From Cylindrospermum stagnale PCC 7417 (GTDB lineage: Bacteria; Cyanobacteriota; Cyanobacteriia; Cyanobacteriales; Nostocaceae), in NCBI RefSeq assembly GCF_000317535.1, contig NC_019757.1:2806501-2870500 (forward strand): a DNA stretch of 64,000 nucleotides, given 5' to 3'. Positions 1 to 64,000 of the stretch are shown here, piece after piece. Each line of letters starts with the position of its first letter. The stretch's first letter is position 1. Under the pieces are notes generated by a model. That model had not been told where the DNA came from. It saw nothing but the letters and a program-made list of their open reading frames with translations, and searched no databases. The position numbers and the translations under genes were made by a program.

Positions 1-48
1 GGTGGTTTACCCCCGATAAAAATAGAAAGCGATGGTACTGTATTTTAA
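1..48 (+). CDS. possible 3' end of an upstream gene (partial)
   Basis: The first frame is open from the window edge to a TAA at 46-48 and would give a 15-residue tail ending in DGTVF. Nothing in so short a stretch identifies a family. A hairpin at 55-75 follows directly, which fits a gene end. It may equally be non-coding sequence that happens to be open. Confidence 0.22.
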   Translation, partial: GGLPPIKIESDGTVF

Positions 49-54
49 CTAGTA

Positions 55-75
55 GTGCAGGCGTCTCGCCTGCAC
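55..75. repeat. dispersed palindrome, possible terminator
   Basis: A perfect 9-bp inverted repeat (GTGCAGGCG / CGCCTGCAC) with a TCT loop. The same core, CAGGCGTCTCGCCTG, recurs after the PanE-like gene at 44258-44274, and related palindromes sit at 30816-30890. It is a dispersed cyanobacterial palindrome that could act as a bidirectional terminator. No T-run follows it. Confidence 0.6.
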
Positions 76-130
76 ATAACTGCACATAACTGCACATAAC
101 TGCACATAACTGCACATAACTACACATCAC
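71..130. repeat. 10-bp tandem repeat upstream of upp
   Basis: Five perfect copies of TGCACATAAC occupy 71-120 and a sixth, degenerate copy (TACACATCAC) occupies 121-130. The array begins inside the right arm of the palindrome at 55-75 and ends 45 bp before the upp start codon, so it lies in the probable promoter/5'-UTR region. The period is close to one DNA turn. Copy number is likely to vary between strains. Confidence 0.85.
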
Positions 131-175
131 TCTCGTGCCGCCTGTTCTAGATTTAATTAAATAAAATTCTCAAAT

Positions 176-811
176 ATGTATAATCAAGTAATACTAATTG
201 AACATCCATTAATTCAGCACAAACTCACGCTGATGCGAAAAGCTGACACCAGCACAACGAAATTTCGTAATCTTCTCAAAGAAATTAGTTTGTTGTTGGC
301 TTACGAAGTAACGCGAGATTTGCCGCTGAAATATGAAGCGATTAAAACACCTTTAGCGCCGATGAATGCGCCAGTATTAGCACCTGATAAAAAGCTGGTT
401 TTAGTTTCTGTGATGCGGGCGGGGCAAGGAATTTTAGATGGGATGCTGGAATTGATGCCAACTGCACGGGTGGGGCATATTGGTTTATATCGTGATCCGA
501 AAACATTGATTCCAATTGAGTATTATTTCAAAATTCCTGAAGATGTGGAAAAGCGAGATATGTTGGTGGTAGATCCGATGTTGGCAACTGGTAACTCTGC
601 TGTGGCGGCGGTGGAAAGACTAAAATCAACTAATCCCTTATCGATTAAGTTTGTCTGTTTACTCGCTGCACCGGAAGGGATTGAGCATTTCTGTGCTGTT
701 CACCCAGATGTCCCACTATATACTGCGGCGATTGATGACCATTTGGATGAACATGGTTATATTATTCCCGGTTTGGGGGATGCAGGCGATCGCTTATTTG
801 GGACAAAATAA
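176..811 (+). CDS. upp: uracil phosphoribosyltransferase
   Basis: Pyrimidine salvage in the cytosol: uracil plus PRPP gives UMP and pyrophosphate. The 211-residue length is typical of the family. Visible motifs are the [12 protein letters not shown] block near residues 79-90, the PRPP-binding loop [12 protein letters not shown] (about 129-140) and the C-terminal uracil-binding stretch with [12 protein letters not shown] (about 194-205). The N-terminus starts with the usual short beta strand followed by HPLIQHKLT. The gene converges with the permease gene that ends 7 bp downstream. Its position beside a nucleoside-type ABC importer fits salvage of imported pyrimidines. A 10-bp tandem repeat lies just upstream. 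Confidence 0.96.
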
Positions 812-818
812 TTAGTGG

Positions 819-1751
819 TTATTGCCGTTCGCCTTTAATGTAGGGAACGCCTAAAGCCTTTGGGGGTGTGGATTTGCCCGCTAACCCCACTAAGGCTAAA
901 ATAGCGATCGCATAAGGCAACATGAGCAAAAACTGATAGGGAATATTTACACCCATTGCCTGAATTCGCAGTTGCAACGCTTCTGTCGCCCCAAACAGCA
1001 AACAAGCTAAACTACTACCTATAGGATGCCACCTACCAAAGATTAAAGCAGCGATCGCCATAAATCCTTTACCAGCACTCATCCCCTCGGCAAAAAATCT
1101 CACCTGTACTAAAGTTAAATAAGCACCCCCCAAACTGGCAAGACAGCCACCAATAATCACGGCGCCATAACGCACCAATGGCACTTTTACCCCAGATGTA
1201 TCAGCAGCTTGAGGATATTCCCCCACCGCCCGCAAGGTTAAACCAAAGCTGGTGTGAAATAAAATATATCTAGTTAAGGCAATTAACAGCAACAGTAAAT
1301 AAACAAAAATATCTTGTTGAAATAGCAGAGTTCCAATTAAGGGAATATCCGCCAAACCGGGAATTTTTATCGCCTCAATTCCTGGTAATCTTTGGGTGCT
1401 AGCACCGCTAAACACCAGCCGCGCCAAAAACGATGTCATCCCCGCAGCCAAAAGATTAATCGCTAACCCTGACACTAACTGATCAACAAGCAAACTGACA
1501 CTTAAAAAAGCATGAAGTAAACCCACCAAACCCCCAGCAATTAAGGCGGCGAACATCCCCAACCAAGCATTACCAGTGTAAAAGGTGGCAGCAGCGCTAG
1601 TAAAAGCACCAGTTAACAACATTCCTTCCAGGGCAATGTTTAACACCCCTGAACGTTCCGAGTAAAGTCCCCCCAAAGTGGCGAATGCTAGGGGTACAGC
1701 TAGATGTAAGCTAGCAATCAGGTAATCAGAGAAGAAGTTGAGGTGATTCAT
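819..1751 (-). CDS. ABC transporter permease, nucleoside (BMP) type, subunit 2
   Basis: An integral inner-membrane permease of 310 residues, mostly hydrophobic with about eight to ten predicted membrane spans. The N-terminal pattern LAVPLAFATLGGLYSERSGV, followed by NIALEGMLL, is diagnostic of the BmpA-associated permeases (YufQ/NupQ, RbsC-like superfamily). A glycine-rich loop, GKGFMAIAALIFGRWHP, lies near residue 227. It pairs with the permease encoded 40 bp upstream on the same strand. The cognate ATPase and lipoprotein lie 15 kb away, beyond a block of unrelated genes. Substrate is inferred as nucleosides or purine bases from the family and from neighbouring upp and xanthine dehydrogenase. 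Confidence 0.9.
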   Translation of the reverse strand: MNHLNFFSDYLIASLHLAVPLAFATLGGLYSERSGVLNIALEGMLLTGAFTSAAATFYTGNAWLGMFAALIAGGLVGLLHAFLSVSLLVDQLVSGLAINLLAAGMTSFLARLVFSGASTQRLPGIEAIKIPGLADIPLIGTLLFQQDIFVYLLLLLIALTRYILFHTSFGLTLRAVGEYPQAADTSGVKVPLVRYGAVIIGGCLASLGGAYLTLVQVRFFAEGMSAGKGFMAIAALIFGRWHPIGSSLACLLFGATEALQLRIQAMGVNIPYQFLLMLPYAIAILALVGLAGKSTPPKALGVPYIKGERQ

Positions 1752-1791
1752 AAAGCTTTTTTAAACGCAGAGTATCGCAATATCTGCATTT

Positions 1792-2847
1792 TTAATTTTT
1801 AATTTTTAATTTTGAATTGTTCACCCGTCTTTCTACGGCGAGACTGATGGCAATAAATAACACGGTTAAACCTTGAATGGCATAAACTACAGTTACGGGA
1901 ACACCGGCGCTGCGTTGCATGACATTAGCACCACTGCGAAGGGAGGCAAAAAATAGGGAATTTAACACCACACCGATCACACTACCACGACTTAAAAAAG
2001 CGATCGCGATCGCATCAAATCCATAACCCGGTGACACCGACTCAAACAGCCGATATTTCAACCCCATGACTTCACAAGCACCCGCTAACCCCGCCAAACC
2101 CCCAGCTAATCCCATCACCAGCATAATGGTGTTTTCTACTGATATACCAGCATAACGGGCGGCGATAGAGTTAAATCCGACGGCGGTAATTTGGTATCCT
2201 AAAAGCGATCGCCCCAGCAACACCCACAAAATCCCGGCGGCGATTAACCCCAGCAATATCCCTGCATGGGCAAGACTCTGGGGTAAAATAATCGGTAGAC
2301 GGGCAGATTGGGCAATCAATGACGTATAAGGACTCGGCGCACCAGGTGCTTTCAACGGATTTTGCACCAAATAACTCACTAAATTCATCGCGATATAATT
2401 TAGCAGCAAGGTGGTAATCACCTCATTTACCCCCCGCTTGGCTTTCAGATAACCGGGAATTCCCCCCCAAACGGCACCAAACAGAAACCCCGCCAACAAC
2501 GCTAAAGGAAGATGAATCAAAGCAGGTAATTTCTGCACATATAACCCAATCAAAGCACTTCCCAAGGCACCAAGATAAATTTGCCCTTCTCCACCAATAT
2601 TAAATTGACCGCCACGCAACGCCACCAACACCCCTAAACTGGTGAATAACAATGGTGTCATTTTGGTCAAGGTGTTACCAAAGCCAAAGTAGGTGGTAAG
2701 GGATTCTTGAAATAAAGCGGTGTAAGCGACGATGGGATTTGCCCCAGCGAGTAGAATGAGAATTGCGCCGACAATTAGGGCAGATGCGATCGCAATTAGC
2801 GGTGATAAAATTGGTAGCAGTCTGTGAAGCCGATTTTTGATGATCAT
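1792..2847 (-). CDS. ABC transporter permease, nucleoside (BMP) type, subunit 1
   Basis: An integral membrane permease of the YufP/NupP type. It has many hydrophobic spans, the motif LVALRGGQFNIGGEGQIYLGA in the first half and GFDAIAIAFLSRGSVIGVVL in the second, both typical of this subfamily. The frame is open up to 2907, but I prefer the ATG at 2847 (MIIKNRLHRLL), which puts the positive cluster directly before the first span and avoids overlap with the small ORF ending at 2877. It is probably translated together with the second permease 40 bp downstream. The two form the membrane channel of the split importer. Confidence 0.88.
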   Translation of the reverse strand: MIIKNRLHRLLPILSPLIAIASALIVGAILILLAGANPIVAYTALFQESLTTYFGFGNTLTKMTPLLFTSLGVLVALRGGQFNIGGEGQIYLGALGSALIGLYVQKLPALIHLPLALLAGFLFGAVWGGIPGYLKAKRGVNEVITTLLLNYIAMNLVSYLVQNPLKAPGAPSPYTSLIAQSARLPIILPQSLAHAGILLGLIAAGILWVLLGRSLLGYQITAVGFNSIAARYAGISVENTIMLVMGLAGGLAGLAGACEVMGLKYRLFESVSPGYGFDAIAIAFLSRGSVIGVVLNSLFFASLRSGANVMQRSAGVPVTVVYAIQGLTVLFIAISLAVERRVNNSKLKIKN

Positions 2848-2876
2848 TAAATGCGATGATTGCCAACCGTAAAAAA

Positions 2877-3089
2877 TCAAGACGCTGACAAAACCTCTAG
2901 TCCCCATTGATCTAGCGATCGCACTAGCAATTGGTCTAAATTCGGGGGAGTGCTAACTTCTTTGATTACATCGATCATCAAATCTTTCGCAACTTTTGGA
3001 GTCTCTGGATATCTTACCAGAAATAAACCATCATCAGCCCACATAGAACGAATATCAGATAATCTTACCGCTGCACCTTCATGAATCAC
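2877..3089 (-). CDS. small protein of unknown function (70 aa)
   Basis: An acidic 70-residue ORF with a GTG start. It shows no signal peptide or membrane span, and I recognise no family. The composition looks genuinely coding (for example VRYPETPKVAKDLMIDVIKE and LLVRSLDQWGLEVL). It begins 13 bp after the stop of the 968-aa gene and no ribosome-binding site is obvious. The same frame stays open into the end of that gene, so it may be a separated C-terminal tail of the larger protein rather than an independent gene. It overlaps the longest possible start of the downstream permease. Confidence 0.5.
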   Translation of the reverse strand: MIHEGAAVRLSDIRSMWADDGLFLVRYPETPKVAKDLMIDVIKEVSTPPNLDQLLVRSLDQWGLEVLSAS

Positions 3090-3102
3090 TTTAAATAACT
3101 GG

Positions 3103-6009
3103 TTAAAATTGCGGCAATTTCGAGCTATCTTGCAGCATAATCATCGAGGTAGGAATAGTAATTTCCCAAGGTTCGCTGACATGCTTGGACTCGCGATCGC
3201 TCTGCGGTAAAATTTTCAAGTCATTCACAAGTGACACATATTTCTCATCAGTGGGAGTCAGTGCATTTGCCCCAGTCCAGATTGTCCCTGACGACAGATA
3301 ATATAAAACAAGCATGGCATAGTCAGGTCTTACTGGTACCAACACTCTAACTGCTCCTGCTTGCAAAAAGCTGGTGAATAGAGAGTCATTTCCTGAGTAA
3401 GGATTGAAAGCTGTAAAAGTGAATTCATCTTGATTTTCTCCTTCTTCCAATTGTGGATAGAAGTTATAGGTTATCTCATTCCACTCCAAAGACTGCTCAA
3501 AAAATTGGATATACCTTGGTTCATTGACAGCAAAGTTTGATGGTTGATTCTTTACGGAATTATCATCAGATGAACCCACAAGCTGAAAGTGCCGCTTGAT
3601 AATTTGTCTTGTGCAAGCTTTTTTAAGTTCATGCTTTTCGATTTGCCGATATTTAAGCGGGTTATGGGACTTGATTTCGGCTAGTCCTACTCCAGCCCTT
3701 TCATAATATTCTGCTTGCTGTTGACGATATCCTTCGAGAATAGCGTTATAAATGTTTATCTGCCATTCTGCAAATTTTTCAGGTGCGAGAGTACATGTAA
3801 CTTCAATGCTGACAGAATATTTTGCATCTGATTTATCTTTATCAGAATCACACAGCACAGAAGCCGCGATCGCAGTATCTTCTTGATTCATCCCTAATTT
3901 GCAAATATGACGGGGAGATGTAGTCAAGTCCAAAATTTGTATACCAATAAATCCTGTCAGTGCAGTGACACCAGAGAAAACACCAGCTACATCTGCTGAT
4001 GTAGCCCTATAGCCTTCAGGTATTTGAATTTTTTTGATACTATTAGGTTCTTTATCTTTAAATGCAGTCGGCACAATCTTCACTGCATCTGGTGGTGTTT
4101 GGATATCTTTGACTTGATACTTAATAGCCAAATCGGCGTAATTTTCCCTAGTGATGGCTTTATAACTATGCAGATTGAGCTTGTCTGGTGCAATTGGTTT
4201 GTCAAGCGATATACCTTGAAGATGAAGCAAACTATTAATGTATGAATCAGCCGGATTTTCCAACATGAACTCCAGCATCAATCGCTGACCATAATTGACC
4301 ACATGGGCTGTATAAATCTGGTTAACCCAGCGATAAATACCAATGACGTTGCTCGTACTATTTTTATTATCAAATGCATGGATTACAGTTTCTTGAGTCT
4401 CATCAAGAATGATAGTTCGTACTTGATTAACATATCTAGCAATGCCATATCTAGCAATGCGATTAGCTGTCCTTGTTGTGATATTCTTGGCAAATTTATT
4501 GACATCTTCTCTATAAGGCTGTGTTGAGTCGGGAGCATTAGAAATAGTCCAACCTCCTGTGACTTTAACAGTTGATGGTGTGATTCCATACTCTGTACTC
4601 AAGCTATTAAAGGTCGTTGTCACCGCATCTTTAGCCAGAGTTTTTTGTGTCTCATTCAATATATCTGCTCTAGTATCATCAATACCGTCTGCAATCTCTT
4701 CTAATTTTTCACTGCTGTTAGTTACAGATTGATTAACTCTGTTTAATTTTCTCTGGGTGGTTTCTTTGCGCTCACCTTTTAGAACATTTTCAATGTAAGC
4801 TACTTCTCCTAATTCATATCTCAACAGCCGTTGGCAAACCATTTGTAAGTCACCTATGGCATAAGGTTCGATCCATTCTGTAATTTTAGATTTGCCAGCA
4901 CTAGCAGATGGTAAGGGAAATATTTCTGTAGGTAATATAATCGTAGATATTGCTGTTTCTAAAATTACTACATTCTCAGTAATTGCACTTCCTGAGTGAC
5001 AATTTTTATCATGTTTAATAATTTTTTCAATCAGAACCAACATCACCAAAGTCTTGGTGAGTTCTTCCAGCAAATGTGGGCGATATTCAGAGATGATAGT
5101 CAAAGCAAAATAATTCTGCCATACCCTATCTTTTTCCTGGATATATTTTTGGCTCTGGATGTATTGTTTGAGATTACTCCAGTCTAATTTTAAAATAACC
5201 TCTAATTGCTGTTTCAGTTGTTTACAACTGAAACTTGTTTGGTGACGTAACCATGTATCAAGTAGCGCAAAATATTTTATATAACCATTAAGGTTGCTGT
5301 TACTGGGGATGAATTGCTCTGCAAACTGCTTCCCCTCGATAAAATTAATTGCCACCTGTCTCATTTGCAAACGGGCATTATTTTCAGATGCTTTCTTAAT
5401 TTCGACTAACTTTTTATATAGGGATTCAGACGGTGCATTTTCGCTGTCATACTCAATGAACCGTCTTTGTTGCACATCCGGACTAATTTCAGTCCAAGTA
5501 CGCATGTAAACGAAAGGAAAGAGATCTTGGTGTTCTCCACTGTTGACAAATACTGTTTCTGAGGCAGACTCAAATGCATCACATGATTCACTTGGTTCAG
5601 AAAAGAGGTATTGGCGTTCCCCACTGTTCACAAATACTACTTCTGAGGCAGACTCAAATGCATCATACGGTTCACTTGGCTCACTTGAAACAATAGACTT
5701 ATCTGGACCAGGCAAAATATCATACTTTACCGTTTTGAGATTGTCTTGAAGACCATATCTAATATCGATACCTAAGTAAAGTTTTCCTTTGGCTTCAATG
5801 AAGTTAAGTTTGCCTTTAGCAGAACTATCAAGATATTGAAGCTCGAACGAGCATTCTTTATTAATTTTGCTTAACTGACAGTACTGATGTGGGTGCTCAT
5901 TAACAAATAAATTGCAAATAATTGATTTTCCTTCTATTTCGCTAGAATTATAAATTGCCCACTTTATAAAAAAGGGAGAAAAATCTTCTAAATTCCAATC
6001 TGTATTCAT
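3103..6009 (-). CDS. large uncharacterised protein (968 aa)
   Basis: I do not recognise this family. The protein has no signal peptide or obvious membrane span. Residues about 108-165 contain a 28-residue tandem duplication (AFESASE.VFVNSGE twice), also visible in the DNA with an 84-bp period near 5540-5690. A Lys/Glu-rich coiled-coil-like stretch lies around 400-470. The central part (about 490-600) has the pattern IYRWVNQIYTAHVVNYGQRL then MLEFMLENPA, which has the look of a large structural or exported protein; this is an impression, not an assignment. It leads a block of small unknown genes on the same strand and has weak ribosome-binding potential at its ATG. Function remains open. Confidence 0.75.
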   Translation of the reverse strand: MNTDWNLEDFSPFFIKWAIYNSSEIEGKSIICNLFVNEHPHQYCQLSKINKECSFELQYLDSSAKGKLNFIEAKGKLYLGIDIRYGLQDNLKTVKYDILPGPDKSIVSSEPSEPYDAFESASEVVFVNSGERQYLFSEPSESCDAFESASETVFVNSGEHQDLFPFVYMRTWTEISPDVQQRRFIEYDSENAPSESLYKKLVEIKKASENNARLQMRQVAINFIEGKQFAEQFIPSNSNLNGYIKYFALLDTWLRHQTSFSCKQLKQQLEVILKLDWSNLKQYIQSQKYIQEKDRVWQNYFALTIISEYRPHLLEELTKTLVMLVLIEKIIKHDKNCHSGSAITENVVILETAISTIILPTEIFPLPSASAGKSKITEWIEPYAIGDLQMVCQRLLRYELGEVAYIENVLKGERKETTQRKLNRVNQSVTNSSEKLEEIADGIDDTRADILNETQKTLAKDAVTTTFNSLSTEYGITPSTVKVTGGWTISNAPDSTQPYREDVNKFAKNITTRTANRIARYGIARYVNQVRTIILDETQETVIHAFDNKNSTSNVIGIYRWVNQIYTAHVVNYGQRLMLEFMLENPADSYINSLLHLQGISLDKPIAPDKLNLHSYKAITRENYADLAIKYQVKDIQTPPDAVKIVPTAFKDKEPNSIKKIQIPEGYRATSADVAGVFSGVTALTGFIGIQILDLTTSPRHICKLGMNQEDTAIAASVLCDSDKDKSDAKYSVSIEVTCTLAPEKFAEWQINIYNAILEGYRQQQAEYYERAGVGLAEIKSHNPLKYRQIEKHELKKACTRQIIKRHFQLVGSSDDNSVKNQPSNFAVNEPRYIQFFEQSLEWNEITYNFYPQLEEGENQDEFTFTAFNPYSGNDSLFTSFLQAGAVRVLVPVRPDYAMLVLYYLSSGTIWTGANALTPTDEKYVSLVNDLKILPQSDRESKHVSEPWEITIPTSMIMLQDSSKLPQF

Positions 6010-6110
6010 AGCTAGCTTGTATTAATTAAATACTGAGGTTAATATCGCTGTAAATTTGATTATTTTATTTAACCAATCAAACATCTAGATATTGAGAAAA
6101 TCCCAATATT

Positions 6111-6508
6111 TAGATGCTTTTTAACTTAGCTTGATACTTTATTTCCTGTATTGCCAAGCATTCAGACTGTCCTTAAATTTAGCAGAAAGTTCACCGTACC
6201 TAAAATCTGCGTCTAGCCAAACATCACTCCCCACAGGATCAATATTTAATGTGACTGCACCCTTGGCAAAATATACATCGTTTTCCATGTCAAAACTGAA
6301 ACTAGTCGGGCAACCAGGCGAACCTAAAATTGTCCCAGGATATGTCTTCCCCTGTAGTTGTAAATTAACCGCTACTGCCTTGCCTAAGCCACCAGTATGT
6401 TCAGTCGTCCATGAGATAGACACGAGTTTGATGCCATTGTAATGCCAATGTCTTGTTCCCGCACTTCCAATCAGTTCAAAGCCAGATGTAGCCATTATCT
6501 TTTTCCTT
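6111..6508. repeat. 398-bp direct repeat, copy 1 (copy 2 at 6639-7036)
   Basis: Bases 6111-6508 and 6639-7036 match over 398 bp at a fixed offset of 528 bp. I found two differences: G/T at 6210 and C/T near 6370. The unit holds a whole 118-aa gene with its ribosome-binding site and a short 3' flank. The spacer (6509-6638) is unique. This is a recent duplication or is kept uniform by gene conversion. Confidence 0.92.
6139..6495 (-). CDS. uncharacterised beta-rich small protein, copy B (118 aa)
   Basis: A 118-residue protein of unrecognised family with no signal peptide. Alternating hydrophobic/polar residues and many Gly, Thr and Ser suggest an all-beta, Ig- or lectin-like fold. Aromatic residues are frequent (HWHYNGIKL, DVWLDADFRYG, NAWQYRK). 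A good ribosome-binding site (AAGGAAAAAG) precedes the ATG. It is almost identical to the product at 6667-7023, differing by Asp versus Glu in DVWL[D/E]ADF. It lies between its twin and the 968-aa gene on the same strand. Co-expression as parts of one system is plausible but inferred. Confidence 0.78.
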   Translation of the reverse strand: MATSGFELIGSAGTRHWHYNGIKLVSISWTTEHTGGLGKAVAVNLQLQGKTYPGTILGSPGCPTSFSFDMENDVYFAKGAVTLNIDPVGSDVWLDADFRYGELSAKFKDSLNAWQYRK

Positions 6509-6666
6509 GATTTTCAATTAGTTTGAGTTGTGCAGCAGATATTTATCTGCTCATATGCGATGGAATTGGGCGGCAATTTGGTTATTTCAGGTTTGCTGAT
6601 ATAGACATTAGAGATAGGTAAAACCCCAAATCTCTAGATAGATGCTTTTTAACTTAGCTTGATACT

Positions 6667-7023
6667 TTATTTCCTGTATTGCCAAGCATTCAGACTGTCC
6701 TTAAATTTAGCAGAAAGTTCACCGTACCTAAAATCTGCTTCTAGCCAAACATCACTCCCCACAGGATCAATATTTAATGTGACTGCACCCTTGGCAAAAT
6801 ATACATCGTTTTCCATGTCAAAACTGAAACTAGTCGGGCAACCAGGCGAACCTAAAATTGTCCCAGGATATGTCTTCCCCTGTAGTTGTAAATTAACTGC
6901 TACTGCCTTGCCTAAGCCACCAGTATGTTCAGTCGTCCATGAGATAGACACGAGTTTGATGCCATTGTAATGCCAATGTCTTGTTCCCGCACTTCCAATC
7001 AGTTCAAAGCCAGATGTAGCCAT
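6667..7023 (-). CDS. uncharacterised beta-rich small protein, copy A (118 aa)
   Basis: Twin of the 118-aa protein at 6139-6495, with one residue different (Glu for Asp in DVWLEADF). The DNA is as conserved at silent as at replacement sites, because the whole 398-bp unit is duplicated. It has the same AAGGAAAAAG ribosome-binding site and begins 18 bp after the stop of the 112-aa gene. No family was recognised; the beta-rich composition without export signal would fit a cytosolic binding protein, an immunity-type protein or a cargo protein, but none of these is demonstrated. Confidence 0.78.
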   Translation of the reverse strand: MATSGFELIGSAGTRHWHYNGIKLVSISWTTEHTGGLGKAVAVNLQLQGKTYPGTILGSPGCPTSFSFDMENDVYFAKGAVTLNIDPVGSDVWLEADFRYGELSAKFKDSLNAWQYRK

Positions 7024-7041
7024 TATCTTTTTCCTTAAGGT

Positions 7042-7380
7042 TTAATATTGAGTGAAAATTTCAGCAGCATCTTTGGGGGTAATACCAAACAATGTGCAAT
7101 GATTTGGTCCACCGCCGCCCACACCAGGACTTAGTATTACGTTTCCCCCCTTTTGACGGATTTTTTTTACGGTCGTTGCTCCTACGGGTCCTGCTGGAAT
7201 CGGCCCTCTCCATAGGGCTATAGTGGCAATATTTACGTTTTTTACCGCAGTAGTGCCTGAGCATTGAACCGATACATCGTTCAGTCGATTATTGATATCA
7301 AGAGTACCGCCATTAATGAAGTTATCCTGTGATATCCTTCCACCTCTAATGACGATGGCATTATCATCTGCTGTTGGCAT
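7042..7380 (-). CDS. uncharacterised small protein (112 aa)
   Basis: The open frame extends to 7506. The ATG at 7380 (MPTADDNAIVIRGG) is the better start, with an AAAGAGAG ribosome-binding site 4 bp upstream; the extra upstream residues look non-coding. The N-terminal half has beta-strand-like repeats (GGRISQDNFINGG.LDINN). The C-terminal half contains RGPIPAGPVGATTVKKIRQKG, a glycine run (GVGGGG) and ends TPKDAAEIFTQY. I recognise no family. It is the first gene of the run that continues with the two 118-aa twins and the 968-aa gene. Confidence 0.65.
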   Translation of the reverse strand: MPTADDNAIVIRGGRISQDNFINGGTLDINNRLNDVSVQCSGTTAVKNVNIATIALWRGPIPAGPVGATTVKKIRQKGGNVILSPGVGGGGPNHCTLFGITPKDAAEIFTQY

Positions 7381-7621
7381 CAAACTCTCTTTTGTTTGTT
7401 GTGTGTTGTTTTCTTGAATCCAATTTGCCCTTTTAACTCCTGAATCACAATCGCAGTTTAGGCTCTTAAGAACGAACTTAAGAATTTTTGCCCATATTTT
7501 CCCCAAAGTCTTAACCAGTAGGGATTTCTGGCAATTTAAACTGGAATGAAGGTCGCCGCTTATCTTCCTTAAAGTCTGATCAAATACTTTCGAAGTTCTA
7601 AGCGATGGCGCACAGGTTTAT

Positions 7622-10600
7622 CTACCCATAGTTTTTGCACAGCAGTTGCTTAATCCAATCGCCATTAAATACCAATTCGTAAATACGGTTATGAACTCTT
7701 AGATTTCCTTGTTGCTTGACCACCAAACCTGATAATAGTAATTCCTTTTCTTGTGGACTATCAACCGCAACAACCTCTCCTTGATGCCAAATTGCTTGAT
7801 ATAGCTTTAATATCTCAACAACATGAGACTCCATATTGACGAGGCGATCGCGTATAGTTTTTAAATGCTCAGGTTCGTCTTGAGTTTCCCAATTCTCAAT
7901 CACCTGTGTTTGGACTAAGTTATTTATCCAATCGGCTTCACTATCCTTGGGAATGTTTACTGATGAATTCCGGATAAGCTTACAAAGTTTTTGGGTTAGA
8001 AAAGGCTGTCCACCGGTCCAGGCTAACACTTCCTTAAGGACATTCTGAGCATTACCTACTCGTTCAGCTAGTCCTTGTAGTAACGGTTGGGCTTCATGCA
8101 ATTGAAAGCCACTCAGTTGAATAGCTTGACCAATGTTAAAAGGCGTTCGTTTTTTGTCTTGAATTAATTGAGAAGGATTAGCTACTCCCAAAAAAACAAA
8201 AGTGAGACGTTTATATTTTGGGATGTCAGCCCGTTTGTTATAAAAATTTCGTAGTAGTACAAAGAAGTCATCTATGTCAAAATTAAGATTGATAACACTG
8301 TCAATTTCGTCTATAAAAATAACAATATTATTTTGCCGAAGATTTTCTAATACTATTTGGTCTATAAAATTACTGAGACGTTGCACTGGGGATAAAAATT
8401 TATGCTCACGCCACCAAGTACTAATATTAACTTTATTTAAAAGATTTAAACTACTGCCTAATATATAAATGAAACCTGCATACCACTGTTCCATAGTCAG
8501 CTGCCGATTACCAATTTCTGAAATATCGATAGCTGCACAGGCAAAGCCCTCGGCTTGTAACCTTTTCATGATTTGCACTCGCAAGCTAGACTTGCCCATC
8601 TGCCGAGTATTGAAAATGTAACAAAACTCTCCCTGCTTCAAAGCCTTGTAAAGATGTCTATCTGCCTGACGTACCACATAAGTAGGTGCATCTATTGGTA
8701 AACTTCCCCCGACTTGATATTCATAAGTTAGGGTTTTTTCTGCGCTTCTTAATAAAGCGTTCTCAATCACTAATTCAGCTTGAGTTGCTTTGAGGATCTC
8801 TAAAGTTTGACTTAGCTCTTTGGTTCGCTCCTGAACTTTAGCTTCTAAGTTGCGGTTAGACTCAGCTAATTGGTCTGTTGCTTGCTGCAAAGCTGTATGT
8901 TTGAGGGCAAGTTCTTGGGTAAACTTAGCTCGCTCTGCTTCTGCCTGCTGACGCTGTGTAATATCTTGAAAAGCTGCGATCGCATAAATAATTTGACCTT
9001 TATTATCGAAAATGGGTGTTGCTAACACCTCCAAAGGAATAATTTTATTCCCTAGATGCAGTTCCATATCATCAATAACGATACTTTCGCCATTCAAAGC
9101 TCTGATAATTGGCTGCTTTTCAGTAGGATAATGCTTTTCTGTTCCCTGCACGTAAGCTTGGTATATTTCAGCTAATTGAGTATTTGTAGAGTTATCAACA
9201 ATCCCTTTGCCTAAAATTTTTCGTGCAGTTAGATTAGCATAGTAGGGTTGTCCTTTGTCATCGATCACAAATATACCTATTGGTACAGCTTCGAGAATCT
9301 GTGTTAACTTTTTTTCACTCTCTCGTAATGCTTCTTCTGCTTGTTGGCGCTCTTTAATTTCTTGCTTCAGATTTTCATAAAGTTGAGCATTCTTAATTGA
9401 AATTGCAGCTTGAGAAGATAAAATTTTCAAGACTTCTAATCTCTCTGCTGTGAAAGTACCAACAGCCAGATTATTTTCTAAATAAAGTAAACCAAAAAGC
9501 TCACCTTGGTGAATAATCGGTGTACACAATATAGACTTAGGTTGGTGGTCAATCACATACACATCTTTGGTAAATCTTCCCTCATGGGTTGCATCACATA
9601 AAATTACGTTCTCTCTAGTTCTGACGACATAGTTAATTAAAGAATTGGGTAACTGTTGGCTAGTTTCAACTAACACCGATTTACATAGCATTACCTCCGA
9701 AGTAGTATCTACAGCACCCTTAGCTGCAATAAATAGCTGTTTTTGCTGCTTTAAAATTAAAAAACCAGTTTGAGCGCCAGCATTTTCAATTACAATATTC
9801 ATTAACTTTTCTAGCAAATTATCTAAAATAATTTCACTAGCGAGAGTTTGAGAAGCTTTAATAATTGTTGTGGCATCTAATATTTGTGAATTACTGCTGG
9901 TAGTAGAAGAATAAGAAATATTATTTTTAGCTAATGTTGAATCCCTAGTCGAGTTAATAATTATTTCTGAATATTTTAATTCTAAATGTTTGACTTTAGC
10001 AATAGCTCCCCAGCAGATATAACTATAGTGTGCCTTAGTCATATAAGTTCGCGCAATTTCTTGCCGTCCTAAAGCTAAATAAAACTTTGCCGCTAATTCA
10101 TAAGCTAGTGCTTCATCTTGAATATATTCATTTTCTCTAGCTCCAGCTATAGCGCGCTCATATAGTTCCATAGCTGCAAGTATATTTCCCAACGCTCTAG
10201 CCTTTTCTGCCTCCACTAATTCGTATTTATGTTGATAATTCATAGGAGCATTTTCAGCCCAGTATTTCATAAATTCCTGATTTTCATCTACTTGCTTTAA
10301 GTAAATTTCTAATTCATCTATTCTTGATGATTTAGTAAATAGAAATTTACGAGAATACTCAGCAAGTAATGCTAAAGAATAAAATAAATTATTATATATA
10401 AATAATATTCCAGTTTGCTTGAAGAGACTGTAATTTGAGGCAAGCCTTACAAATTTCAAGCATTCTTCATATTCTTCAAAAAGATAACAAAGCCATGTTT
10501 TATAAGAATAAACATCAAATAATGATAACGTGCTATTATTTATAATTACAGAATTAACAAATTCCTCTTCATTTAAAATATCACCAGTTAATTGAATTTT

Positions 10601-13600
10601 AGCTACAGAGGGATTGATTAAATTCTCTACTGTCTGAGCGCATATTTTAATCAATCCTAGTTGATGTTGTTGTTCAAATTTGCCAACAAAATCTATATAA
10701 TCAGCTTGCATATTAGCAATAAAATCTAAATCTTTACCCACAAAAAAAATATGAGAACAATAAAAGCTAGCTGCATGACAAGCATACTCAATATCTCCAA
10801 CTTCTAAGCCACTTTCAATTGCTTCATGTATAGGATTTAGAGTTTCTTGAATGTGCTTTTTATAGTGAATAAAACTTATATACACTATCAAAATAACTTT
10901 AGCTTTAACTTGTTTATCATTTAATTGATCTATTAGTTTAAGAGCTAACTGACCCAGATGATAACTTAAATTAATATCTGCCATTGATGACGCTATGACC
11001 TGACCATAAACTACATAAGCATAAGTAGATAATGGGGAATTTCCGTATTGTCTAGAAAGCTCAACCATTGTGTACAAAATTGGTCTTGCTATAGTATTTT
11101 TTGCAAAACAAGCAGGAGGCCAAATAAGAATTAAAGTTTCCATTGCTGCTAGTTTATATTGATCAGTCATAAGCGGTAGGCTATATAACTGCTCAATATC
11201 AAGATTTTTTGGTGGCAATTCTACTAAAGAAACACCTAGCATTTCCAAAATATCCAGACCAATATCTAAAACTGTGTTAACTTGATTTCTAGCTAAATAA
11301 ATTTTTATTTTTAATTTTTGAAATTTTACTAAATCTAAAACATTACTAATTTCTTTTGTAACTAGTTTGCATAAAGATAATGCTTGTTCTAAATTAGAAT
11401 TTAGATATTCTGCTTCTGCTGTCTCTATATATAAATTCAAAGTCAATATATATTTATGTGTCCAACTCTGATAATTTAGTAATTGTAGACCTATGTTCAA
11501 GTATTTAACAGCAGCTTCGTAAGCTATAGCAGCTTTTGCTTTTTGACCAGCAATAAGATTAAATTGGGCTAACTCATCCTTTTCAACTTGGGTTGTTAGT
11601 AATTCAATGCCAAAATTTAATTGATTAGCTAAGACAAAAATATTATCTTTTTGAATTTCTGGTGTATTATTCCTGAGTAGGATTTGACCTATTTTCAAAT
11701 GAGTACTTTTTTTATTAGTTTCGGGAATCAAGGAGTAAGCTGCTTGTTGTACTCGGTCATGTAAAAACTTATAGTTAATTTTGACATTACTAGCTTTCAA
11801 AACGTCTGATTTTGTCTCACAAAATGCCAGAGGAATTTTGTAATTTGACGATAAAGGTAGAATTAGACCAGCTTGCAAAGCATTCCACAAATGAGTTGCT
11901 GTGATAATGTCTGAGGTTTCATTGACAGTTGCTAAAATTTCTAGGTTAAATTGGTTGCCCATACATGCTGCCAACTGTAAAATTTTCTGCGTTTCTGGTG
12001 GCAATTTACGAATATTCCTAGCAATTAATTCAACAATATTATAGTCAGTAATACCAACGGCTTGAATTTGCTGAATGTTCCAATTCCAGCTATCTGTACC
12101 TACCTGATAAATTAAGAGATTTTCGCTATATAAGCTTTTGAGTAACTGAGTTAAGAAAAATGGATTACCTTGGGTTTTATTAAAAACTAACTCTGCTAAT
12201 AACTCAACTTTTTTAATATCACTCGCACAAGATAGTGTATCTGCTAATAGTTGTTGAACATGAGTGAGTAACAAAGGTTCTACAGTGATGTTATGCACCA
12301 CAGTGTTTGTTTGACGTATTTTTTGTAGAGTTTGTATTAATCGATGAGTATGGTTAACTTCGTTATCTCGGTAAGCACCAATAAAGAATAAATATCGGCT
12401 ACTATTATCTGTAATCAACAATCTAATTAATTTCAAAGATGCAGAATCTGCCCATTGTAAATCATCTAAAAAAATGACCAATGGATGCTCAGGTTGACAA
12501 AAAACATTGACAAATTCTTGAAAAACACGGTTAAATCGATTTTCAGATTCAGCAGCACCTAGCTGGGGAACATCAGGCTGTAAGCCAATAATTAACTCTA
12601 CTTCTGGAATCACTTCAATCAGGATTTGAGCGTTAGAACCTAATACCTCTAGTAGTTTGTGTTTCCAAATCGTAATCTGCTTCTCATTTTCTGTTAATAG
12701 CTGACGAATCAATTCTTGGAAAGCTTGAGTTAAAGCAGCATAGGGAATGTCCCGCTTTAACTGGTCAAATTTACCTGTAATAAAATATCCTCTGGCGGCA
12801 ACCATTGGTTTGTGAACTTCATTGACAATTGAAGTTTTACCAATACCTGAATAACCAGAAACTAACATCATTTCTGTTGCTCCCTGGCTGACTCGCCAGA
12901 AAGCATCCATTAGTGTTGTAACTTCTTTTTCTCTACCATAAAGCTTTTGTGGTATTAAAAGTTGACTACCGCGATCGCGCCTGCCAGGGATAAAATCTAT
13001 AATCTCTCCGGTAGTTTGGATTTGTATTAGGCAAGTTTCTAAATCGAATTTAAGTCCACCTGCACTTTGATATCGTTCCTCAGCATTTTTAGCTAAAAGT
13101 TTCATCACAATATCTGAAACTGCTTTAGGAATCTGCTTGTGCAGGTAAGGTGGTACTGGTTGTTTGGCAATGTGACAGTGAATCAACTCTAGCGGATCGT
13201 GGGTAGGAAATGGCAGTGTTCCTGTCAACATTTCATACAAAGTCACTCCCAAAGAATAGAAATCAGTGCGATAATCAATCGAGCGATTCATCCTCCCTGT
13301 TTGCTCAGGTGCTATATAAGCTAAAGTCCCTTCTAATAAATTAGGATTACTGATAGTTTGTTTTTCTAAAAAAAGCCGTGATGACAGACCAAAATCAATT
13401 AATTTTACTTGTCCAGTTTCAATATTGATAATGATATTACTAGGCTTAATATCTTTATGAATAATTGCAGCTTGCTCTAAATCAATTAATGTTTCTGCAA
13501 GTGCGATCACTATTTGCAAACACTCTGAAATCGTTAATTGCCTAGATATGATAATTTGACTTAAAGCTTGTCCACCAAAATCTTCTAAAATCAGTGCAAA

Positions 13601-13834
13601 ACTATTCTGATATTTTTCTAATTTATAAAGTTTAACAACTCCATTACTCGTCAAATCTTTGAGAATTTTATACTCATGCCGTAAATTAGTAATTTTTTCT
13701 AATGTAGGATACTCACAGTTGAGCAGTTTAATAATTACTGGCTGCTGTTTCTGTTTTTTCTTGCCTCGATAAACAACTGTTCCTGTACCTTCATGAATTT
13801 TTTCTAAAATTTCATATCCTGGTATATTAATCAT
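7622..13834 (-). CDS. multidomain Ser/Thr kinase - STAND ATPase - GAF - PAS - AAA-like protein (2070 aa)
   Basis: A giant cytosolic signalling protein. Counting from a GTG at 13843: Ser/Thr kinase domain about 8-275 (HKD 129-131, DFG 150-152, APE 178-180); an AAA/STAND ATPase from about 300 with Walker [10 protein letters not shown] at 330-338 and Walker [13 protein letters not shown]; a long helical TPR-like region to about 1280; GAF at roughly 1330-1480; PAS at roughly 1515-1640; coiled coil; then a second AAA-like domain (AAA_35 type) from about 1710 with NTRQMGKSS and [11 protein letters not shown]. Cyanobacterial proteins with this front end normally finish with a histidine kinase; here the AAA-like domain takes that place. 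The ATG at 13834 ([10 protein letters not shown]) fits the family start better than the GTG. Confidence 0.93.
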
Positions 13835-13938
13835 AACTTGCACAATTCCTATTATCTTTACTAAAATAGAGATGTTTTGTAAGAACGTCTCTACTAGTTT
13901 TTAATAAAATTAAAGAGTTAGCCCCAATGAAAATGGAA

Positions 13939-16053
13939 TTAGCTACTAGGGTTTGAAGCTGATTCAAAATGAGGATAAATTTCTTCCTCAAATAAATCCT
14001 GAATATCAGGATGTTTTTGCGATGCTTGGTGTACTAATTCCTTGTAATCTTCGCGCACATTAATATAATAAGTAGCTTGACGTTTTCCAATATTTGGCAA
14101 CCAAGCAGTATGCAAGGTCAGAGCAAAATCAAGTGAAGGATGGGATAGTTGGCAGAGAGGCCCTTTAGACAAATGATTAGCATCAAAAACCCAGAATTCG
14201 TTTTTATCTTCATACCATACTGTGCAGATAATATAACCATCAGTTGGTTTTTTAGCATCGCGATGCGGCATAAACTGGGGAGAAAGTAGTATGTATCCTG
14301 ATGGTAATTGATAGCTGTCAACGATCGCAGCTGCTTCCGTTGATGAGGCATGGAGTCTAAACAAGTAAGCGGGTATTCCCTTGGCAGCCATACTCAATAC
14401 TTTTTCGATAGGAACTTGCCGATTTCTATAATGTTTATACTGATTGACAATAAATTCTGTCATTAAGTCTTTCCATAACCCAAAAGAACACCAGTATATG
14501 TCTTCCAGGCGCTCTAAGGTTTTTTTTGTCTGAGGATCTTGCTCTGGATAAGTATAGAGATCTACACCCCAGGTACGTTCAATATCAGAAATAATCTGTG
14601 ACTCCAGAATATCTCCCGTTTCTCCATTAATTACATAGCGTCCCATACGCCCAATATCGGCTTGACTTGGCTCCATACCATGAAGATATGAAGGCACAGG
14701 ATTTTCGGGATTGTAAGCAGAAACATCATAGTTTCCGATCCATTTAGATACCTCCATACCGCAGATATGAGATGTATTTAGTGTAATGTTTCCTTGGGGG
14801 TTGTCATAGTCTACTAAAAAATGCGCTGCTTCTAACGGCAACACAACTTTTTGGACGACTACTTCAACTTCCTGCTGATTAGATACTGGAAATTGTCCGG
14901 CTTTTAAGTCAGCACGACGCACAATATAAACTAAAGAATCTGGAGAAGTAGGCCGTTCTAATAAGTCTCTCAGTAGTCTTTCAACTTTTTTATCGTCTGG
15001 AAAAGGGTTATTGAGTATTTGTTCTAATCCTGTTGTGAAAGCTGTATCCATAATCACAACATAATCTCTCGTTACTCCAATCTGATGTATGGTTTGGTCA
15101 ATTGACACAGGTGAACCATCAGGTAAAACTAGCTTCCATCTTTCCAAGTCACCTGCACCATCCCAAGAAATTAAATAAACAAAGTTATCAATTTCTAAGT
15201 TAATTAGTTTCTCGATCAATTCGACGTAGAGTTGCACAAATCTTTGCAAAGAATGAGAGGCGAAATCAAAAATATCTTTGAGGAAATTTACTCGCAGAAA
15301 TGAGCTAAGTGCAGTTAAAAACTCATCTATTTCTTGGGGAAATTGCTCAAGGTCATAAATAAAAGGAATAGTGTCTAGAAAATTAAGTAATGATCTACCA
15401 TAGTTAACTGTAAATATCTGCTGTGTATGAGGATCAAAAACAGGATGAGCCGTACTCAAAAACGGTGGAAAAGGAGCATTATAACCATTTAACTCAGATT
15501 GCCATTCTTGATTAGTGCCAATAGGAGTAACAAGCTCTAGGGTTTCAGTATCAATCTCATAAGGACGGCCTGCATCATAAGTAACTAGTAACCGTTCTTG
15601 CGAATCTGAGGAAAACTTTATCGGTAGAAAAGCTGTATTCAGCTGGTTGCGAATACCCAAGGTTAGGGAAAATCTGGTGATGCCATGATTGCGAAAACGA
15701 TACTTCTTATACTTTGAGTTCTGACAGGTTGCTTTGTCAGCATAGTAATCAGGTGGTTTGACTATGCTTGTTGTCAATCTCACTTCATATGGGGAATTAA
15801 AATCCAACCGATAAATCATACCGTCCCCACACAATACAGAATCTCCATTGCGATAGGGAAGACCTCCAGAGTTAACAGTTCCTACGGAAGTAACCATGAA
15901 GACATGACCTTGCAAATCCTGGGGAAGATATCCAGAAACTTGCATTTGGATATCTTTGAGTTCACGTTGACTGGCTGTCATGATTGACTGTGGAACTCTA
16001 GGGTAATCTTGAAGATTTTGGATTTTAGTTGTCATAAAAGATTCTTCAGACAT
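13939..16053 (-). CDS. carotenoid oxygenase family protein (704 aa)
   Basis: A member of the RPE65/carotenoid cleavage dioxygenase family, non-haem iron enzymes that oxidatively cleave polyene or stilbene double bonds. The four iron-binding histidines appear in family contexts: TAHPVFDP (H203), IHQIGVTRDYVVIMD (H323), AAHFLVDYD (H411) and TLHTAWLPN (about H657). The N-terminus has the usual GDGMIYRLDF. At 704 residues it is about 200 longer than typical bacterial apocarotenoid cleavage enzymes; extra helical sequence lies at about 225-290 and 345-370. The substrate cannot be read from sequence. It sits between two genes for AAA-like ATPases, 38 bp from one of them, so co-transcription is likely. 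Confidence 0.9.
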   Translation of the reverse strand: MSEESFMTTKIQNLQDYPRVPQSIMTASQRELKDIQMQVSGYLPQDLQGHVFMVTSVGTVNSGGLPYRNGDSVLCGDGMIYRLDFNSPYEVRLTTSIVKPPDYYADKATCQNSKYKKYRFRNHGITRFSLTLGIRNQLNTAFLPIKFSSDSQERLLVTYDAGRPYEIDTETLELVTPIGTNQEWQSELNGYNAPFPPFLSTAHPVFDPHTQQIFTVNYGRSLLNFLDTIPFIYDLEQFPQEIDEFLTALSSFLRVNFLKDIFDFASHSLQRFVQLYVELIEKLINLEIDNFVYLISWDGAGDLERWKLVLPDGSPVSIDQTIHQIGVTRDYVVIMDTAFTTGLEQILNNPFPDDKKVERLLRDLLERPTSPDSLVYIVRRADLKAGQFPVSNQQEVEVVVQKVVLPLEAAHFLVDYDNPQGNITLNTSHICGMEVSKWIGNYDVSAYNPENPVPSYLHGMEPSQADIGRMGRYVINGETGDILESQIISDIERTWGVDLYTYPEQDPQTKKTLERLEDIYWCSFGLWKDLMTEFIVNQYKHYRNRQVPIEKVLSMAAKGIPAYLFRLHASSTEAAAIVDSYQLPSGYILLSPQFMPHRDAKKPTDGYIICTVWYEDKNEFWVFDANHLSKGPLCQLSHPSLDFALTLHTAWLPNIGKRQATYYINVREDYKELVHQASQKHPDIQDLFEEEIYPHFESASNPSS

Positions 16054-16091
16054 GGTAATTTACTCTCTTGATTTGATTAAGCAACGATTAC

Positions 16092-17432
16092 TTACTGGTT
16101 ATCTAGGCGATCGCCAAAATATTCGGCATACAACTTACAGCTAGGGGTAGCTTGATTACCGTATAAATGTACTAATCCCATGCTTTGCAACTTGAACGCT
16201 TGCTCTAGATGTAATTCCACAGGTCTAGATGCTTTGGCAACCTGTGCAAAGGCGGCTACTAATTCTGGATTTTGTTGGAGGTTCCACCATTGTTGTTGCA
16301 GGTGTTCACGGTAAATTCCATTTGAGCTTAGGGCAGTTGACAACAATTGCTCTAAACTGACACCTTGTTGCCATGAATAATAAAAAGCCAGTCTTACAAG
16401 ATAAGGTTGTCCACCAACCAAAGCAAACAGTTGTTCTACTGCTTGCTCTGAACAGTTCAAACTATAGAGATCTCCTAAAGCCTGTACTTGTTCCCGGTTT
16501 AGGCTTTTTAACTCAACTGGTAACCCCACATTAAAAGGTGACTTATTCACATTCAGGGGAATATAAACCTCTGTTGCGTGTGCCACAACTAACCGCAGTT
16601 TTTTCCAAATCTCTCGATTTTTGGCTTCCTCATGCCAAGCGCGTAACAACCCAAAAAAATCATCCGCCAAGTCAGGATATTGGAACAATATATCTACATC
16701 GTCTAGACCCAGGACAATAGGGCTGGTTGTTTTGGCTAAAAGATACTGCTCAAAGTAAATTTTAGAGCTAATTTTGCTGCCAAAAAGCTCATCCCAATAG
16801 TCTGTGAGTCGATTTTGCACCTGTAAACCCAGACTGATACTTGCACAAAACCAACGCAAGAATTTATCTAAGTCTTGAAAAATTGCTTTATCGGCTAGCT
16901 GGAAGCTTAAAGATACAGTGCGATAACCATCATTAGTTGCAGACTGAATAATTCTTGACATTAATGAAGTTTTCCCCATCCGTCTAGGGGCTTTGATCCG
17001 GATTAAAGCTCCTGGTTGCAAAATTGCTTTGTAACAATCGGTTTCAATAGGAGGACGTTCTAAATAAAATGCAGAATCTAGGGGTACTTGTCCTTCTGGT
17101 ATCTCTGGTGCTGTTTCTACTACGAGCAAGTTAGTACCTAAGACTTCATCCTGCTGTTGTGGTTCAGGAAGGAAATAATCACTCTGTTCCAGAACTAGAT
17201 TAAATGCTTGAAAACAGTACTTCAAGGTTTGCTTGTCCACTCCTAGTTCACAAGCAAATATTTTCGTCAGTGTATCCACAGACAAACATGTACGTTCGTT
17301 CAATGCTTCAAGAGTATACCGATTACCGGAGTTTTCCCCAATCTCTGCTTCAGACTTAGCTGTTTGAAGTTTCTTTAATCCTTGAGGTGTTAGCAGTACA
17401 CCCCGTCTGCGTCGGGTTTTCTGTAAGAACAT
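16092..17432 (-). CDS. AAA-like ATPase with N-terminal HTH-like domain (446 aa)
   Basis: The N-terminal 90 residues (GVLLTPQGLKKLQ, RYTLEALNERTCLSVDTLTKI, DKQTLKYCFQAFNL) match the helix-turn-helix-like module that precedes AAA-like or WD40 domains in many cyanobacterial proteins. An AAA_35-type ATPase domain follows, with Walker A APRRMGKTS near residue 150 and Walker B IVLGLDDVDILF near 215-225. The same ATPase type ends the 2070-aa kinase encoded 2.3 kb downstream. Such proteins are thought to act in signalling or biological conflict systems. There is no WD40 or other effector at the C-terminus, so this copy is short. It is first in the run leading to the carotenoid oxygenase. Confidence 0.85.
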   Translation of the reverse strand: MFLQKTRRRRGVLLTPQGLKKLQTAKSEAEIGENSGNRYTLEALNERTCLSVDTLTKIFACELGVDKQTLKYCFQAFNLVLEQSDYFLPEPQQQDEVLGTNLLVVETAPEIPEGQVPLDSAFYLERPPIETDCYKAILQPGALIRIKAPRRMGKTSLMSRIIQSATNDGYRTVSLSFQLADKAIFQDLDKFLRWFCASISLGLQVQNRLTDYWDELFGSKISSKIYFEQYLLAKTTSPIVLGLDDVDILFQYPDLADDFFGLLRAWHEEAKNREIWKKLRLVVAHATEVYIPLNVNKSPFNVGLPVELKSLNREQVQALGDLYSLNCSEQAVEQLFALVGGQPYLVRLAFYYSWQQGVSLEQLLSTALSSNGIYREHLQQQWWNLQQNPELVAAFAQVAKASRPVELHLEQAFKLQSMGLVHLYGNQATPSCKLYAEYFGDRLDNQ

Positions 17433-17792
17433 CTTTATTATTGAGACTGGGCAGCAAAATCAACAATAACTACAGATGCTGTTCAGTATTTTCCCGAATT
17501 CAGGACAGTTTTTCTGAAATTTAATTGTTTCTTAGTTTCGATGATCAGTCTAGTGCTCGAAAAGCCCATTGGGAATACCATGCGCCAAAATCAGCTTCTA
17601 ATCTGCTTTTCAAGTACCTCTGTTCTGGATGAACCTAAAAGCGATCGCAATTGACCGTGATTACTAGCCCCAATAACGTCGTCGGAAACCCTGATTCTTT
17701 CGTCAACTTTCAAAAGTTTTCGATCTACTGACTTTTATCTACCTTGCTATGATCCGTATTATGGTTAGGCGACTTGCTTAAATTTTGACTCC
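17433..17792. other. 360-bp intergenic region between importer ATPase and AAA-like gene
   Basis: No ORF of credible composition is present. It contains one HIP1 site (GCGATCGC near 17641) and AT-rich stretches that could hold the promoter for the AAA-like ATPase gene reading leftward. It marks the right-hand junction of the block that separates the importer ATPase from its permeases. I see no clear inverted terminal repeats or target-site duplication here. Confidence 0.5.
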
Positions 17793-19376
17793 CTAAAACT
17801 TTTCAAACACCCTCTCAGGCGTTAATTCAGGCTGTAATTCTGGAGATTGTTTTTTCCCTCCAGCCATCAACAAACCAATCTCCTCGACTGTCGCTGTCTG
17901 TGCATCCAAAATATCGACAAACTCACCTCTGTAGATTACAGCGATGCGATCGCTAATTGCCATCACTTCTTCTAACTCTGTGGATATATACAAAACCGCT
18001 GCACCGCGATCGCGTTCTGCTAACAACCGCAAATGTATCGCTTCTGTCGCCCCCACGTCTAGCCCCCGCGTTGGTTGCATGGCGACAATTAACGCTGGTT
18101 CTCCCGCCAATTCCCGCGCTAACACCACCTTTTGCTGATTTCCTCCCGACAACTGACATAAGGGCACAGCTTCCCCAGTCGCGCGGATATCAAATTCTTG
18201 CATGGCATTTTGGGCATAATTTGCGATCGCATTTGGTTGCAACAAAAAACAACGACAAAACGGCAGATTTCTAAAAGTCTTCAAAATCAAGTTTTGGGCG
18301 ATGCTAAACTGCAACACCAAACCCATTTTCTGCCTATCCTCCGGGATATACCCCACTCTCAACCCCCCCTCTCTGACTCTTACTCCTAACCCCTCTTTCC
18401 CGTGGTAGAGGGGTGGCACAGCCGGGGTGGGGTTCTGCAACTCAATTTTCCCCTGTTTGATAGTCTGCAAACCTGCGATCGCATCTGCCAATTCTCGCTG
18501 TCCATTACCATCTACACCAGCAATCCCCAAAATTTCCCCCGCCCGCAGTTCAAAAGAGACATTGCGAATGGCGATTGCCCCCCGATCATCTGCAACCTGC
18601 AATCTCTGCACCGACAAAATCACCTGGGATGGTGAAGCAGAGGATTTGGGCAAGTTTAAAACAACTTCGCGCCCCACCATCAATTCGGCTAACTGCTGGG
18701 TGGTAGTAGCTTCGGTAGTTGTCGTTCCTACCACCTTTCCCCGGCGCAACACCGTCACTGTATCGCAGAGATGCATTACCTCCTCTAACTTGTGGCTAAT
18801 AAAAATAATCGTGTTACCCCTAGCCGCCAGTTGCCGCAGGATAGTAATTAATGATGCCACTTCCGGCGGCGTCAGCACTGCTGTTGGTTCATCCAAAATC
18901 AACAACTTTGCTTGGCGATAGAGAACTTTGAGAATTTCTACTCGCTGTTGTGTGCCTACAGGTAAATTTTCTACCTTAGCAGTGGGGTCAACTTCCAACT
19001 GATATGCTTGGGATAAAGCGGCAATTTCTTGTTGTTTTTGTCGCAGATTTAAGCGCCATTTATTTTGGCTGCCCAGGATAATATTTTCTGTAACAGTTAA
19101 CTGGGGAACCAGCATAAAATGTTGATGAATCATCCCAATACCCAGTTTAATTGCCTCATTAGGTGAAGTAATTTTTACTGGTTTTTCTTTTAGATATATT
19201 TGACCCGCATCGGGTTGATAAAGACCGCTAATAATATTCATTAAAGTAGTCTTACCCGCACCATTTTCACCCAAAATAGCGTGGATTTTGCCAGTTTCCA
19301 CAGTCATGTTTATCTGATGATTGGCAACAAAAGAGTCAAAGATTTTTGTGAGGTTTTCTAAGCGTAAATATATCAT
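17793..19376 (-). CDS. ABC transporter ATP-binding protein, nucleoside (BMP) type
   Basis: A tandem two-domain ATPase of the RbsA/YufO class, 527 residues. The first domain has Walker A GENGAGKTT (36-44), signature LPVGTQQRVEILK and Walker B LLILDEPTAVLTP. The second has a degenerate Walker A (GVDGNGQRE), as is usual in this class, and the signature LSGGNQQKVVLARELAG. Residues about 313-340 (PTPAVPPLYHGKEGLGVR and onward) replace the normal linker before GYIPEDR and look like a translated G/C-rich dispersed repeat. It energises the importer with the lipoprotein encoded 105 bp upstream; the permeases lie at 0.8-2.8 kb. Confidence 0.93.
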   Translation of the reverse strand: MIYLRLENLTKIFDSFVANHQINMTVETGKIHAILGENGAGKTTLMNIISGLYQPDAGQIYLKEKPVKITSPNEAIKLGIGMIHQHFMLVPQLTVTENIILGSQNKWRLNLRQKQQEIAALSQAYQLEVDPTAKVENLPVGTQQRVEILKVLYRQAKLLILDEPTAVLTPPEVASLITILRQLAARGNTIIFISHKLEEVMHLCDTVTVLRRGKVVGTTTTEATTTQQLAELMVGREVVLNLPKSSASPSQVILSVQRLQVADDRGAIAIRNVSFELRAGEILGIAGVDGNGQRELADAIAGLQTIKQGKIELQNPTPAVPPLYHGKEGLGVRVREGGLRVGYIPEDRQKMGLVLQFSIAQNLILKTFRNLPFCRCFLLQPNAIANYAQNAMQEFDIRATGEAVPLCQLSGGNQQKVVLARELAGEPALIVAMQPTRGLDVGATEAIHLRLLAERDRGAAVLYISTELEEVMAISDRIAVIYRGEFVDILDAQTATVEEIGLLMAGGKKQSPELQPELTPERVFEKF

Positions 19377-19446
19377 TTTATGATCAGGCGAATTATCTTC
19401 GCGCTTACACAGATAAATTTTGCCTGTGCAGACTAATTAATCGGCT

Positions 19447-19468
19447 AAAAGCCTAGTAAGCCAGGCTT
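19447..19468 (-). terminator. hairpin between BMP lipoprotein and ATPase genes
   Basis: AAAGCCT and AGGCTTT form a 7-bp stem with an 8-nt loop in the 105-bp gap. Reading leftward the right arm is followed by only a short T-run. It may reduce read-through so that more binding protein than ATPase is made, a common arrangement in ABC operons. The assignment is inference. Confidence 0.35.
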
Positions 19469-19481
19469 TATTTAGGCTGAT

Positions 19482-20534
19482 CTAAGCCGTGTGTTTTTTC
19501 ACACAACGGGTATCTTTACCGGCTTCTTTGCAATTTTCAAAAGTAATTTTTTTATCAACAATTTCTTGTCTTATATTTAGCACTTTTTGTTTAACTGCAT
19601 CCGGGACTTTATCCCCAAACTCTCCTAAAGATAATATAACTGGTCTTTCCAGCCCAATTGTATATATCTCCCCTTTTAGCTGTTTATCTTTTGCTAGTTC
19701 TGTCAGGTAAACAATTCCTAAGTCTAGCCGCTTGACGGCACTGGTTAAAACTGCACTAGGGGCAATATTTAACTGATCTTTTGTATTGCCAAAAGCATAT
19801 ACTCCTTTATCGCTGGCAGTTTGCAAAACTGTAGGTGAGGCATTATCTAACCATTGATAGATGACATCAGCACCAGTAGAGATTAAGGCAAGAGTGGCTT
19901 CTTTTGCCTTGGCGACATCATTCCAATCACCAGTAAAAGCAGAAGTAACTTTGATATTTGGCTGAACAGATTTTGCCCCTAATTCAAAACCTCGCAATTC
20001 CTCTTGAGTGGCTTCAAATTCCTGTCCAGCAATATAAGCTAATCTGTTAGACTTAGTCACAGAAGCGGCAATAATTCCACATAAATAGCTGGCTTGCAGG
20101 TTATCTATACGTAAAGCGGCAATGTTTTCACCTTTGATAGAACCGTTAACCGCCACAAAGAATGTATTGGGAAATTGTGAAGCGACTTGTTCCACAGCTG
20201 CATCAAACTGCCCGCCGTGGGCAAACACTACATTGTAGCCTTTACGTGCAAAGTCAGTTAACACTTCTGCTTGATCCGCTTGTGCTACTTTTTCTACATA
20301 GGCAGTTTCTGCACCAACTTCTTGTTTCGCCAGGTTCATTCCTTCATAACCAGATTGATTCCAGGCTTGATCGGTAATGACGCCAGGAAGTGCGATCGCA
20401 ATTTTAAACCCTTGACTACCGCTAGTCGTCGGTGTCGTCCTTTGGTTGTGATTGCAAGCTTGCAGCAGAAAGCTTGTAGTCAAAGCAGCTGAACCATACA
20501 AAATAAATTTACGTCTGCTAACGTTTACCGCCAT
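19482..20534 (-). CDS. BMP-family substrate-binding lipoprotein
   Basis: Periplasmic binding component of a nucleoside-type ABC importer, 350 residues. The N-terminus has both a twin-arginine motif (SRRKFIL) and a lipobox (SFLLQAC), so the protein is probably exported by Tat and lipid-anchored at Cys27. The mature part follows the BMP/PnrA family: IALPGVITDQAWNQSGYEGM, then FARKGYNVVFAHGGQFDAAV and GADVIYQWLDNASP. It is first in the operon with the ATPase gene and is divergent from the DoxX-like gene, leaving a 169-bp shared promoter region. The ligand is inferred as a purine nucleoside or base from the family. Confidence 0.93.
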   Translation of the reverse strand: MAVNVSRRKFILYGSAALTTSFLLQACNHNQRTTPTTSGSQGFKIAIALPGVITDQAWNQSGYEGMNLAKQEVGAETAYVEKVAQADQAEVLTDFARKGYNVVFAHGGQFDAAVEQVASQFPNTFFVAVNGSIKGENIAALRIDNLQASYLCGIIAASVTKSNRLAYIAGQEFEATQEELRGFELGAKSVQPNIKVTSAFTGDWNDVAKAKEATLALISTGADVIYQWLDNASPTVLQTASDKGVYAFGNTKDQLNIAPSAVLTSAVKRLDLGIVYLTELAKDKQLKGEIYTIGLERPVILSLGEFGDKVPDAVKQKVLNIRQEIVDKKITFENCKEAGKDTRCVKKHTA

Positions 20535-20703
20535 ATAGTAGCCCTCAGATGGATAGTTATTTTACTTACTTAAACACTTTAAAAGGCAAATGCGGTATTT
20601 TGGCAGAGGTCGGCTGATTTTGCTAACTGTTACCTTAAGACATAGTGACATTAGGCAAAAAACACTGTAGTAGTAGAAGTAAGTATAGAGTGCAGCATAA
20701 CAC

Positions 20704-21138
20704 ATGAACAAGTATAAGGAATTATTGCGTGTCATCCTTGCCCTAGCTATCATCTTCGTAGGAGTGACGCACTTTGTGATTCCCGAACCCTATGTCAAAA
20801 TTATGCCCCCCCAACTTCCCTACCCTTTAGAATTAGTTTACATCAGTGGCTTTTTTGAAATTTTGGGTGGGATTGGGTTATTAGTTCCGCCTGTAAGTCA
20901 ACCAGCGGCTTGGGGATTAATTGCCCTTTTTATTGCCGTTTTTCCAGCCAACATTAATATGGCAGTTAATCATATTAAGCTAGAAAACATACCAAATGAA
21001 CCTTGGGTTCATGCCATAAGACTGCCCTTCCAAGCAGTTTTAATCGCCTGGGCTTGGTGGTATACCAAACCTTCAGATAGAGAAAAACAAGTTTCGATTA
21101 TTCCCAAGTCACTCATCCCCAAAGATTTAGAATGGTAA
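20704..21138 (+). CDS. DoxX-like membrane protein
   Basis: A small inner-membrane protein of 144 residues with four hydrophobic spans (about 8-25, 45-62, 70-88 and 105-122). The pattern ILALAIIFVGVTHFVIPEPYVKI and ISGFFEILGGIGLLVP matches the DoxX/MauE-like superfamily, found in redox-linked membrane complexes. The biochemical role of such stand-alone members is poorly known. It is transcribed away from the BMP lipoprotein gene and is followed after 110 bp by the ureidoglycolate-lyase-family gene on the same strand, so the two may be co-expressed. Confidence 0.8.
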   Translation: MNKYKELLRVILALAIIFVGVTHFVIPEPYVKIMPPQLPYPLELVYISGFFEILGGIGLLVPPVSQPAAWGLIALFIAVFPANINMAVNHIKLENIPNEPWVHAIRLPFQAVLIAWAWWYTKPSDREKQVSIIPKSLIPKDLEW

Positions 21139-21248
21139 TTAGAGAATTTTTAAATTATTACCCAACTTTACCCTTTAGCAATCGGAGAAAGTTGAGCGAT
21201 AATCGAGAAACTCAAATCTAAAGTAATCAATGCACAAAAAGCTTTTTT

Positions 21249-21743
21249 ATGACTACATCACAAACAGTGCAACAATTGCAGGCAGAATGGGTGACACCAG
21301 AAAGTTTTCAGCGTTTTGGACAGGTGATTTTTGCTAGTTCAGATGGTAAAGCTTTTGATGAAAAAGATGCTTCGTTAAATTTGCAAAATGGGATTCCGCG
21401 ATTTTATATTATGCGGCTGCAAAAGAAAGGACGGAAGTTTCACAAAATTACTCGTCATCAGCAATGCACTCAATGTCTGGGTTCTTTAGAAGGAAAAGAC
21501 TGGTTAATTGCAGTTTGTCCACCTGATAATAATCTGAATGAACCAGCCTTATCAGAAATTGCCGCTTTCCGCATTCCGGGGAATTGTTTCATTAACTTAC
21601 ATCAGGGAACTTGGCACGCTGGACCATATTTTGAGCATGAATTTGTAGATTTTTATAATCTAGAACTTGCTGATACGAATGTGGTAGATCATTTCACCCA
21701 TGATTTTCTCAAAAGTCATCAATTAGAGTTTGAGATGCTGTAA
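21249..21743 (+). CDS. ureidoglycolate lyase family protein (AllA-like)
   Basis: 164 residues, the usual size for ureidoglycolate lyase, which splits ureidoglycolate into glyoxylate and urea at the end of allantoin breakdown. Family features are the N-terminal WVTPESFQRFGQVIF, the HQQCTQCLGSLEGKDWLIAV strand region and the metal-site-like LHQGTWHAGPYF near residues 117-128. This cupin-type beta-barrel acts in the cytosol. Purine-catabolic context supports the assignment: xanthine dehydrogenase and a PuuE-like allantoinase lie within 10 kb. A second, more divergent family member is encoded at 29187-29759, so the two may act on different ureido substrates. Confidence 0.8.
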   Translation: MTTSQTVQQLQAEWVTPESFQRFGQVIFASSDGKAFDEKDASLNLQNGIPRFYIMRLQKKGRKFHKITRHQQCTQCLGSLEGKDWLIAVCPPDNNLNEPALSEIAAFRIPGNCFINLHQGTWHAGPYFEHEFVDFYNLELADTNVVDHFTHDFLKSHQLEFEML

Positions 21744-21859
21744 GCGATTTTAATCTACCTGTTGTCACGTAAAATATTAACTTACTTGATATTTTTATTC
21801 GACACCAGGACTTTTTGCGAAAATGGGATGCATTGTAATTAAGTTGATGATTTTTTGTT

Positions 21860-22459
21860 ATGCGTAAAATTTTAACTACCTGTTTTCTGACGACTGTTTC
21901 CTTGGCTTTCTCCCCTCTAATTTTAGTTAGTGCCAATAATGTTAATGGTAATCAACAAGAATTAAAACAAACTAATCGCCGGAACCCAAATGAAATACCC
22001 TTTAAAGTTTGTGGTGAATCAAATACTTGGAAGCGTCCAACAGCAGCAGAACAAAGAAAACACCTGCAAAGTTTAAGCAGGTATTCTCCAGCAGAAATTG
22101 AGCAATTAGGGGGGAATTATTGGAAGTTTAATATTTTTTCCTTTATCAACTATCCAGGTGGTAGTGGTAGTTTTGATCTGATCAACCGTACTGGACTTTG
22201 GCAACTCAAAAATCCAACTCGCCCAGTAAGATGTGATAATTACATTGCCGAACTCAATGCTAAAAAAATAGCAGGAGTTTGGGTTTTTTCTCACAAAATA
22301 GTAAACATTGAATGGGTTGGTGGTCGCTATGTGATGCAAGTTAAACAGACAAAGCAAGGTGCTCAAGTTATCCAATTTCCCCGCCGCGAAACTCTTCAAA
22401 CACTACCATTAACAGTGGTAAATCAAAATGGCAAGAAAGTGGCAGTACTGGCAGATTGA
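21860..22459 (+). CDS. secreted protein of unknown function (199 aa)
   Basis: The N-terminus is a clear Sec signal peptide (MRKILTTCFLTTVSLAFSPLILVSA, cleavage after about residue 25). The mature part of about 175 residues carries KVCGESNTWKRPTAAEQRKHL and SRYSPAEIEQLGGNYWKF, then a beta-rich C-terminal half. Two cysteines (in KVCGES and VRCDNY) could form a disulfide. I recognise no family. The gene stands alone on the plus strand between the AllA-like gene and a dispersed repeat. Confidence 0.7.
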   Translation: MRKILTTCFLTTVSLAFSPLILVSANNVNGNQQELKQTNRRNPNEIPFKVCGESNTWKRPTAAEQRKHLQSLSRYSPAEIEQLGGNYWKFNIFSFINYPGGSGSFDLINRTGLWQLKNPTRPVRCDNYIAELNAKKIAGVWVFSHKIVNIEWVGGRYVMQVKQTKQGAQVIQFPRRETLQTLPLTVVNQNGKKVAVLAD

Positions 22460-22554
22460 ACTTAGGATAATAAATAAAGGTTTGTAGTGAGGGCTTCAGC
22501 CCTCAACTTAGGGCTAATTTAAATATTTTTTATATTAGTTAACATAATGACTCC

Positions 22555-22660
22555 AATTCCCCCCTTTTTAAGGGGAGCCACTGCGTTGGGCGGCTCCGCC
22601 GACTTGTTCGCGCAGCGTCTCCCCTTGGGAGAAGCATGTGGCGTGGGCTAGGGGGGATAT
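22555..22660. repeat. dispersed palindromic repeat element
   Basis: A mosaic of short inverted repeats (CCCCTTTTTAAGGGG; GGGCGGCTCCGCC; CGTCTCCCCTTGGGAGAAGC) between two genes. The phrase GAAGCATGTGGCGTG and the CGCAGCGTCTCCCC block recur in inverted order inside the element at 61415-61733, so both belong to one dispersed family. No coding content was seen. Confidence 0.65.
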
Positions 22661-22677
22661 CGATACGACTTGATACT

Positions 22678-23262
22678 TTACAAGCATCCTCTTAACTCTT
22701 TCTGATATTCTTCCGGCGTGTTGATATCCACAAGTACAGCCGGATTATCAAACTCGACTTGGCAAATTAGCGGGTAAAATTCGCTGATAACTTGTCGTAA
22801 ACCTAAAGTTTCTTCGCAAATCTTTTCTAAATGCGATCGCATTTTATTTGCAAACAGCAACGGATGCCCCATCTTACCTTGATATGTAGGTGCAGTAATC
22901 AAAGCTGAATTTTCTTGATGTGCTTGCAATAATTGCTGGTAAATCTCGAAATTCCTGGGTTGGTCAACTGCGGAAATCGCTAACACATCAAACTTTTGGG
23001 GAATATTTTGTAACCCTGTAATAATAGAAGTTGTTTTTCCAGCATTGCTATGAGGATTAATTACACTCAAACAGCCGGGAAGACAATCTTTTTGCTGATG
23101 ACTGTTATGTAAACCAAACACCACTAAAGGTGTAAAGCCTAAACTTAACCATTTTTCTAGTTGATAAGTTAATAAGGTTTTACCTTGACACCAAGGTAGC
23201 GTAGTTTTACAAATACCCATGCGAGTAGATTTACCCGCCGCTAAAATAATCACAAAGTGCAT
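22678..23262 (-). CDS. molybdenum cofactor nucleotidyltransferase (MocA/MobA-like)
   Basis: A GT-A-fold nucleotidyltransferase of 194 residues. The N-terminal signature FVIILAAGKSTRMG binds the nucleotide, and SAVDQPRNF (about 98-106) is the metal-binding loop expected for MobA/MocA proteins; GKMGHPLLF is also typical. MocA enzymes attach CMP to molybdopterin for xanthine dehydrogenase-type enzymes. With XdhC and xanthine dehydrogenase a few kb away, maturation of that enzyme is the likely role. The gene is separated from the xdh genes by the convergent decarboxylase-like gene. It ends inside the 3' flank of the dispersed repeat. Confidence 0.87.
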   Translation of the reverse strand: MHFVIILAAGKSTRMGICKTTLPWCQGKTLLTYQLEKWLSLGFTPLVVFGLHNSHQQKDCLPGCLSVINPHSNAGKTTSIITGLQNIPQKFDVLAISAVDQPRNFEIYQQLLQAHQENSALITAPTYQGKMGHPLLFANKMRSHLEKICEETLGLRQVISEFYPLICQVEFDNPAVLVDINTPEEYQKELRGCL

Positions 23263-23531
23263 ATCTTTAGATAACGCTTTGACAAGTCGAATTCGATTAG
23301 TTGAGAGGACTTGATACTTTACAAATATCCGCTTAAAACTTCCTCAAAATAATTCGCAAAAGTTCATATTTACTTGACATTTATAATCATTTTTATCTGA
23401 GATGAGGAAATTTTTTTTTAATTCAAATTAGATATGAATGCAATATTACAATTTATATATTTGAGAAATAAAAGCTCAATTTGATGATAGTTTTATACCT
23501 CAAAACGCGTATCCAATAACAGGAGCTTAAA

Positions 23532-24341
23532 TTGGCTGATAATTTCTCTCGCCGCCAAATTCTCAAGACGGCTGGCCTGATTACTGGCGCTGCAACAGTT
23601 GGGAGTACACCACTACTCGGCAATTTAATTAATGGTTCTAATACTAATAGTTCGGCACAAGCTCTAGAACTTAACAAGCTTGCAGCGCCGCAGATGGTGA
23701 TTAATAGTCGGATGCTATACTTCGGCTGGGTTCCTGAAGATCCTGCTGCTGTTAAAGCTTTAGTCCCAAACCGGTTTACACCAAACGCTAGGGGCGCAGT
23801 CTTCATGAACCAATATGTAGTCGATACTGATGAACAGACTTCTGGCTTTGGCGCGTACTCGCTGACTTATATTGGTGCTGATCTCCAAAACCTCGATGCC
23901 CCTGGCGGTGTCAACCCCGGTAGATGGTGGACTCATTACTTTAACTCCAGTTCTACCGTTATCAATTATGCTTTAGAGCGTGGCGTTCCGGCAACACCGG
24001 GACGCACAACTCTAACCCTGAATGGCGATACCTTAATAGCTACAACCGAATCTAATGGTGTTCCGATCATCCGCACTACTGCTAAAGTCGGTAACACTAT
24101 TGCTGCTGTGGCTCGTGGTCAATTGCGATACATCACTAAAAAAGCCGAGGGGTCATTTTCCAGTGGTGTTTATCCTTATATTGCAGAGGTCGTTACCCCT
24201 TGGCAAATCGTTTCTTTGGAGTTCCTCGAACCAAGTCATCCTGTCTATGCTTTACGACCAAAACAACCGCTTGAAACCACTTTTGGCTTCTATGCTCCCC
24301 GTTCTTCCTTTTGTTATCCTGGTGGCGAACAGGTAGTTTAG
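23532..24341 (+). CDS. Tat-exported acetoacetate-decarboxylase-like protein
   Basis: 269 residues, starting at a TTG preceded by a good AGGAG ribosome-binding site 6 bp upstream. A twin-arginine signal (SRRQILKTAGLITGAA) points to export of a folded protein, with cleavage likely after SSAQA (about residue 40). The mature part (LYFGWVPEDPAAVKALVPNRF, FMNQYVV, GFGAYSLTYIGAD) resembles the acetoacetate decarboxylase superfamily, whose members are often small-molecule lyases or of unknown function. I could not locate a convincing catalytic lysine by eye. It converges with xdhC, 170 bp away. Confidence 0.68.
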   Translation: MADNFSRRQILKTAGLITGAATVGSTPLLGNLINGSNTNSSAQALELNKLAAPQMVINSRMLYFGWVPEDPAAVKALVPNRFTPNARGAVFMNQYVVDTDEQTSGFGAYSLTYIGADLQNLDAPGGVNPGRWWTHYFNSSSTVINYALERGVPATPGRTTLTLNGDTLIATTESNGVPIIRTTAKVGNTIAAVARGQLRYITKKAEGSFSSGVYPYIAEVVTPWQIVSLEFLEPSHPVYALRPKQPLETTFGFYAPRSSFCYPGGEQVV

Positions 24342-24511
24342 CTTTAACAACTTGCCATAACTTGCCTTTCCTTCCCAGTCTCTATTACCCATGTGTTTCA
24401 GTCGGAAATTTCAACCCCGACTTAAACAGTCTTCAATTTTTAATTGTTTAATTATTTGCAACAATTTTCGATTAATTAGACCACAATTTAGAGACGTTGC
24501 ATGCAACGTCT

Positions 24512-25534
24512 CTACAAGATATTTATTCCATTCACATTCCCATCGCTGTAATCGCTGTCGCGCTCTCTTGGCGAACACAATTCAGATAATGGAGCACCAG
24601 TACCACCACGACGGACTTTGATTAATTCTGCACAAATACTAACAGCAATTTCTCCTGGTGTTAAAGCACCAATATCTAAACCAATGGGTGCATATATTGG
24701 TTCAATTAATTCTGTTAAATATCCTTCATTGTGTAGTATTTTATAAACTGTGCGAACTCGTTTTTCACTACCAATCATGCCAATATATTGCAATGGTAGA
24801 TTGCATAATATCCGTAAAGCTGCCAAATCTTGTTGATAACCTCTCGTCACTAAAGCAACATATAAATTAGGAATTTCCTCTAAATTTTCCTGAATTGAGG
24901 TGATGGGTTGTGCTAGTATTAGTGACCCTTGGGGAAATCTTTCTGGGGTGGCAAATTCTGGGCGATCATCTTGGACAATAATTTGAAAACCTGCTATTTT
25001 CGCAATCTCTGCTAGGGGGATGGCAATATGCCCCGCACCAATAATTAACAGTGTGGGTGGTGGTAGTAAAGGTTCAATTAATCCGGTGGTTTGTAGAGAG
25101 TTAGTGAGTTGAGTTTCTCCGACTAAATAGGGTTTTTTGTTGATTTCAAATGGTGTAATAATTGCCCCTGAATGCCCTGATGTTAAAGTATCGATAATCT
25201 GATTAACTAAATTTAAGCTTTCGTTCCCAGACCATAATTCTAGCCATACTAACATTGTGCCACCACAAATGCCTTGGGTTTGGCGTTGCGGTACGCCTGA
25301 TAAATCAATTTCTACAAATTGTTTTTTACCTGTTTGGAATAGTTGCAAAGCTTGTTGATAAATTTTTGCTTCTCCAGCGCCACCGCCAATTGTGCCGCAG
25401 GTTTTACCATCGGTGCTAATGAACATTTTTGCGCCTACTTCTCTGGGTACGGAACCTTTGGTGCTGGTGACTGTGGCTAACACTACGGGACTGTTTTTTA
25501 AGGTTGCTGCTAGTTGTTGGTAGAAGTTAAGCAT
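24512..25534 (-). CDS. xdhC: XdhC/CoxI family protein
   Basis: XdhC proteins bind molybdenum cofactor, help sulfurate it and insert it into xanthine dehydrogenase. Seen here: the N-terminal XdhC domain (VLATVTSTKGSVPREVGAKM, GTIGGGAGEAKI) and the C-terminal Rossmann domain (LLIIGAGHIAIPLAEIA near 185, then IGMIGSEKRV and IGLDIGALTPGEIAVSI). The frame opens with a TTG at 25555, but the ATG at 25534 (MLNFYQQLAATL) gives the usual N-terminus. It starts 42 bp after the xanthine dehydrogenase gene and is the last gene of that operon. Confidence 0.92.
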   Translation of the reverse strand: MLNFYQQLAATLKNSPVVLATVTSTKGSVPREVGAKMFISTDGKTCGTIGGGAGEAKIYQQALQLFQTGKKQFVEIDLSGVPQRQTQGICGGTMLVWLELWSGNESLNLVNQIIDTLTSGHSGAIITPFEINKKPYLVGETQLTNSLQTTGLIEPLLPPPTLLIIGAGHIAIPLAEIAKIAGFQIIVQDDRPEFATPERFPQGSLILAQPITSIQENLEEIPNLYVALVTRGYQQDLAALRILCNLPLQYIGMIGSEKRVRTVYKILHNEGYLTELIEPIYAPIGLDIGALTPGEIAVSICAELIKVRRGGTGAPLSELCSPRERDSDYSDGNVNGINIL

Positions 25535-25576
25535 GATGAGAAGGAACCGCTCCAAGCGCAGAGGACACAGAGAGAA

Positions 25577-28192
25577 TTAAGTTGGAGGGTTGTTGAGTTT
25601 TTGCCAAATTCTTTCGGGTGTCATGGGGAGTTGGTATAGTCTGCACCCTGTTGCCTGAAAAATGGCGTTTGTGATCGCAGGTGCTGTACAATTTGTGGTA
25701 ATCTCTCCTACGCCTTTGGCGCCGTAAGGCCCGTAAGGGTCGGCTTTTTCGACTAAAATTACTTCGATGGGTGGCATATCTGCGGCTGTGGGGATGCGAT
25801 ATTCTCGCAATGTGGGGTTGAGTATGCGTCCTTGGGTATCAAATAATAGTTCTTCAGTTAAAGCATAGCCAATTCCCATCGCTATTCCCCCAGTTGCTTG
25901 TCCTTGGCAAATTCGCGGATTAATTGCTTTACCTAAATCAATCGCTTGCACACATCGTAACACTTTAACTTTGCCTGTTTCTGTATCAACTTCTACTTCT
26001 ACCCCTTGAACGGCGAAGGTTAATGTTGATTCATCGGCTGCATAAGAAAGTTCGACGCTGGTTTCGTCGGTGTTTAGGAGTTTTTCGGCGGCTAATTTCA
26101 CGGCTTGTCCAGAAATATAAATTGTTGCTGAAGCATAAGAACCAGCATCAAAAGGCGTTTCTTGGGTATCCCCAGCGATGATATTAATATCAGCAACTGT
26201 CACCTTTAATGCTTCTGCTGCTATTTGCTGCAAGGTGGTATCTGAACCGGTACCTACGTCTACGGAACCAGTCCTTAACTCATATTTACCCGCAGCTAAA
26301 CGGGATAATTTAACTTTAGCAATATGGATTTTTGATAATCCACTTCCTTGCATAGAAACGGCAAAGCCAACACCCCGACGCCGAGAACCTGCGACTATTG
26401 GCGGTGTACCAGGAATATATCCCAGAGATTGAATAACTTTTTCCCAGCATTCGATAACGGCGTAGCTACCAATTAAGTTAAAGTGGTCTTGAGAATTGCC
26501 TACACTAATTATATCTCCCGGACGAATGAGATTTTTTAACCTAATTGCTATCGGGTCAATATTTAGCTTTTGGGCAATTTCATCAATTTGGCTTTCCATT
26601 GCAAATGTGCCTTGAGTTGCACCATAACCACGAAATGCACCCGCTGGCATTGTATTTGTATAAACGGCAAATGCTTGTAATCTTTTATTTGGGCAACGAT
26701 ACAAACCTAGGGGGATATAACCTGCTAAAAATACTACTGTTTGTCCATGATTTCCATAAGCACCAGTGTTGCCAATTATCTCCATATCTTGGGCAACAAT
26801 TTTCCCATCTGCTTGCACACCAGTTTTTAGCTTAATTGTCATAGCATGGCGGCTATTTGTGGCTGTGAATTCCTCGTTTCTGCTAAATTCCCATTGCACA
26901 GGTTTACCTGTTTTTAGGGTGGCAAATGCACAGAGGTCTTCTGATAATATCTCTTGTTTGTTGCCAAATCCGCCGCCAAGCTGCGCTTTATAAACACGGA
27001 TTTTATCTTGTGGGTAATTCAAAATTTGCGAGAGTAACCGCTGACAATGAAATGGTACTTGAGTGCTAGAACGAACTACCAAGGTGCCATCTGCTTCTAA
27101 CCAACTTAGAGTTACATGAGGTTCCAGGTGGACGTGTTGAACTGCGGGTAAATTGTAAGTGTTTTCGACTATTAAATCAGCTAAAGCAAATCCCTGTGCT
27201 AAATCACCAGATTCTAAAAATATTTGTCCAGCAATATTGCGATTTCTATCAGCAATCTGTGATGATTCTGGTTCGTCGTGAATCACAACTTCACTATTGA
27301 TTGCGGCAACTGGGTGAGTCACATGAGGTAAGATTTCATAATCGACTGTAATTAACTCACAAGCTTGTGCAGCAATGCTTGGTGACTCTGCAACTACAGC
27401 CGCGATGCGATCGCCAATAAATCTTACTGTATGATCTAACAAATAATGGTCTAACGGGTCGGGTACTGGTTCAGCGTGTCCGGCGGTGGTGTAGGCGATT
27501 CTGGGTACATCTGCGTGGGTAAAAATGGCAACCACTCCGGGGAGTTTTTTAGCTTGTTCTGTGTCAATTTTGCGGATGTGGGCGTGGGGAAAAGGCGAAC
27601 GAAATACCTGAAGGTGTAGTAACCCAGGGGGTGAAATATCTCCGGTGTAAGATGCTTTCCCCGTCACAATTGCCGCACCATCTTGTTTAGGAACGTTTTT
27701 TCCTACAGATTGCTGACTGTTGACGAATGAGTTCTGCGTTTTAAGTTCTGAGTTTTGCGAGAGCAAAATACTTTCAATAATCGCTTGATATCCAGTACAA
27801 CGACAGAAATTTCCCTTTAAAGCTAACCTCAAATCAGCTTCTGATAATTTAGGCAATTTTGCTGCACTCATCATCATTCCTGGAGTGCAAAAACCACATT
27901 GAAAACCTTGCGCTTCCAAAAAAGCTTGCTGCATCGGTGCAAGTTCGTCATTTGGCGAAAGTCCTTCTATTGTTGTTACCGACTTATTAGCAATTCGCAT
28001 TGCTGGATAAATGCAACTGTGGATAGGCACATCATTTACCCAAACAGTACAAGCGCCACAATCACCAGTATCACAAACACGATGAACTCCAAACCAGCCT
28101 AACTGGCGTAATAAACTTAAAAGACTTGTTCCGGGATGACAAGTTTCGCTATAAGATTGATTATTGACTTTAAAATTTAACGCTTCTGCCAT
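25577..28192 (-). CDS. xanthine dehydrogenase, fused FeS and molybdenum-binding subunits
   Basis: Oxidises hypoxanthine and xanthine to urate; cytosolic. Residues 1-140 form the two-[2Fe-2S] subunit with all eight cysteines (C40, C45, C48, C60, C99, C102, C130, C132). From about 165 on follows the molybdopterin-binding subunit, with QLGGGFGNKQ, AGAFRGYGATQG and the catalytic GAKGVGE near the C-terminus. In most bacteria these are separate polypeptides; here they are joined by a low-complexity linker (LLSQNSELKTQNSFVNSQQS) that looks like a translated intergenic repeat. The FAD subunit is encoded just upstream. The family also contains aldehyde and CO dehydrogenases; purine genes nearby favour xanthine. 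Confidence 0.92.
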   Translation of the reverse strand: MAEALNFKVNNQSYSETCHPGTSLLSLLRQLGWFGVHRVCDTGDCGACTVWVNDVPIHSCIYPAMRIANKSVTTIEGLSPNDELAPMQQAFLEAQGFQCGFCTPGMMMSAAKLPKLSEADLRLALKGNFCRCTGYQAIIESILLSQNSELKTQNSFVNSQQSVGKNVPKQDGAAIVTGKASYTGDISPPGLLHLQVFRSPFPHAHIRKIDTEQAKKLPGVVAIFTHADVPRIAYTTAGHAEPVPDPLDHYLLDHTVRFIGDRIAAVVAESPSIAAQACELITVDYEILPHVTHPVAAINSEVVIHDEPESSQIADRNRNIAGQIFLESGDLAQGFALADLIVENTYNLPAVQHVHLEPHVTLSWLEADGTLVVRSSTQVPFHCQRLLSQILNYPQDKIRVYKAQLGGGFGNKQEILSEDLCAFATLKTGKPVQWEFSRNEEFTATNSRHAMTIKLKTGVQADGKIVAQDMEIIGNTGAYGNHGQTVVFLAGYIPLGLYRCPNKRLQAFAVYTNTMPAGAFRGYGATQGTFAMESQIDEIAQKLNIDPIAIRLKNLIRPGDIISVGNSQDHFNLIGSYAVIECWEKVIQSLGYIPGTPPIVAGSRRRGVGFAVSMQGSGLSKIHIAKVKLSRLAAGKYELRTGSVDVGTGSDTTLQQIAAEALKVTVADINIIAGDTQETPFDAGSYASATIYISGQAVKLAAEKLLNTDETSVELSYAADESTLTFAVQGVEVEVDTETGKVKVLRCVQAIDLGKAINPRICQGQATGGIAMGIGYALTEELLFDTQGRILNPTLREYRIPTAADMPPIEVILVEKADPYGPYGAKGVGEITTNCTAPAITNAIFQATGCRLYQLPMTPERIWQKLNNPPT

Positions 28193-28261
28193 CTTAAATA
28201 ACTGAATAATAAATTAAATACCTCTCTCCTATAAATGTAGAGACGTTGCATGCAACCTCTC

Positions 28262-28345
28262 AACACTCCCCCTTAAGAGCAACAAAAGTTTTTCCTTTCC
28301 CCTCTCCTAAGAGGAGAGGGCTAGGGAGAGGTTGTTGGGGGTTGG
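28262..28345. repeat. dispersed G/C-rich repeat in the xdh operon
   Basis: This sits in the 157-bp gap between the FAD and FeS/Mo genes. It shares CCCTTAAGAGCAACAAAAG and the following TTTTTCCTTTCCCCTCTCC with the element at 45708-45941, and contains the hairpin CCCTCTCCTAAGAGGAGAGGG followed by GGGGGTTGGGG. It could modulate expression between the two xdh genes. It is non-coding. Confidence 0.75.
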
Positions 28346-28349
28346 GGGG

Positions 28350-29180
28350 TTAGGTTTCTCTTATTTCTTTTGTGGTTAACTCAATTAAAGCTGATAAAGA
28401 ACGCTTAATTAAAACTTTTGTCAACTCTTGTCTATAAGTTGCACTCGCCTTGGCATCTGCAAGAAAATTTTCATTTTCTAAATCAGTGATATATTGCCTT
28501 TCTGCTGTTTCCAAACTTTCAAATTCCAGCAACCGGGGTGCAGCAACACTAGCAGCAATCACACAACGCACCTGTTGATGATTGCTAGCAGTTACGACAA
28601 TTGCTAAGGCAGAATCAGTTGCGGCAATGCTAAAGCGTTGATAATCAATTTGCCATTTTAAATTAGAGACAGGAATCAAAACCCGCCTGAAAATTTCTCC
28701 CCGTTGTAAAATTGTGGTTTTAAAACCAATTTGAAAATCTTTCGCCGCAACTTGACGCGCATCTCCTTGTAAATTCCAAATTTCATAACTTGCACCCAAC
28801 GCCACCATCACCGGTGCCAAGGTTCCCACCGACAAAGCTAGACAAATATTACCTCCCACTGTTGCTAGATTAATTACTTTAAATGATGCTGCTAGTGCAT
28901 TTACAGCACTTTTTAATCCCGCCACTGCTGTGAATTCATTTAACCAGGGATATTCTAATAATTTAATTAATGGACAAGTCGCCCCAATAATTAGATTATC
29001 TTCGCTTAATTCAATTTCTGACCAATCCCAGGGCTGGATATCTACTAACGTTTTTAGTTGTGGTTGCGCTTGGGAAAATAGCCAAGTTCCACCAGCCAAC
29101 CAAGCCCAATCATCGCCCCAGTTAGTGATATTATGCAAATTATCGGGATTTAAGTAAGTTTCGATGTTTGGCAAATCCAT
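28350..29180 (-). CDS. xanthine dehydrogenase FAD-binding subunit
   Basis: 276 residues, the normal length for the separate FAD subunit (CoxM/XdhB-FAD class), which passes electrons from the FeS centres to NAD+. Recognisable parts are the pyrophosphate-binding AGGTWLFSQA near 30-39, the second FAD motif TVGGNICLALSVGTLAPVMVAL (about 110-131), and the C-terminal domain with FSIAATDSALAIVV. It begins 6 bp after the AllA-like gene stops, so translational coupling is likely. It heads the enzyme part of the operon: FAD subunit, then FeS/Mo subunit, then XdhC. Confidence 0.9.
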   Translation of the reverse strand: MDLPNIETYLNPDNLHNITNWGDDWAWLAGGTWLFSQAQPQLKTLVDIQPWDWSEIELSEDNLIIGATCPLIKLLEYPWLNEFTAVAGLKSAVNALAASFKVINLATVGGNICLALSVGTLAPVMVALGASYEIWNLQGDARQVAAKDFQIGFKTTILQRGEIFRRVLIPVSNLKWQIDYQRFSIAATDSALAIVVTASNHQQVRCVIAASVAAPRLLEFESLETAERQYITDLENENFLADAKASATYRQELTKVLIKRSLSALIELTTKEIRET

Positions 29181-29186
29181 GTTTTA

Positions 29187-29759
29187 TTAAATTTCTAGTT
29201 GGATTTCGTAACCAAGCCTTTTTGGTAGGGAAATCTTGTAAACATCGCCTTGGTTCATCTCATCTGGCGTCTGCATTTGACTTAAGGCGGTGACGACTTC
29301 ATCAGAATTTGCCGTTAAAATCACAACGGGGCGATCGCCAGCTATGGGAAAATCATGCCATGTGCCAAGATGCAGTAATAGTCCGTAACCGGCAGAAAAC
29401 CGCAACGCCTTGACTTGATTTAAATCTGGCAAGTTTTCGCCATCATCTTGATTAGGTGGTGCCATCACCATAATAAACGGTGATTGACCCAAGCCGATAA
29501 ACATTTGTGTCATGTGGATATGACGTTCTAGCCAAATTATTGGTGGATATCCCGGCATAATTTTGGCTGTTCTAAAAGTGGCTGTTCCCCGATAGCTAAA
29601 GTCTATATTTTCGCCTTCTAATACTCGTTCTTGATAAAAGGGAATTCCTAATCCAGGTTTGCTGACGTCATCGCCTAATAAATGTCCATAGGGTTTGACG
29701 TTTTCTCTGTCAGCATCAATTACAGGAACTTTGAAAATTTGGGTTTCTGAAGTTGTCAT
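29187..29759 (-). CDS. ureidoglycolate lyase family protein, divergent
   Basis: 190 residues, longer at the N-terminus than the AllA-like protein at 21249-21743. Shared family traits are the opening KVPVIDADRENVKPYGHLLG, a barrel strand WLERHIHMTQMFIGLGQSPFIMV with candidate metal ligands, and LLHLGTWHDFPIAGDRPVVIL near residues 130-150. It lies between the PuuE-type allantoinase gene (41 bp upstream) and the FAD subunit (6 bp downstream), so its product very probably works in ureide breakdown. The exact substrate (ureidoglycolate or a related ureide) cannot be settled from sequence. Confidence 0.78.
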   Translation of the reverse strand: MTTSETQIFKVPVIDADRENVKPYGHLLGDDVSKPGLGIPFYQERVLEGENIDFSYRGTATFRTAKIMPGYPPIIWLERHIHMTQMFIGLGQSPFIMVMAPPNQDDGENLPDLNQVKALRFSAGYGLLLHLGTWHDFPIAGDRPVVILTANSDEVVTALSQMQTPDEMNQGDVYKISLPKRLGYEIQLEI

Positions 29760-29800
29760 AGATTTAAGGAACCGCAGAGGACAGAGAGTAAAGAAAAAGA

Positions 29801-30658
29801 TTAATTATTAATTGTTTTTATCCATTCATAAATTCCTTCACCTGTGGTTAACCAGGTATTAGGCTGATTTTTAATGTGCAATAAACATTGTTTTAAATAT
29901 TTTAACCTTAGCGGTTGCCCAACAATGAACGGATGTAATCCAATTGCCATAATTCGCCCTTGAGTTTCTCCATCTTGCCATAGTTGATCAAATTGGTCTT
30001 CTATCGCTTGGGCAAATTCTGCACCAGAAAAGCGGTTACTTAAGCACAAGCTAATATCATTAGCTTCTATGGTGTAAGGTATGGCTAAAAGGCGACCATT
30101 GGGTAATGTATACCAGTAAGGTTGATCATCATTTACCCAGTCGGCAGTGTAAACAATTCCTGCTGTATGTAATAGTTTAAAGGTTGATTCTGTAATTGAA
30201 AATCCAGGTGTTAACCAGCCTTTGGGCTTTTTGCCTGTTGCTTGTTGGAGTAAGTTAATGGTTTTATTAATTATTTCAAATTCTGTTTCTTGATTCATGC
30301 CACTATGCCCAGTGGAATTATTAATGCCATGCGCCATTATTTCCCAGTTATGGGACTGCATAGCGGCAATAATTTCTGGATACATTACACAAATCTCGCC
30401 GTTGACTGCTGCTGTTACTGGAATTTCTAACTCGGCAAATAGTTCAAATAATCGCCAAATGCCAACGCGATTACCGTAGTCACGCCAACCATAGTTAGCA
30501 ATTTCTGGATAACTATTCAAATGGGGTTGAATTGCTGTGCCTAATTTGCCAAAGGTGAAGTGTTCGATATTCATTACCACCCACAAAGCAACTCTGGCAT
30601 TATGAGGCAAGTTTAACAGCGGACGCTGGGTAATTGGTTGAAAATCTGGAGGCTGCAT
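29801..30658 (-). CDS. PuuE-type allantoinase / polysaccharide deacetylase family
   Basis: A NodB-fold hydrolase of about 285 residues without a signal peptide, unlike the secreted deacetylase encoded at 30939-31832. Residues matching cytosolic PuuE allantoinases are RVALWVVMNIEHF near the N-terminus, WRDYGNRVGIWRLFELFAEL, the NodB-like VNGEICVMYPE, EIMAHGINNSTGH and a late GLHPFIVGQP. PuuE opens the hydantoin ring of allantoin independently of the metal-dependent AllB family. The frame begins at a TTG (30673), but the ATG at 30658 is preferred. It is the first gene of the ureide/xanthine operon reading leftward. Confidence 0.85.
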   Translation of the reverse strand: MQPPDFQPITQRPLLNLPHNARVALWVVMNIEHFTFGKLGTAIQPHLNSYPEIANYGWRDYGNRVGIWRLFELFAELEIPVTAAVNGEICVMYPEIIAAMQSHNWEIMAHGINNSTGHSGMNQETEFEIINKTINLLQQATGKKPKGWLTPGFSITESTFKLLHTAGIVYTADWVNDDQPYWYTLPNGRLLAIPYTIEANDISLCLSNRFSGAEFAQAIEDQFDQLWQDGETQGRIMAIGLHPFIVGQPLRLKYLKQCLLHIKNQPNTWLTTGEGIYEWIKTINN

Positions 30659-30815
30659 AGTTAAAAATTGCAAACTAAAAATTCAATATTTATTAATCAG
30701 TAATCAATAAAAAACATCACTATTTCTCTGTGTTTGTCTGTGGTTTAATTTCCCTAAAATTGTCTTTTGCAATAAATTGAATCTAGACGATTTACAAAGT
30801 ACTGGAAGAACGTAG

Positions 30816-30890
30816 GACAGGCATCTTGCCTGTCATTCAGTAGGACAGGCAAGATGCCTGTCATTCAGTAGCAGGCGAGACGCCTACTCT
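30816..30890. repeat. three adjacent palindromes (dispersed repeat)
   Basis: Hairpins GACAGGCA-TCT-TGCCTGTC at 30816-30834 and GACAGGCA-AGA-TGCCTGTC at 30844-30862 lie within a 28-bp unit repeated in tandem. A third, related palindrome (AGGCG-AGA-CGCCT) lies around 30872-30884. They fill the gap between the PuuE-type gene promoter and the 3' end of the deacetylase gene. The spacing is too regular for chance, but there are only two full units, so this is not a CRISPR array. Confidence 0.75.
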
Positions 30891-30938
30891 ACTTTTGATT
30901 TTGCACTAAATTATGGGGGTGATTTTGGCTGTTCATCG

Positions 30939-31832
30939 TTAGTTTTTAACCGCAGGTGAAGCTTTGGTTGCTAACGGCTGTTCTTGGGCTTGAATTTCCA
31001 ACAGTTCAGGGACAGTTACAAATCGATAACCTTGGGATTTCAAGCCGGCAATAACTTGTGGTAAAGCCTTAACAGTCCGAGAACGGTTACCCCCACCATC
31101 GTGCATGAGGACAATTGCCCCTGGTTTGGCGCTTTTGAGGACATTTTTGACCATTGTTGCTGCTGGCGGTACACGACGTTCAGCATCTCCCGACGCTTCC
31201 GACCACATCATAATGGCGTATTTTTGACTTTTGGCATAGTCAACTAATCCATTATTCAAAAAGCCGCCTGGGGGACGAAAGAGAGTAGTTTTTACGCCTG
31301 TAGTTTTGTAAATTATATCTGCTGTGCGATTAATTTCACTAGCTGCTGTAGCTGTATCCATACGACGGTACCAATGATGCCAGGTATGGTTGCCAAGTAC
31401 GTGACCATCAGCTACTATTTTCTTCGCCACTTGGGGAAAAGATTGCACCATGTTTCCCACCACAAAGAATGTAGCCTTGATATTATTTTTCTTTAAAATC
31501 TCTAATACCTGTGCAGTGTTTTTTGGGCTTGGTCCGTCGTCAAAAGTCAAAGCGATGACTTTCTCATTCGGTTTCAGTTTTGCCTGATAAATAGTTGTTC
31601 CGGCAAATGCTTTAGGCACTTCCACCATCTGGTTTGTCGCTGGAGGGAAAGTTTGCGCTAATACAGTCCCACCCACACTTGCTTTAGTACTATTAATGTC
31701 TGCTTTTTTGATTGCCAACAGATGATTAAATCCACCTTTAGGTAGAAGCGAAGTCATACCAACACTACCAGCAGCAATCCCCAAGAAAATGATTCCTACT
31801 TGTAAACTTCGAGAGAATTTCCAGTCTGACAC
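30939..31832 (-). CDS. exported polysaccharide deacetylase (peptidoglycan/chitooligosaccharide type)
   Basis: 297 residues with an N-terminal signal anchor (QVGIIFLGIAAGSVGMTSLL) and a complete NodB domain from about residue 85. Catalytic motifs: ALTFDDGPS (metal-binding Asp pair), HVLGNHTWHHW (His ligands), FRPPGG, and IVLMHDGGGNRS near the end. The protein probably removes N-acetyl groups from peptidoglycan or another exopolysaccharide in the periplasm. It is not obviously linked to the purine genes; the palindrome array separates them. Confidence 0.9.
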   Translation of the reverse strand: MSDWKFSRSLQVGIIFLGIAAGSVGMTSLLPKGGFNHLLAIKKADINSTKASVGGTVLAQTFPPATNQMVEVPKAFAGTTIYQAKLKPNEKVIALTFDDGPSPKNTAQVLEILKKNNIKATFFVVGNMVQSFPQVAKKIVADGHVLGNHTWHHWYRRMDTATAASEINRTADIIYKTTGVKTTLFRPPGGFLNNGLVDYAKSQKYAIMMWSEASGDAERRVPPAATMVKNVLKSAKPGAIVLMHDGGGNRSRTVKALPQVIAGLKSQGYRFVTVPELLEIQAQEQPLATKASPAVKN

Positions 31833-32029
31833 CTTAACACTCCTCAGATACTAGATATTAGTTATTGGGCATTGCTTGCTGCTGATGGCGAGTTGTTGGA
31901 TATTGACTAATATTTTTGTTCCCGTCAAGTCTCTCTGACAAGCTATCTACTTGATTTACAAGACAAAAAAGCCCGATACACTACCTGATAGATTTTAAAT
32001 TATGCTAATCAATGTTTGGCAAATAGATA

Positions 32030-32455
32030 TTAAATATTAACTTGAACTTTGTCTTGGGAAATTTTCAAAATTCTTTTGAGTGAGGCTTCCTTGACTAAGC
32101 TAGCTGCTGTATTCACATCTAGCCACTGCCGTTCTCTCTTACTAGCTTCTGGCCAATCTTCTAATACGATTTCTACGGGTAACAAAAACAAATTTACACG
32201 GTAAGTATTACCTCGTTTACGATACTTGTAATAACCGAGTTTATGAGTATTTACCTGACCAATAACTCCTGCTTCTTCCCATGCTTCTTTTGCTGCGGAA
32301 TCAGACGGACTCATGCCTTTGCAAATTCCCCCTTTGGGAATTACCCAGTCTTGACGGCTACGATTTGTAATTAATAATACTTCAATTTTTCCATCTTTGA
32401 TCCGATAGGGAATTACTCCCGATTGTTTAAATACTTTGTTAGTTGTTTGGCTCAT
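32030..32455 (-). CDS. Nudix hydrolase, DIPP-like
   Basis: 141 residues. The Nudix box is present as WVIPKGGICKGMSPSDSAAK followed by EAWEEAGV. Two consensus positions are altered: the first Glu is Met and the Arg before Glu is Lys, while the metal-binding EEAG core is intact. The sequence resembles diphosphoinositol polyphosphate/diadenosine polyphosphate hydrolases (KYRKRGNTYRVNLFLL). Likely substrates are nucleoside diphosphates linked to another group; specificity is unknown. It is a single gene. Confidence 0.87.
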   Translation of the reverse strand: MSQTTNKVFKQSGVIPYRIKDGKIEVLLITNRSRQDWVIPKGGICKGMSPSDSAAKEAWEEAGVIGQVNTHKLGYYKYRKRGNTYRVNLFLLPVEIVLEDWPEASKRERQWLDVNTAASLVKEASLKRILKISQDKVQVNI

Positions 32456-32833
32456 TTGAATAGATTCCTGATAAATCAGCCTTTAGATTTTAAGTGTTGT
32501 GATGGTTATCGGGTGATAGTCAGGAAACATAATTGGCAATCTTGAGTATCCATTTATCGCCCTTGATAAAATCTTTCACCCAATTTTGGGTTTCTTCCGT
32601 ATAAATTCTGACGAAGTGTGATGTTTGGCGCTGACAATATTTACCTAAAAATCAAAATAATGGTTGTCTGGTTTCTGTAGAACGTCTAATCAATCGAAAA
32701 TTGCTGTAAATCAATTTTTCTGATTCTGCTGTCAACAATCACAGGGCATATCTGCAAACATGGGATATATTTTCTAGGCTACTTGATTCACGGAGGAGGT
32801 AAATTAGCAATAGAGAATATCTAAGAGAAAGTT
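32456..32833. other. intergenic region, divergent promoters
   Basis: 378 bp between the divergent Nudix and NAD(P)-binding protein genes. I see AT-rich sequence and a purine-rich GGAGGAGG stretch around 32793-32800, too far from the downstream ATG to serve it directly. No ORF or strong hairpin was recognised. Promoters for both genes presumably lie here. Confidence 0.4.
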
Positions 32834-33649
32834 ATGACTTCAGTTGAAGATTTAGTACTCGTTGCTGGTGCGACTGGTGGTGTAGGACAACTGGTGGTAG
32901 GTAAGCTGCTAGAAAAAGGTTTTAAAGTTCGCATTCTGACACGGAATGCAGCTAAAGCCACAAAGATGTTTAATAACAGAGTGGAAATTGCCGTTGGTGA
33001 TATCCGCGAAGCGACAACACTCCCAGCAGCGATGCCGGATGTGGCGGCGATTATTTGTTGCACTGGGACTACAGCTTTTCCTTCAGCTAGATGGGAATTT
33101 GACCCCAGCCTGAACGTAATTGAATGGGGAATCGCTTTTGTTGACCGTAAATTTAGTGAAGCTAAAGCTAAAAATAGTCCAGCAAAGGTTGATGGCCAAG
33201 GTGTCAGCAATTTAGTAGCAGCAGCACCAGGCAATTTAAAGCGGTTCGTTTTTGTGTCTTCCTGTGGCATTCTCCGTAAAGATCAGCTTCCTTGGAGTAT
33301 TCTCAACGGTTTCGGTGTCCTTGATGCCAAACAACAGGGTGAAAATGCGATCGCTACTTCAGGACTACCCTACACCATAATTCGCCCCGGACGCTTGATT
33401 GATGGCCCCTATACCTCATACGACCTCAACACCCTGCTGAAAGCAAAAACCGGGGGCAAATTTGGTGTGGTCGTGGGTACAGGTGACACACTACAAGGTG
33501 ATTCCAGCCGCATTGACGTAGCCGCAGCTTGTGTGGAAAGCCTTTTTTACCCAAGTGCGTCTGGGCAAGTTTTTGAGTTAGTCAACCAGGGAACCAGACC
33601 AACAGTGATTGACTGGGAGAAACTTTTTTCCCAGTTAGAGAGGACTTAA
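32834..33649 (+). CDS. NAD(P)-binding atypical SDR (NmrA/YbjT-like)
   Basis: 271 residues with an N-terminal Rossmann motif (VLVAGATGGVGQLVVGKLL), then RILTRNAAKA and VGDIRE, typical of atypical extended SDRs. RFVFVSSCGI and PYTIIRPGRLIDGPY are also family hallmarks. Cyanobacterial and plastid relatives act as assembly factors or reductases in the photosynthetic membrane, but the specific role cannot be read here. A ribosome-binding site (AGAGAAAG) precedes the ATG. No operon partner is evident. Confidence 0.83.
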   Translation: MTSVEDLVLVAGATGGVGQLVVGKLLEKGFKVRILTRNAAKATKMFNNRVEIAVGDIREATTLPAAMPDVAAIICCTGTTAFPSARWEFDPSLNVIEWGIAFVDRKFSEAKAKNSPAKVDGQGVSNLVAAAPGNLKRFVFVSSCGILRKDQLPWSILNGFGVLDAKQQGENAIATSGLPYTIIRPGRLIDGPYTSYDLNTLLKAKTGGKFGVVVGTGDTLQGDSSRIDVAAACVESLFYPSASGQVFELVNQGTRPTVIDWEKLFSQLERT

Positions 33650-34415
33650 ACTTCTACTTTTTATTAGGGCTGAGGGGTGACACGCATCTTGCCAACCAAA
33701 AAAGAAAATGTGATCAACCCTGTAACATAAATTTTGGTAGATGCTATTCTGTGGATTTTGGGGCTAATAGTCTTACTTAGTGCTAGTTTCAGGATTTTTT
33801 CGGTTTCCAAAAATCACCCGATAACAACCAATTGTTACGGGAAATGCTGGTAAATTTGCTGCAAAATGCGATCGCACGGAGAGTCCGTCAGAGGCGATCG
33901 CCACTGCTAGCTAGAATGTGTTGTAGGTAAAAGCCTTTAAAAGTTGTCACCAAGTAGCCAGTTTTGACTTAACGCACACACCACCAGCCCAAAACCAAAA
34001 CCGAGCAAGAAGAGTAGGCGCTGATTATTGGTAGGGATGGACACTAATTGTTGGTGTTTAGGTATAAAAATATTTATTTTATTTCAGCAGTACAGTGATC
34101 ATTACAAAGTAGTCCCATCTGACTGAGGGGCTACAGCCTTCTTGCCAATTCAAAAACAATTTGATAATAATTCGCATTTATTAGCTGATGCATACAATGG
34201 CTGGGATGCTTATATAGCAACAATCTAGCTATTTTAGCATCTTGCTAACATGGACGAAAGCAGCCAAATTTATGGAAATATGGAATGATTTCCCAAAAAA
34301 TAATGTAAACTTTTGTAAAATTAGCCGTAATTGCAGTCAGGCAAGGTGAAGAAATAATTAGTACATCATAAAATTATTTTACGTATCTGCCGAGTTACAA
34401 GGAAAACACCAAGTC
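33650..34415. other. 766-bp intergenic region
   Basis: No credible ORF on either strand. It contains two HIP1-type sites near 33868 and 33893 bracketing GGAGAGTCCGTCAGAGG, the pattern of a short dispersed repeat, and long AT-rich stretches toward 34415 where the promoter for the Cys-rich gene probably lies. No tRNA or riboswitch structure was recognised by eye. Confidence 0.4.
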
Positions 34416-34742
34416 ATGAGTATTCAAAACCTAACTCAAGTAAGCATTGATCCCCAAAGATTAAAGCAGGTTCAATTAGAAATTGAGAATGAATTAAGCC
34501 AAGTCTTGAGTCAATGTAACTTGACACATATTCTCAAAAAATATGAACTGCCAGATATAGACTTCATTAGGTTAAAGTTGATAACTAGCCCAACTGAACT
34601 CAAATTAGATGTTGGTATCGACAAAATAAAAGTAGCTTCTTTATTAGTAAGCTCGGAGATTAGTACACTGGACTGTGAAACATGCATTTGCTGGTGTTTC
34701 AATTCTACTACTGGGACTGCGTACAGATGCCCTTGTCCATAA
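34416..34742 (+). CDS. small protein with Cys-rich C-terminal tail (108 aa)
   Basis: No signal peptide and no known family recognised. Residues 1-80 are helical and acidic (LKQVQLEIENELSQVLSQC, HILKKYELPDIDF, DVGIDKIKVASLLVS). The last 24 residues hold six cysteines spaced C-x2-C-x-C-x-C-x10-C-x-C (LDCETCICWC ... YRCPCP). A homologous helical region and tail occur in the next gene. The layout, a helical leader-like part and a compact Cys-rich end, resembles a RiPP precursor or a small metal-binding/disulfide domain; no modifying enzyme is nearby, so neither is shown. An AAGGAAAAC ribosome-binding site lies upstream. Confidence 0.68.
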   Translation: MSIQNLTQVSIDPQRLKQVQLEIENELSQVLSQCNLTHILKKYELPDIDFIRLKLITSPTELKLDVGIDKIKVASLLVSSEISTLDCETCICWCFNSTTGTAYRCPCP

Positions 34743-34763
34743 TCATTGGCTAAGTTGAATATA

Positions 34764-34834
34764 GCGTATTCCAGCTATATCCTATTACGTGGAATACGCG
34801 CTTTTCCTAGGGGCATAAAAGTTTTATGCCCCTA
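34764..34834 (+). terminator. double hairpin downstream of the Cys-rich gene
   Basis: Two successive perfect stems: GCGTATTCCA/TGGAATACGC (34764-34799), followed by CTTTTCC, and TAGGGGCATAAAA/TTTTATGCCCCTA (34808-34834). The first with its T-rich tail fits an intrinsic terminator. The second is a strong palindrome without a T-run. A degenerate copy of the whole arrangement follows the next gene at 35605-35667, because the 3' half of the gene and its flank are duplicated. Confidence 0.7.
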
Positions 34835-35045
34835 TTTGATGTTATTGGCAAATCGAATTAGCAAGTTGATAAAATTTTGGCTTTGTACTTAATCAGCAGT
34901 TAACAATGCTGCTAATGTTACAAGTTTTAAACTCTGATCAAATAAAAATGGACATTACTGAATTAAATGTAATCTATTTAACGTAAAGGCAACGCTTCTG
35001 TTGTTCAGAAACTGTTAATTATCTAGAAAGGTGCAATATCAAGCT

Positions 35046-35576
35046 ATGAAAAATATTTTGGGCTGGGCAAAAGGGCTAGGAATAGTAATCGGTAGTGCAA
35101 TAGCTTTTTCTGGAACCTCTGCTGTTGCCAACATTCACCAGGATGCTACTTTAACTAGTAATTTAAACTTTGCTACCCAGGGTAATATTAGAATATTTGA
35201 CGGCAGCAATAAATCTGTAAACAATTTGAGTCCTACCGTTCTCCTGATGCTAGAACCATCGGCATTAATATCAACAGTCATTAACGCTGAAAAATTACCG
35301 CAGGTTCAATTAGAGATTGATAATGAATTAAGCAATATATTGAGTCAATCTAACTTTACATACATATTCAAAACATATGGACTGTCAGATATAGACTTGA
35401 TTATGTTAAAGTTGAAAAATAGCCCAACTAAACTCAATTTAGATGTTGGTATCGACAAAATAAAAGTAGCTTCTTTATTAGTAAGCCCGGCGATTGGTAC
35501 ACTGGACTGTGATGAATGCGTTTGCTGGTGTATAGATCCTAATGGTGGGGGTATGTACAGATGCCCTTGTCCATAA
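35046..35576 (+). CDS. exported chimera: TPS-like leader plus Cys-rich tail domain (176 aa)
   Basis: Residues 1-35 form a Sec signal peptide (MKNILGWAKGLGIVIGSAIAF, ending SAVA). The following stretch (DATLTSNLN, GNIRIFDGSNKSVNNL) resembles the mature N-terminus of the TPS exoprotein encoded next. From about residue 88 the protein is homologous to the 108-aa neighbour, including DVGIDKIKVASLLVS and the same six-cysteine tail (LDCDECVCWC ... YRCPCP). The frame opens at a GTG (35031), but the ATG at 35046 aligns with the TPS signal start. It looks like a TPS leader fused onto a duplicated Cys-rich gene, which would export the tail. Confidence 0.66.
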   Translation: MKNILGWAKGLGIVIGSAIAFSGTSAVANIHQDATLTSNLNFATQGNIRIFDGSNKSVNNLSPTVLLMLEPSALISTVINAEKLPQVQLEIDNELSNILSQSNFTYIFKTYGLSDIDLIMLKLKNSPTKLNLDVGIDKIKVASLLVSPAIGTLDCDECVCWCIDPNGGGMYRCPCP

Positions 35577-35604
35577 TCCTTGGCTAAGTTGAAAATAGCT
35601 TATT

Positions 35605-35667
35605 CCAGCTACTCCTATTATGTGAAATACACGCTTTTCGTAGGGGCATAAAAAATTTATGCCCCTA
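35605..35667 (+). terminator. hairpin downstream of the chimeric Cys-rich gene
   Basis: A perfect TAGGGGCATAAA/TTTATGCCCCTA stem at 35641-35667, the counterpart of 34808-34834. The upstream stem, intact at 34764-34799, is partly decayed here (TTATTCCA / TGAAATACA). The difference shows that the duplication is not very recent. Confidence 0.6.
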
Positions 35668-35855
35668 CCTTATGTTTTTGGCGTATATAAATATCTAATT
35701 TGGTAACAGGAGAATGAAGATATCTATACGCAATAGAGTTTTTTAGGAAAGATTAAAACACAGAGTACATTTTTTTATTGTAGTCTATATTAATACAGGT
35801 GGGATGTCACCGTTATTCAGCAACGTTACTTCTTGGGAGAGGTGGAATATCTGGT

Positions 35856-38210
35856 ATGAGAAATCTTTGGATCTGGTTTCCAGGGCTAGAACTGGCAATA
35901 GGTGGTGTAATGGCTTACTCTGCACACTCGGCTATTGCTCAAATCACCCCAGATGGAACTCTACCTAATAATTCTCTTACAGAACAGGTGGGCAAAAGTA
36001 TAAATATTAATGGTGGAACCAAATCTGGAAGCAATCTATTCCACAGTTTTGACCAGTTTTCTGTCCCTGATGGGATTACAGCTAACTTTCAAAATATTGG
36101 GGGTATTCAAAATATTTTTAGCCGGGTAACGGGTAAGTCTATTTCTAATATTGAAGGCACTTTGAAAGCTGAAGGTGTTAGCCTGTTTCTAATTAATCCT
36201 AACGGGATTGTTTTTGGGCCCAAGGCTTCTTTACAAATCGGCGGCTCATTTATCGGGAGTACAGCCAGTAGTGTGATCTTTGACAATGGTGCTAAATTTA
36301 GTGCCACAGATCCCCAAACCCAACCTTTACTCACAGTAATTACTCCCATCGGCTTACAATTTGGAGCAACTGCGGCTCCCATCCACAACCTATCTCAAGT
36401 AGCTCCAAACAGTTCCTCTAAAATTGAACTAGGTGGGCTACAGGTGAATCAAGGCAAAACTTTAGCACTTGTAGGCGGTGATATAACACTGGAGGGCGGA
36501 AGTTTAACAGCAAATTCAGGACGAATTGAGCTAGGAAGTGTAGCAGCTAATAGTCTGGTGAAATTAAAACAAATAGAGCAAGGTTGGAGTTTGGGATATG
36601 AAGATGTAAAAGGTTTTCAAAACATTCGACTCATGCCGCGAAGCGATAATGGTAATCAAATTCAATCTCGGGTAGATGTCAGTGGTATCAGTGCTACCAC
36701 TGATACCGCTGGTACCAGTGGCGGTAGCATTCAGGTGAGGGGTAGGAACGTGGAAATAATTGGCAATAACTCGGTCTTGGCAAGTTCAACTTTCGGTGAG
36801 GCAAATGGCCAAGATATAACTATTATTGCCAGTAAATTAATTGTTCAGGATAATGCACAAATAATTACTACTACCAACAGCAAGGGAAAATCGGGAAATT
36901 TGATTGTGAATGCCTTGGAGTCCGTAGAGCTAATTGGTGGTACTGGTGGAACTGGACTTTTGGCTTTAACTTTTAATGAGGGTAAGGCAGGTGATATTAC
37001 AATCAAAACCCGGACGTTGCGGCTCAAAGATGGGGCAGCGATAACAGCATATTCTGCTACAGATTTAATTTCTCCAACGCAACCAATATCTGAGGGTAAA
37101 GGAGGGAATATAACTGTGGACGCCTCGGATTTAGTAGAGATAGCTGGAAACCCAAAAACAGAAACTTTCAGTATTTTATCTGCTTCAACTCTAAATTACG
37201 GAAATGCAGGGACAGTCAACATTACCACAGGACAATTGATTGTCCGTGATAGAGGTTTAATCAGTGTGGGAGTTAATTCTGCAAAGAATTTACCTAACCA
37301 AGGAGATCAAAGTAATCTGGGAACACCAGGCTTAATAAACGTAAATGCTCGCTCTATCCTTCTAGAAAATAAAGGAATAATCTCATCGACGACTCAAGCA
37401 GGTAATGGCGCGAATATTAATCTACAGGTGCAGAACACATTACTGATGCGCGGCCAAAGTCAGATATCCGCTAGTGCAGGACAGGCAAATGCAGGTGGGA
37501 ATGGTGGTAATATCACGATCAATGCCCCTAAAGGCTTCGTTGTCGCTACTCCCTTAGGAAATAACGATATCACTGCCAATGGCTTCTCTGGCGCTGGTGG
37601 TAATATCACCATTAATGCTAAGAGCATCTTTGGGTTTGTGCCCCGCACTCGTGCAGACTTGGTGAAGTTGTTGGGCAATCCAAAACCAAATGAACTAGAC
37701 TCGCAATACGTGCCAACAAGTGACATCACGGCATTTTCTAAGCAAAACCGTGACTTAAATGGCGTTATCCAAATCAACACACCAGATATTGACCCCAAAA
37801 AATTAGTGGAACTGCCGGAAAATCTGATTGATACTGCGGGGCAAATTGCTGCCGCCTGCGGTGCTGGTGGCAAACTAGCAGGGGGTTCATTTACTGCCAC
37901 AGGGCGTGGTGGCGTAGTAGCTGACCCCACGGATGTATTGACGTCTGAGGCTGTGCTGACAGATTGGATTTCAGTCTCAGATGAAGGTGAAAATCGTGCT
38001 GGCGGTGTCCGTAATAATGCGGTGACTCAGAAGCAAGGGAATATAGAGTCTGATGCACAAAAGGATAATGCTGTCAATTCACCAGAGCAAATTGTCGAGG
38101 CTCAAGGGTGGGTAATTGATGCCCGTGGTAATGTGGTTCTGGTGGCTCAAGCACCGACTGTAACACCTCATAGCCCTGGACTGAAGCAGGCGGATTGTGC
38201 TGCTCATTAG
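35856..38210 (+). CDS. two-partner-secretion exoprotein (filamentous haemagglutinin N-terminal domain)
   Basis: About 784 residues from the ATG at 35856 (the frame opens at a GTG at 35799, but the signal peptide MRNLWIWFPGLELAIGG fits the later start). The mature N-terminus is a TPS domain: ITPDGTLPNNSLTEQ, FHSFDQFSVP, GRIELGSVAANS and the hallmark NPNGIVFGPKASLQIGGSF. A repetitive beta-helix follows (GNITVDASD, GNITINAP, GNITINAKS). The C-terminal part with GQIAAACGAGGKLAGGSF is typical of cyanobacterial members. Export needs a TpsB/FhaC outer-membrane partner, which I do not find in this window. Likely a surface or secreted adhesin. Confidence 0.9.
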   Translation: MRNLWIWFPGLELAIGGVMAYSAHSAIAQITPDGTLPNNSLTEQVGKSININGGTKSGSNLFHSFDQFSVPDGITANFQNIGGIQNIFSRVTGKSISNIEGTLKAEGVSLFLINPNGIVFGPKASLQIGGSFIGSTASSVIFDNGAKFSATDPQTQPLLTVITPIGLQFGATAAPIHNLSQVAPNSSSKIELGGLQVNQGKTLALVGGDITLEGGSLTANSGRIELGSVAANSLVKLKQIEQGWSLGYEDVKGFQNIRLMPRSDNGNQIQSRVDVSGISATTDTAGTSGGSIQVRGRNVEIIGNNSVLASSTFGEANGQDITIIASKLIVQDNAQIITTTNSKGKSGNLIVNALESVELIGGTGGTGLLALTFNEGKAGDITIKTRTLRLKDGAAITAYSATDLISPTQPISEGKGGNITVDASDLVEIAGNPKTETFSILSASTLNYGNAGTVNITTGQLIVRDRGLISVGVNSAKNLPNQGDQSNLGTPGLINVNARSILLENKGIISSTTQAGNGANINLQVQNTLLMRGQSQISASAGQANAGGNGGNITINAPKGFVVATPLGNNDITANGFSGAGGNITINAKSIFGFVPRTRADLVKLLGNPKPNELDSQYVPTSDITAFSKQNRDLNGVIQINTPDIDPKKLVELPENLIDTAGQIAAACGAGGKLAGGSFTATGRGGVVADPTDVLTSEAVLTDWISVSDEGENRAGGVRNNAVTQKQGNIESDAQKDNAVNSPEQIVEAQGWVIDARGNVVLVAQAPTVTPHSPGLKQADCAAH

Positions 38211-38440
38211 GTTATAGCAGCTTTCATTTAAGTGTTTAACCGCTCATGAGGTGACATTGAATCTGACCTTGTAGGGGAGAGACTTTGAATTTTCCGCCTG
38301 AGAGCGTCGGGAAGGGTGCCATCATTTGGGAGAAAATCAGGGTGCAGAAAGCGTTTGTGCCGTGTTGTGGGTCAAGATAAATCAAAAGAGATGCGATCGC
38401 ACTATGATTCGGGTTAGTACCGTCTAACCTCAAACAGATT

Positions 38441-39613
38441 ATGACGCCAACAATCACCATCAACGAAAGCCTTAGATTGCCACTCGCACCCCTAGACATC
38501 CCCTCCCGGTTGCTGCTGGGCCCTGGGCCATCTAATGCCCATCCTGCCGTGCTTCAGGCAATGAATACCTCCCCCGTGGGACATCTTGATCCCGCTTTTC
38601 TCTCACTTATGGACGAGATACAGTCCCTACTGCGCTACACTTGGCAAACTGAAAACCCCCTTACCATTGCCGTCAGTGGTACCGGTACAGCAGCAATGGA
38701 AGCAACCATCGCCAATGTTACAGAACCTGGTGATGTGGTTTTGATTGGCGCTGCTGGTTATTTTGGTAATCGTCTTGTGGATATGGCAGGGAGATATGGC
38801 GCAGATGTGCGAACCATTACCAAACCTTGGGGAAAAGTTTTCACCCTCGATGAACTCCGCACTGCTGTACAAACCCATCGTCCAGCTATCTTAGCTTTAG
38901 TCCATGCAGAAACCTCCACCGGCGCACGTCAACCTTTGGAAGGTGTTGGTGAATTGTGTCGGGAATTTGGCACTTTGTTGCTGGTGGATACGGTGACAAG
39001 TTTGGGTGGTGTGCCGATATTTTTGGATGAGTGGGGAGTTGATTTAGCTTATAGCTGTAGTCAAAAAGGTTTGGGTTGTTCTCCTGGTGCTTCGCCTTTT
39101 ACCATGAGTCCCCGTGCTGTGGAGAAGTTGCAACAACGCCAAACGAAGGTGGCTAACTGGTATTTGGATATGTCGTTGCTGGGGAAATATTGGGGAAGCG
39201 ATGGGCTACGCCCCGCTGGAAGCGATCGCACTTATCACCACACAGCCCCGATTAATTTATATTATGCACTGCGGGAAGCACTGCGTTTAGTGGCTGAGGA
39301 GGGATTAGCAAATTGCTGGCAACGTCACCAAAAGAATGTAGAGTATCTTTGGGCAGGTTTAGAAGAGTTAGGATTAAGTTTGCACGTTGAGCGAGAGTAC
39401 CGTTTACCAACTTTAACTACTGTCTGCATTCCCCAAGGGGTAGATGGTAAGGCAGTTGCCAAGCAGTTATTGCATGAGCATAATATTGAGATTGGTGGCG
39501 GTTTGGGAGAACTCGCCGGTAAAGTTTGGCGCGTCGGGTTGATGGGTTTTAATAGTCGTCCAGAAAGTGTAGATCAACTTTTAGCGGCGCTGCGGCAGGT
39601 TTTACCTAAATAG
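38441..39613 (+). CDS. alanine-glyoxylate / ureidoglycine-glyoxylate aminotransferase family (PucG-like)
   Basis: A PLP-dependent class V aminotransferase of 390 residues. LLGPGPSNAHPAVLQAM, VSGTGTAAMEA, HAETSTGARQPL and LLVDTVTSLGG are family signatures; the PLP lysine lies in YSCSQKGLGCSPG. Relatives use glyoxylate as amino acceptor (serine/alanine-glyoxylate transaminase in photorespiration) or ureidoglycine in purine breakdown (PucG). Both fit: the ureide genes lie 8-17 kb away, and glyoxylate is also a photorespiratory product in cyanobacteria. Residues GLRPAGS before YHHTAPI come from a short HIP1-linked repeat inserted in frame. Confidence 0.88.
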   Translation: MTPTITINESLRLPLAPLDIPSRLLLGPGPSNAHPAVLQAMNTSPVGHLDPAFLSLMDEIQSLLRYTWQTENPLTIAVSGTGTAAMEATIANVTEPGDVVLIGAAGYFGNRLVDMAGRYGADVRTITKPWGKVFTLDELRTAVQTHRPAILALVHAETSTGARQPLEGVGELCREFGTLLLVDTVTSLGGVPIFLDEWGVDLAYSCSQKGLGCSPGASPFTMSPRAVEKLQQRQTKVANWYLDMSLLGKYWGSDGLRPAGSDRTYHHTAPINLYYALREALRLVAEEGLANCWQRHQKNVEYLWAGLEELGLSLHVEREYRLPTLTTVCIPQGVDGKAVAKQLLHEHNIEIGGGLGELAGKVWRVGLMGFNSRPESVDQLLAALRQVLPK

Positions 39614-39848
39614 TTTTGCTGTGATAGGTGCGTTAGTGGTAGGGTAACGCACCTGAGAGAAAATAGTAACCATCACCGCCGTTGAGGACTGTCAATTATT
39701 AGATACTCATAAAACAACAATACTCAATATTTATTTTTATGAAGCGTCTGGCGAAATTTTCAGATAATTTTGATATCTTTGAAGTCCGGTAAATCACAAG
39801 TGATAGTTTATTAACGCCATCATGATGATGGGTTATGAGGTATCAAGT

Positions 39849-40310
39849 ATGATTCATCACCTGTCTATTTCTGCTCAAAAACCCCAGCATGTTGCCGAAG
39901 TTCTAGCTGAAGTCTTGAATGGAAAAGCTTTTCCCTTTTTTCCTCACCCAGGCAGTTATATGGCTTTGTCTCTCGACGAACATGGGACAGGAATCGAAGT
40001 TTATCCGTTAAAAACTCAAATAGTACCTGGTGAGGGAAATGAACAGTCTAAATTTGTAGAGGCTACTACTTCCCCTACTTTTACAGCTACTCATGCGGCG
40101 ATTTCTGTCACGAATACCCAAGAAAAAATTGAGGAGATTGGCAATCGAGAAGGTTGGAAAGTACTGCGTTGTCACCGCAACTCTTCTTTTGATGTCATTG
40201 AGTTTTGGTTAGAAAATAGATTAATGATAGAACTACTCACACCAGAAATGGCAAATCAATATTTAGCCGTTACGCATCCAGAAAATCTCCAGAGAATGTT
40301 TGCTGGCTAA
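39849..40310 (+). CDS. VOC-superfamily (glyoxalase-like) protein
   Basis: About 153 residues from the ATG at 39849 (MIHHLSISAQKPQHVAEVL), chosen over an upstream ATG at 39822 because a GAGG site lies 8 bp before it. HHLSISAQ at the start, TATHAAISVTNTQEKIEEI in the middle and FDVIEFWLENRLMIELLTP near the end are the paired beta-alpha modules and candidate metal ligands of the vicinal oxygen chelate fold. The reaction is unknown. It follows the aminotransferase gene by 235 bp on the same strand and converges with the orphan BMP gene. Confidence 0.72.
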   Translation: MIHHLSISAQKPQHVAEVLAEVLNGKAFPFFPHPGSYMALSLDEHGTGIEVYPLKTQIVPGEGNEQSKFVEATTSPTFTATHAAISVTNTQEKIEEIGNREGWKVLRCHRNSSFDVIEFWLENRLMIELLTPEMANQYLAVTHPENLQRMFAG

Positions 40311-40331
40311 ATTGACAAGCCACGGGGATAT

Positions 40332-41477
40332 CTATTCAGGTTTCTGCTGGGGAATTGAAGAGTCAATTCCCTCAACATACCAATCCATCGCCAACTGTCC
40401 CTGATCATCCAACACCTGACCCTTGGGTATTCGCACCACACCCTTTTGGTCTTTCACCGGGCCATCAAAAGGATGAGCAATACCTTGAATAAACGCCTGA
40501 CGCTTCGCATTTACTAACTGCTGAACTTCCACCGGAATTGCCTGATTCATTGGGGAAATATCCACCATCCCGGCACCAATACCATCCCAAATATCATCAG
40601 CTTTCCAAGTGCCATTGATCACGGCTAAAGCTTTGTCTATATAAAATTTGCCCCATCTGTTAATAGCTGATGTTAGGTGTGCTTTTTGACCAAAGGTACT
40701 CATATCAGTGTTGTAGCCAAATGCATAGATTCCTTTTTCCTCAGCCAGTTGGACAACAGCGGCTGAGTCAGTATGCTGTGTCAGCACATCTGCACCTAAA
40801 TTGATTAAAGCAAGTCCAGCTTCCCTCTCTTTAGCTGGATCATACCAACTTTCTACCCACAGCACCTTGACTTTTGCCTGGGGATTAGTTGCCAGTAGTC
40901 CTTGAGTGAACGCACCTATACCCCGAATAACTTCAGGAATAGGAAATGCACCAATAAAACCAATAATGTTGGATTTTGTCATTTTGCCGGCAATCATCCC
41001 GGTTAAATATCGCGGTTCTTCAAAGCGTCCCAAATAAGTGCCGACATTAATAGCGCGTTGATATCCGGTACAGTGTTCAAAGGCAATTTGGGGAAAATCT
41101 TTAGCGACTTTCAATGTCGGATGCATGTAGCTAAAGGAAGTTGTGAAAATTAACTGATTACCGTCTAATGCTAATTGGCGAATTACTCTTTCGGCGTCAT
41201 CAGAAGAGTTGATACTTTCCACAAAAGTAGTTTTTACTTTATCCTGAAGATTGGCTTCCATTTCCCGGCGACCTAAATCATGGGCATAAGTCCAGCCAAA
41301 ATCACCTACAGGCCCTAAATACACAAATCCTATCTTCAGAGGTTCATTGACAGCAACAGGCGATGCTGAGGGAGATACCTGTTCCTGAGAATTCGATTTT
41401 TTTCCGGGGACACAACTAGCTAAGGTAAAGCTAGATCCTGCTAAAGTGGCATACTTTAGAAAATAACGGCGATCCAT
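40332..41477 (-). CDS. orphan BMP-family substrate-binding lipoprotein
   Basis: 381 residues. The N-terminus combines a Tat-like motif (DRRYFLKYATLAGSS) with a lipobox (FTLASC), so it is probably lipid-anchored in the periplasm. The mature region matches BMP/Med-type binding proteins: KIGFVYLGPVGDFGWTYAHD, LIFTTSFSYMHPTLKVA, GADVLTQHTDSAAVVQLAEE and GIYAFGYNTDM. It differs clearly from the BMP protein at 19482-20534. No permease or ATPase gene is adjacent, so it may feed the split importer or sense a ligand. It is divergent from the acyl-CoA-synthetase-like gene, with 129 bp between starts. Confidence 0.9.
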   Translation of the reverse strand: MDRRYFLKYATLAGSSFTLASCVPGKKSNSQEQVSPSASPVAVNEPLKIGFVYLGPVGDFGWTYAHDLGRREMEANLQDKVKTTFVESINSSDDAERVIRQLALDGNQLIFTTSFSYMHPTLKVAKDFPQIAFEHCTGYQRAINVGTYLGRFEEPRYLTGMIAGKMTKSNIIGFIGAFPIPEVIRGIGAFTQGLLATNPQAKVKVLWVESWYDPAKEREAGLALINLGADVLTQHTDSAAVVQLAEEKGIYAFGYNTDMSTFGQKAHLTSAINRWGKFYIDKALAVINGTWKADDIWDGIGAGMVDISPMNQAIPVEVQQLVNAKRQAFIQGIAHPFDGPVKDQKGVVRIPKGQVLDDQGQLAMDWYVEGIDSSIPQQKPE

Positions 41478-41606
41478 ACTTTATTGATTTGGTTTACCTG
41501 GCGAGAAAGAGTATTCTGATTCCTGATAGAAGTAGATACAGCCTGACACCAAAATGATTTGCTTGATTTTAGCGCTTTATTTTTGTCGTTAACTTACTGA
41601 AAATTT

Positions 41607-43100
41607 ATGCAACCGAACTTATTTACACTTTTAGCAGGGGAAGACAATCATCCAGCCTTAGTTACGCCTGATGGCCCATCACTAACTTATGGGCAATTGC
41701 GTGAAAATGTAATTGAGCTGGTATACCAACTTCAAGATTTTGGGTTAAAAAGAGGTAATCGCATTTCTATTGCCATGACTAATGGTGTCCCAATGGCGAT
41801 AACCTTTATTGCGTCTGCCTTGTGTGGCACTGCTGCACCCTTAAATCCCAAATACAAACAAGAAGAATTTGCTTTTTACTACGCAGACACCAATGCCAAA
41901 GCGCTGATTACATTGTCGGAATTGCCAGAAGCCGCGATCGCCGCTGCCTCACCAAATATGCTCCTAATTAACGCCAAGGTAAATACTGACGGTACTTTAA
42001 GGTTTGAATTGGTCAAAAAAGGCAAAACCCCAAATTCAGAACCGCCCAACGCCGACGATGTAGCAATGATTTTGCACACCAGCGGTACTACTAGCCGTCC
42101 CAAACGTGTCCCCATTCGCGATCGCAACTTAATCGCCTCTGCAAATAACATCATTAACGCTTACTCCCTAACAGCCGATGACACCACAATCTGTTTAATG
42201 CCGTTGTTTCACATTCACGGATTGGTTGGGTGTTTGTTGGCAACTTTAGCATCAGGCGGTACGTTAGTTTGTCCCAATGGTTTTAATGCTCTAGAATTTT
42301 GGAAACTGGTGGAAACCTACAAACCCACCTGGTACTCCGCAGCACCCACCATGCACCAAATAATTTTGGCACGGGCTAGCCGCAATGCCGAAATTATCCA
42401 AGCTAATCCTTTCCGCTTCATTCGTTCCAGCAGTGCCCCCCTGCCTTTAGTGATTATTGAACAGCTAGAAGCTACCCTAAAGGCTCCTGTGGTGGAATCT
42501 TACAGCATGACGGAAGCATCTCACATGATGACAACCAACCCCCTACCGCCAAAAGTACGCAAACCGGGTAGTGTCGGTTATGGCTTCGGCGTCGAAGTGG
42601 GGATTATGGACAATCAAGGCAATTTGTTATCTCAGGGAAGCTTGGGTGAGGTGGTAGTTAAAGCACCGAATGTAATTGATGGTTATGAAAATAACCCAGA
42701 AGCTAATGCCACAGCTTTTGTTAACGGTTGGTTTCGCACAGGTGATCAGGGCAAACTAGATGCAGATAATTATCTTTATCTGACTGGCAGAATTAAAGAA
42801 TTGATTAACCGGGGTGGGGAAAAGTTTTCTCCTTTAGAGGTGGATGATGTCTTGTTGCGTCATCCCGCTGTGTCGGAAGCTTTAGCTTTTGCTGTTCCTC
42901 ACAAGTCTTTAGGTGAAGATATTCACGCTGCTGTAGTTCTAAAAGCAGAAGTCAGCGTTCAAGAACTGATAGCTCACTGTAAAATCACCTTGGCGGATTT
43001 TAAAGTTCCTCAGCAAATTCACATTTTAGAACAATTACCCCGTGGTGCCACAGGCAAACTGCAACGGTTAGCAATGGCGCAATTGCTGAATGTTGGGTAA
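41607..43100 (+). CDS. oxalyl-CoA-synthetase-like acyl-activating enzyme (AAE3/PCS60 type)
   Basis: A 497-residue ANL-superfamily adenylating enzyme. ATP/AMP motifs: MILHTSGTTSRPKRVP, YSMTEASHMMTTNPLP, FRTGDQGKLDADNYLYLTGR and KELINRGGEKFSPLEVDD; the catalytic lysine lies in GATGKLQR near the C-terminus. Among the family it most resembles plant AAE3 and yeast PCS60, which activate oxalate, by AAPLNPKYKQEEFAFYY, LPLFHIHGLVGCLLATLASG, TWYSAAPTMHQIIL and FIRSSSAPLP. Oxalate can arise from glyoxylate, so a role downstream of ureide or photorespiratory metabolism is possible. A different acid substrate cannot be excluded. Confidence 0.8.
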   Translation: MQPNLFTLLAGEDNHPALVTPDGPSLTYGQLRENVIELVYQLQDFGLKRGNRISIAMTNGVPMAITFIASALCGTAAPLNPKYKQEEFAFYYADTNAKALITLSELPEAAIAAASPNMLLINAKVNTDGTLRFELVKKGKTPNSEPPNADDVAMILHTSGTTSRPKRVPIRDRNLIASANNIINAYSLTADDTTICLMPLFHIHGLVGCLLATLASGGTLVCPNGFNALEFWKLVETYKPTWYSAAPTMHQIILARASRNAEIIQANPFRFIRSSSAPLPLVIIEQLEATLKAPVVESYSMTEASHMMTTNPLPPKVRKPGSVGYGFGVEVGIMDNQGNLLSQGSLGEVVVKAPNVIDGYENNPEANATAFVNGWFRTGDQGKLDADNYLYLTGRIKELINRGGEKFSPLEVDDVLLRHPAVSEALAFAVPHKSLGEDIHAAVVLKAEVSVQELIAHCKITLADFKVPQQIHILEQLPRGATGKLQRLAMAQLLNVG

Positions 43101-43167
43101 TGGGTAATGGGTAATTGGTAATTGGTAATTGGTAATTGGTAATTGGTAATTGGTAATTGGTAATTGG
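43095..43167. repeat. heptamer tandem repeat
   Basis: About ten uninterrupted 7-bp units: three GGGTAAT (43095-43115) then seven TGGTAAT (43116-43164). The array begins inside the last codons and stop of the upstream gene. Heptamer arrays of this kind are characteristic of heterocystous cyanobacterial genomes and vary in copy number between strains. Confidence 0.93.
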
Positions 43168-43227
43168 GATCAAGATTAATCCTGCTCATCCTTTTATCCT
43201 TCAATCCTGATTTGTAACTGACGAAAA

Positions 43228-44256
43228 ATGAAAATTTGTATTGTTGGTGCCGGTGCTATTGGTGGATATCTGGGGGCGAAATTGGCTCTAGCAGGTGAAG
43301 CTGTGACGCTGATTGCTCGCGGTTCTCATTTGGAAGCGATGCAAAAAAATGGGCTGAAGTTAATGCTGGCTGATCATTCTAGCCAAGTTGCTGTTCCCAC
43401 TTTGGTGACTAACGATTTTACCCAAGCGGGGGCGCAGGATGTGGTGATTTTGGCTGTTAAGGCTCAGAGTCTTCAAGCGATCGCATCTTCTCTCCCTGCA
43501 CTCTACCATTCTCAGACAATGGTGGTAACGGCTCAAAATGGTGTGCCTTGGTGGTATTTCCGCAAACATGGCGGCGAGTATGAAGGAACGCGGATTCAGT
43601 CGGTTGATCCTGAGGGAATAATTGAAACCCATATCGGCGCTGAACGGGTAATTGGCTGTGTGGTTTACCCAGCCGCAGAGATAGTTGCACCGGGAGTAAT
43701 TCAGCATATAGAAGGCGATCGCTTTACATTGGGTGAAATCGACGGTACAAAAAGCGATGGCGAAACGCCCGCTAAAAGCGATCGCATTCAATCACTAGCT
43801 CAAGCTTTCAAACAAGCCGGATTTAGAGCACCAATCCGCAATCAAATCCGCACAGAAATTTGGGTGAAATTATGGGGTAACGTGGCGTTTAACCCCATCA
43901 GCGCCCTCACTGGTGCGACTTTAGAAGCTATTGCTCAATATCCCCCCACCCGCGAACTAGCACGGCAAATTATGACCGAAGCCCAAGCGATCGCCGAAAA
44001 GTTAGGGGTTAATTTTGGCATCTCCCTAGAACAGCGAATTAATGGAGCCGAAAAGGTTGGCGCCCATAAAACATCAATGTTACAAGACATTGAAGCCGGA
44101 CGTCCCACAGAAATAGATGCGATCGTCAGCGCGATCGTCGAACTCGGTAAACTGACGCAGATTCCCACACCCCATATAGATGCCCTATGTGCCAGTGTCA
44201 AGCTCTTAGAAGCAACCAAAGCCAACCTGAAGGGTGAAAAATCAAAATCCCCGTAG
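43228..44256 (+). CDS. panE: 2-dehydropantoate 2-reductase family protein
   Basis: 342 residues. The N-terminal NADP-binding motif ICIVGAGAIGGYLGAKLA and LIARGSHLEAMQKNGL, the central VVTAQNGVPWWYF and the C-terminal domain (IWVKLWGNVAFNPISALTGAT, EIDAIVSAIVELG) match ketopantoate reductase (ApbA/PanE), which makes pantoate for coenzyme A. The family also includes other 2-oxoacid reductases, so panE is the best but not a certain name. Residues KSDGETPAKSDR are an in-frame HIP1-linked repeat insertion. It lies 127 bp after the acyl-CoA synthetase gene. A palindrome follows the stop. Confidence 0.8.
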   Translation: MKICIVGAGAIGGYLGAKLALAGEAVTLIARGSHLEAMQKNGLKLMLADHSSQVAVPTLVTNDFTQAGAQDVVILAVKAQSLQAIASSLPALYHSQTMVVTAQNGVPWWYFRKHGGEYEGTRIQSVDPEGIIETHIGAERVIGCVVYPAAEIVAPGVIQHIEGDRFTLGEIDGTKSDGETPAKSDRIQSLAQAFKQAGFRAPIRNQIRTEIWVKLWGNVAFNPISALTGATLEAIAQYPPTRELARQIMTEAQAIAEKLGVNFGISLEQRINGAEKVGAHKTSMLQDIEAGRPTEIDAIVSAIVELGKLTQIPTPHIDALCASVKLLEATKANLKGEKSKSP

Positions 44257-44257
44257 A

Positions 44258-44274
44258 ACAGGCGTCTCGCCTGT
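44258..44274. repeat. dispersed palindrome after panE
   Basis: ACAGGCG-TCT-CGCCTGT, followed by TTC, starting 2 bp after the stop codon. It has the same core as the palindrome at 55-75. Likely acts as a weak terminator for the upstream gene. Confidence 0.6.
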
Positions 44275-44369
44275 TTCAAGCATCCATTTGAATTCCTGTA
44301 AAACTCGACCTAAAACCATATTTATCAGAATATGAAGAATAATTAAGAAAAGATGGTGTGGAAAAAGAG

Positions 44370-45620
44370 ATGATCAGGATATTAGCTGAAAGCTGGATAG
44401 GATTTGAGGGCAAATTAAATATTGATTGGATTTTAATAAATACCTGCTTGCAGTTTGCTAGCTGGGGACTCTTCTCACTTTTGCTTACTGAAGTATTAAG
44501 AGACATCTACCATGCCTTGTGCCACAAGATAACTTGGCTAACTAAATGGCACAACAAACACCATGCAGCTTATCGCCGCGATTTATCCCTAGTTTCCCAG
44601 AAAGCTTACATAGATTCCCAGCTTTACCACGATATTGTCGAGTCAAGCATACTAGTAGTCATATTAACAGCACTAGCCTTAATAGCCCAGCAATGGGGGT
44701 TATGGTTAGGAGTAGCCTATACTTCTACCTTCTTATATGCTGCATCCCTGCGGTATTTCCAAGGAACGATTGATACAGACTACAACCACCTACCCGGCCC
44801 ATTAGAAACAATTCCCTCCGTGTGGTTAGTGAATCGAACATATCATTGGCGACATCATTTTGATGATGTCAACGCCTACTACAGCGGTGTTTTTCCTTTA
44901 GTAGATAAAGTATTAGGAACAGGACTTTCTCTTAAAGGTAAAACCATCGCTTTAACAGGTGCATCAGGTGCATTGGGGCAAGAATTAGCCGCAGAAATTC
45001 TCAAGCACAATGCTAAAGTTGTCGCATTAACCACAAATCCCGAAAAAATCCCAGCGCAAGCTGGACTGAAAGTAGTTTCTTGGCAATTGGGAAATGAAGC
45101 TGAACTGAAAAAAAGTTTAGAAAAAGTTGATATTCTGATTATTAATCACGGTGTCAATGTCTACACTGATCGCACATCAGCAGCCATCAAAAATTCCTAC
45201 GAGGTAAATACATTTTCAGCATTACAGTTGATAGATATATTTTCCACAACCGTCACCGGGGGAGAAGCCAAAGCAACTAAAGAAATTTGGGTAAACACTT
45301 CTGAAGCTGAAGTTTCCCCAGCCCTAAGTCCACTTTATGAACTCAGCAAAAGAGCATTGGGAGATATTGTCACTCTCAAGCGACTAGATGAAGTTTGTGT
45401 AATTCGCAAATTAATCTTAGGTCCGTTTAAGAGTCAACTAAATCCTTATGGTGTGATGTCAGCATCGCAAGTCGCGCGAGGTATTTTGTTTTTAGCAAAG
45501 CGGGATTTTAGAAATATCATTGTCACGATAAATCCGCTGACTTATTTGCTTTTTCCAGTCAAAGAATTTAGTACTTGGCTGTACTATCGAGTTTTTAGCA
45601 AAGCAGTAAAAAGTGAATAA
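44370..45620 (+). CDS. bifunctional sterol-desaturase-like / short-chain dehydrogenase
   Basis: About 416 residues. The N-terminal 190 form a membrane fatty-acid-hydroxylase/sterol-desaturase-like domain with histidine clusters (HALCHKITWLTKWHNKHHAAY, NRTYHWRHHFDD) that would bind a di-iron centre, plus several membrane spans. Residues about 195-400 form an SDR domain: GKTIALTGASGALGQELA, LIINHGVN and YELSKRALGD, the last holding the catalytic Tyr-x3-Lys. This fusion is known from cyanobacteria; its substrate is unclear. The GTG at 44358 is an alternative start; the ATG at 44370 follows a purine-rich stretch. Confidence 0.87.
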   Translation: MIRILAESWIGFEGKLNIDWILINTCLQFASWGLFSLLLTEVLRDIYHALCHKITWLTKWHNKHHAAYRRDLSLVSQKAYIDSQLYHDIVESSILVVILTALALIAQQWGLWLGVAYTSTFLYAASLRYFQGTIDTDYNHLPGPLETIPSVWLVNRTYHWRHHFDDVNAYYSGVFPLVDKVLGTGLSLKGKTIALTGASGALGQELAAEILKHNAKVVALTTNPEKIPAQAGLKVVSWQLGNEAELKKSLEKVDILIINHGVNVYTDRTSAAIKNSYEVNTFSALQLIDIFSTTVTGGEAKATKEIWVNTSEAEVSPALSPLYELSKRALGDIVTLKRLDEVCVIRKLILGPFKSQLNPYGVMSASQVARGILFLAKRDFRNIIVTINPLTYLLFPVKEFSTWLYYRVFSKAVKSE

Positions 45621-45707
45621 CTGATTTGGGTGATGCCCACCATTTTTGCTTTAGGCATATTGAGCAAAGATAACTATAGCGGTTTTCGTTTGTATGCAAT
45701 ACATCTT

Positions 45708-45941
45708 GACCTCTCTCCAAACCTCTCCCCTGCGAGGGGAGAGGCTTTGAGGCTTGCTCCCCTTAAGAGCAACAAAAGTTTTTCCTTTCCCCTCTCCACC
45801 CCCCAAGTTCCCCCCTGAAAGGGGGGAGTCCATATGTTCCCTCCCCTTGCAGGGGAGGGGTAGGGAGAGGTGGAGAGGGCTAGGGAGAGGTTATTGGGGT
45901 TGGGGGTTAGGGAGAAGTGGGGAGAGGTTTGGAGAGAGGTC
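45708..45941. repeat. 234-bp MITE-like element with 23-bp terminal inverted repeats
   Basis: The ends GACCTCTCTCCAAACCTCTCCCC (45708-45730) and its exact reverse complement (45919-45941) are perfect 23-bp inverted repeats. Inside lie further G/C-rich palindromes (CCCCTGCGAGGGGAGAGG; CCCCCTGAAAGGGGGG; TCCCCTTGCAGGGGA) and a 39-bp segment shared with 28269-28307. There is no coding capacity. It behaves like a nested non-autonomous mobile repeat. With flanks it makes up most of the 409-bp gap between the desaturase and hydrolase genes. Confidence 0.8.
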
Positions 45942-46029
45942 TTATATTTAATTCAGCCCGTCTACATACTACATAAATTTGAATTTCTAGAGTATAAATA
46001 TTAAGTAAAAGCAAATTAATTTATCCTCC

Positions 46030-47229
46030 ATGCCCTATAAAATCCAAATAGTTTTATCATTGCTGGCAATATTCCTGAGTTTTGTTAGCCTGTTTCTCAG
46101 TTCTTGGATTATTATTCCGGCTCCAAATATGCTTTTACTCAAGCTAGGAGTGGGAGCACCAGAAGTTAGTCCTTTGTTGTTTATCTTAAGTCTGCTTTCA
46201 TTGTTGCTGTCTTTCTTCTACATCCCTCAGATTCAATTAAAGCTCCTAGCTTGCATTTTTAGCTTAATAGGATTGTTCCTTTGCGCGTTGGTGTTAGTGA
46301 ATATATCACCAACTCAAATACAAATGGCGAAAGCGATGAAACAAGGGTTAGGTGCAGACTATCTAGAAAAAATTCCTGTCCAAGTCAGCGCCAAGATGCA
46401 AAAGAGTCCCTTTAATTTAGTTAATACTTTCCGGGATATTCCATCAAGCAAAACGCGCCATCAAACAGGTATTGTGTTTGCTACTCCGGCGGGAGTGCCT
46501 TTAACAATGGAAGTTTATCAACCCCCAGAAGTGGGAATATATCCAGCACTAGTAGTAATATATGGTGGAGCTTGGCAATTTGGCAATCCTCAGTCCAATT
46601 CTGCATTTAATCAATACATTGCCAGTCGTGGATATACAGTATTTGCCATTGACTATCGACACGCACCCAAATATCAATTTCCAGCGCAGTTAGATGATGT
46701 GCGTACAGCCCTCAATTTCATTCGCAAACACGCGGCTGAATATGAAGCCGATGCAGAACAGATGGTGTTGTTAGGACGTTCTGCGGGGGCACATTTGGCA
46801 ATGTTAGCGGCTTATGAACCAGATGCACCACCCATTCGGGCAGTAGTGAGCTATTACGGGCCTGTCAACTTAACTGAAGGATACAAGTCACCGCCAAATC
46901 CAGATCCCATCAACACCCGCGCGGTTTTAAAAACATTTATCGGTGGTTCTCCAGAAGAATTCCCCAAACAGTATGAAATCGCTTCGCCGATTAATTATGT
47001 GACGCGCCCTTTACCACCTACTTTATTAATTTACGGCAGTCGTGACCATTTGGTAGAAGCGCGATTTGGTAGGCAAATGTATGAACGTTTACATAACTCT
47101 GGCAATACGGCGATTTTTCTGGAAATCCCTTGGGCAGAACATGCTTTTGACGCCGTTTTTAATGGTGTGAGCAATCAATTAGCGTTATATCATACCGAAA
47201 GATTTTTGGCTTGGGCATTGTTCAAATGA
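46030..47229 (+). CDS. membrane-anchored alpha/beta hydrolase (HSL/esterase type)
   Basis: 399 residues. The N-terminal 110 contain three to four hydrophobic spans (for example ALLVFLSFVSLFLSSWIII-like segments near 8-30, 55-75 and 82-100). The soluble part is an alpha/beta hydrolase of the hormone-sensitive-lipase group: oxyanion motif VVIYGGAWQFGNP, nucleophile LLGRSAGAHLAML, acid in GSRDHLVEA and histidine in WAEHAFD. It probably acts as an esterase or lipase on the outer face of the membrane. Substrate is unknown. The gene stands alone. Confidence 0.85.
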   Translation: MPYKIQIVLSLLAIFLSFVSLFLSSWIIIPAPNMLLLKLGVGAPEVSPLLFILSLLSLLLSFFYIPQIQLKLLACIFSLIGLFLCALVLVNISPTQIQMAKAMKQGLGADYLEKIPVQVSAKMQKSPFNLVNTFRDIPSSKTRHQTGIVFATPAGVPLTMEVYQPPEVGIYPALVVIYGGAWQFGNPQSNSAFNQYIASRGYTVFAIDYRHAPKYQFPAQLDDVRTALNFIRKHAAEYEADAEQMVLLGRSAGAHLAMLAAYEPDAPPIRAVVSYYGPVNLTEGYKSPPNPDPINTRAVLKTFIGGSPEEFPKQYEIASPINYVTRPLPPTLLIYGSRDHLVEARFGRQMYERLHNSGNTAIFLEIPWAEHAFDAVFNGVSNQLALYHTERFLAWALFK

Positions 47230-47483
47230 TAATTTCAGGGATGAAATTAGCTTGTAATTTTTAATTATTAATTGCTCCTGAACTTAGAGCTATTATCGAT
47301 GTATAGGCAGCAGATAAAGGTGTAACTGGCACAGTTCGTGCCAGTTTGGGCAGAAATTCTTGATGCTTTTTACAGCAATTCTCATGTAAATAAACGACAG
47401 ATTATTTTAGTGGCACAAAAATGCTGTGTTACAAAAAATTCTATAGTTAATTATTTAAAACCCGCTGTAATTTGTAAAAGTAC

Positions 47484-48062
47484 TTAAGGGACGAGAGTTC
47501 TAAACTTTTTCATCATCACGATACCGGAGCCAATCATCATGATCATACTTAGAATACCAGATGGTTCAGGGACAGGTTCAATTTCTACGATACCGCTGAT
47601 TGGCTCGCCGTTGCCTCCGTTTAGATTATCGCCATCGTTCCAGTCGCCAGGAGCAGTCCAATTGATGATTGTAAAATTTTCAGAACCAGAGAAGTTGTTT
47701 GGCTCACCAGTTGCCCAATTTGTATATGTCACAGGCTGTCCATTAATCCATTTAAATGTACCTTCTTGAGCTACATCAGTGAAGCCAATCCAAAAACGAT
47801 CAACACCACCAAAAGTGTTGATGAGCCAATTGTTTTCGGCTGCATCGTTGATGGTAACCAAATTTCCTCCCGCAACTACAGCCTGAGATTGAGCACCAGT
47901 CCATGAATCGGCCGTGGTTAAAAAATATTCGTGTCCATTGCTTGGGTTGGTAATGGTGACAGCAGAAGCAGCGCTTCCTACTCCCAAAGCCATAGCTGCT
48001 GTTGTGGCAGTCACTATTGATAGCTTCTTCACCCATACGGGGTTAAGGTTAGTCAATTTCAT
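47484..48062 (-). CDS. C-type lectin domain protein with PEP-CTERM sorting signal
   Basis: 192 residues. A signal peptide ([21 protein letters not shown]) is followed by a C-type lectin fold: TWTGAQ-like [48 protein letters not shown] (the EPN sugar-binding motif) and DWNDGDN. The C-terminus [17 protein letters not shown] with a basic tail is a PEP-CTERM signal, which directs processing by exosortase and release or attachment to the cell surface. It is probably a surface carbohydrate-binding protein. No ribosome-binding site is unusual; AGGAGG lies 8 bp before the ATG. Confidence 0.92.
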
Positions 48063-48131
48063 TACAAAAATCCTCCTGTTAATTGATGATTCAGATGCAA
48101 AAGAGTAAATTTAAACACATTACAGATTGAA

Positions 48132-48451
48132 TTATTGATTAACCAAGTTACGACCAGCAAAAATGCCAAAAGATTTTTCGCTAATTCGATAATCAATTTG
48201 CACAGGGATATCCGGCGATTTCAATGACTGACTGATATTCAGGGCGATTTCACAGGTTTGCCGCGCCCGTCTCATGTGAGAAACATAGACTGCATCAAAC
48301 TTCACGCCTTTGTTCTTCACATCAACACCAGCTTGGCGTGCCTGCAATCTGCCAAAGGCTGTGAGTTCAATGTGAGTTCAACATCCAGTACCCCTGCAAA
48401 GATGTTGCGCTCGTTGCTGGTGCTTTCTCCATGCCGAATCAAGTAGACACT
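48132..48451 (-). pseudogene. broken histidine phosphatase (phosphoglycerate mutase family)
   Basis: Reading leftward from 48451 the sequence encodes VYLIRHGESTSNERNIFAG then VLDVELT, the catalytic RHGE start of the family, with no upstream in-frame ATG and a stop just before it. At 48360-48381 an 11-bp unit is tandemly duplicated and shifts the frame. Removing one copy restores VELTAFGRLQARQAG, which continues into FDAVYVSHMRRARQTCEIAL, a second family motif. The gene then ends early at IFAGRNLVNQ, far short of the usual 190-230 residues. It is therefore both frameshifted and truncated. Confidence 0.82.
48360..48381. repeat. 11-bp tandem duplication causing a frameshift
   Basis: TGTGAGTTCAA occurs twice in direct succession (48360-48370 and 48371-48381). 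Deleting one copy joins the two reading-frame parts of the histidine phosphatase exactly. Confidence 0.9.
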
Positions 48452-48845
48452 TCCTTACTGTTCACCCTGAACGCTGGCTTCAGGAGACGCTGAAGATAGA
48501 TTATTGGAGATAATATTGTTTTCCACCCGAAAAACTGCAAAATATAAGCATTTGACAAGAATTTTAATGCTAGAGCTTAAATTATTTAGTAAAGAAATGT
48601 TAAGACAAGCACAGGAATGTTAAGCCATGCAAAATTTGAAACCCAGTGCTGATGAGCATTCTGGCTGCTGAATGAGGTAAATAAAATATATTGCCAAGAT
48701 AGGGTGAGATGACATAGTAGGGGTGAGGGGGGTGTTGCCCAATGGTGGGATCAGGTGTGTGGAAGATGCTAGCCGTTGAGGCATCAAACCCAAGATCACA
48801 AAAACATTCGTTGGGTTGAGCAACGAAACCCAAGCTACAGTTTTT
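48452..48845. other. intergenic region with dispersed repeats
   Basis: Short open frames here have no coding character. The stretch 48805-48840 carries the TTGGGTTGAGCAACGAAACC repeat common between genes in Nostocales. The rest is AT-rich. Nothing else was recognised. Confidence 0.5.
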
Positions 48846-49808
48846 CTATAACATTGATTTTGGCAAAATTGACTTAGATAACATTCCATGCACACCTTTT
48901 TGCGGACTGTTAACAACTTGGGTGATATGGAAATTTACAGCTAAACTACACAATACATAAGCATCTTCTGGTGTCAAATTGGCGAAGCATTCCAGATAAT
49001 CAATCATATTTTTTAAAGCTAGTTCTAAGGCTTCATCTAAAGTTTCAGCAAACCCCATTGTGATCATATCTGTAGAAGTTTCGGCGATGGGTGTTGTCAG
49101 TTGTAAATCTTTGCGGAGTTTGAGTTTAATTCTACCGTTCATCGAAGTTTCAATGGCGGTGACATTAACTTCACCATCTCCCTGGGCTGAATGTCCATCA
49201 CCAATAGAAAATAAAGCACCGGGAAGGAATACCGGCAAAAACAGCCGCGAACCTGCTTGTAATTGGCGGTTGTCGATATTACCACCATAAGCACCAGGGG
49301 GAACGGAAGTGCGGGAAGCATCATCAGTGGCTACACCAAGGATGCCAAAAAAGGGTTTGAGGGGAATTTTGATGCCGCTACCCGCTGGAAATTCCGCGAA
49401 GTTGTTGACTAAATCTAGGGGAATGAATCTCAATGCCGGTTGGGGAAACTGCTGTGGTAATGCACCCCAACCGCTACGAATCGCATTAAAGCCAATCGAT
49501 AGGCGCGGTGCGATCGCTTGTAATTCTACCTCCAATACATCTCCTGGTTCTGCATCCTGCACATAAATTGGCCCCGTTAGTAAGTGGGGACCCCCAGCAA
49601 CTTTCCGTTCTGCCGGCAGATTTTCGCAGATATCAATAAATTCTTGTGTGAGAAACTCTTGTGGTGCTTTGTCGTAAACGTGATATCCAGAGTAAGTTTC
49701 CACGTCAATGGTATCGCCAGATTCAACAATCAGCGCTGGTTCTAGCAGATGGGAAAAGCCACCGAGATGCACCGTTGACGTGGTAGCTTTTAAAATATGG
49801 TGAGTCAT
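48846..49808 (-). CDS. acetamidase/formamidase family protein
   Basis: About 320 residues from the ATG at 49808. Family hallmarks: an N-terminal DTIDVETYSGYHV, GPIYVQDAEPGDVLEVEL, and the signature SIGDGHSAQGDGEVNVTAIE in the middle. Members hydrolyse short amides such as formamide or acetamide to the acid and ammonia in the cytosol. It would add another organic-nitrogen source to the purine and ureide genes in this window, though no operon link is visible: its neighbours are the broken phosphatase and the large adhesin. The actual amide is unknown. Confidence 0.9.
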   Translation of the reverse strand: MTHHILKATTSTVHLGGFSHLLEPALIVESGDTIDVETYSGYHVYDKAPQEFLTQEFIDICENLPAERKVAGGPHLLTGPIYVQDAEPGDVLEVELQAIAPRLSIGFNAIRSGWGALPQQFPQPALRFIPLDLVNNFAEFPAGSGIKIPLKPFFGILGVATDDASRTSVPPGAYGGNIDNRQLQAGSRLFLPVFLPGALFSIGDGHSAQGDGEVNVTAIETSMNGRIKLKLRKDLQLTTPIAETSTDMITMGFAETLDEALELALKNMIDYLECFANLTPEDAYVLCSLAVNFHITQVVNSPQKGVHGMLSKSILPKSML

Positions 49809-49912
49809 GGCGCTATCTTGCTTACCCAATACTATTACTTAGAATACCCAGTTTAGCGCCAGCAAACTCACCAAGAATAACTAAACTACCCACCAAATTT
49901 GCCGTCACCTTG

Positions 49913-52900
49913 CTAGGCAATTGTCAAATTTACTCGCACAGTCATATCATTAAAATCTTTGTCACCTCCTCCTGGTAAATCCTCAAAGCCAAAAATGTTA
50001 TCTCCTAACAGGCTAATGTGATCCACCTGATCTAAGTTAGCTCCCAAGAATGAGAAGTAAACAGCCGGATCGTTATTGGTATTCCCATCGAGAATTGCAT
50101 CTGGTGTCCCATTCACAATCAAAAATGGTGCGAAGATAGCACCAGGTTGGAAAATACTACTGTAGGTTGCCGTACCTTGATTGTTTACCGTCAGATCAAT
50201 GCCTGCAACACGCCCATTAACCGCAGCTTGAGTGTAACCTAGATCCCCAGGAAGCAAATCAACCGTACCATTACCATCAGTATCGATACCACCATTCTGA
50301 TCAGCTACCTGATAGAAGCTGATATAGTTGTTGGAAGCCGCTTCTCTGTTGACGATAAAATCAGCTTTCATCTGTGTTGTTACACCCCGCAAATCAATTA
50401 GCTCTGCCTGCGGCTCTCCTTGCAGATTTGCACCCACAGGTAAAGCTTGATTTGTGGGCTGAACTCTCACCACTAAGTCCTGGAAATCAGCATTACTATT
50501 ACCAGCAGCATCCTTCCAACCTAGAGAGAATATATCAGTGCCCAAATCTGTAATCTGTTGTGTCGAGGCATCAGCAAACAGTAAGTCGGTAATTGGGGTA
50601 ACTCCAGATCGGACATTATCAGTTGTACCGTTTTTTACCAAATAAAATCTCAAGTTATCACCTGAGTCTAATTCCAGTATCCGTGTGAGATTGTTGGTAT
50701 CAAACCCATTAGGCGAATTAGAAATAGATGCGAAAATCACCTGGGAGCGCTCTAGAGCGGCTTGGGCATAACCTGCTGTGCCTGGGGTGATACCGTTAAT
50801 TGTGCCTAGAGCATCATCAACTGTAAATAAACCCAGTTCATTAATCTGATTAGAACTGCTCCCCGTGAGACTGAATTGGAGATTTACTTTAGCACCATCA
50901 CCTGTGATGTTAAAGATATCATCGGTAGTATTTGTCAGCCTGCTTGGTATATCGAGGTCGTTGATATTGATAGTCAACGCCTTCTCAACCGCAAGTCCAC
51001 CATTATCGGTGCTCCTAACCCGAATATTGTAAGTTGACTTGGTTTCAAAGTCCGGGGAGTTTTTAATCTTCAACCTATTACCATCAATAATGAAGGTTTC
51101 ATTATCAGTAGAGCCAGTCCCGGAAATGAAGTTGTAGTTAAAAGTGTTTCCTATATCTGGGTCGATGGTGGTAAATGTGCCGATTCCTGTAAGCGCAGCT
51201 ACGTTCTCGTCAACATTCGTCTGACTCAATACCAAATCTGTGGGGGCTTCATTTAAATCATTGACATTGATAGTTATCGCCTTCTCAAAAGAGATTCCAC
51301 CACTATCAGCCGTCTGAACACGGATGTTGTAACCGGATTTGGTTTCAAAGTCTGGGGAATTATTAATTACCAGTTGATCCCCGTCAATGGTGAAGGCGGC
51401 ATTATCTAGATCCCCTGCCCCCGCCACTAGAGTGTAGCTGAATGTGTCGCCTGCCTCTGGGTTAGTGGTGGAGAAGTTGCCGATAACCGTATTGTTACCG
51501 CTGTTCTCGTCAACATTCGTCTGACTCAATACCAAATCTGTCGGGGCTTCATTGAGATCGTTGACATTGATAGTTAACTCCTTCTCAAAGGCGAGTCCAT
51601 TACTATCGGTTGTCTGAACACGGATGTTGTAGCCGGATTTGGTTTCAAAGTCTGGGGAATTATTAATTACCAGTTGATCCCCGTCAATGGTGAAGGCGGC
51701 ATTATCTAGATCCCCTGCCCCCGCCACTAGAGTGTAGCTGAATGTGTCGCCTGCCTCTGGGTTAGTGGTGGAGAAGTTGCCGACAACGGTATTGTTACCG
51801 CTGTTCTCGTTAATAGTGCTGTTGCTAAGGCTGATGTCGGTAGGTATTTGGTTAATCAAGTAACGGGCCACGGCAAAGTCACCGTTACTTGTTCCTGCTA
51901 CGAGAATCTGTCCATCAGGTTGTAAGACTGCGCTGTAGCCATTGTCAAAGAAGCTGCCGAATTCGGTAGTTACCTTGCCAGCAGTGCCGAAGGTGGTGTC
52001 GAGAATACCATTGCTGTTGTAACGGGCCACGGCAAAGTCACCGTTGCTTGCTCCCGCTACGAGAATCTGTCCGTCTGATTGCAAAACGATGCTGTTACCA
52101 GAGTCAAAGAAGCTGCCGAATTCGGTAGTTATCTTGCCACCAGTGCCAAAGGTGGTGTCGAGAGTGCCATTGCTGTTGTAACGGGCCACGGCAAAGTCAC
52201 CGTTGCTTGCTCCCGCTACGAGAATCTGTCCGTCTGATTGCAAAACGATGCTGTTACCAGAGTCAAAGATGCCGAGTTCGGTGGTGATTTTACCACCAGT
52301 GCCAAAGGTGGTGTCGAGAGTGCCATTGCTGTTGTAACGGGCCACGGCAAAGTCACCGTTACTAGTTCCCGCTACGAGAATCTGCCCATTGGATTGCAAA
52401 ACGATGCTGTTACCAGACTCATTGCTGCCGAAGTCGGTGGTGATTTTGCCAGCAGTGCCGAAGGTGGTGTCGAGACTGCCATTGTTGTTGTAACGGGCCA
52501 CGGCAAAGTCACCGTTACTGGTTCCCGCTACGAGAATCTGCCCATTGGATTGCAAAATGATGCTGTTGCCAGAGTCATTGTTGACAAAGTCGGTGGTCAC
52601 CTTGCCATCACTGTCGAAGCTGGTGTCGAGAGTGCCATTACTGTTGTAACGGGCCACGGCAAAGTTACCGTTGCTTGTTCCCGCTACGAGAATCTGTCCA
52701 TTGGATTGCAAAACGATGCTGTTGCCAGAGTCAAAAAGTCCGCCGAAGTCGGTTGTTACCTTGCCATCACTGTCGAAGGTGGTGTCTAGAACTCCTGAAG
52801 CTAGGACTGAGGTGTATGCTGTCATTACTTCTTGCCGGAATGCTAGAGGAGGATCTCCTGCCCCTGTGCTGACTTGCAATTCCCAGTCGCCGCCTAGGAA

Positions 52901-53368
52901 AGTACTTCCCATTAAATTATTAGACGCCGTCACTGTTGCACCCGTCAGTTTGCTGAGGTGCTTTATAAATGCAATGCCTTGGTCTGTTTGAGCTACTTGA
53001 CAACCATACAGCAGCAGTTGTGTGTCATTACTCAAGATGTTCGCCCAACTCTTGAGTTGTGCTGCATAGCGGTTGAGTGTTTTGTTGCTAAGTTGGCTAT
53101 TCCCTAATTGGACTCTCCCTGGTGCGCCGTGGGAAACGATGTGCAAGCTGTTGACTTTTTGATGAGATGCAAGTACTTGACTAATTTGCTCAATCCCGTC
53201 CCGGTCTGCTTCTAGGACTACAACAGAAGTTTCTGGCAAAACACCCGCTATCAGGCTTTGGTAATCCTCTACTTGTGAGTCAATAAAAACTAGACGAGTA
53301 GCGGACGGTTGTTGATATAAATCTTGATTTGGATAGTCTGAGGAGATTACTTCTGTATTCAGGGTCAT
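49913..53368 (-). CDS. large surface protein: DUF4347, delta-60 repeats, cadherin-like repeats, DUF4114
   Basis: About 1151 residues from the ATG at 53368; the frame is open to 53650, which would add 94 residues with a Cys cluster (CQICCSNCRIDC). No clear ribosome-binding site decides between them. Domains in order: DUF4347 (VFIDSQVEDYQSLIAGV ... LHIVSHGAPG ... LLLYGCQVA), six delta-60 repeats of about 53 residues (LDTTFGTGGKITTEFG ... GQILVAGTSNGDFAVARY), three cadherin-like repeats of about 100 residues (LNEAPTDLVLSQTNVDEN), and two DUF4114-like domains near the end (KDAAGNSNADFQDLVVRV, GGGDKDFNDMTVRVNL). The pattern is that of a secreted, calcium-dependent surface protein, probably an adhesin. 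Confidence 0.88.
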   Translation of the reverse strand: MTLNTEVISSDYPNQDLYQQPSATRLVFIDSQVEDYQSLIAGVLPETSVVVLEADRDGIEQISQVLASHQKVNSLHIVSHGAPGRVQLGNSQLSNKTLNRYAAQLKSWANILSNDTQLLLYGCQVAQTDQGIAFIKHLSKLTGATVTASNNLMGSTFLGGDWELQVSTGAGDPPLAFRQEVMTAYTSVLASGVLDTTFDSDGKVTTDFGGLFDSGNSIVLQSNGQILVAGTSNGNFAVARYNSNGTLDTSFDSDGKVTTDFVNNDSGNSIILQSNGQILVAGTSNGDFAVARYNNNGSLDTTFGTAGKITTDFGSNESGNSIVLQSNGQILVAGTSNGDFAVARYNSNGTLDTTFGTGGKITTELGIFDSGNSIVLQSDGQILVAGASNGDFAVARYNSNGTLDTTFGTGGKITTEFGSFFDSGNSIVLQSDGQILVAGASNGDFAVARYNSNGILDTTFGTAGKVTTEFGSFFDNGYSAVLQPDGQILVAGTSNGDFAVARYLINQIPTDISLSNSTINENSGNNTVVGNFSTTNPEAGDTFSYTLVAGAGDLDNAAFTIDGDQLVINNSPDFETKSGYNIRVQTTDSNGLAFEKELTINVNDLNEAPTDLVLSQTNVDENSGNNTVIGNFSTTNPEAGDTFSYTLVAGAGDLDNAAFTIDGDQLVINNSPDFETKSGYNIRVQTADSGGISFEKAITINVNDLNEAPTDLVLSQTNVDENVAALTGIGTFTTIDPDIGNTFNYNFISGTGSTDNETFIIDGNRLKIKNSPDFETKSTYNIRVRSTDNGGLAVEKALTININDLDIPSRLTNTTDDIFNITGDGAKVNLQFSLTGSSSNQINELGLFTVDDALGTINGITPGTAGYAQAALERSQVIFASISNSPNGFDTNNLTRILELDSGDNLRFYLVKNGTTDNVRSGVTPITDLLFADASTQQITDLGTDIFSLGWKDAAGNSNADFQDLVVRVQPTNQALPVGANLQGEPQAELIDLRGVTTQMKADFIVNREAASNNYISFYQVADQNGGIDTDGNGTVDLLPGDLGYTQAAVNGRVAGIDLTVNNQGTATYSSIFQPGAIFAPFLIVNGTPDAILDGNTNNDPAVYFSFLGANLDQVDHISLLGDNIFGFEDLPGGGDKDFNDMTVRVNLTIA
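51240..52800. repeat. in-gene DNA repeat arrays
   Basis: Two arrays lie within the adhesin gene. The cadherin-like part repeats with a 300-bp period; 51361-51481 and 51661-51781 are nearly identical. The delta-60 part (51850-52800) has six copies with a period of about 159-162 bp, marked by CGGGCCACGGCAAAGTCACC. Such identity favours recombination and changes in copy number. Confidence 0.88.
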
Positions 53369-53650
53369 TATTGGTGTGTAGTAAGCTTTCTGGTTGTGTT
53401 GTGAATGGTAATTGAGAACAAAATATCCACTTGAGTGAGATTGATTTATGCAGTCAATTCGACAATTAGAGCAACAAATTTGACATGAGTTTCGATAGCT
53501 TTTTTCACCTACTTCAACTTGGAAGTTACGATTCACGTTAATGGATTCGTAATCTTTCAATGTTTGTCTTGCAGTTTTCAAGGAGCCAAAGCTCATCTCT
53601 TTCTTAATCAATCGTTTAATGAAATGTTGTGGTGGTACTTCACGGGTCAT

Positions 53651-54758
53651 AACCCAAGGGTTTGTGACAAAATTTTGTCGGCTTTTAGGGCGTCAATGGC
53701 TTTGGAGTAAGCTGCATCATTGTTCATGTTGAACACGGAATCTGTACAGGTGGGTTTTGTCCGTTTAGCCGAGATTTTAATCGTCAGATACGAGCATTTA
53801 GAAGTTACTCACTGTAAAATTCACCATAATATGTATTACGGCATTTAGATTTTACAGGTGCTTTTGCACAACCCTAATTTGCTGTTTTGGATGTTAAAGT
53901 ACCCAACAAACAACAAAAATAGATGGTTAGCTACTGGGTTTTGATCTACCTTTAGAAATAGTTTTTGTGGCTCCAATCTTAATGAATGTGCTTTTTACAG
54001 CGATTGTTCAGATGAAGGTAATTGTTGGATAAATATTTTTTGGTCTCATGGATAGACGCACAGGCATAAAGAACGATGCAAGAGTGTAGTCTCAGCAAAT
54101 TAAGACTGGTGTATAATTGCTGAATTATTTTTCTACAAAAGCGCGAACTATAGCGATCCTAAATTAGATGTGAACATCTCTTTTTTCTCTTCCTCTGCGC
54201 TCTCTGCGTCTCTGTGGTAATGCCTCCGGTTCCCGAAGGGATACGTTAAAAAAATACTGCTGTTCACAACTCAAATAGGATTGCTATATCACGGTTTGGG
54301 GAAGTCTTGACAAAACTGGACAACATACTTAAAAAATTTAATCGTTAGACGAGTAAATCCTGTCCGGTAGGGCGGGTTATTGCGATTATTCTCAATAATC
54401 CTAGAGCCAAGACCCGCGGCAATACTCACATTGCTATAGTATTTATTAGGACTTAACGGACAGAAAATAGTAAATATAGGGTATGGTTTGTGTCGTTAAA
54501 AATCATGATTTGTGCGTTAGGGAACGCACCCTACAAGGGATGGGAAGCAAGAACTGCTATTATTTAGTTAGCAATTAAATTAGACATCTTGGTAAATTTT
54601 AAAACTTTCCTACACAACAAAACTGGCAAGTATTCTAAAGTACTTGCCAGTTAGGGGATGTTCTAAGAGGATGTTTTAAAAGTCCACTTGTCGGGGGCAA
54701 AACGTTATAGATCCCCTGTTCTGCGCGCTGGCTCCCCAGGGATTGGGGGATTTTTCCT
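53651..54758. other. 1.1-kb intergenic region with repeat remnants
   Basis: No credible gene. Dispersed pieces include CTCTGCGCTCTCTGCGTCTC near 54196 (a common Nostocales repeat), a partial copy of the GAGGATGT element end near 54667 (compare 61419), the inverted repeat ACTTGCCAGT / ACTGGCAAGT around 54624-54653, and a GATCCCC ... GGGGATT palindromic stretch near 54711-54751. The inverted repeat lies downstream of the Mn catalase gene and could terminate it. Confidence 0.5.
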
Positions 54759-55658
54759 CTAAACCCTTGACATTTGTTCCAACTGTTGCGCCAACGCCAT
54801 AAGTTCTGGTGTCAAACCAGGAGCAAATTCTTCAGGTCGTTCTGGCAAAAAGGGAATTGGAAACCCTTCTGGTGGTTCATCTACAGTTGTCAGCGTTGAA
54901 CCGTCATGTGTGGGGGATTCTCCTCGGAAAATCGCTGACATTAGGGAACCATCTAAGCGGAAATGATGTTGTTTGGTGTTTGCACCTTTCTCAACTAACT
55001 CCCTAACTTCGGGGTATTTGAGATTATCGATTTTGGGAATTGGTAAAGTCTTACCCCAATTAACCCCTAAAGCTTCCAATGCCTTGCCATAAGCTCGCTC
55101 GTGGGCTTCATCACGGACAATTAAATAAGAAATAGTCGCCCGTGCAGTTTTATTGCTCGTCATTTCATACAAGCGGCACTTTTGCAAACGTCCCGTTGAT
55201 TCCAGCATCAGGTTATAGAGCAAATCAAGCACCAAATTACCGCTGTTGTAGACGTAAGAACCTGACCAAGGATTACCAGCTGCATCAACTGGCATTGCAC
55301 CTTGAGCAGCAACGAGGAAATGATGCACATTTGGGGCATTAGGAGCCATACTCAGGGGTGTCGAACCACCTTCGCCTGGGGAACCGTTCCCTTGATAGCG
55401 AGGTGAGCCGTCAAGTAGATGAGTAATAGTGGTGGCGATTAGCTCAACATGACTTATTTCCTCAGTACCAATTCCCTGAATTAAATCGAGAAAAGGCTTG
55501 GCTTTACCCCGAAAGTTAAAGCTTTGAAAGAGGTACTGCATCATCGTTCGCATTTCGCCAAACTGTCCGCCTAAACCTTCTTGCAAGATATTGGCAGCGG
55601 CTGGATCTGGCTCATCGGCAACGATTTCATTAATTAGCTTTTGCACATGGAAAAACAT
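54759..55658 (-). CDS. manganese catalase
   Basis: 299 residues, non-haem dimanganese catalase that disproportionates hydrogen peroxide in the cytosol. The four-helix metal site is visible: GGQFGEMRTMMQYLFQ (Glu), GTEEISHVELIATT (Glu and His), RLYEMTSNKTARATI (Glu) and VRDEAHERAYGKAL (Glu and His). The long C-terminal tail (about 230-299) that wraps the partner subunit is present. It opens the stress-type gene run from 54.7 to 61.2 kb. Cyanobacterial homologues protect against peroxide and desiccation. Confidence 0.95.
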   Translation of the reverse strand: MFFHVQKLINEIVADEPDPAAANILQEGLGGQFGEMRTMMQYLFQSFNFRGKAKPFLDLIQGIGTEEISHVELIATTITHLLDGSPRYQGNGSPGEGGSTPLSMAPNAPNVHHFLVAAQGAMPVDAAGNPWSGSYVYNSGNLVLDLLYNLMLESTGRLQKCRLYEMTSNKTARATISYLIVRDEAHERAYGKALEALGVNWGKTLPIPKIDNLKYPEVRELVEKGANTKQHHFRLDGSLMSAIFRGESPTHDGSTLTTVDEPPEGFPIPFLPERPEEFAPGLTPELMALAQQLEQMSRV

Positions 55659-55856
55659 GGTTCAACCCTCAAAATTCGGTGTTGTTTTTCAGCTAATTTA
55701 AACAAGCAGGAGAGGAGATAAATAGACTTCTTGCAAAAGTTGGGCAAAACTCAATTTTTTCTGAAAATAATTGAGTCAATTGTGGGATATTACGAGATGT
55801 TATCGCTCCGTAAACCTGAAACTTTCAGCATTTTTACAAGAGGTCTAATGAGGCTG

Positions 55857-56198
55857 TTAATTTTCATCGCGTCCGTGAACTTGAGCCGGGGGACTCGTTG
55901 CTTCAACGGCGGTGAACGGTTCAAGAATTTTGTATTGATGGTGAGACCCTTTTGGCACTACCCAAGAACTCCCCGGTTCTAGCAAAATAGTTTGTCCCTC
56001 AATGTGCAATTCTGCCCGACCATTAATGACATAACCAACTGTTTCATAGTCGCGCTGAGTTTGCTGTTTATCTTCCCCTGGTTGCTCATCTTCCCAAAGC
56101 CGCATAGAAACAGTTTTGCCAGATGCCAGATATTTTTGACCAAATTTACCTTTGGGGGAATGGGTAGAGTCTATTTTCTTAACGCTTGTGTCAGTCAT
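55857..56198 (-). CDS. cupin-domain protein
   Basis: 113 residues with a single conserved beta-barrel: ETVGYVINGRAELHIEGQTILLEPG (cupin motif 1 region) and GSSWVVPKGSHHQYKIL (motif 2 with two histidines). The fold can bind a metal or a small ligand. The enzymatic or regulatory role is unknown. It lies 198 bp upstream of the Mn catalase gene on the same strand and is part of the stress-related run. Confidence 0.83.
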   Translation of the reverse strand: MTDTSVKKIDSTHSPKGKFGQKYLASGKTVSMRLWEDEQPGEDKQQTQRDYETVGYVINGRAELHIEGQTILLEPGSSWVVPKGSHHQYKILEPFTAVEATSPPAQVHGRDEN

Positions 56199-56339
56199 AA
56201 TTCTACTTCACTAAACTAATGAAGCTAAAGAGTATTTGGATGATTAAGCAAAGGTAGAGATATTGTCATCAGATTCCCCCTAGGGCGGTAAAACTAGAAT
56301 TTAGCCTCCCTAGCCAATGGGGGTTGGGGATATCGTCTT

Positions 56340-56873
56340 TTATCTTCTATCCTTTGCTCCGGTTACGGGACTATTTTCTTCGTAGTATCCGCGTTTAGTG
56401 CCGGTAATTGGTTCTACAGCTTCTTTAACTTTGGTTTTAGCCGAGTCTAAAAATTCTTTTGTAGATTCAGGGGTTTCTTCATTGAGATTGAGTCTGTCTC
56501 GGATATTTCCAGCAGTATCTCTGAGTCTTTTCTGGGCATTATCAACCTGATTATCATTTATAGTAGCCCGATTTTCAGGAGTTTTTTTGTAATAATTCTC
56601 CTCGGAAGTTCTCACGGTTTCTTGTGTTTGTGACTTGAGGCGATTCTGGGAACTGTCCACCCGATTTTCATTTCTAATATCTCGATTATCAGGAGTTCCT
56701 TTATAATAAATACCCTCTGGGGTTCTCACAGTTTCTTGTGTTTGAACTTCTGCCAGGAGAATTGTATTACCTGAGTTTACAGCCTGTATTCCAAAAAACG
56801 CAAAACTTGCCAGACACACGATCACAATTTGGAGTAAGATTGTATTTTGCAGCCAAGAAAATATCCGGTTCAT
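56340..56873 (-). CDS. membrane-anchored repeat protein of unknown function (177 aa)
   Basis: The ATG at 56873 has an AGAGG site 6 bp upstream. Residues about 8-30 are a single hydrophobic anchor (ILLQIVIVCLASFAFFGIQA). The rest is hydrophilic and likely disordered. A 44-residue unit is duplicated (QTQETVRTPEGIYYKGTPDN ... and QTQETVRTSEENYYKKTPEN ...), followed by an amphipathic, apolipoprotein/LEA-like stretch (KEFLDSAKTKVKEAVEPITG). No named family is recognised, but the composition fits cyanobacterial stress proteins. The ADH gene ends 12 bp upstream, so they are probably one transcript. Confidence 0.72.
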   Translation of the reverse strand: MNRIFSWLQNTILLQIVIVCLASFAFFGIQAVNSGNTILLAEVQTQETVRTPEGIYYKGTPDNRDIRNENRVDSSQNRLKSQTQETVRTSEENYYKKTPENRATINDNQVDNAQKRLRDTAGNIRDRLNLNEETPESTKEFLDSAKTKVKEAVEPITGTKRGYYEENSPVTGAKDRR

Positions 56874-56891
56874 AAACAACCTCTAAATAGA

Positions 56892-58061
56892 TTATGGTTT
56901 GAGTACAACTTTGATGCAGTTGTCTTCTTTTTGTTGAAAAATATGGTAACCGTAGGGAGCTTTGTCTAGTGGTAATTGATGGGTGATTACAAAAGAGGGA
57001 TCGAGTTTGCCATCCAAGATTAACTGGAGCAATAAATGCATATATTTCTGTCCATGCATTTGACCCATTCTGAAGGTTAAGCCTTTATTCATTGCTGCCC
57101 CAAAGGGTATTTTGTCTACAAAGCCACCGTAAACTCCCATAATTGAAAGGGTCCCACCTTTACCACAGGCGACCATCATTTCTCGCAGGACGTGGGGACG
57201 GTCAGTTTCTAATCTGAGCTTTTGTTTGGTTTGGTCATAGAAGTCTTCTAAACCAACGCCATGAGCTTCTAAACCAACTGCATCAATGCAAGCATCGGGG
57301 CCACGACCGCCGGTCATTTCCTTCAATGCTTCGCCAACATTAACTACTTCGTAGTTAATAACTTCTGCTTTGGCGTATTTTCTGGCCATTTCCAGTCGTT
57401 CGGGAAAACGGTCAATAGCGATTACTTTTTCTGCACCCATCATGTAGGCGCTAATCATGGCGAATTGTCCCACAGCACCGCAACCCCAAACGGCGACAAT
57501 GTCGCCAGGTTGAATATTGCATAACTCGGCACCCATGTAGCCGGTGGGGATGGCGTCGGAGATGAATAAAAGCATCTCATCTGGTATGTCTGGCGGAACT
57601 TTGACAACGCCGACATCAGCGAAGGGGACGCGCACATATTCTGCTTGTGCACCTGCGTAACCGCCGATCGCATGGGAATAGCCGTAAATTGCTGAGGTGA
57701 CGTAGCCGTAGACTTTTTCTTCGATCCAAGCGTTGGGGTTAGAATTATCGCACAGTGACCACATATCACGCTGGCAATAATTACAATGACCACAGCCGAT
57801 AGTCGAAGGAACAACAATGCGATCGCCAATTTTTAAATTATTCACTCCTTGACCAACTTCTACCACTTCCCCCATAAACTCGTGACCGATAATGTCACCC
57901 TTCTGCATTGTGGGGATGTAACCGCCGTAAATATGCAAGTCTGAGCCACAAATCGCCGTAGAAGTAATTTTAACGATCGCATCGCGGGGGTTGAGGATTT
58001 TCGGTTCTGGCACATTTTCTACCCGAACCTCATTAGCACCGTACCAGCAAACTGCTTTCAT
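56892..58061 (-). CDS. zinc-dependent alcohol dehydrogenase (formaldehyde-dehydrogenase-like)
   Basis: 389 residues, medium-chain dehydrogenase. Catalytic zinc ligands lie in [13 protein letters not shown] and [12 protein letters not shown]; the structural zinc loop is [16 protein letters not shown]. The NAD-binding motif is [17 protein letters not shown], followed by [14 protein letters not shown]. Long members of this type resemble glutathione-independent formaldehyde dehydrogenases. It probably removes reactive aldehydes during stress. It sits 36 bp downstream of the SRPBCC gene and 12-18 bp upstream of the anchored repeat protein, making a tight operon. Confidence 0.92.
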
Positions 58062-58097
58062 AAAAAATTCTCTGATTTAAATTTGCTTTTTGCTTTT

Positions 58098-58601
58098 TCA
58101 GCCTTTACCCCTTGGCTGGCCTTCAATGGTGGCGATTTCCCCTGCTTCCATCAGCATTTTGAAGCGGCGCAAATCATCACCTATTTGCTGTTCTGGTTCT
58201 TCACCGAAAATTTTAGCGATGTCTGCGACGGGCTTCGCCAACGTCGCCCCCAAAGTCCCACCAGGCGGGTTATATTCCATCATCACTTTGACTTCGGTAC
58301 CGCGATCGCCAGGGGCCTTAGTAAAGCGGACAAAGCCAGAGTTATGCACATCTGCGCCTTCTACAGTAGCCCAAGAAATAAACTCATTTTCCCGGTCTTC
58401 CAGAATATCTGCATCCCATTCCACACTTCCACCCAAGGGTGCATTGGCAATCCAGTGAGACCTTTTTTCGTTGTACACCTTCACAAATTTGAGATGCTTC
58501 ATAAACTGAGGCAAATTCTCGAAGTTGTGCCAGAAGCGATACAATTCATCTGCCGGTTTATTAATAGTTACCGTCTTTTCAACTCTGACAGATTTATTCA
58601 T
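58098..58601 (-). CDS. SRPBCC (polyketide cyclase-like) protein
   Basis: 167 residues of the START/Bet v1-like fold: VEKTVTINKPADELYRFWHN, LPQFMKHLKFV, SVEWDADILEDRENEFISWA and GTEVKVMMEYNPPGG. The family binds hydrophobic ligands in a deep cavity; related proteins occur beside alcohol dehydrogenases, DUF2267 and PfpI proteins in stress gene sets. No catalytic residue can be assigned. Probably co-transcribed with the ADH gene 36 bp downstream. Confidence 0.85.
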   Translation of the reverse strand: MNKSVRVEKTVTINKPADELYRFWHNFENLPQFMKHLKFVKVYNEKRSHWIANAPLGGSVEWDADILEDRENEFISWATVEGADVHNSGFVRFTKAPGDRGTEVKVMMEYNPPGGTLGATLAKPVADIAKIFGEEPEQQIGDDLRRFKMLMEAGEIATIEGQPRGKG

Positions 58602-58760
58602 GCCTATTCCTCATCATCTGTAGGGCGGGGTTTCTCCACCCTTGCATCTATGTTTTCTCAAACCGCCCGCAGCGTTAATCCAAAATCTAAAATTGCCATG
58701 AGGCGCAAAGAATCTGTTTTCTGGTGTGTTCTTTACGCCTCACTGAATCCTGACGAAAAC

Positions 58761-59858
58761 TTACATCGCCACAGCTGCCCCTGAAGTAGGTTTAGGAGGC
58801 TTCACCCCAGCAGCAATTCGCGACCGATACAGCTCTACCAATCGCTGTTCGTATTTCGCCAAATCGTTGTAAATTTCTTTAAAAATTGCTGTTGCTACCG
58901 GGTCAGTGTACATTACAGATAAATTGAAAATATCGCCAATACCCGTTTGCACATCACCCAAAGCGCAACGTATCTGATAGATATCGTCACTTCCTGTTAA
59001 CGCTGTTTTTACCTTGGCATATTGATTAGCGATATTAGCAGCTAAAGAGGGTTTTTCGCCCAGTTTATGCAGGTAAGTTTCCAGCTTTTCAATGTGGCGT
59101 TGCTTATTACCTATCATCTCTTGAAAGAGTGATTTTACTTCCCTATCTGATTCTTTTTCTACATACTGCTCTATTGCTTCTAAGCAATAACGCTCACCCG
59201 CTAGAGCAGTATTCAACCCTTTGGCAATATCACCCTTCGTTGAGCCACCCCAAGCATCAGCTATTTTCCACCATTCAGCACTTGTGTCTTTTTCATTTGG
59301 CAATGCAGCTTCTTTACCACCGTAACCCAAGCGGTTCAAGATTGCGGTTGTAAAAATTGCCAAGTCCCCAGGTTCACGGGAAGTAATTAAATTTCCGTCA
59401 ACAACTACAGGCTCATCTAGATAGTTTGCCCCAGCATTAATTAGATCCTTGCGAATAGCGCTAAAGCCAGTAACTTGTTTACCTTTGAGCAAATCACCTT
59501 CAATCAAAACTTGTGGACCGTGGCAAACCGCAGCGACTAATTTTCCTTGTTGCACTGCTTCTTGGACAAAGCGGACTGTGTTGAGATTAAGCCGCATTTT
59601 GTCGGGAGCTAAACCACCAGGAATTATCACTGCGTCGAACTCAGAAGCTATTGCTTCTGTTGTTGTGCCATCTGGTTGCACCGTGAGCTTACCACGTTTA
59701 CCCTTATATTTTTCATTCATCCGGGAACCGAGGACGACTATTTCCATCCCCGCTTGTCTTAACCCATTATAGGGAACTGTAAATTCTACATCCTCGACTC
59801 CATGTTCAATAAGGAAAGCGATTTTTTTGTTGCCTGAATTTTTGTGGTTTTGCGTCAT
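58761..59858 (-). CDS. PfpI/DJ-1 family protein fused to a ferritin-like (DUF2383-type) domain
   Basis: 365 residues in two parts. Residues about 12-180 are a DJ-1/PfpI domain: IAFLIEHGVEDVEF, FDAVIIPGGLAPDKM, and the nucleophile elbow AAVCHGPQVL with Cys and His. Residues about 200-345 are helical (IAKGLNTALAGERYCLEAIE, LFQEMIGNKQRHIEKLETYL), similar to the PA2169/DUF2383 four-helix proteins. PfpI-type proteins act as chaperones, glyoxalases or proteases in stress. The fusion would place the two activities in one polypeptide. It lies 159 bp upstream of the SRPBCC gene. Confidence 0.87.
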   Translation of the reverse strand: MTQNHKNSGNKKIAFLIEHGVEDVEFTVPYNGLRQAGMEIVVLGSRMNEKYKGKRGKLTVQPDGTTTEAIASEFDAVIIPGGLAPDKMRLNLNTVRFVQEAVQQGKLVAAVCHGPQVLIEGDLLKGKQVTGFSAIRKDLINAGANYLDEPVVVDGNLITSREPGDLAIFTTAILNRLGYGGKEAALPNEKDTSAEWWKIADAWGGSTKGDIAKGLNTALAGERYCLEAIEQYVEKESDREVKSLFQEMIGNKQRHIEKLETYLHKLGEKPSLAANIANQYAKVKTALTGSDDIYQIRCALGDVQTGIGDIFNLSVMYTDPVATAIFKEIYNDLAKYEQRLVELYRSRIAAGVKPPKPTSGAAVAM

Positions 59859-60056
59859 GAATTTTCTCGATTTATTTACAGAATTTGCCTAAGCTAAAAT
59901 AGTCATTAATCAAGTTATCTTAGGTTTTGCTATTGTTCAAATCAATGTTTTTGGTTAACAAAATGAATGGTGTTGCCCATAAATTAGTAAATTTCTAAAT
60001 TTTGCATTGGGAATTGTTTAGTATCCAGATGCTTAATTTATAATTTATTTATGTGG

Positions 60057-60434
60057 CTATGTGGCAAACAATTCTTCATAATCGTGAGAGAAATAAGCGT
60101 GGAATTGGGTAAATATTTCGGGAGTAACAGCGTTTTGCAACACGGCGAAAACAGCCCGGACATGAATTGCCGCGGTAGTGGGTTCAATATTTTCTTTTTG
60201 ACTTGTACGCTCAATAAAGTTTTGTAGATTGAATGATTGACCACTATCTGCCTCTCGCCCTTGCAAATACGTGGCTAGTTCTTGGGGCAATTTTGCAGCT
60301 AATAGTTGTGCTTCATCACCTGGAATCCGTTCTTTAATTGTTTCAAGTGTGGCGCGGGTAGCTATTTCTGCTTCTTCACGAGAATTAGACTGAGCAAGGC
60401 TCTGTACATGTGTAATGAATTCGTTATATTCCAC
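60057..60434 (-). CDS. DUF2267 family protein
   Basis: 125 residues, all-helical. ATRATLETIKERIPGDEAQL then LAAKLPQELATYLQG, and AIHVRAVFAVLQNAVTPEIF, match DUF2267, which is widespread in stress-related clusters but has no established activity. No signal peptide. It reads in the same direction as the PfpI-fusion gene with a 198-bp gap. Confidence 0.87.
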   Translation of the reverse strand: MEYNEFITHVQSLAQSNSREEAEIATRATLETIKERIPGDEAQLLAAKLPQELATYLQGREADSGQSFNLQNFIERTSQKENIEPTTAAIHVRAVFAVLQNAVTPEIFTQFHAYFSHDYEELFAT

Positions 60435-60513
60435 CTTCTACCTCCGCTTCTGAAAATCAATGTTGGTTGTTTAGCATTCAGGTAGTTTAAATCATGAAGA
60501 ATATGCCTATAAG

Positions 60514-60720
60514 CTAAATGGCTTTGTTATCGATTATGCCTGTACAAAAAAGCGAAGAGTCAGAAGTTAGTAAGGGATAAGTCTCGGTTAATAACTTCTG
60601 ACTCGTACCGTGATTTGAAACTACAAGTGGACTAACCATGAATTCATACATACCAGAATATGTTTGAATCACTAACTTAGCTTCGTTCCCAAGAGATAGA
60701 TTTTTTCTGCCTAAAGTCAT
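60514..60720 (-). CDS. possible small protein (68 aa), doubtful
   Basis: An open frame with an ATG start and a plausible N-terminal part (LSLGNEAKLVIQTYSGMYEF). The second half is built largely from an inverted repeat (AGTCAGAAGTTA at 60558-60569 and TAACTTCTGACT at 60592-60603), which argues for a hairpin rather than protein. No family recognised. It is divergent from the DUF6335 gene. Confidence 0.3.
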   Translation of the reverse strand: MTLGRKNLSLGNEAKLVIQTYSGMYEFMVSPLVVSNHGTSQKLLTETYPLLTSDSSLFCTGIIDNKAI

Positions 60721-60788
60721 ACATCCTCAGTCATATAAACTTGCAGCGTGAAAGCGTTATTGTGAGGATACAGAAAATAACTAAAATC

Positions 60789-61187
60789 ATGACCAAAAAA
60801 AATCAGAATCGCGACCTAAAATCCGATGATTTGCCACAAGAAATTACTGAATCCTATGGCACTGGAGTGAAAGACTTGCCGGGATACAATATCGGTGGGC
60901 GCTCAATGCGGGATGAAAGACGCGAGTATACAGAAACCAGCCCCCTACTCACTGGTGGTGATGTTGATGCTTATTGGCAAGATGCGGATGCAGTAGGGGA
61001 TGAAGCTGTTGGTGGTACTGCTCCTACGCCCGATCAAAACGTGACTGAAGATTTAGAAGCAGCAGTGGGTTTGCCTATGGATGATTACGCCTTTCTGCGT
61101 ACCAATGATATTTTAGAGCAACGTGATGATGCTCGCTGGGAGTTAGATCCAAAGTCTTCTGAAGATTATCAAGAACGACGAGAGTAA
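60789..61187 (+). CDS. DUF6335 family protein
   Basis: About 132 residues from the ATG at 60789 (MTKKNQNRDLKSDDLPQEI); an upstream start at 60741 would add 16 residues that look non-coding. Very acidic and hydrophilic. ITESYGTGVKDLPGYNIGGR, SPLLTGGDVDAYWQDADAVG and EAVGGTAPTPDQNVTEDL are hallmarks of a cyanobacterial family of unknown function that often sits in stress gene sets. No signal peptide. Likely soluble and partly disordered. Confidence 0.85.
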   Translation: MTKKNQNRDLKSDDLPQEITESYGTGVKDLPGYNIGGRSMRDERREYTETSPLLTGGDVDAYWQDADAVGDEAVGGTAPTPDQNVTEDLEAAVGLPMDDYAFLRTNDILEQRDDARWELDPKSSEDYQERRE

Positions 61188-61199
61188 ACTCATATCACT

Positions 61200-61311
61200 T
61201 TATTTTCTAATAGGATCGTCAGGTGGTTTGTTAACAATCACCGACGCTCCTTTTTTGGCAAACTTGCGGGCAATCATTTCTCCAATGCTAGCAACAGTAA
61301 TCAGGGACTGA
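61200..61311 (-). pseudogene. possible gene remnant (Rossmann-like fragment)
   Basis: Reading leftward, a short frame ending in TAA at 61200-61202 gives SLITVASIGEMIARKFAKKG then ASVIVNKPPDD. This vaguely resembles the N-terminal dinucleotide-binding part of a short-chain dehydrogenase that has lost residues in the glycine motif. There is no start codon in a sensible place. Treat as a weak suggestion. Confidence 0.22.
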
Positions 61312-61414
61312 CAAATAAAAAAATCTTCCAATAAACTCTTGTGGGAGGTCACGAGATTCCAGATTCAGGAGACGCCCACCCGATAACATTGGATAATTTA
61401 TTCTTTGGATATCC

Positions 61415-61733
61415 CTAAGAGGATGTCTGAAAAGTTGTTTGTGATCAATAAAACACTCGTAGATTCCCCCAACCCCCCGAACGGGGGCAAAAACTTCTCA
61501 AAGTCCCCCTTGTTCAGGGGAGCAGGCGCGCAGAACTGTCTTGTCTCCACGCCACATGCTTCTCCCAGGGGGAGACGCTGCGCTAACAAGTCTTAGTTAG
61601 ACGGCAGTCGCTTCTTTATGCCTCTTAACCCTAGTCGAGCGCTGCCTCCCCAACGCAGTGGCTGCCCATGACCGACTGGCGTGGATTTAGGGAGATCTCG
61701 ATCAATTTTGATCCGAATCAGACATCCTCTAAG
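61415..61733. mobile_element. MITE-like element, about 319 bp
   Basis: Ends CTAAGAGGATGTCTGA (61415-61430) and TCAGACATCCTCTAAG (61718-61733) are inverted repeats with one mismatch over 16 bp. The interior is a set of palindromes (CCCCCGAACGGGGG; GCATGTGGCGTGG-type blocks inverted relative to 22620-22650) with no transposase. It is probably a non-autonomous element. A partial left end occurs near 54667. Confidence 0.7.
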
Positions 61734-62365
61734 CGCTACTTGGTCTAGTGAATCTCTATTCAATTTCATACCTCCTGAAAGCTGTTAATGGCAAACCTCT
61801 CCACCAAGCCATGCATTAACTTTGCTTTGGAAATTACCTATTTTTTCCAAAGCAAAGTTTGATAATGCTGAACTACACTCCGCCCAATTTCTGTTCTATT
61901 TCTAATTGTTCTCATCTCTGGTTGAGATACATCTGTCTTCAGTGGGGTTAAAGGCTAAATATAGGATTCCGGTTTAACTTTTGAAAAAGTCTGCTATGGG
62001 AACACCTCTACCCCTCTGCTTGCAAGAGTGCTTATTACCTGTCTTTACTCCTTCAGTTTATGAATACCTTTGATAAGGTTACTAACAACATTTCTCCAGT
62101 CTTAACAAAATGGAGAATTATCTGTTGTTTTGTTTCCCTGTGTTGGACAGCGATAATTAAAAACTTACCAAATAAGTTTTATTTTCAATAGCATATATTC
62201 GCGCTCAGTAACTCAAATAACTTAATTTTAAAGACTCTCTTGTCTAAGTAGCTATGTTGCCTGCAAGCCCTCGATATTGTCAGGGTTTTGGGGCTTAGGT
62301 CTGTTTAAGATTTTTTCAACAAACAACAAGTTGATCTGAAGTTGCTCTATTTAATAGAGAAGTTT
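61734..62365. other. 630-bp intergenic region
   Basis: AT-rich, with no coding frame of good composition. A 15-17 bp inverted repeat around TTTGCTTTGGAAA ... TTTCCAAAGCAAA (61820-61858) is the only clear structure. Promoters for the small membrane protein may lie at its right end. Confidence 0.45.
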
Positions 62366-62575
62366 ATGTATAAATATCAGCAAATGCCCAAATTCAAAAG
62401 AGATAAACACAGAGTAAACACTATGCTTTTTACTCTGTGTTGTTCAACGTTAGTCTTTGGGGCAGCTGCACCCTTAAGTCATGACGCCCTTTGCTTCTTA
62501 TTTACTACTTTAAGTTTATTTATATTTGTCTTCATCTGTCTTTCGACTGGTTTAAATATATGGTTTTTACATTAA
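62366..62575 (+). CDS. small putative membrane protein (69 aa)
   Basis: The ATG at 62366 follows an AGAGAAG ribosome-binding-like site. After a basic N-terminus (KYQQMPKFKRDKHRVN) there are two hydrophobic stretches (about 20-35 and 42-65). No family recognised. Codon composition is AT-rich and the gene stands alone, so it may be spurious. Confidence 0.38.
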   Translation: MYKYQQMPKFKRDKHRVNTMLFTLCCSTLVFGAAAPLSHDALCFLFTTLSLFIFVFICLSTGLNIWFLH

Positions 62576-62760
62576 CACTCTATCTTTTTATAGTGTTTTC
62601 AGTAGGATTTAAATTTATAACCTGAATAGAGACAAGCTCAGAAAAGCCAAACTTTTTACTTGGGATATTTTCCGTTGTAGATTTGATTACATTTTCTCAC
62701 TATCTACTCCCAAAATATAGCTATAGCTACAAAATTGTAACTAATTTATCGGAGGTTTCT

Positions 62761-63270
62761 GTGACTTATACGAATATCTATCCTTTAGAACAAGCTGTAT
62801 CAGCGTTTAATAAGTTAGATATAGACGACCGCCTGGAGGTGCTGGCGTTACTGTATCAGCAGCGTGCTCACTTGATTTCCCTAGATGATTTAGATGCAAT
62901 TGATCAAGACTCACTGCATCTGATGCTGACACAAATTCAACATCTCACCTCAGAAGAAAAGCTAGCATTTCTCAGTGATTTGCTATTAAAAGATGATACT
63001 GTCCAAGGTGGAATGACGCTGGACACAGATACCAGTATTGAGGTGATAGAACTTGCATCTAGCGGCAGTTCTTACCCTACTAATGAGTATCATTCTCTGG
63101 ATACTGAATCTAAGTTGGCTTTTTGGTTTGTCTTCGCAGAAAATTTGAGAGAATTAGTCATCGGTATTCCCAATGACTATAGCCCGACTGCGGTGGTTAA
63201 AAAAGTCTTTAATTCTCTCAATTCACTTGAACCTGATGAATTAGTAGTTTTTCTGAAGCAAGTCTTATAA
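62761..63270 (+). CDS. OCP N-terminal-domain homologue (helical carotenoid protein-like), copy 1
   Basis: 169 residues from the GTG at 62761, which has a perfect GGAGG 5 bp upstream and gives the same length as the next gene's product. All-helical. The C-terminal half (SLDTESKLAFWFVFAENLRE, VIGIPNDYSPTAVVKKVF, LVVFLKQVL) aligns with the carotenoid-binding N-domain of orange carotenoid protein and with helical carotenoid proteins. In helix C the usual Trp is Leu while one Tyr remains (LALLYQQ). It may still bind carotenoid or have drifted. It pairs with the paralogue 14 bp downstream. Confidence 0.72.
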   Translation: MTYTNIYPLEQAVSAFNKLDIDDRLEVLALLYQQRAHLISLDDLDAIDQDSLHLMLTQIQHLTSEEKLAFLSDLLLKDDTVQGGMTLDTDTSIEVIELASSGSSYPTNEYHSLDTESKLAFWFVFAENLRELVIGIPNDYSPTAVVKKVFNSLNSLEPDELVVFLKQVL

Positions 63271-63284
63271 ATTAGGAGGTTTTT

Positions 63285-63794
63285 ATGACTGCTACGAATA
63301 TTAACGCCGTCAGACAAGCTGTATCAGCTTTTCATGAGTTACAAGAAGACGAGCAGCTAACAGTTTTGGGTTTAATTTATGCGGAAAATGCTGATACAAT
63401 ACCCGCCGATGCAATCGATTCTTTACCGATAGAAACTGCTGGAGATTTGGTAGCACAAATTCAGCAACTATCCCCAGAAGAACAGTTATATGCTCTGGGT
63501 GATTTACTTTCAGCAAACAGGAATGATCAAGATGAAGTGATGCTTGATCCACACCCTAGCAAGGCATTAGTGGAACTTACTCGCGGTGGGACAAAGATTC
63601 CGACTGGTGAGTATGGCTCACTCAGTGCTGAAGCTAAATTAGCTTTTTGGTATTTGATAGGAGAAAGATTAGGCACTACAATCATCGGTATACCGCGTGA
63701 CTATAGTCCTTCTGAGTCAGCAACAGAATTGCTGAACACACTCAAGTCATTAAATACTAATGATTTAGTGACATTTCTCAAGCAGGTTTTGTAA
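63285..63794 (+). CDS. OCP N-terminal-domain homologue (helical carotenoid protein-like), copy 2
   Basis: 169 residues, ATG preceded by AGGAGG. Paralogue of the preceding product: AVRQAVSAFHELQEDEQL against PLEQAVSAFNKLDIDDRL at the start, and LAFWYLIGERLGTTIIGIP then DYSPSESATELLNTLKSL near the end. The WYLIGE segment matches the conserved FWYRLGE of orange carotenoid protein, including its tryptophan. The region equivalent to the other carotenoid-contacting Trp is GLIY. Likely function, if the pigment is bound, is photoprotection by singlet-oxygen quenching. Its last 17 bp overlap the convergent ABC ATPase gene. Confidence 0.75.
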   Translation: MTATNINAVRQAVSAFHELQEDEQLTVLGLIYAENADTIPADAIDSLPIETAGDLVAQIQQLSPEEQLYALGDLLSANRNDQDEVMLDPHPSKALVELTRGGTKIPTGEYGSLSAEAKLAFWYLIGERLGTTIIGIPRDYSPSESATELLNTLKSLNTNDLVTFLKQVL

Positions 63795-64000
63795 CTTTTT
63801 GGGTACGTTGAACAATGCCAATAAAGGCATCTTCGAGAGAAAAGGGAATCGGTCGCAGAGAGTGCAGATTGATTCCCTCTGCTTGTAAGATGGAGCGGAT
63901 TCGGGGAAGGTCGGAGTCGGGGTGATCGAGAACTAGGTGGAGGCGATCGCCAAATATCGAGACTCGCCAGGGTGTAAACTGAGTCTTGAGCAGGTTTGAG
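63778..64000 (-). CDS. ABC transporter ATP-binding protein, C-terminal part (partial)
   Basis: Runs off the right edge. The stop is TGA at 63778-63780 and 73 codons are visible. The residues PFSLEDAFIGIVQR, preceded by RIRSILQAEGINLHSLRPI, are the C-terminal tail seen in ABC-2-type exporter ATPases (the PSLEDVFI motif). The ATPase core lies outside the window. The coding end overlaps the carotenoid-domain gene by 17 bp in the convergent direction. Confidence 0.7.
   Translation of the reverse strand, partial: SNLLKTQFTPWRVSIFGDRLHLVLDHPDSDLPRIRSILQAEGINLHSLRPIPFSLEDAFIGIVQRTQKVTKPA

Follow-up and report, generated by a model that had tools for sequence, protein, structure and literature searches.

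A protein family with exchangeable neighbouring genes, and its probably incomplete copy in a cyanobacterial genome

The last ~600 residues of a 968-aa protein define a family, here called FAM, that is widespread, is tightly linked to the gene following it, and exchanges that partner from locus to locus. We tentatively regard FAM as the conserved part of effector-carrying systems, a reading that falls a little short of probable, with a copy that is probably incomplete in the window (the whole 64,000-nucleotide stretch of DNA that was analysed). A sequence-only reading had singled out five same-strand genes as the window's best candidate for an undescribed system (a conflict system, a secreted complex, or a stress structure). 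The block is real, yet only part of it belongs together, and it is not one system. The open reading frames of 968, 118, 118, and 112 aa were confirmed, whereas the supposed 70-aa protein is no intact gene. The idea of a conflict-type system is upheld for the 968-aa family, because this family is absent from the libraries searched, is widespread, and travels with exchangeable, often toxin-like genes; a link of the 118-aa twins to this family is probable, but the remainder of the block does not make up one system.

Extent of the family

A scan confirmed at least 506 relatives of FAM. The 79 loci kept represent 15 phylum-level groups, with 77 loci in Bacteria and 2 in Archaea. The spread is patchy, with 27 phylum changes on a 65-row FAM tree, and relatives occurred in 3 of the 291 genomes of the window's order. 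FAM was in no family of the libraries searched (Pfam, NCBIfam, PHROGs, PADLOC, and PDB sequences). PHROGs gave nothing better than an E value of 0.006, to a helical stretch, when two members of the window's branch were scanned; three FAM members run against PADLOC had no match; and a PDB sequence search with a 65-row FAM profile gave chance rows only, with E values of 1.9 or worse. As the sequence-only reading had stated, the block contained no protein of a nameable family when searched against Pfam, NCBIfam, PHROGs, PADLOC, and PDB sequences (the last two for the 968-, 118-, and 112-aa proteins). No paper on the family was found in the PMC literature, as judged from titles and abstract openings.

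There are 90 distinct loci outside the window. Neighbour counts use 82 of them, or 83 with the window, because the ORF picker missed FAM in eight (L004, L007, L016, L026, L047, L061, L078, and L087). L012 is the same locus as L002, and L014 the same as L003; each was counted once in the neighbour counts. Plasmid loci are left out of the 65-row tree, and a 69-row tree adds L005, L008, L010, and L016.

Genes next to FAM

Of the 82 loci used, 80 had a downstream neighbour, and in 75 of these it was on the same strand as FAM, at a median gap of 23 bp; it began within 100 bp in 60 of the 75. Upstream, 48 of 77 neighbours shared the strand of FAM. Since a same-strand gene follows at once in most members, FAM and the next gene probably form an operon. 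The downstream set, reaching up to four genes past FAM, listed 130 proteins, of which 111 were scanned, and the controls were 111 genes at least 6 genes away from FAM. Patatin was found in 17 of the 111 downstream proteins and in at most 1 of the 111 control genes. The comparison covered the 25 most frequent Pfam families in each of the downstream and control sets, so that one patatin could be concealed among the controls; neither patatin nor Collar was among the control families with two or more matches. On the FAM tree, the patatin partner needs 8 changes, at least 7 of which are forced by starred branches.

Other downstream matches were to Collar (11 of 111), the metallopeptidase toxin Tox-MPTase4 (3), and the pre-toxin domain PT-TG (2), together with one ADP-ribosyltransferase, one arginine deiminase, and single matches to a muramidase and an amidase. 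The upstream set of 92 proteins, of which 73 were scanned together with one stray ORF, contained four M15/VanY matches. Most downstream proteins scanned had no toxin-type domain. Ordinary enzymes such as PPK2, thiolase, and phosphoribosylglycinamide synthetase are also present downstream, and FGE-sulfatase had 2 matches among the 111 downstream proteins and just as many among the 111 control genes. The label of effector therefore rests on the recognizable minority. By a crude test, a Sec-like start was present in 4 of 75 next-gene proteins versus 58 of 367 other genes. Varied, exchangeable toxin-type genes lie beside the conserved FAM, and we infer that their products are its cargo.

Predicted architecture of FAM

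The features of FAM and its surroundings are given in Table 1. The repeat noticed from the sequence was recovered as tandem copies of 28 residues (109-136 and 137-164), and helices are predicted at residues 445-464 and 499-523. Some relatives have their N and C parts split and encode the helical domain (residues 177-353) in an ORF of its own. Structure searches matched, among the rows listed, in effect only the jelly roll. The glycine of the hairpin candidate is present in 61 of 63 sequences, and strand 1 alternates between hydrophobic and polar residues; pLDDT is low at this place, and the AlphaFold2 model shows no strands there. A sliding moment test confirmed the alternation of strand 1, but nearby positions score higher as amphipathic stretches. 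Crude tests found a transmembrane segment in 14 of 83 FAM proteins, the window copy included, and a Sec-like start in 0 of 83. The same kind of scan agreed with the earlier statement that the small proteins of the block lack an export signal, as none of the block's five proteins had a Sec-like start (the 112-aa protein being scanned as its 154-aa ORF).

Table 1. Positions of the features in the window
Feature	Position	Strand	Basis or remark
Insertion of ~14.9 kb, importer ATPase gene/permease-1 gene	2869..17792	no strand	
70-aa ORF	2877..3089	-	3' remnant of CARF-HEPN gene by sequence match, outside FAM system
Junction	3100..3110	-	End of homology to relative L012 at FAM last codons
FAM, 968-aa protein	3103..6009	-	ORF scan; conserved core of unnamed family
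Conserved C-terminal helical and alpha/beta domain, residues 743-968	3106..3783	-	Alignment and AlphaFold2
Jelly-roll beta-sandwich, residues 641-742	3784..4089	-	
Very conserved residues 555-584, predicted ~30-residue strand	4258..4347	-	Model and conservation
Beta-hairpin candidate, residues 463-490	4540..4623	-	Conserved Gly turn at residue 475
Very conserved residues 379-409, predicted ~31-residue strand	4783..4875	-	Model and conservation
Helical domain, residues 177-353	4951..5481	-	AlphaFold2 model
Tandem 28-residue repeat, residues 109-164	5518..5685	-	Mostly low-confidence linker, pLDDT <50 at 89-157
Type B domain, N-terminal all-beta, residues 12-88	5746..5976	-	AlphaFold2 strands E15-22..E76-87
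118-aa twin 1	6139..6495	-	Probable stand-alone copy of type B domain; profile-profile (hhalign) test
118-aa twin 2	6667..7023	-	Tandem duplicate of twin 1
112-aa protein	7042..7380	-	ATG within 154-aa ORF

The window's branch and its missing collar gene

In the branch that contains the window, small beta proteins precede FAM, and a Collar gene (PF07484) lies directly downstream of it in 14 of 14 non-window loci. This branch, consisting of the 14 collar loci and the window versus 54 other rows of the 69-row tree, has a support of 99. Outside it, Collar was seen once only, ~9 kb off, and the larger branch (52 of the 65 tree rows) has no collar gene next door. A type B domain is fused to an Stv domain at L013, and a Peptidase_C58-like gene lies beside FAM at L003.

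In the window, homology to L012 stops at the end of the FAM gene and the collar gene is missing; the Collar domain was not found anywhere in the window's genome. The window FAM is four residues shorter at its end than those of L002 and L003 and is 67% identical to that of L014 over 580 core columns. The copy is probably incomplete, with its usual partner lost, and without that partner it may not be functional.

Small proteins beside FAM

The two 118-aa genes are twins, as had been noted from the sequence, identical at 355 of 357 bases and offset by 528 bp. To judge from profile comparison, they are probably free copies of the FAM N-terminal domain. The type B alignment consisted of the window domain and 13 other sequences picked by eye, which match their own profile by construction. 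Against this profile the twins scored 27.2 in hhalign (P 2.2e-4), where the highest of 200 shuffles reached 19.7; with the window's own row removed, the score was 26.9 and the best shuffle 18.9. Before this test, a plain HMM had given the twins E values of 0.033-0.049, with the next best rows at 0.057 and 0.06. The idea that the twins are unrelated lectin-like proteins was set aside after the profile test. The AlphaFold2 model of a twin was poor (pLDDT 54.8), and the strands it shows cannot count as separate evidence because the alignment used for it included related domains. Among 386 cyanobacterial genomes, 22 besides the window's gave weak matches to the 118-aa protein (E 0.0006-0.01, 17-21 bits); these were taken as chance, 21 of the 22 sitting inside open frames of at least 350 aa. 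The sequence-only reading had staked its proposal on the recurrence of these genes together in other genomes. This failed for the 118-aa gene, which a plain sequence search of 291 genomes found in that of the window alone, and held for the 968-aa protein. Type A small proteins without FAM within 8 kb were seen in 3 plasmid records.

The 112-aa family occurs in 24 of the 291 genomes of the order, and the only one of the 24 to carry a 968-aa relative as well is that of the window. At 12 of the 13 non-window loci listed, it has an 86- to 108-aa partner, which was not seen in the window. The 112-aa gene occupies a position where some relatives carry candidate effectors; its link to the system is unproven.

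Comparison with known systems

Polymorphic toxin systems (as in PMC3482391) resemble FAM loci in combining a conserved part with exchangeable toxin modules. The partners of FAM include domains of polymorphic toxins (Tox-MPTase4, PT-TG, and ADP-ribosyltransferase), but the variable gene is separate and downstream rather than the C-terminal end of one protein. Binary (A-B) pore toxins have a conserved non-enzymatic partner, a hairpin, and a separate enzyme. FAM is similar to these in having a separate enzyme adjoining, and the hairpin candidate between its long strands would be a further likeness to them and to beta-pore-forming proteins; it differs in having no PDB sequence match, no fold match listed outside the jelly roll, no Sec-like start, and partners drawn from a wide range of enzyme classes.

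Extracellular contractile injection systems (eCIS) carry exchangeable cargo. As a general reading of FAM loci they were rejected, since a motif scan of up to ~10 kb on each side detected an eCIS_core (DUF4157)-like motif at 1 of 83 loci. One locus, L010 from Photobacterium, has eCIS_core and AAA genes nearby. The window's genome has 16 eCIS_core places, the nearest of which is >100 kb from FAM. Phage tail collar proteins share the PF07484 domain with the partner gene of the window's branch, whereas FAM itself was not found by tblastn in 50,697 phage records. A phage or prophage module was rejected on this basis; 3 FAM loci lie in viral contigs.

Possible function

A FAM that carries its partners would assemble into an oligomer without a Sec signal, and the two long strands and a helix/beta-hairpin/helix insert would make a channel or shaft. 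It would carry or pass the partner into another cell. The collar-branch partner is probably a receptor-binding tip, and the FAM N-terminal domains, either free as the 118-aa twins or fused as at one locus, may dock cargo. At its most specific, this would be an undescribed class of delivery machine in both bacteria and archaea, in which ~600-residue FAM builds a translocation particle free of secretion signals that serves exchangeable enzymes, with a collar tip and detachable docking domains in the window's branch; we consider this elaborate form doubtful. If FAM is a common toxin carrier, hundreds of orphan loci in many phyla, many of them with partners of unknown function, would be tied together by a single unnamed protein, new toxin families could be predicted from position alone, and the two-gene system would be directly testable. 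It would also explain the grouping of small beta proteins with collar genes of phage-tail type outside phages. The importance of the window itself is small, as its copy looks incomplete.

The scarcity of Sec-like starts in FAM and its partners and the broad, patchy spread would suit an intracellular conflict or defence system, in which a cytosolic FAM scaffold or sensor triggers the linked effector against its own cell or an invader, and patatins are known defence effectors. However, PADLOC returned nothing for the three FAM members, the muramidase and amidase downstream and the four M15/VanY matches upstream would need cell-wall targets, and the collar genes of one branch suggest that a receptor is bound, so that we judge such a role unlikely. 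The collar gene at every non-window locus of the branch, the jelly roll of FAM, and the small, beta-rich-looking proteins in tandem would also be consistent with a secreted adhesion or surface fibre made of FAM, small beta proteins, and a collar tip, with no toxin carried. This too seems improbable, because the larger branch has no adjoining collar but recurrent toxin-type enzymes, and a Peptidase_C58-like gene and an Stv fusion occur beside FAM at L003 and L013.

It is possible, though less likely than not, and compatible with any of these functions elsewhere, that the window locus no longer functions and is decaying. The absence of a Collar gene both next to FAM and elsewhere in the genome, the remnant of a lost gene abutting FAM, and the four residues lacking at the FAM end all point this way, but the reading frame of FAM remains open over its full length, its core is 67% identical to that of L014, and the twins are open as well. 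The carriage of effectors by FAM, as a family, is the reading that we prefer.

Insertion in the importer operon and genes outside the FAM system

That the block is wedged into an importer operon, which we take to be nucleoside-type, was borne out by comparison with congeners. In G094 and G586, the binding protein, the ATPase, and both permeases are together in an unbroken operon, and in the window 14.9 kb separates the ATPase from permease 1. The operon is less compact in two further relatives: G587 has a 1.1-kb gap, and in G588 the ~11 kb preceding permease 1 contain no importer ATPase.

The 70-aa ORF had been counted as a gene but corresponds to the C-terminal end of larger proteins (four read). 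Among the other 290 genomes of the order, 22 have proteins that it matches, in 20 cases within open frames of 514-607 aa, and a full-length relative, L158, matches the PADLOC model CARF1--CARF_HEPN with an E value of 4.7e-231. By these matches it is what is left, at the 3' end, of a CARF-HEPN gene (Csx1/Csm6-type) that has been lost, separate from the FAM system; only the last ~70 residues are kept in the window, not a protein combining CARF and HEPN domains. Two further genes that the sequence-only reading had placed beside the block, a giant kinase and an AAA-like ATPase, were rejected as FAM partners because both match ordinary Pfam domains (kinase, AAA_16, GAF, PAS, and AAA_35). The kinase matches in PADLOC look generic.

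Distribution and neighborhood of the 968-aa protein

The sequence-only reading could put no family name to the five open reading frames (ORFs) of the block. In our searches, Pfam returned no family for the 968-, 112-, and 70-aa proteins and one row below the cutoff for each of the twin 118-aa proteins. NCBIfam gave no family and PHROG nothing better than an E value of 0.006 for the 968-aa protein, one twin, and the 112- and 70-aa proteins. The 968-aa protein, a twin, and the 112-aa protein had no match in PADLOC; in the PDB sequence search, the first had no match and the other two had weak rows only (E value of 0.09 or worse). No named family fits the 968-aa protein and its relatives (here FAM), and no account of them was found in the titles and opening abstract lines of the papers listed by literature searches.

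TABLE Positions of the features discussed; the five ORFs of the block span 2.9 to 7.4 kb
Feature	Location	Position	Strand	Description
Tandem repeat	Window	74-130		~10-bp unit (tgcacataac)
Permease 1 start	Window	2847		Likely start
ATPase-permease 1 interval	Window	~2869-17792		Insertion
70-aa ORF	Window	2877-3089	Minus	Block
968-aa protein (FAM)	Window	3103-6009	Minus	Block; type B domain, residues 12-88
118-aa twin	Window	6139-6495	Minus	Block
118-aa twin	Window	6667-7023	Minus	Block
112-aa protein	Window	7042-7380	Minus	Block
2073-aa protein	Window	7622-13843		Kinase-AAA_16-GAF-PAS
446-aa ATPase	Window	16092-17432		AAA_35
c7 protein	L089	11806-12885		~360 aa

FAM is rare in its own order (3 of 291 genomes, including that of the window) and common elsewhere. 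By tblastn it was found in 13 plasmid records, of which one is archaeal. Among genome contigs, a scan yielded at least 506 confirmed relatives, from which 79 loci were kept; these fall into 15 phylum-level groups (77 Bacteria and 2 Archaea). Three FAM loci were on viral contigs, and none was found in 50,697 phage records. The conserved region comprises residues ~365 to 968; a tandem 28-residue repeat lies within a linker that is mostly of low model confidence. At seven loci (L031, L050, L071, L072, L073, L081, and L083), the N- and C-terminal parts are two adjacent ORFs with the break roughly near residue 380; these may be natural subunits or the product of frameshifts.

Neighbors were counted at 82 loci with FAM called, 80 of which have a downstream gene of at least 100 aa. 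This gene was on the same strand in 75 of 80 cases, with a median gap of 23 bp (100 bp or less in 60 of the 75), versus 48 of 77 for the upstream neighbor. Three clusters recurred beside FAM: patatins at 14 loci (12 of the genes at +1), collar proteins at 12 loci (10 at +1), and c7, whose representative has no Pfam match, at seven loci in several phyla (6 at +1). The last is a candidate for an unknown effector. Of 130 downstream proteins, located up to four genes from FAM, 111 were scanned with Pfam, and the commonest 25 of 61 families included patatin (17 matches), Collar (11), Tox-MPTase4 (3), PT-TG (2), and FGE-sulfatase (2). Single matches among the families listed were to arginine deiminase, muramidase, amidase, and L-lysine oxidase-type proteins, as well as to ordinary enzymes such as PPK2 and thiolase. 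At L084, an ADP-ribosyltransferase follows FAM. Control genes at six or more positions from FAM (111 scanned) gave neither patatin nor collar among the families matched at least twice (25 of 148 families listed). Upstream (73 of 92 proteins and one stray ORF), patatin and M15/VanY peptidase were matched four times each and HopA1 twice. A crude signal test was positive for 0 of 83 FAM proteins, 4 of 75 next-gene proteins, and 58 of 367 background proteins; the corresponding figures for a crude transmembrane test were 14, 23, and 110.

Across many phyla, FAM is conserved and lacks Sec-like starts, and the gene closely linked to it is exchangeable and in many cases encodes a toxin-type enzyme. 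We propose that FAM may carry or translocate its partner protein, in which case its strand-helix-hairpin insert could form a membrane or tunnel part. FAM would then have the role that the conserved carrier has in polymorphic or binary toxins, except that its toxin is a separate gene; no kinship to such carriers in sequence or fold was found by Pfam, NCBIfam, PDB sequence, or structure searches. The main rival to the carrier reading is an intracellular conflict module, and for the branch with collar genes, to which the window's FAM belongs, the main alternative is an adhesive complex.

The genome of the window has 16 eCIS_core (DUF4157) places, several in large frames and none in the FAM locus.

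The collar branch

In a tree of 65 FAM core sequences (the last ~600 residues), a branch with a support of 99 separated 52 rows from 13. The 13 are the window, ten rows with a gene at +1 to +3 in the collar cluster, and two (L018 and L025) where a collar gene was shown by tblastn. In a 69-row tree that also included L005, L008, L010, and L016, a branch with a support of 99 again set the window and 14 collar loci apart from the other 54 rows. L010, L040, and L075 have very long branches. The rows nearest to the window's FAM are from cyanobacterial loci, L014 (the same locus as L003) and L012 (a longer contig piece of L002), with a support of 99. Over the FAM tree, the partner class changes 23 times; patatin, taken by itself, requires 8 changes (at least 7 forced). 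The phylum changes 27 times on the 65-row tree, suggesting extensive horizontal transfer.

A tblastn search placed a collar gene directly after FAM at all 14 distinct nonwindow loci of this branch (L002, L003, L010, L013, L015 to L019, L022, L025, L035, L040, and L075). The sole other locus with a collar gene is L081, where it is ~9 kb from FAM. The gene is absent after the window's FAM, and Pfam detected none anywhere in the genome. The window copy of the system is probably incomplete.

Small proteins upstream of FAM

Many collar-branch loci have small proteins upstream of FAM. Type A (~205 aa) was found at 10 distinct loci by tblastn and at L075 by profile; it forms the N terminus of FAM in L002, with a free copy in L012. 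Type B is free in L013 and L035, and most FAM proteins of the branch carry it as their N-terminal domain; one L013 protein is a type B domain fused to an Stv domain (E value of 2.6e-13). Plasmid records from Calothrix, Photobacterium, and Burkholderia (L165 to L167) encode type A proteins of ~205 aa with no FAM within 8 kb; two of these records have multiple copies.

The twins are tandem duplicates that agree at 355 of 357 bases, with an offset of 528 bp. A plain sequence search at an E value of 0.001 found them in 1 of 291 genomes of the order, that of the window. In hhalign against the type B profile, they scored 27.2 (P of 2.2e-4), versus 19.7 for the best of 200 shuffles and 11.6 for the 112-aa protein. 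The type B domains were picked by eye and necessarily fit the profile built from them; with the window's own row removed, the twins scored 26.9 versus 18.9 for the best shuffle. We have moderate confidence that the twins represent free copies of the FAM N-terminal domain.

Apart from the window's genome, 23 genomes of the order encode relatives of the 112-aa protein (~108 to 125 aa), for a total of 24 of 291; none of the 23 has FAM. A gene for an 86- to 108-aa partner follows in 12 of the 13 nonwindow loci listed (among L127 to L140), and none was seen beside the 112-aa gene in the window. The two may be a toxin/partner pair; one example pair scanned had no Pfam match for either protein. In the place that the 112-aa gene takes beside FAM, L003 has a Peptidase_C58-like protein (E value of 3.9e-6) and L002 a protein with a weak Stv match (E value of 0.008), both candidate effectors. 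That the 112-aa protein is itself an effector is a guess.

The junction at the end of FAM and the split operon

Outside the window's genome, 22 of 290 genomes of the order have a match to the 70-aa ORF, and in 20 of the 22, the match lies within an open frame of 514 to 607 aa. The ORF is the remaining 3' end of a lost CARF-HEPN (Csx1/Csm6-type) gene, beside the importer permease, because it aligns to the C-terminal end of the four long relatives checked (L158, L159, L161, and L162) and L158 matches the PADLOC model CARF1--CARF_HEPN (E value of 4.7e-231; Csx1/Csm6, 5.8e-41). In the window and L012, the last 23 bases before the final FAM codon are identical, and the final codon then differs. Beyond it, the window continues as the region preceding the CARF-HEPN remnant and L012 as four further codons and then the collar gene. 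On the simplest reading, a deletion would have removed both the collar gene and the 5' portion of the CARF-HEPN gene.

The importer, presumably of nucleoside type, has its binding-protein, ATPase, permease 1, and permease 2 genes together in two congeners (G094 and G586), with ~50 and ~190 bp between the ATPase and permease 1 matches. In the window, these two are 14.9 kb apart, the operon being split by an insertion that contains the block, the 2073-aa kinase, an RPE65-type oxygenase, and the AAA_35 ATPase. The operon is looser in two more distant relatives: G587 has ~1.1 kb between the genes, and G588 has no ATPase in the ~11 kb inspected on the upstream side of permease 1. Permease 1 probably starts at 2847, without overlapping the block, because the part conserved in congeners begins near residue 14 to 20 and the leader is conserved to ~2868. 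The AAA_35 domain is common to the 2073-aa protein and the separate 446-aa ATPase in the same insertion. The tandem repeat of a ~10-bp unit at 74-130 lies upstream of a gene that we take to be uracil phosphoribosyltransferase-like.
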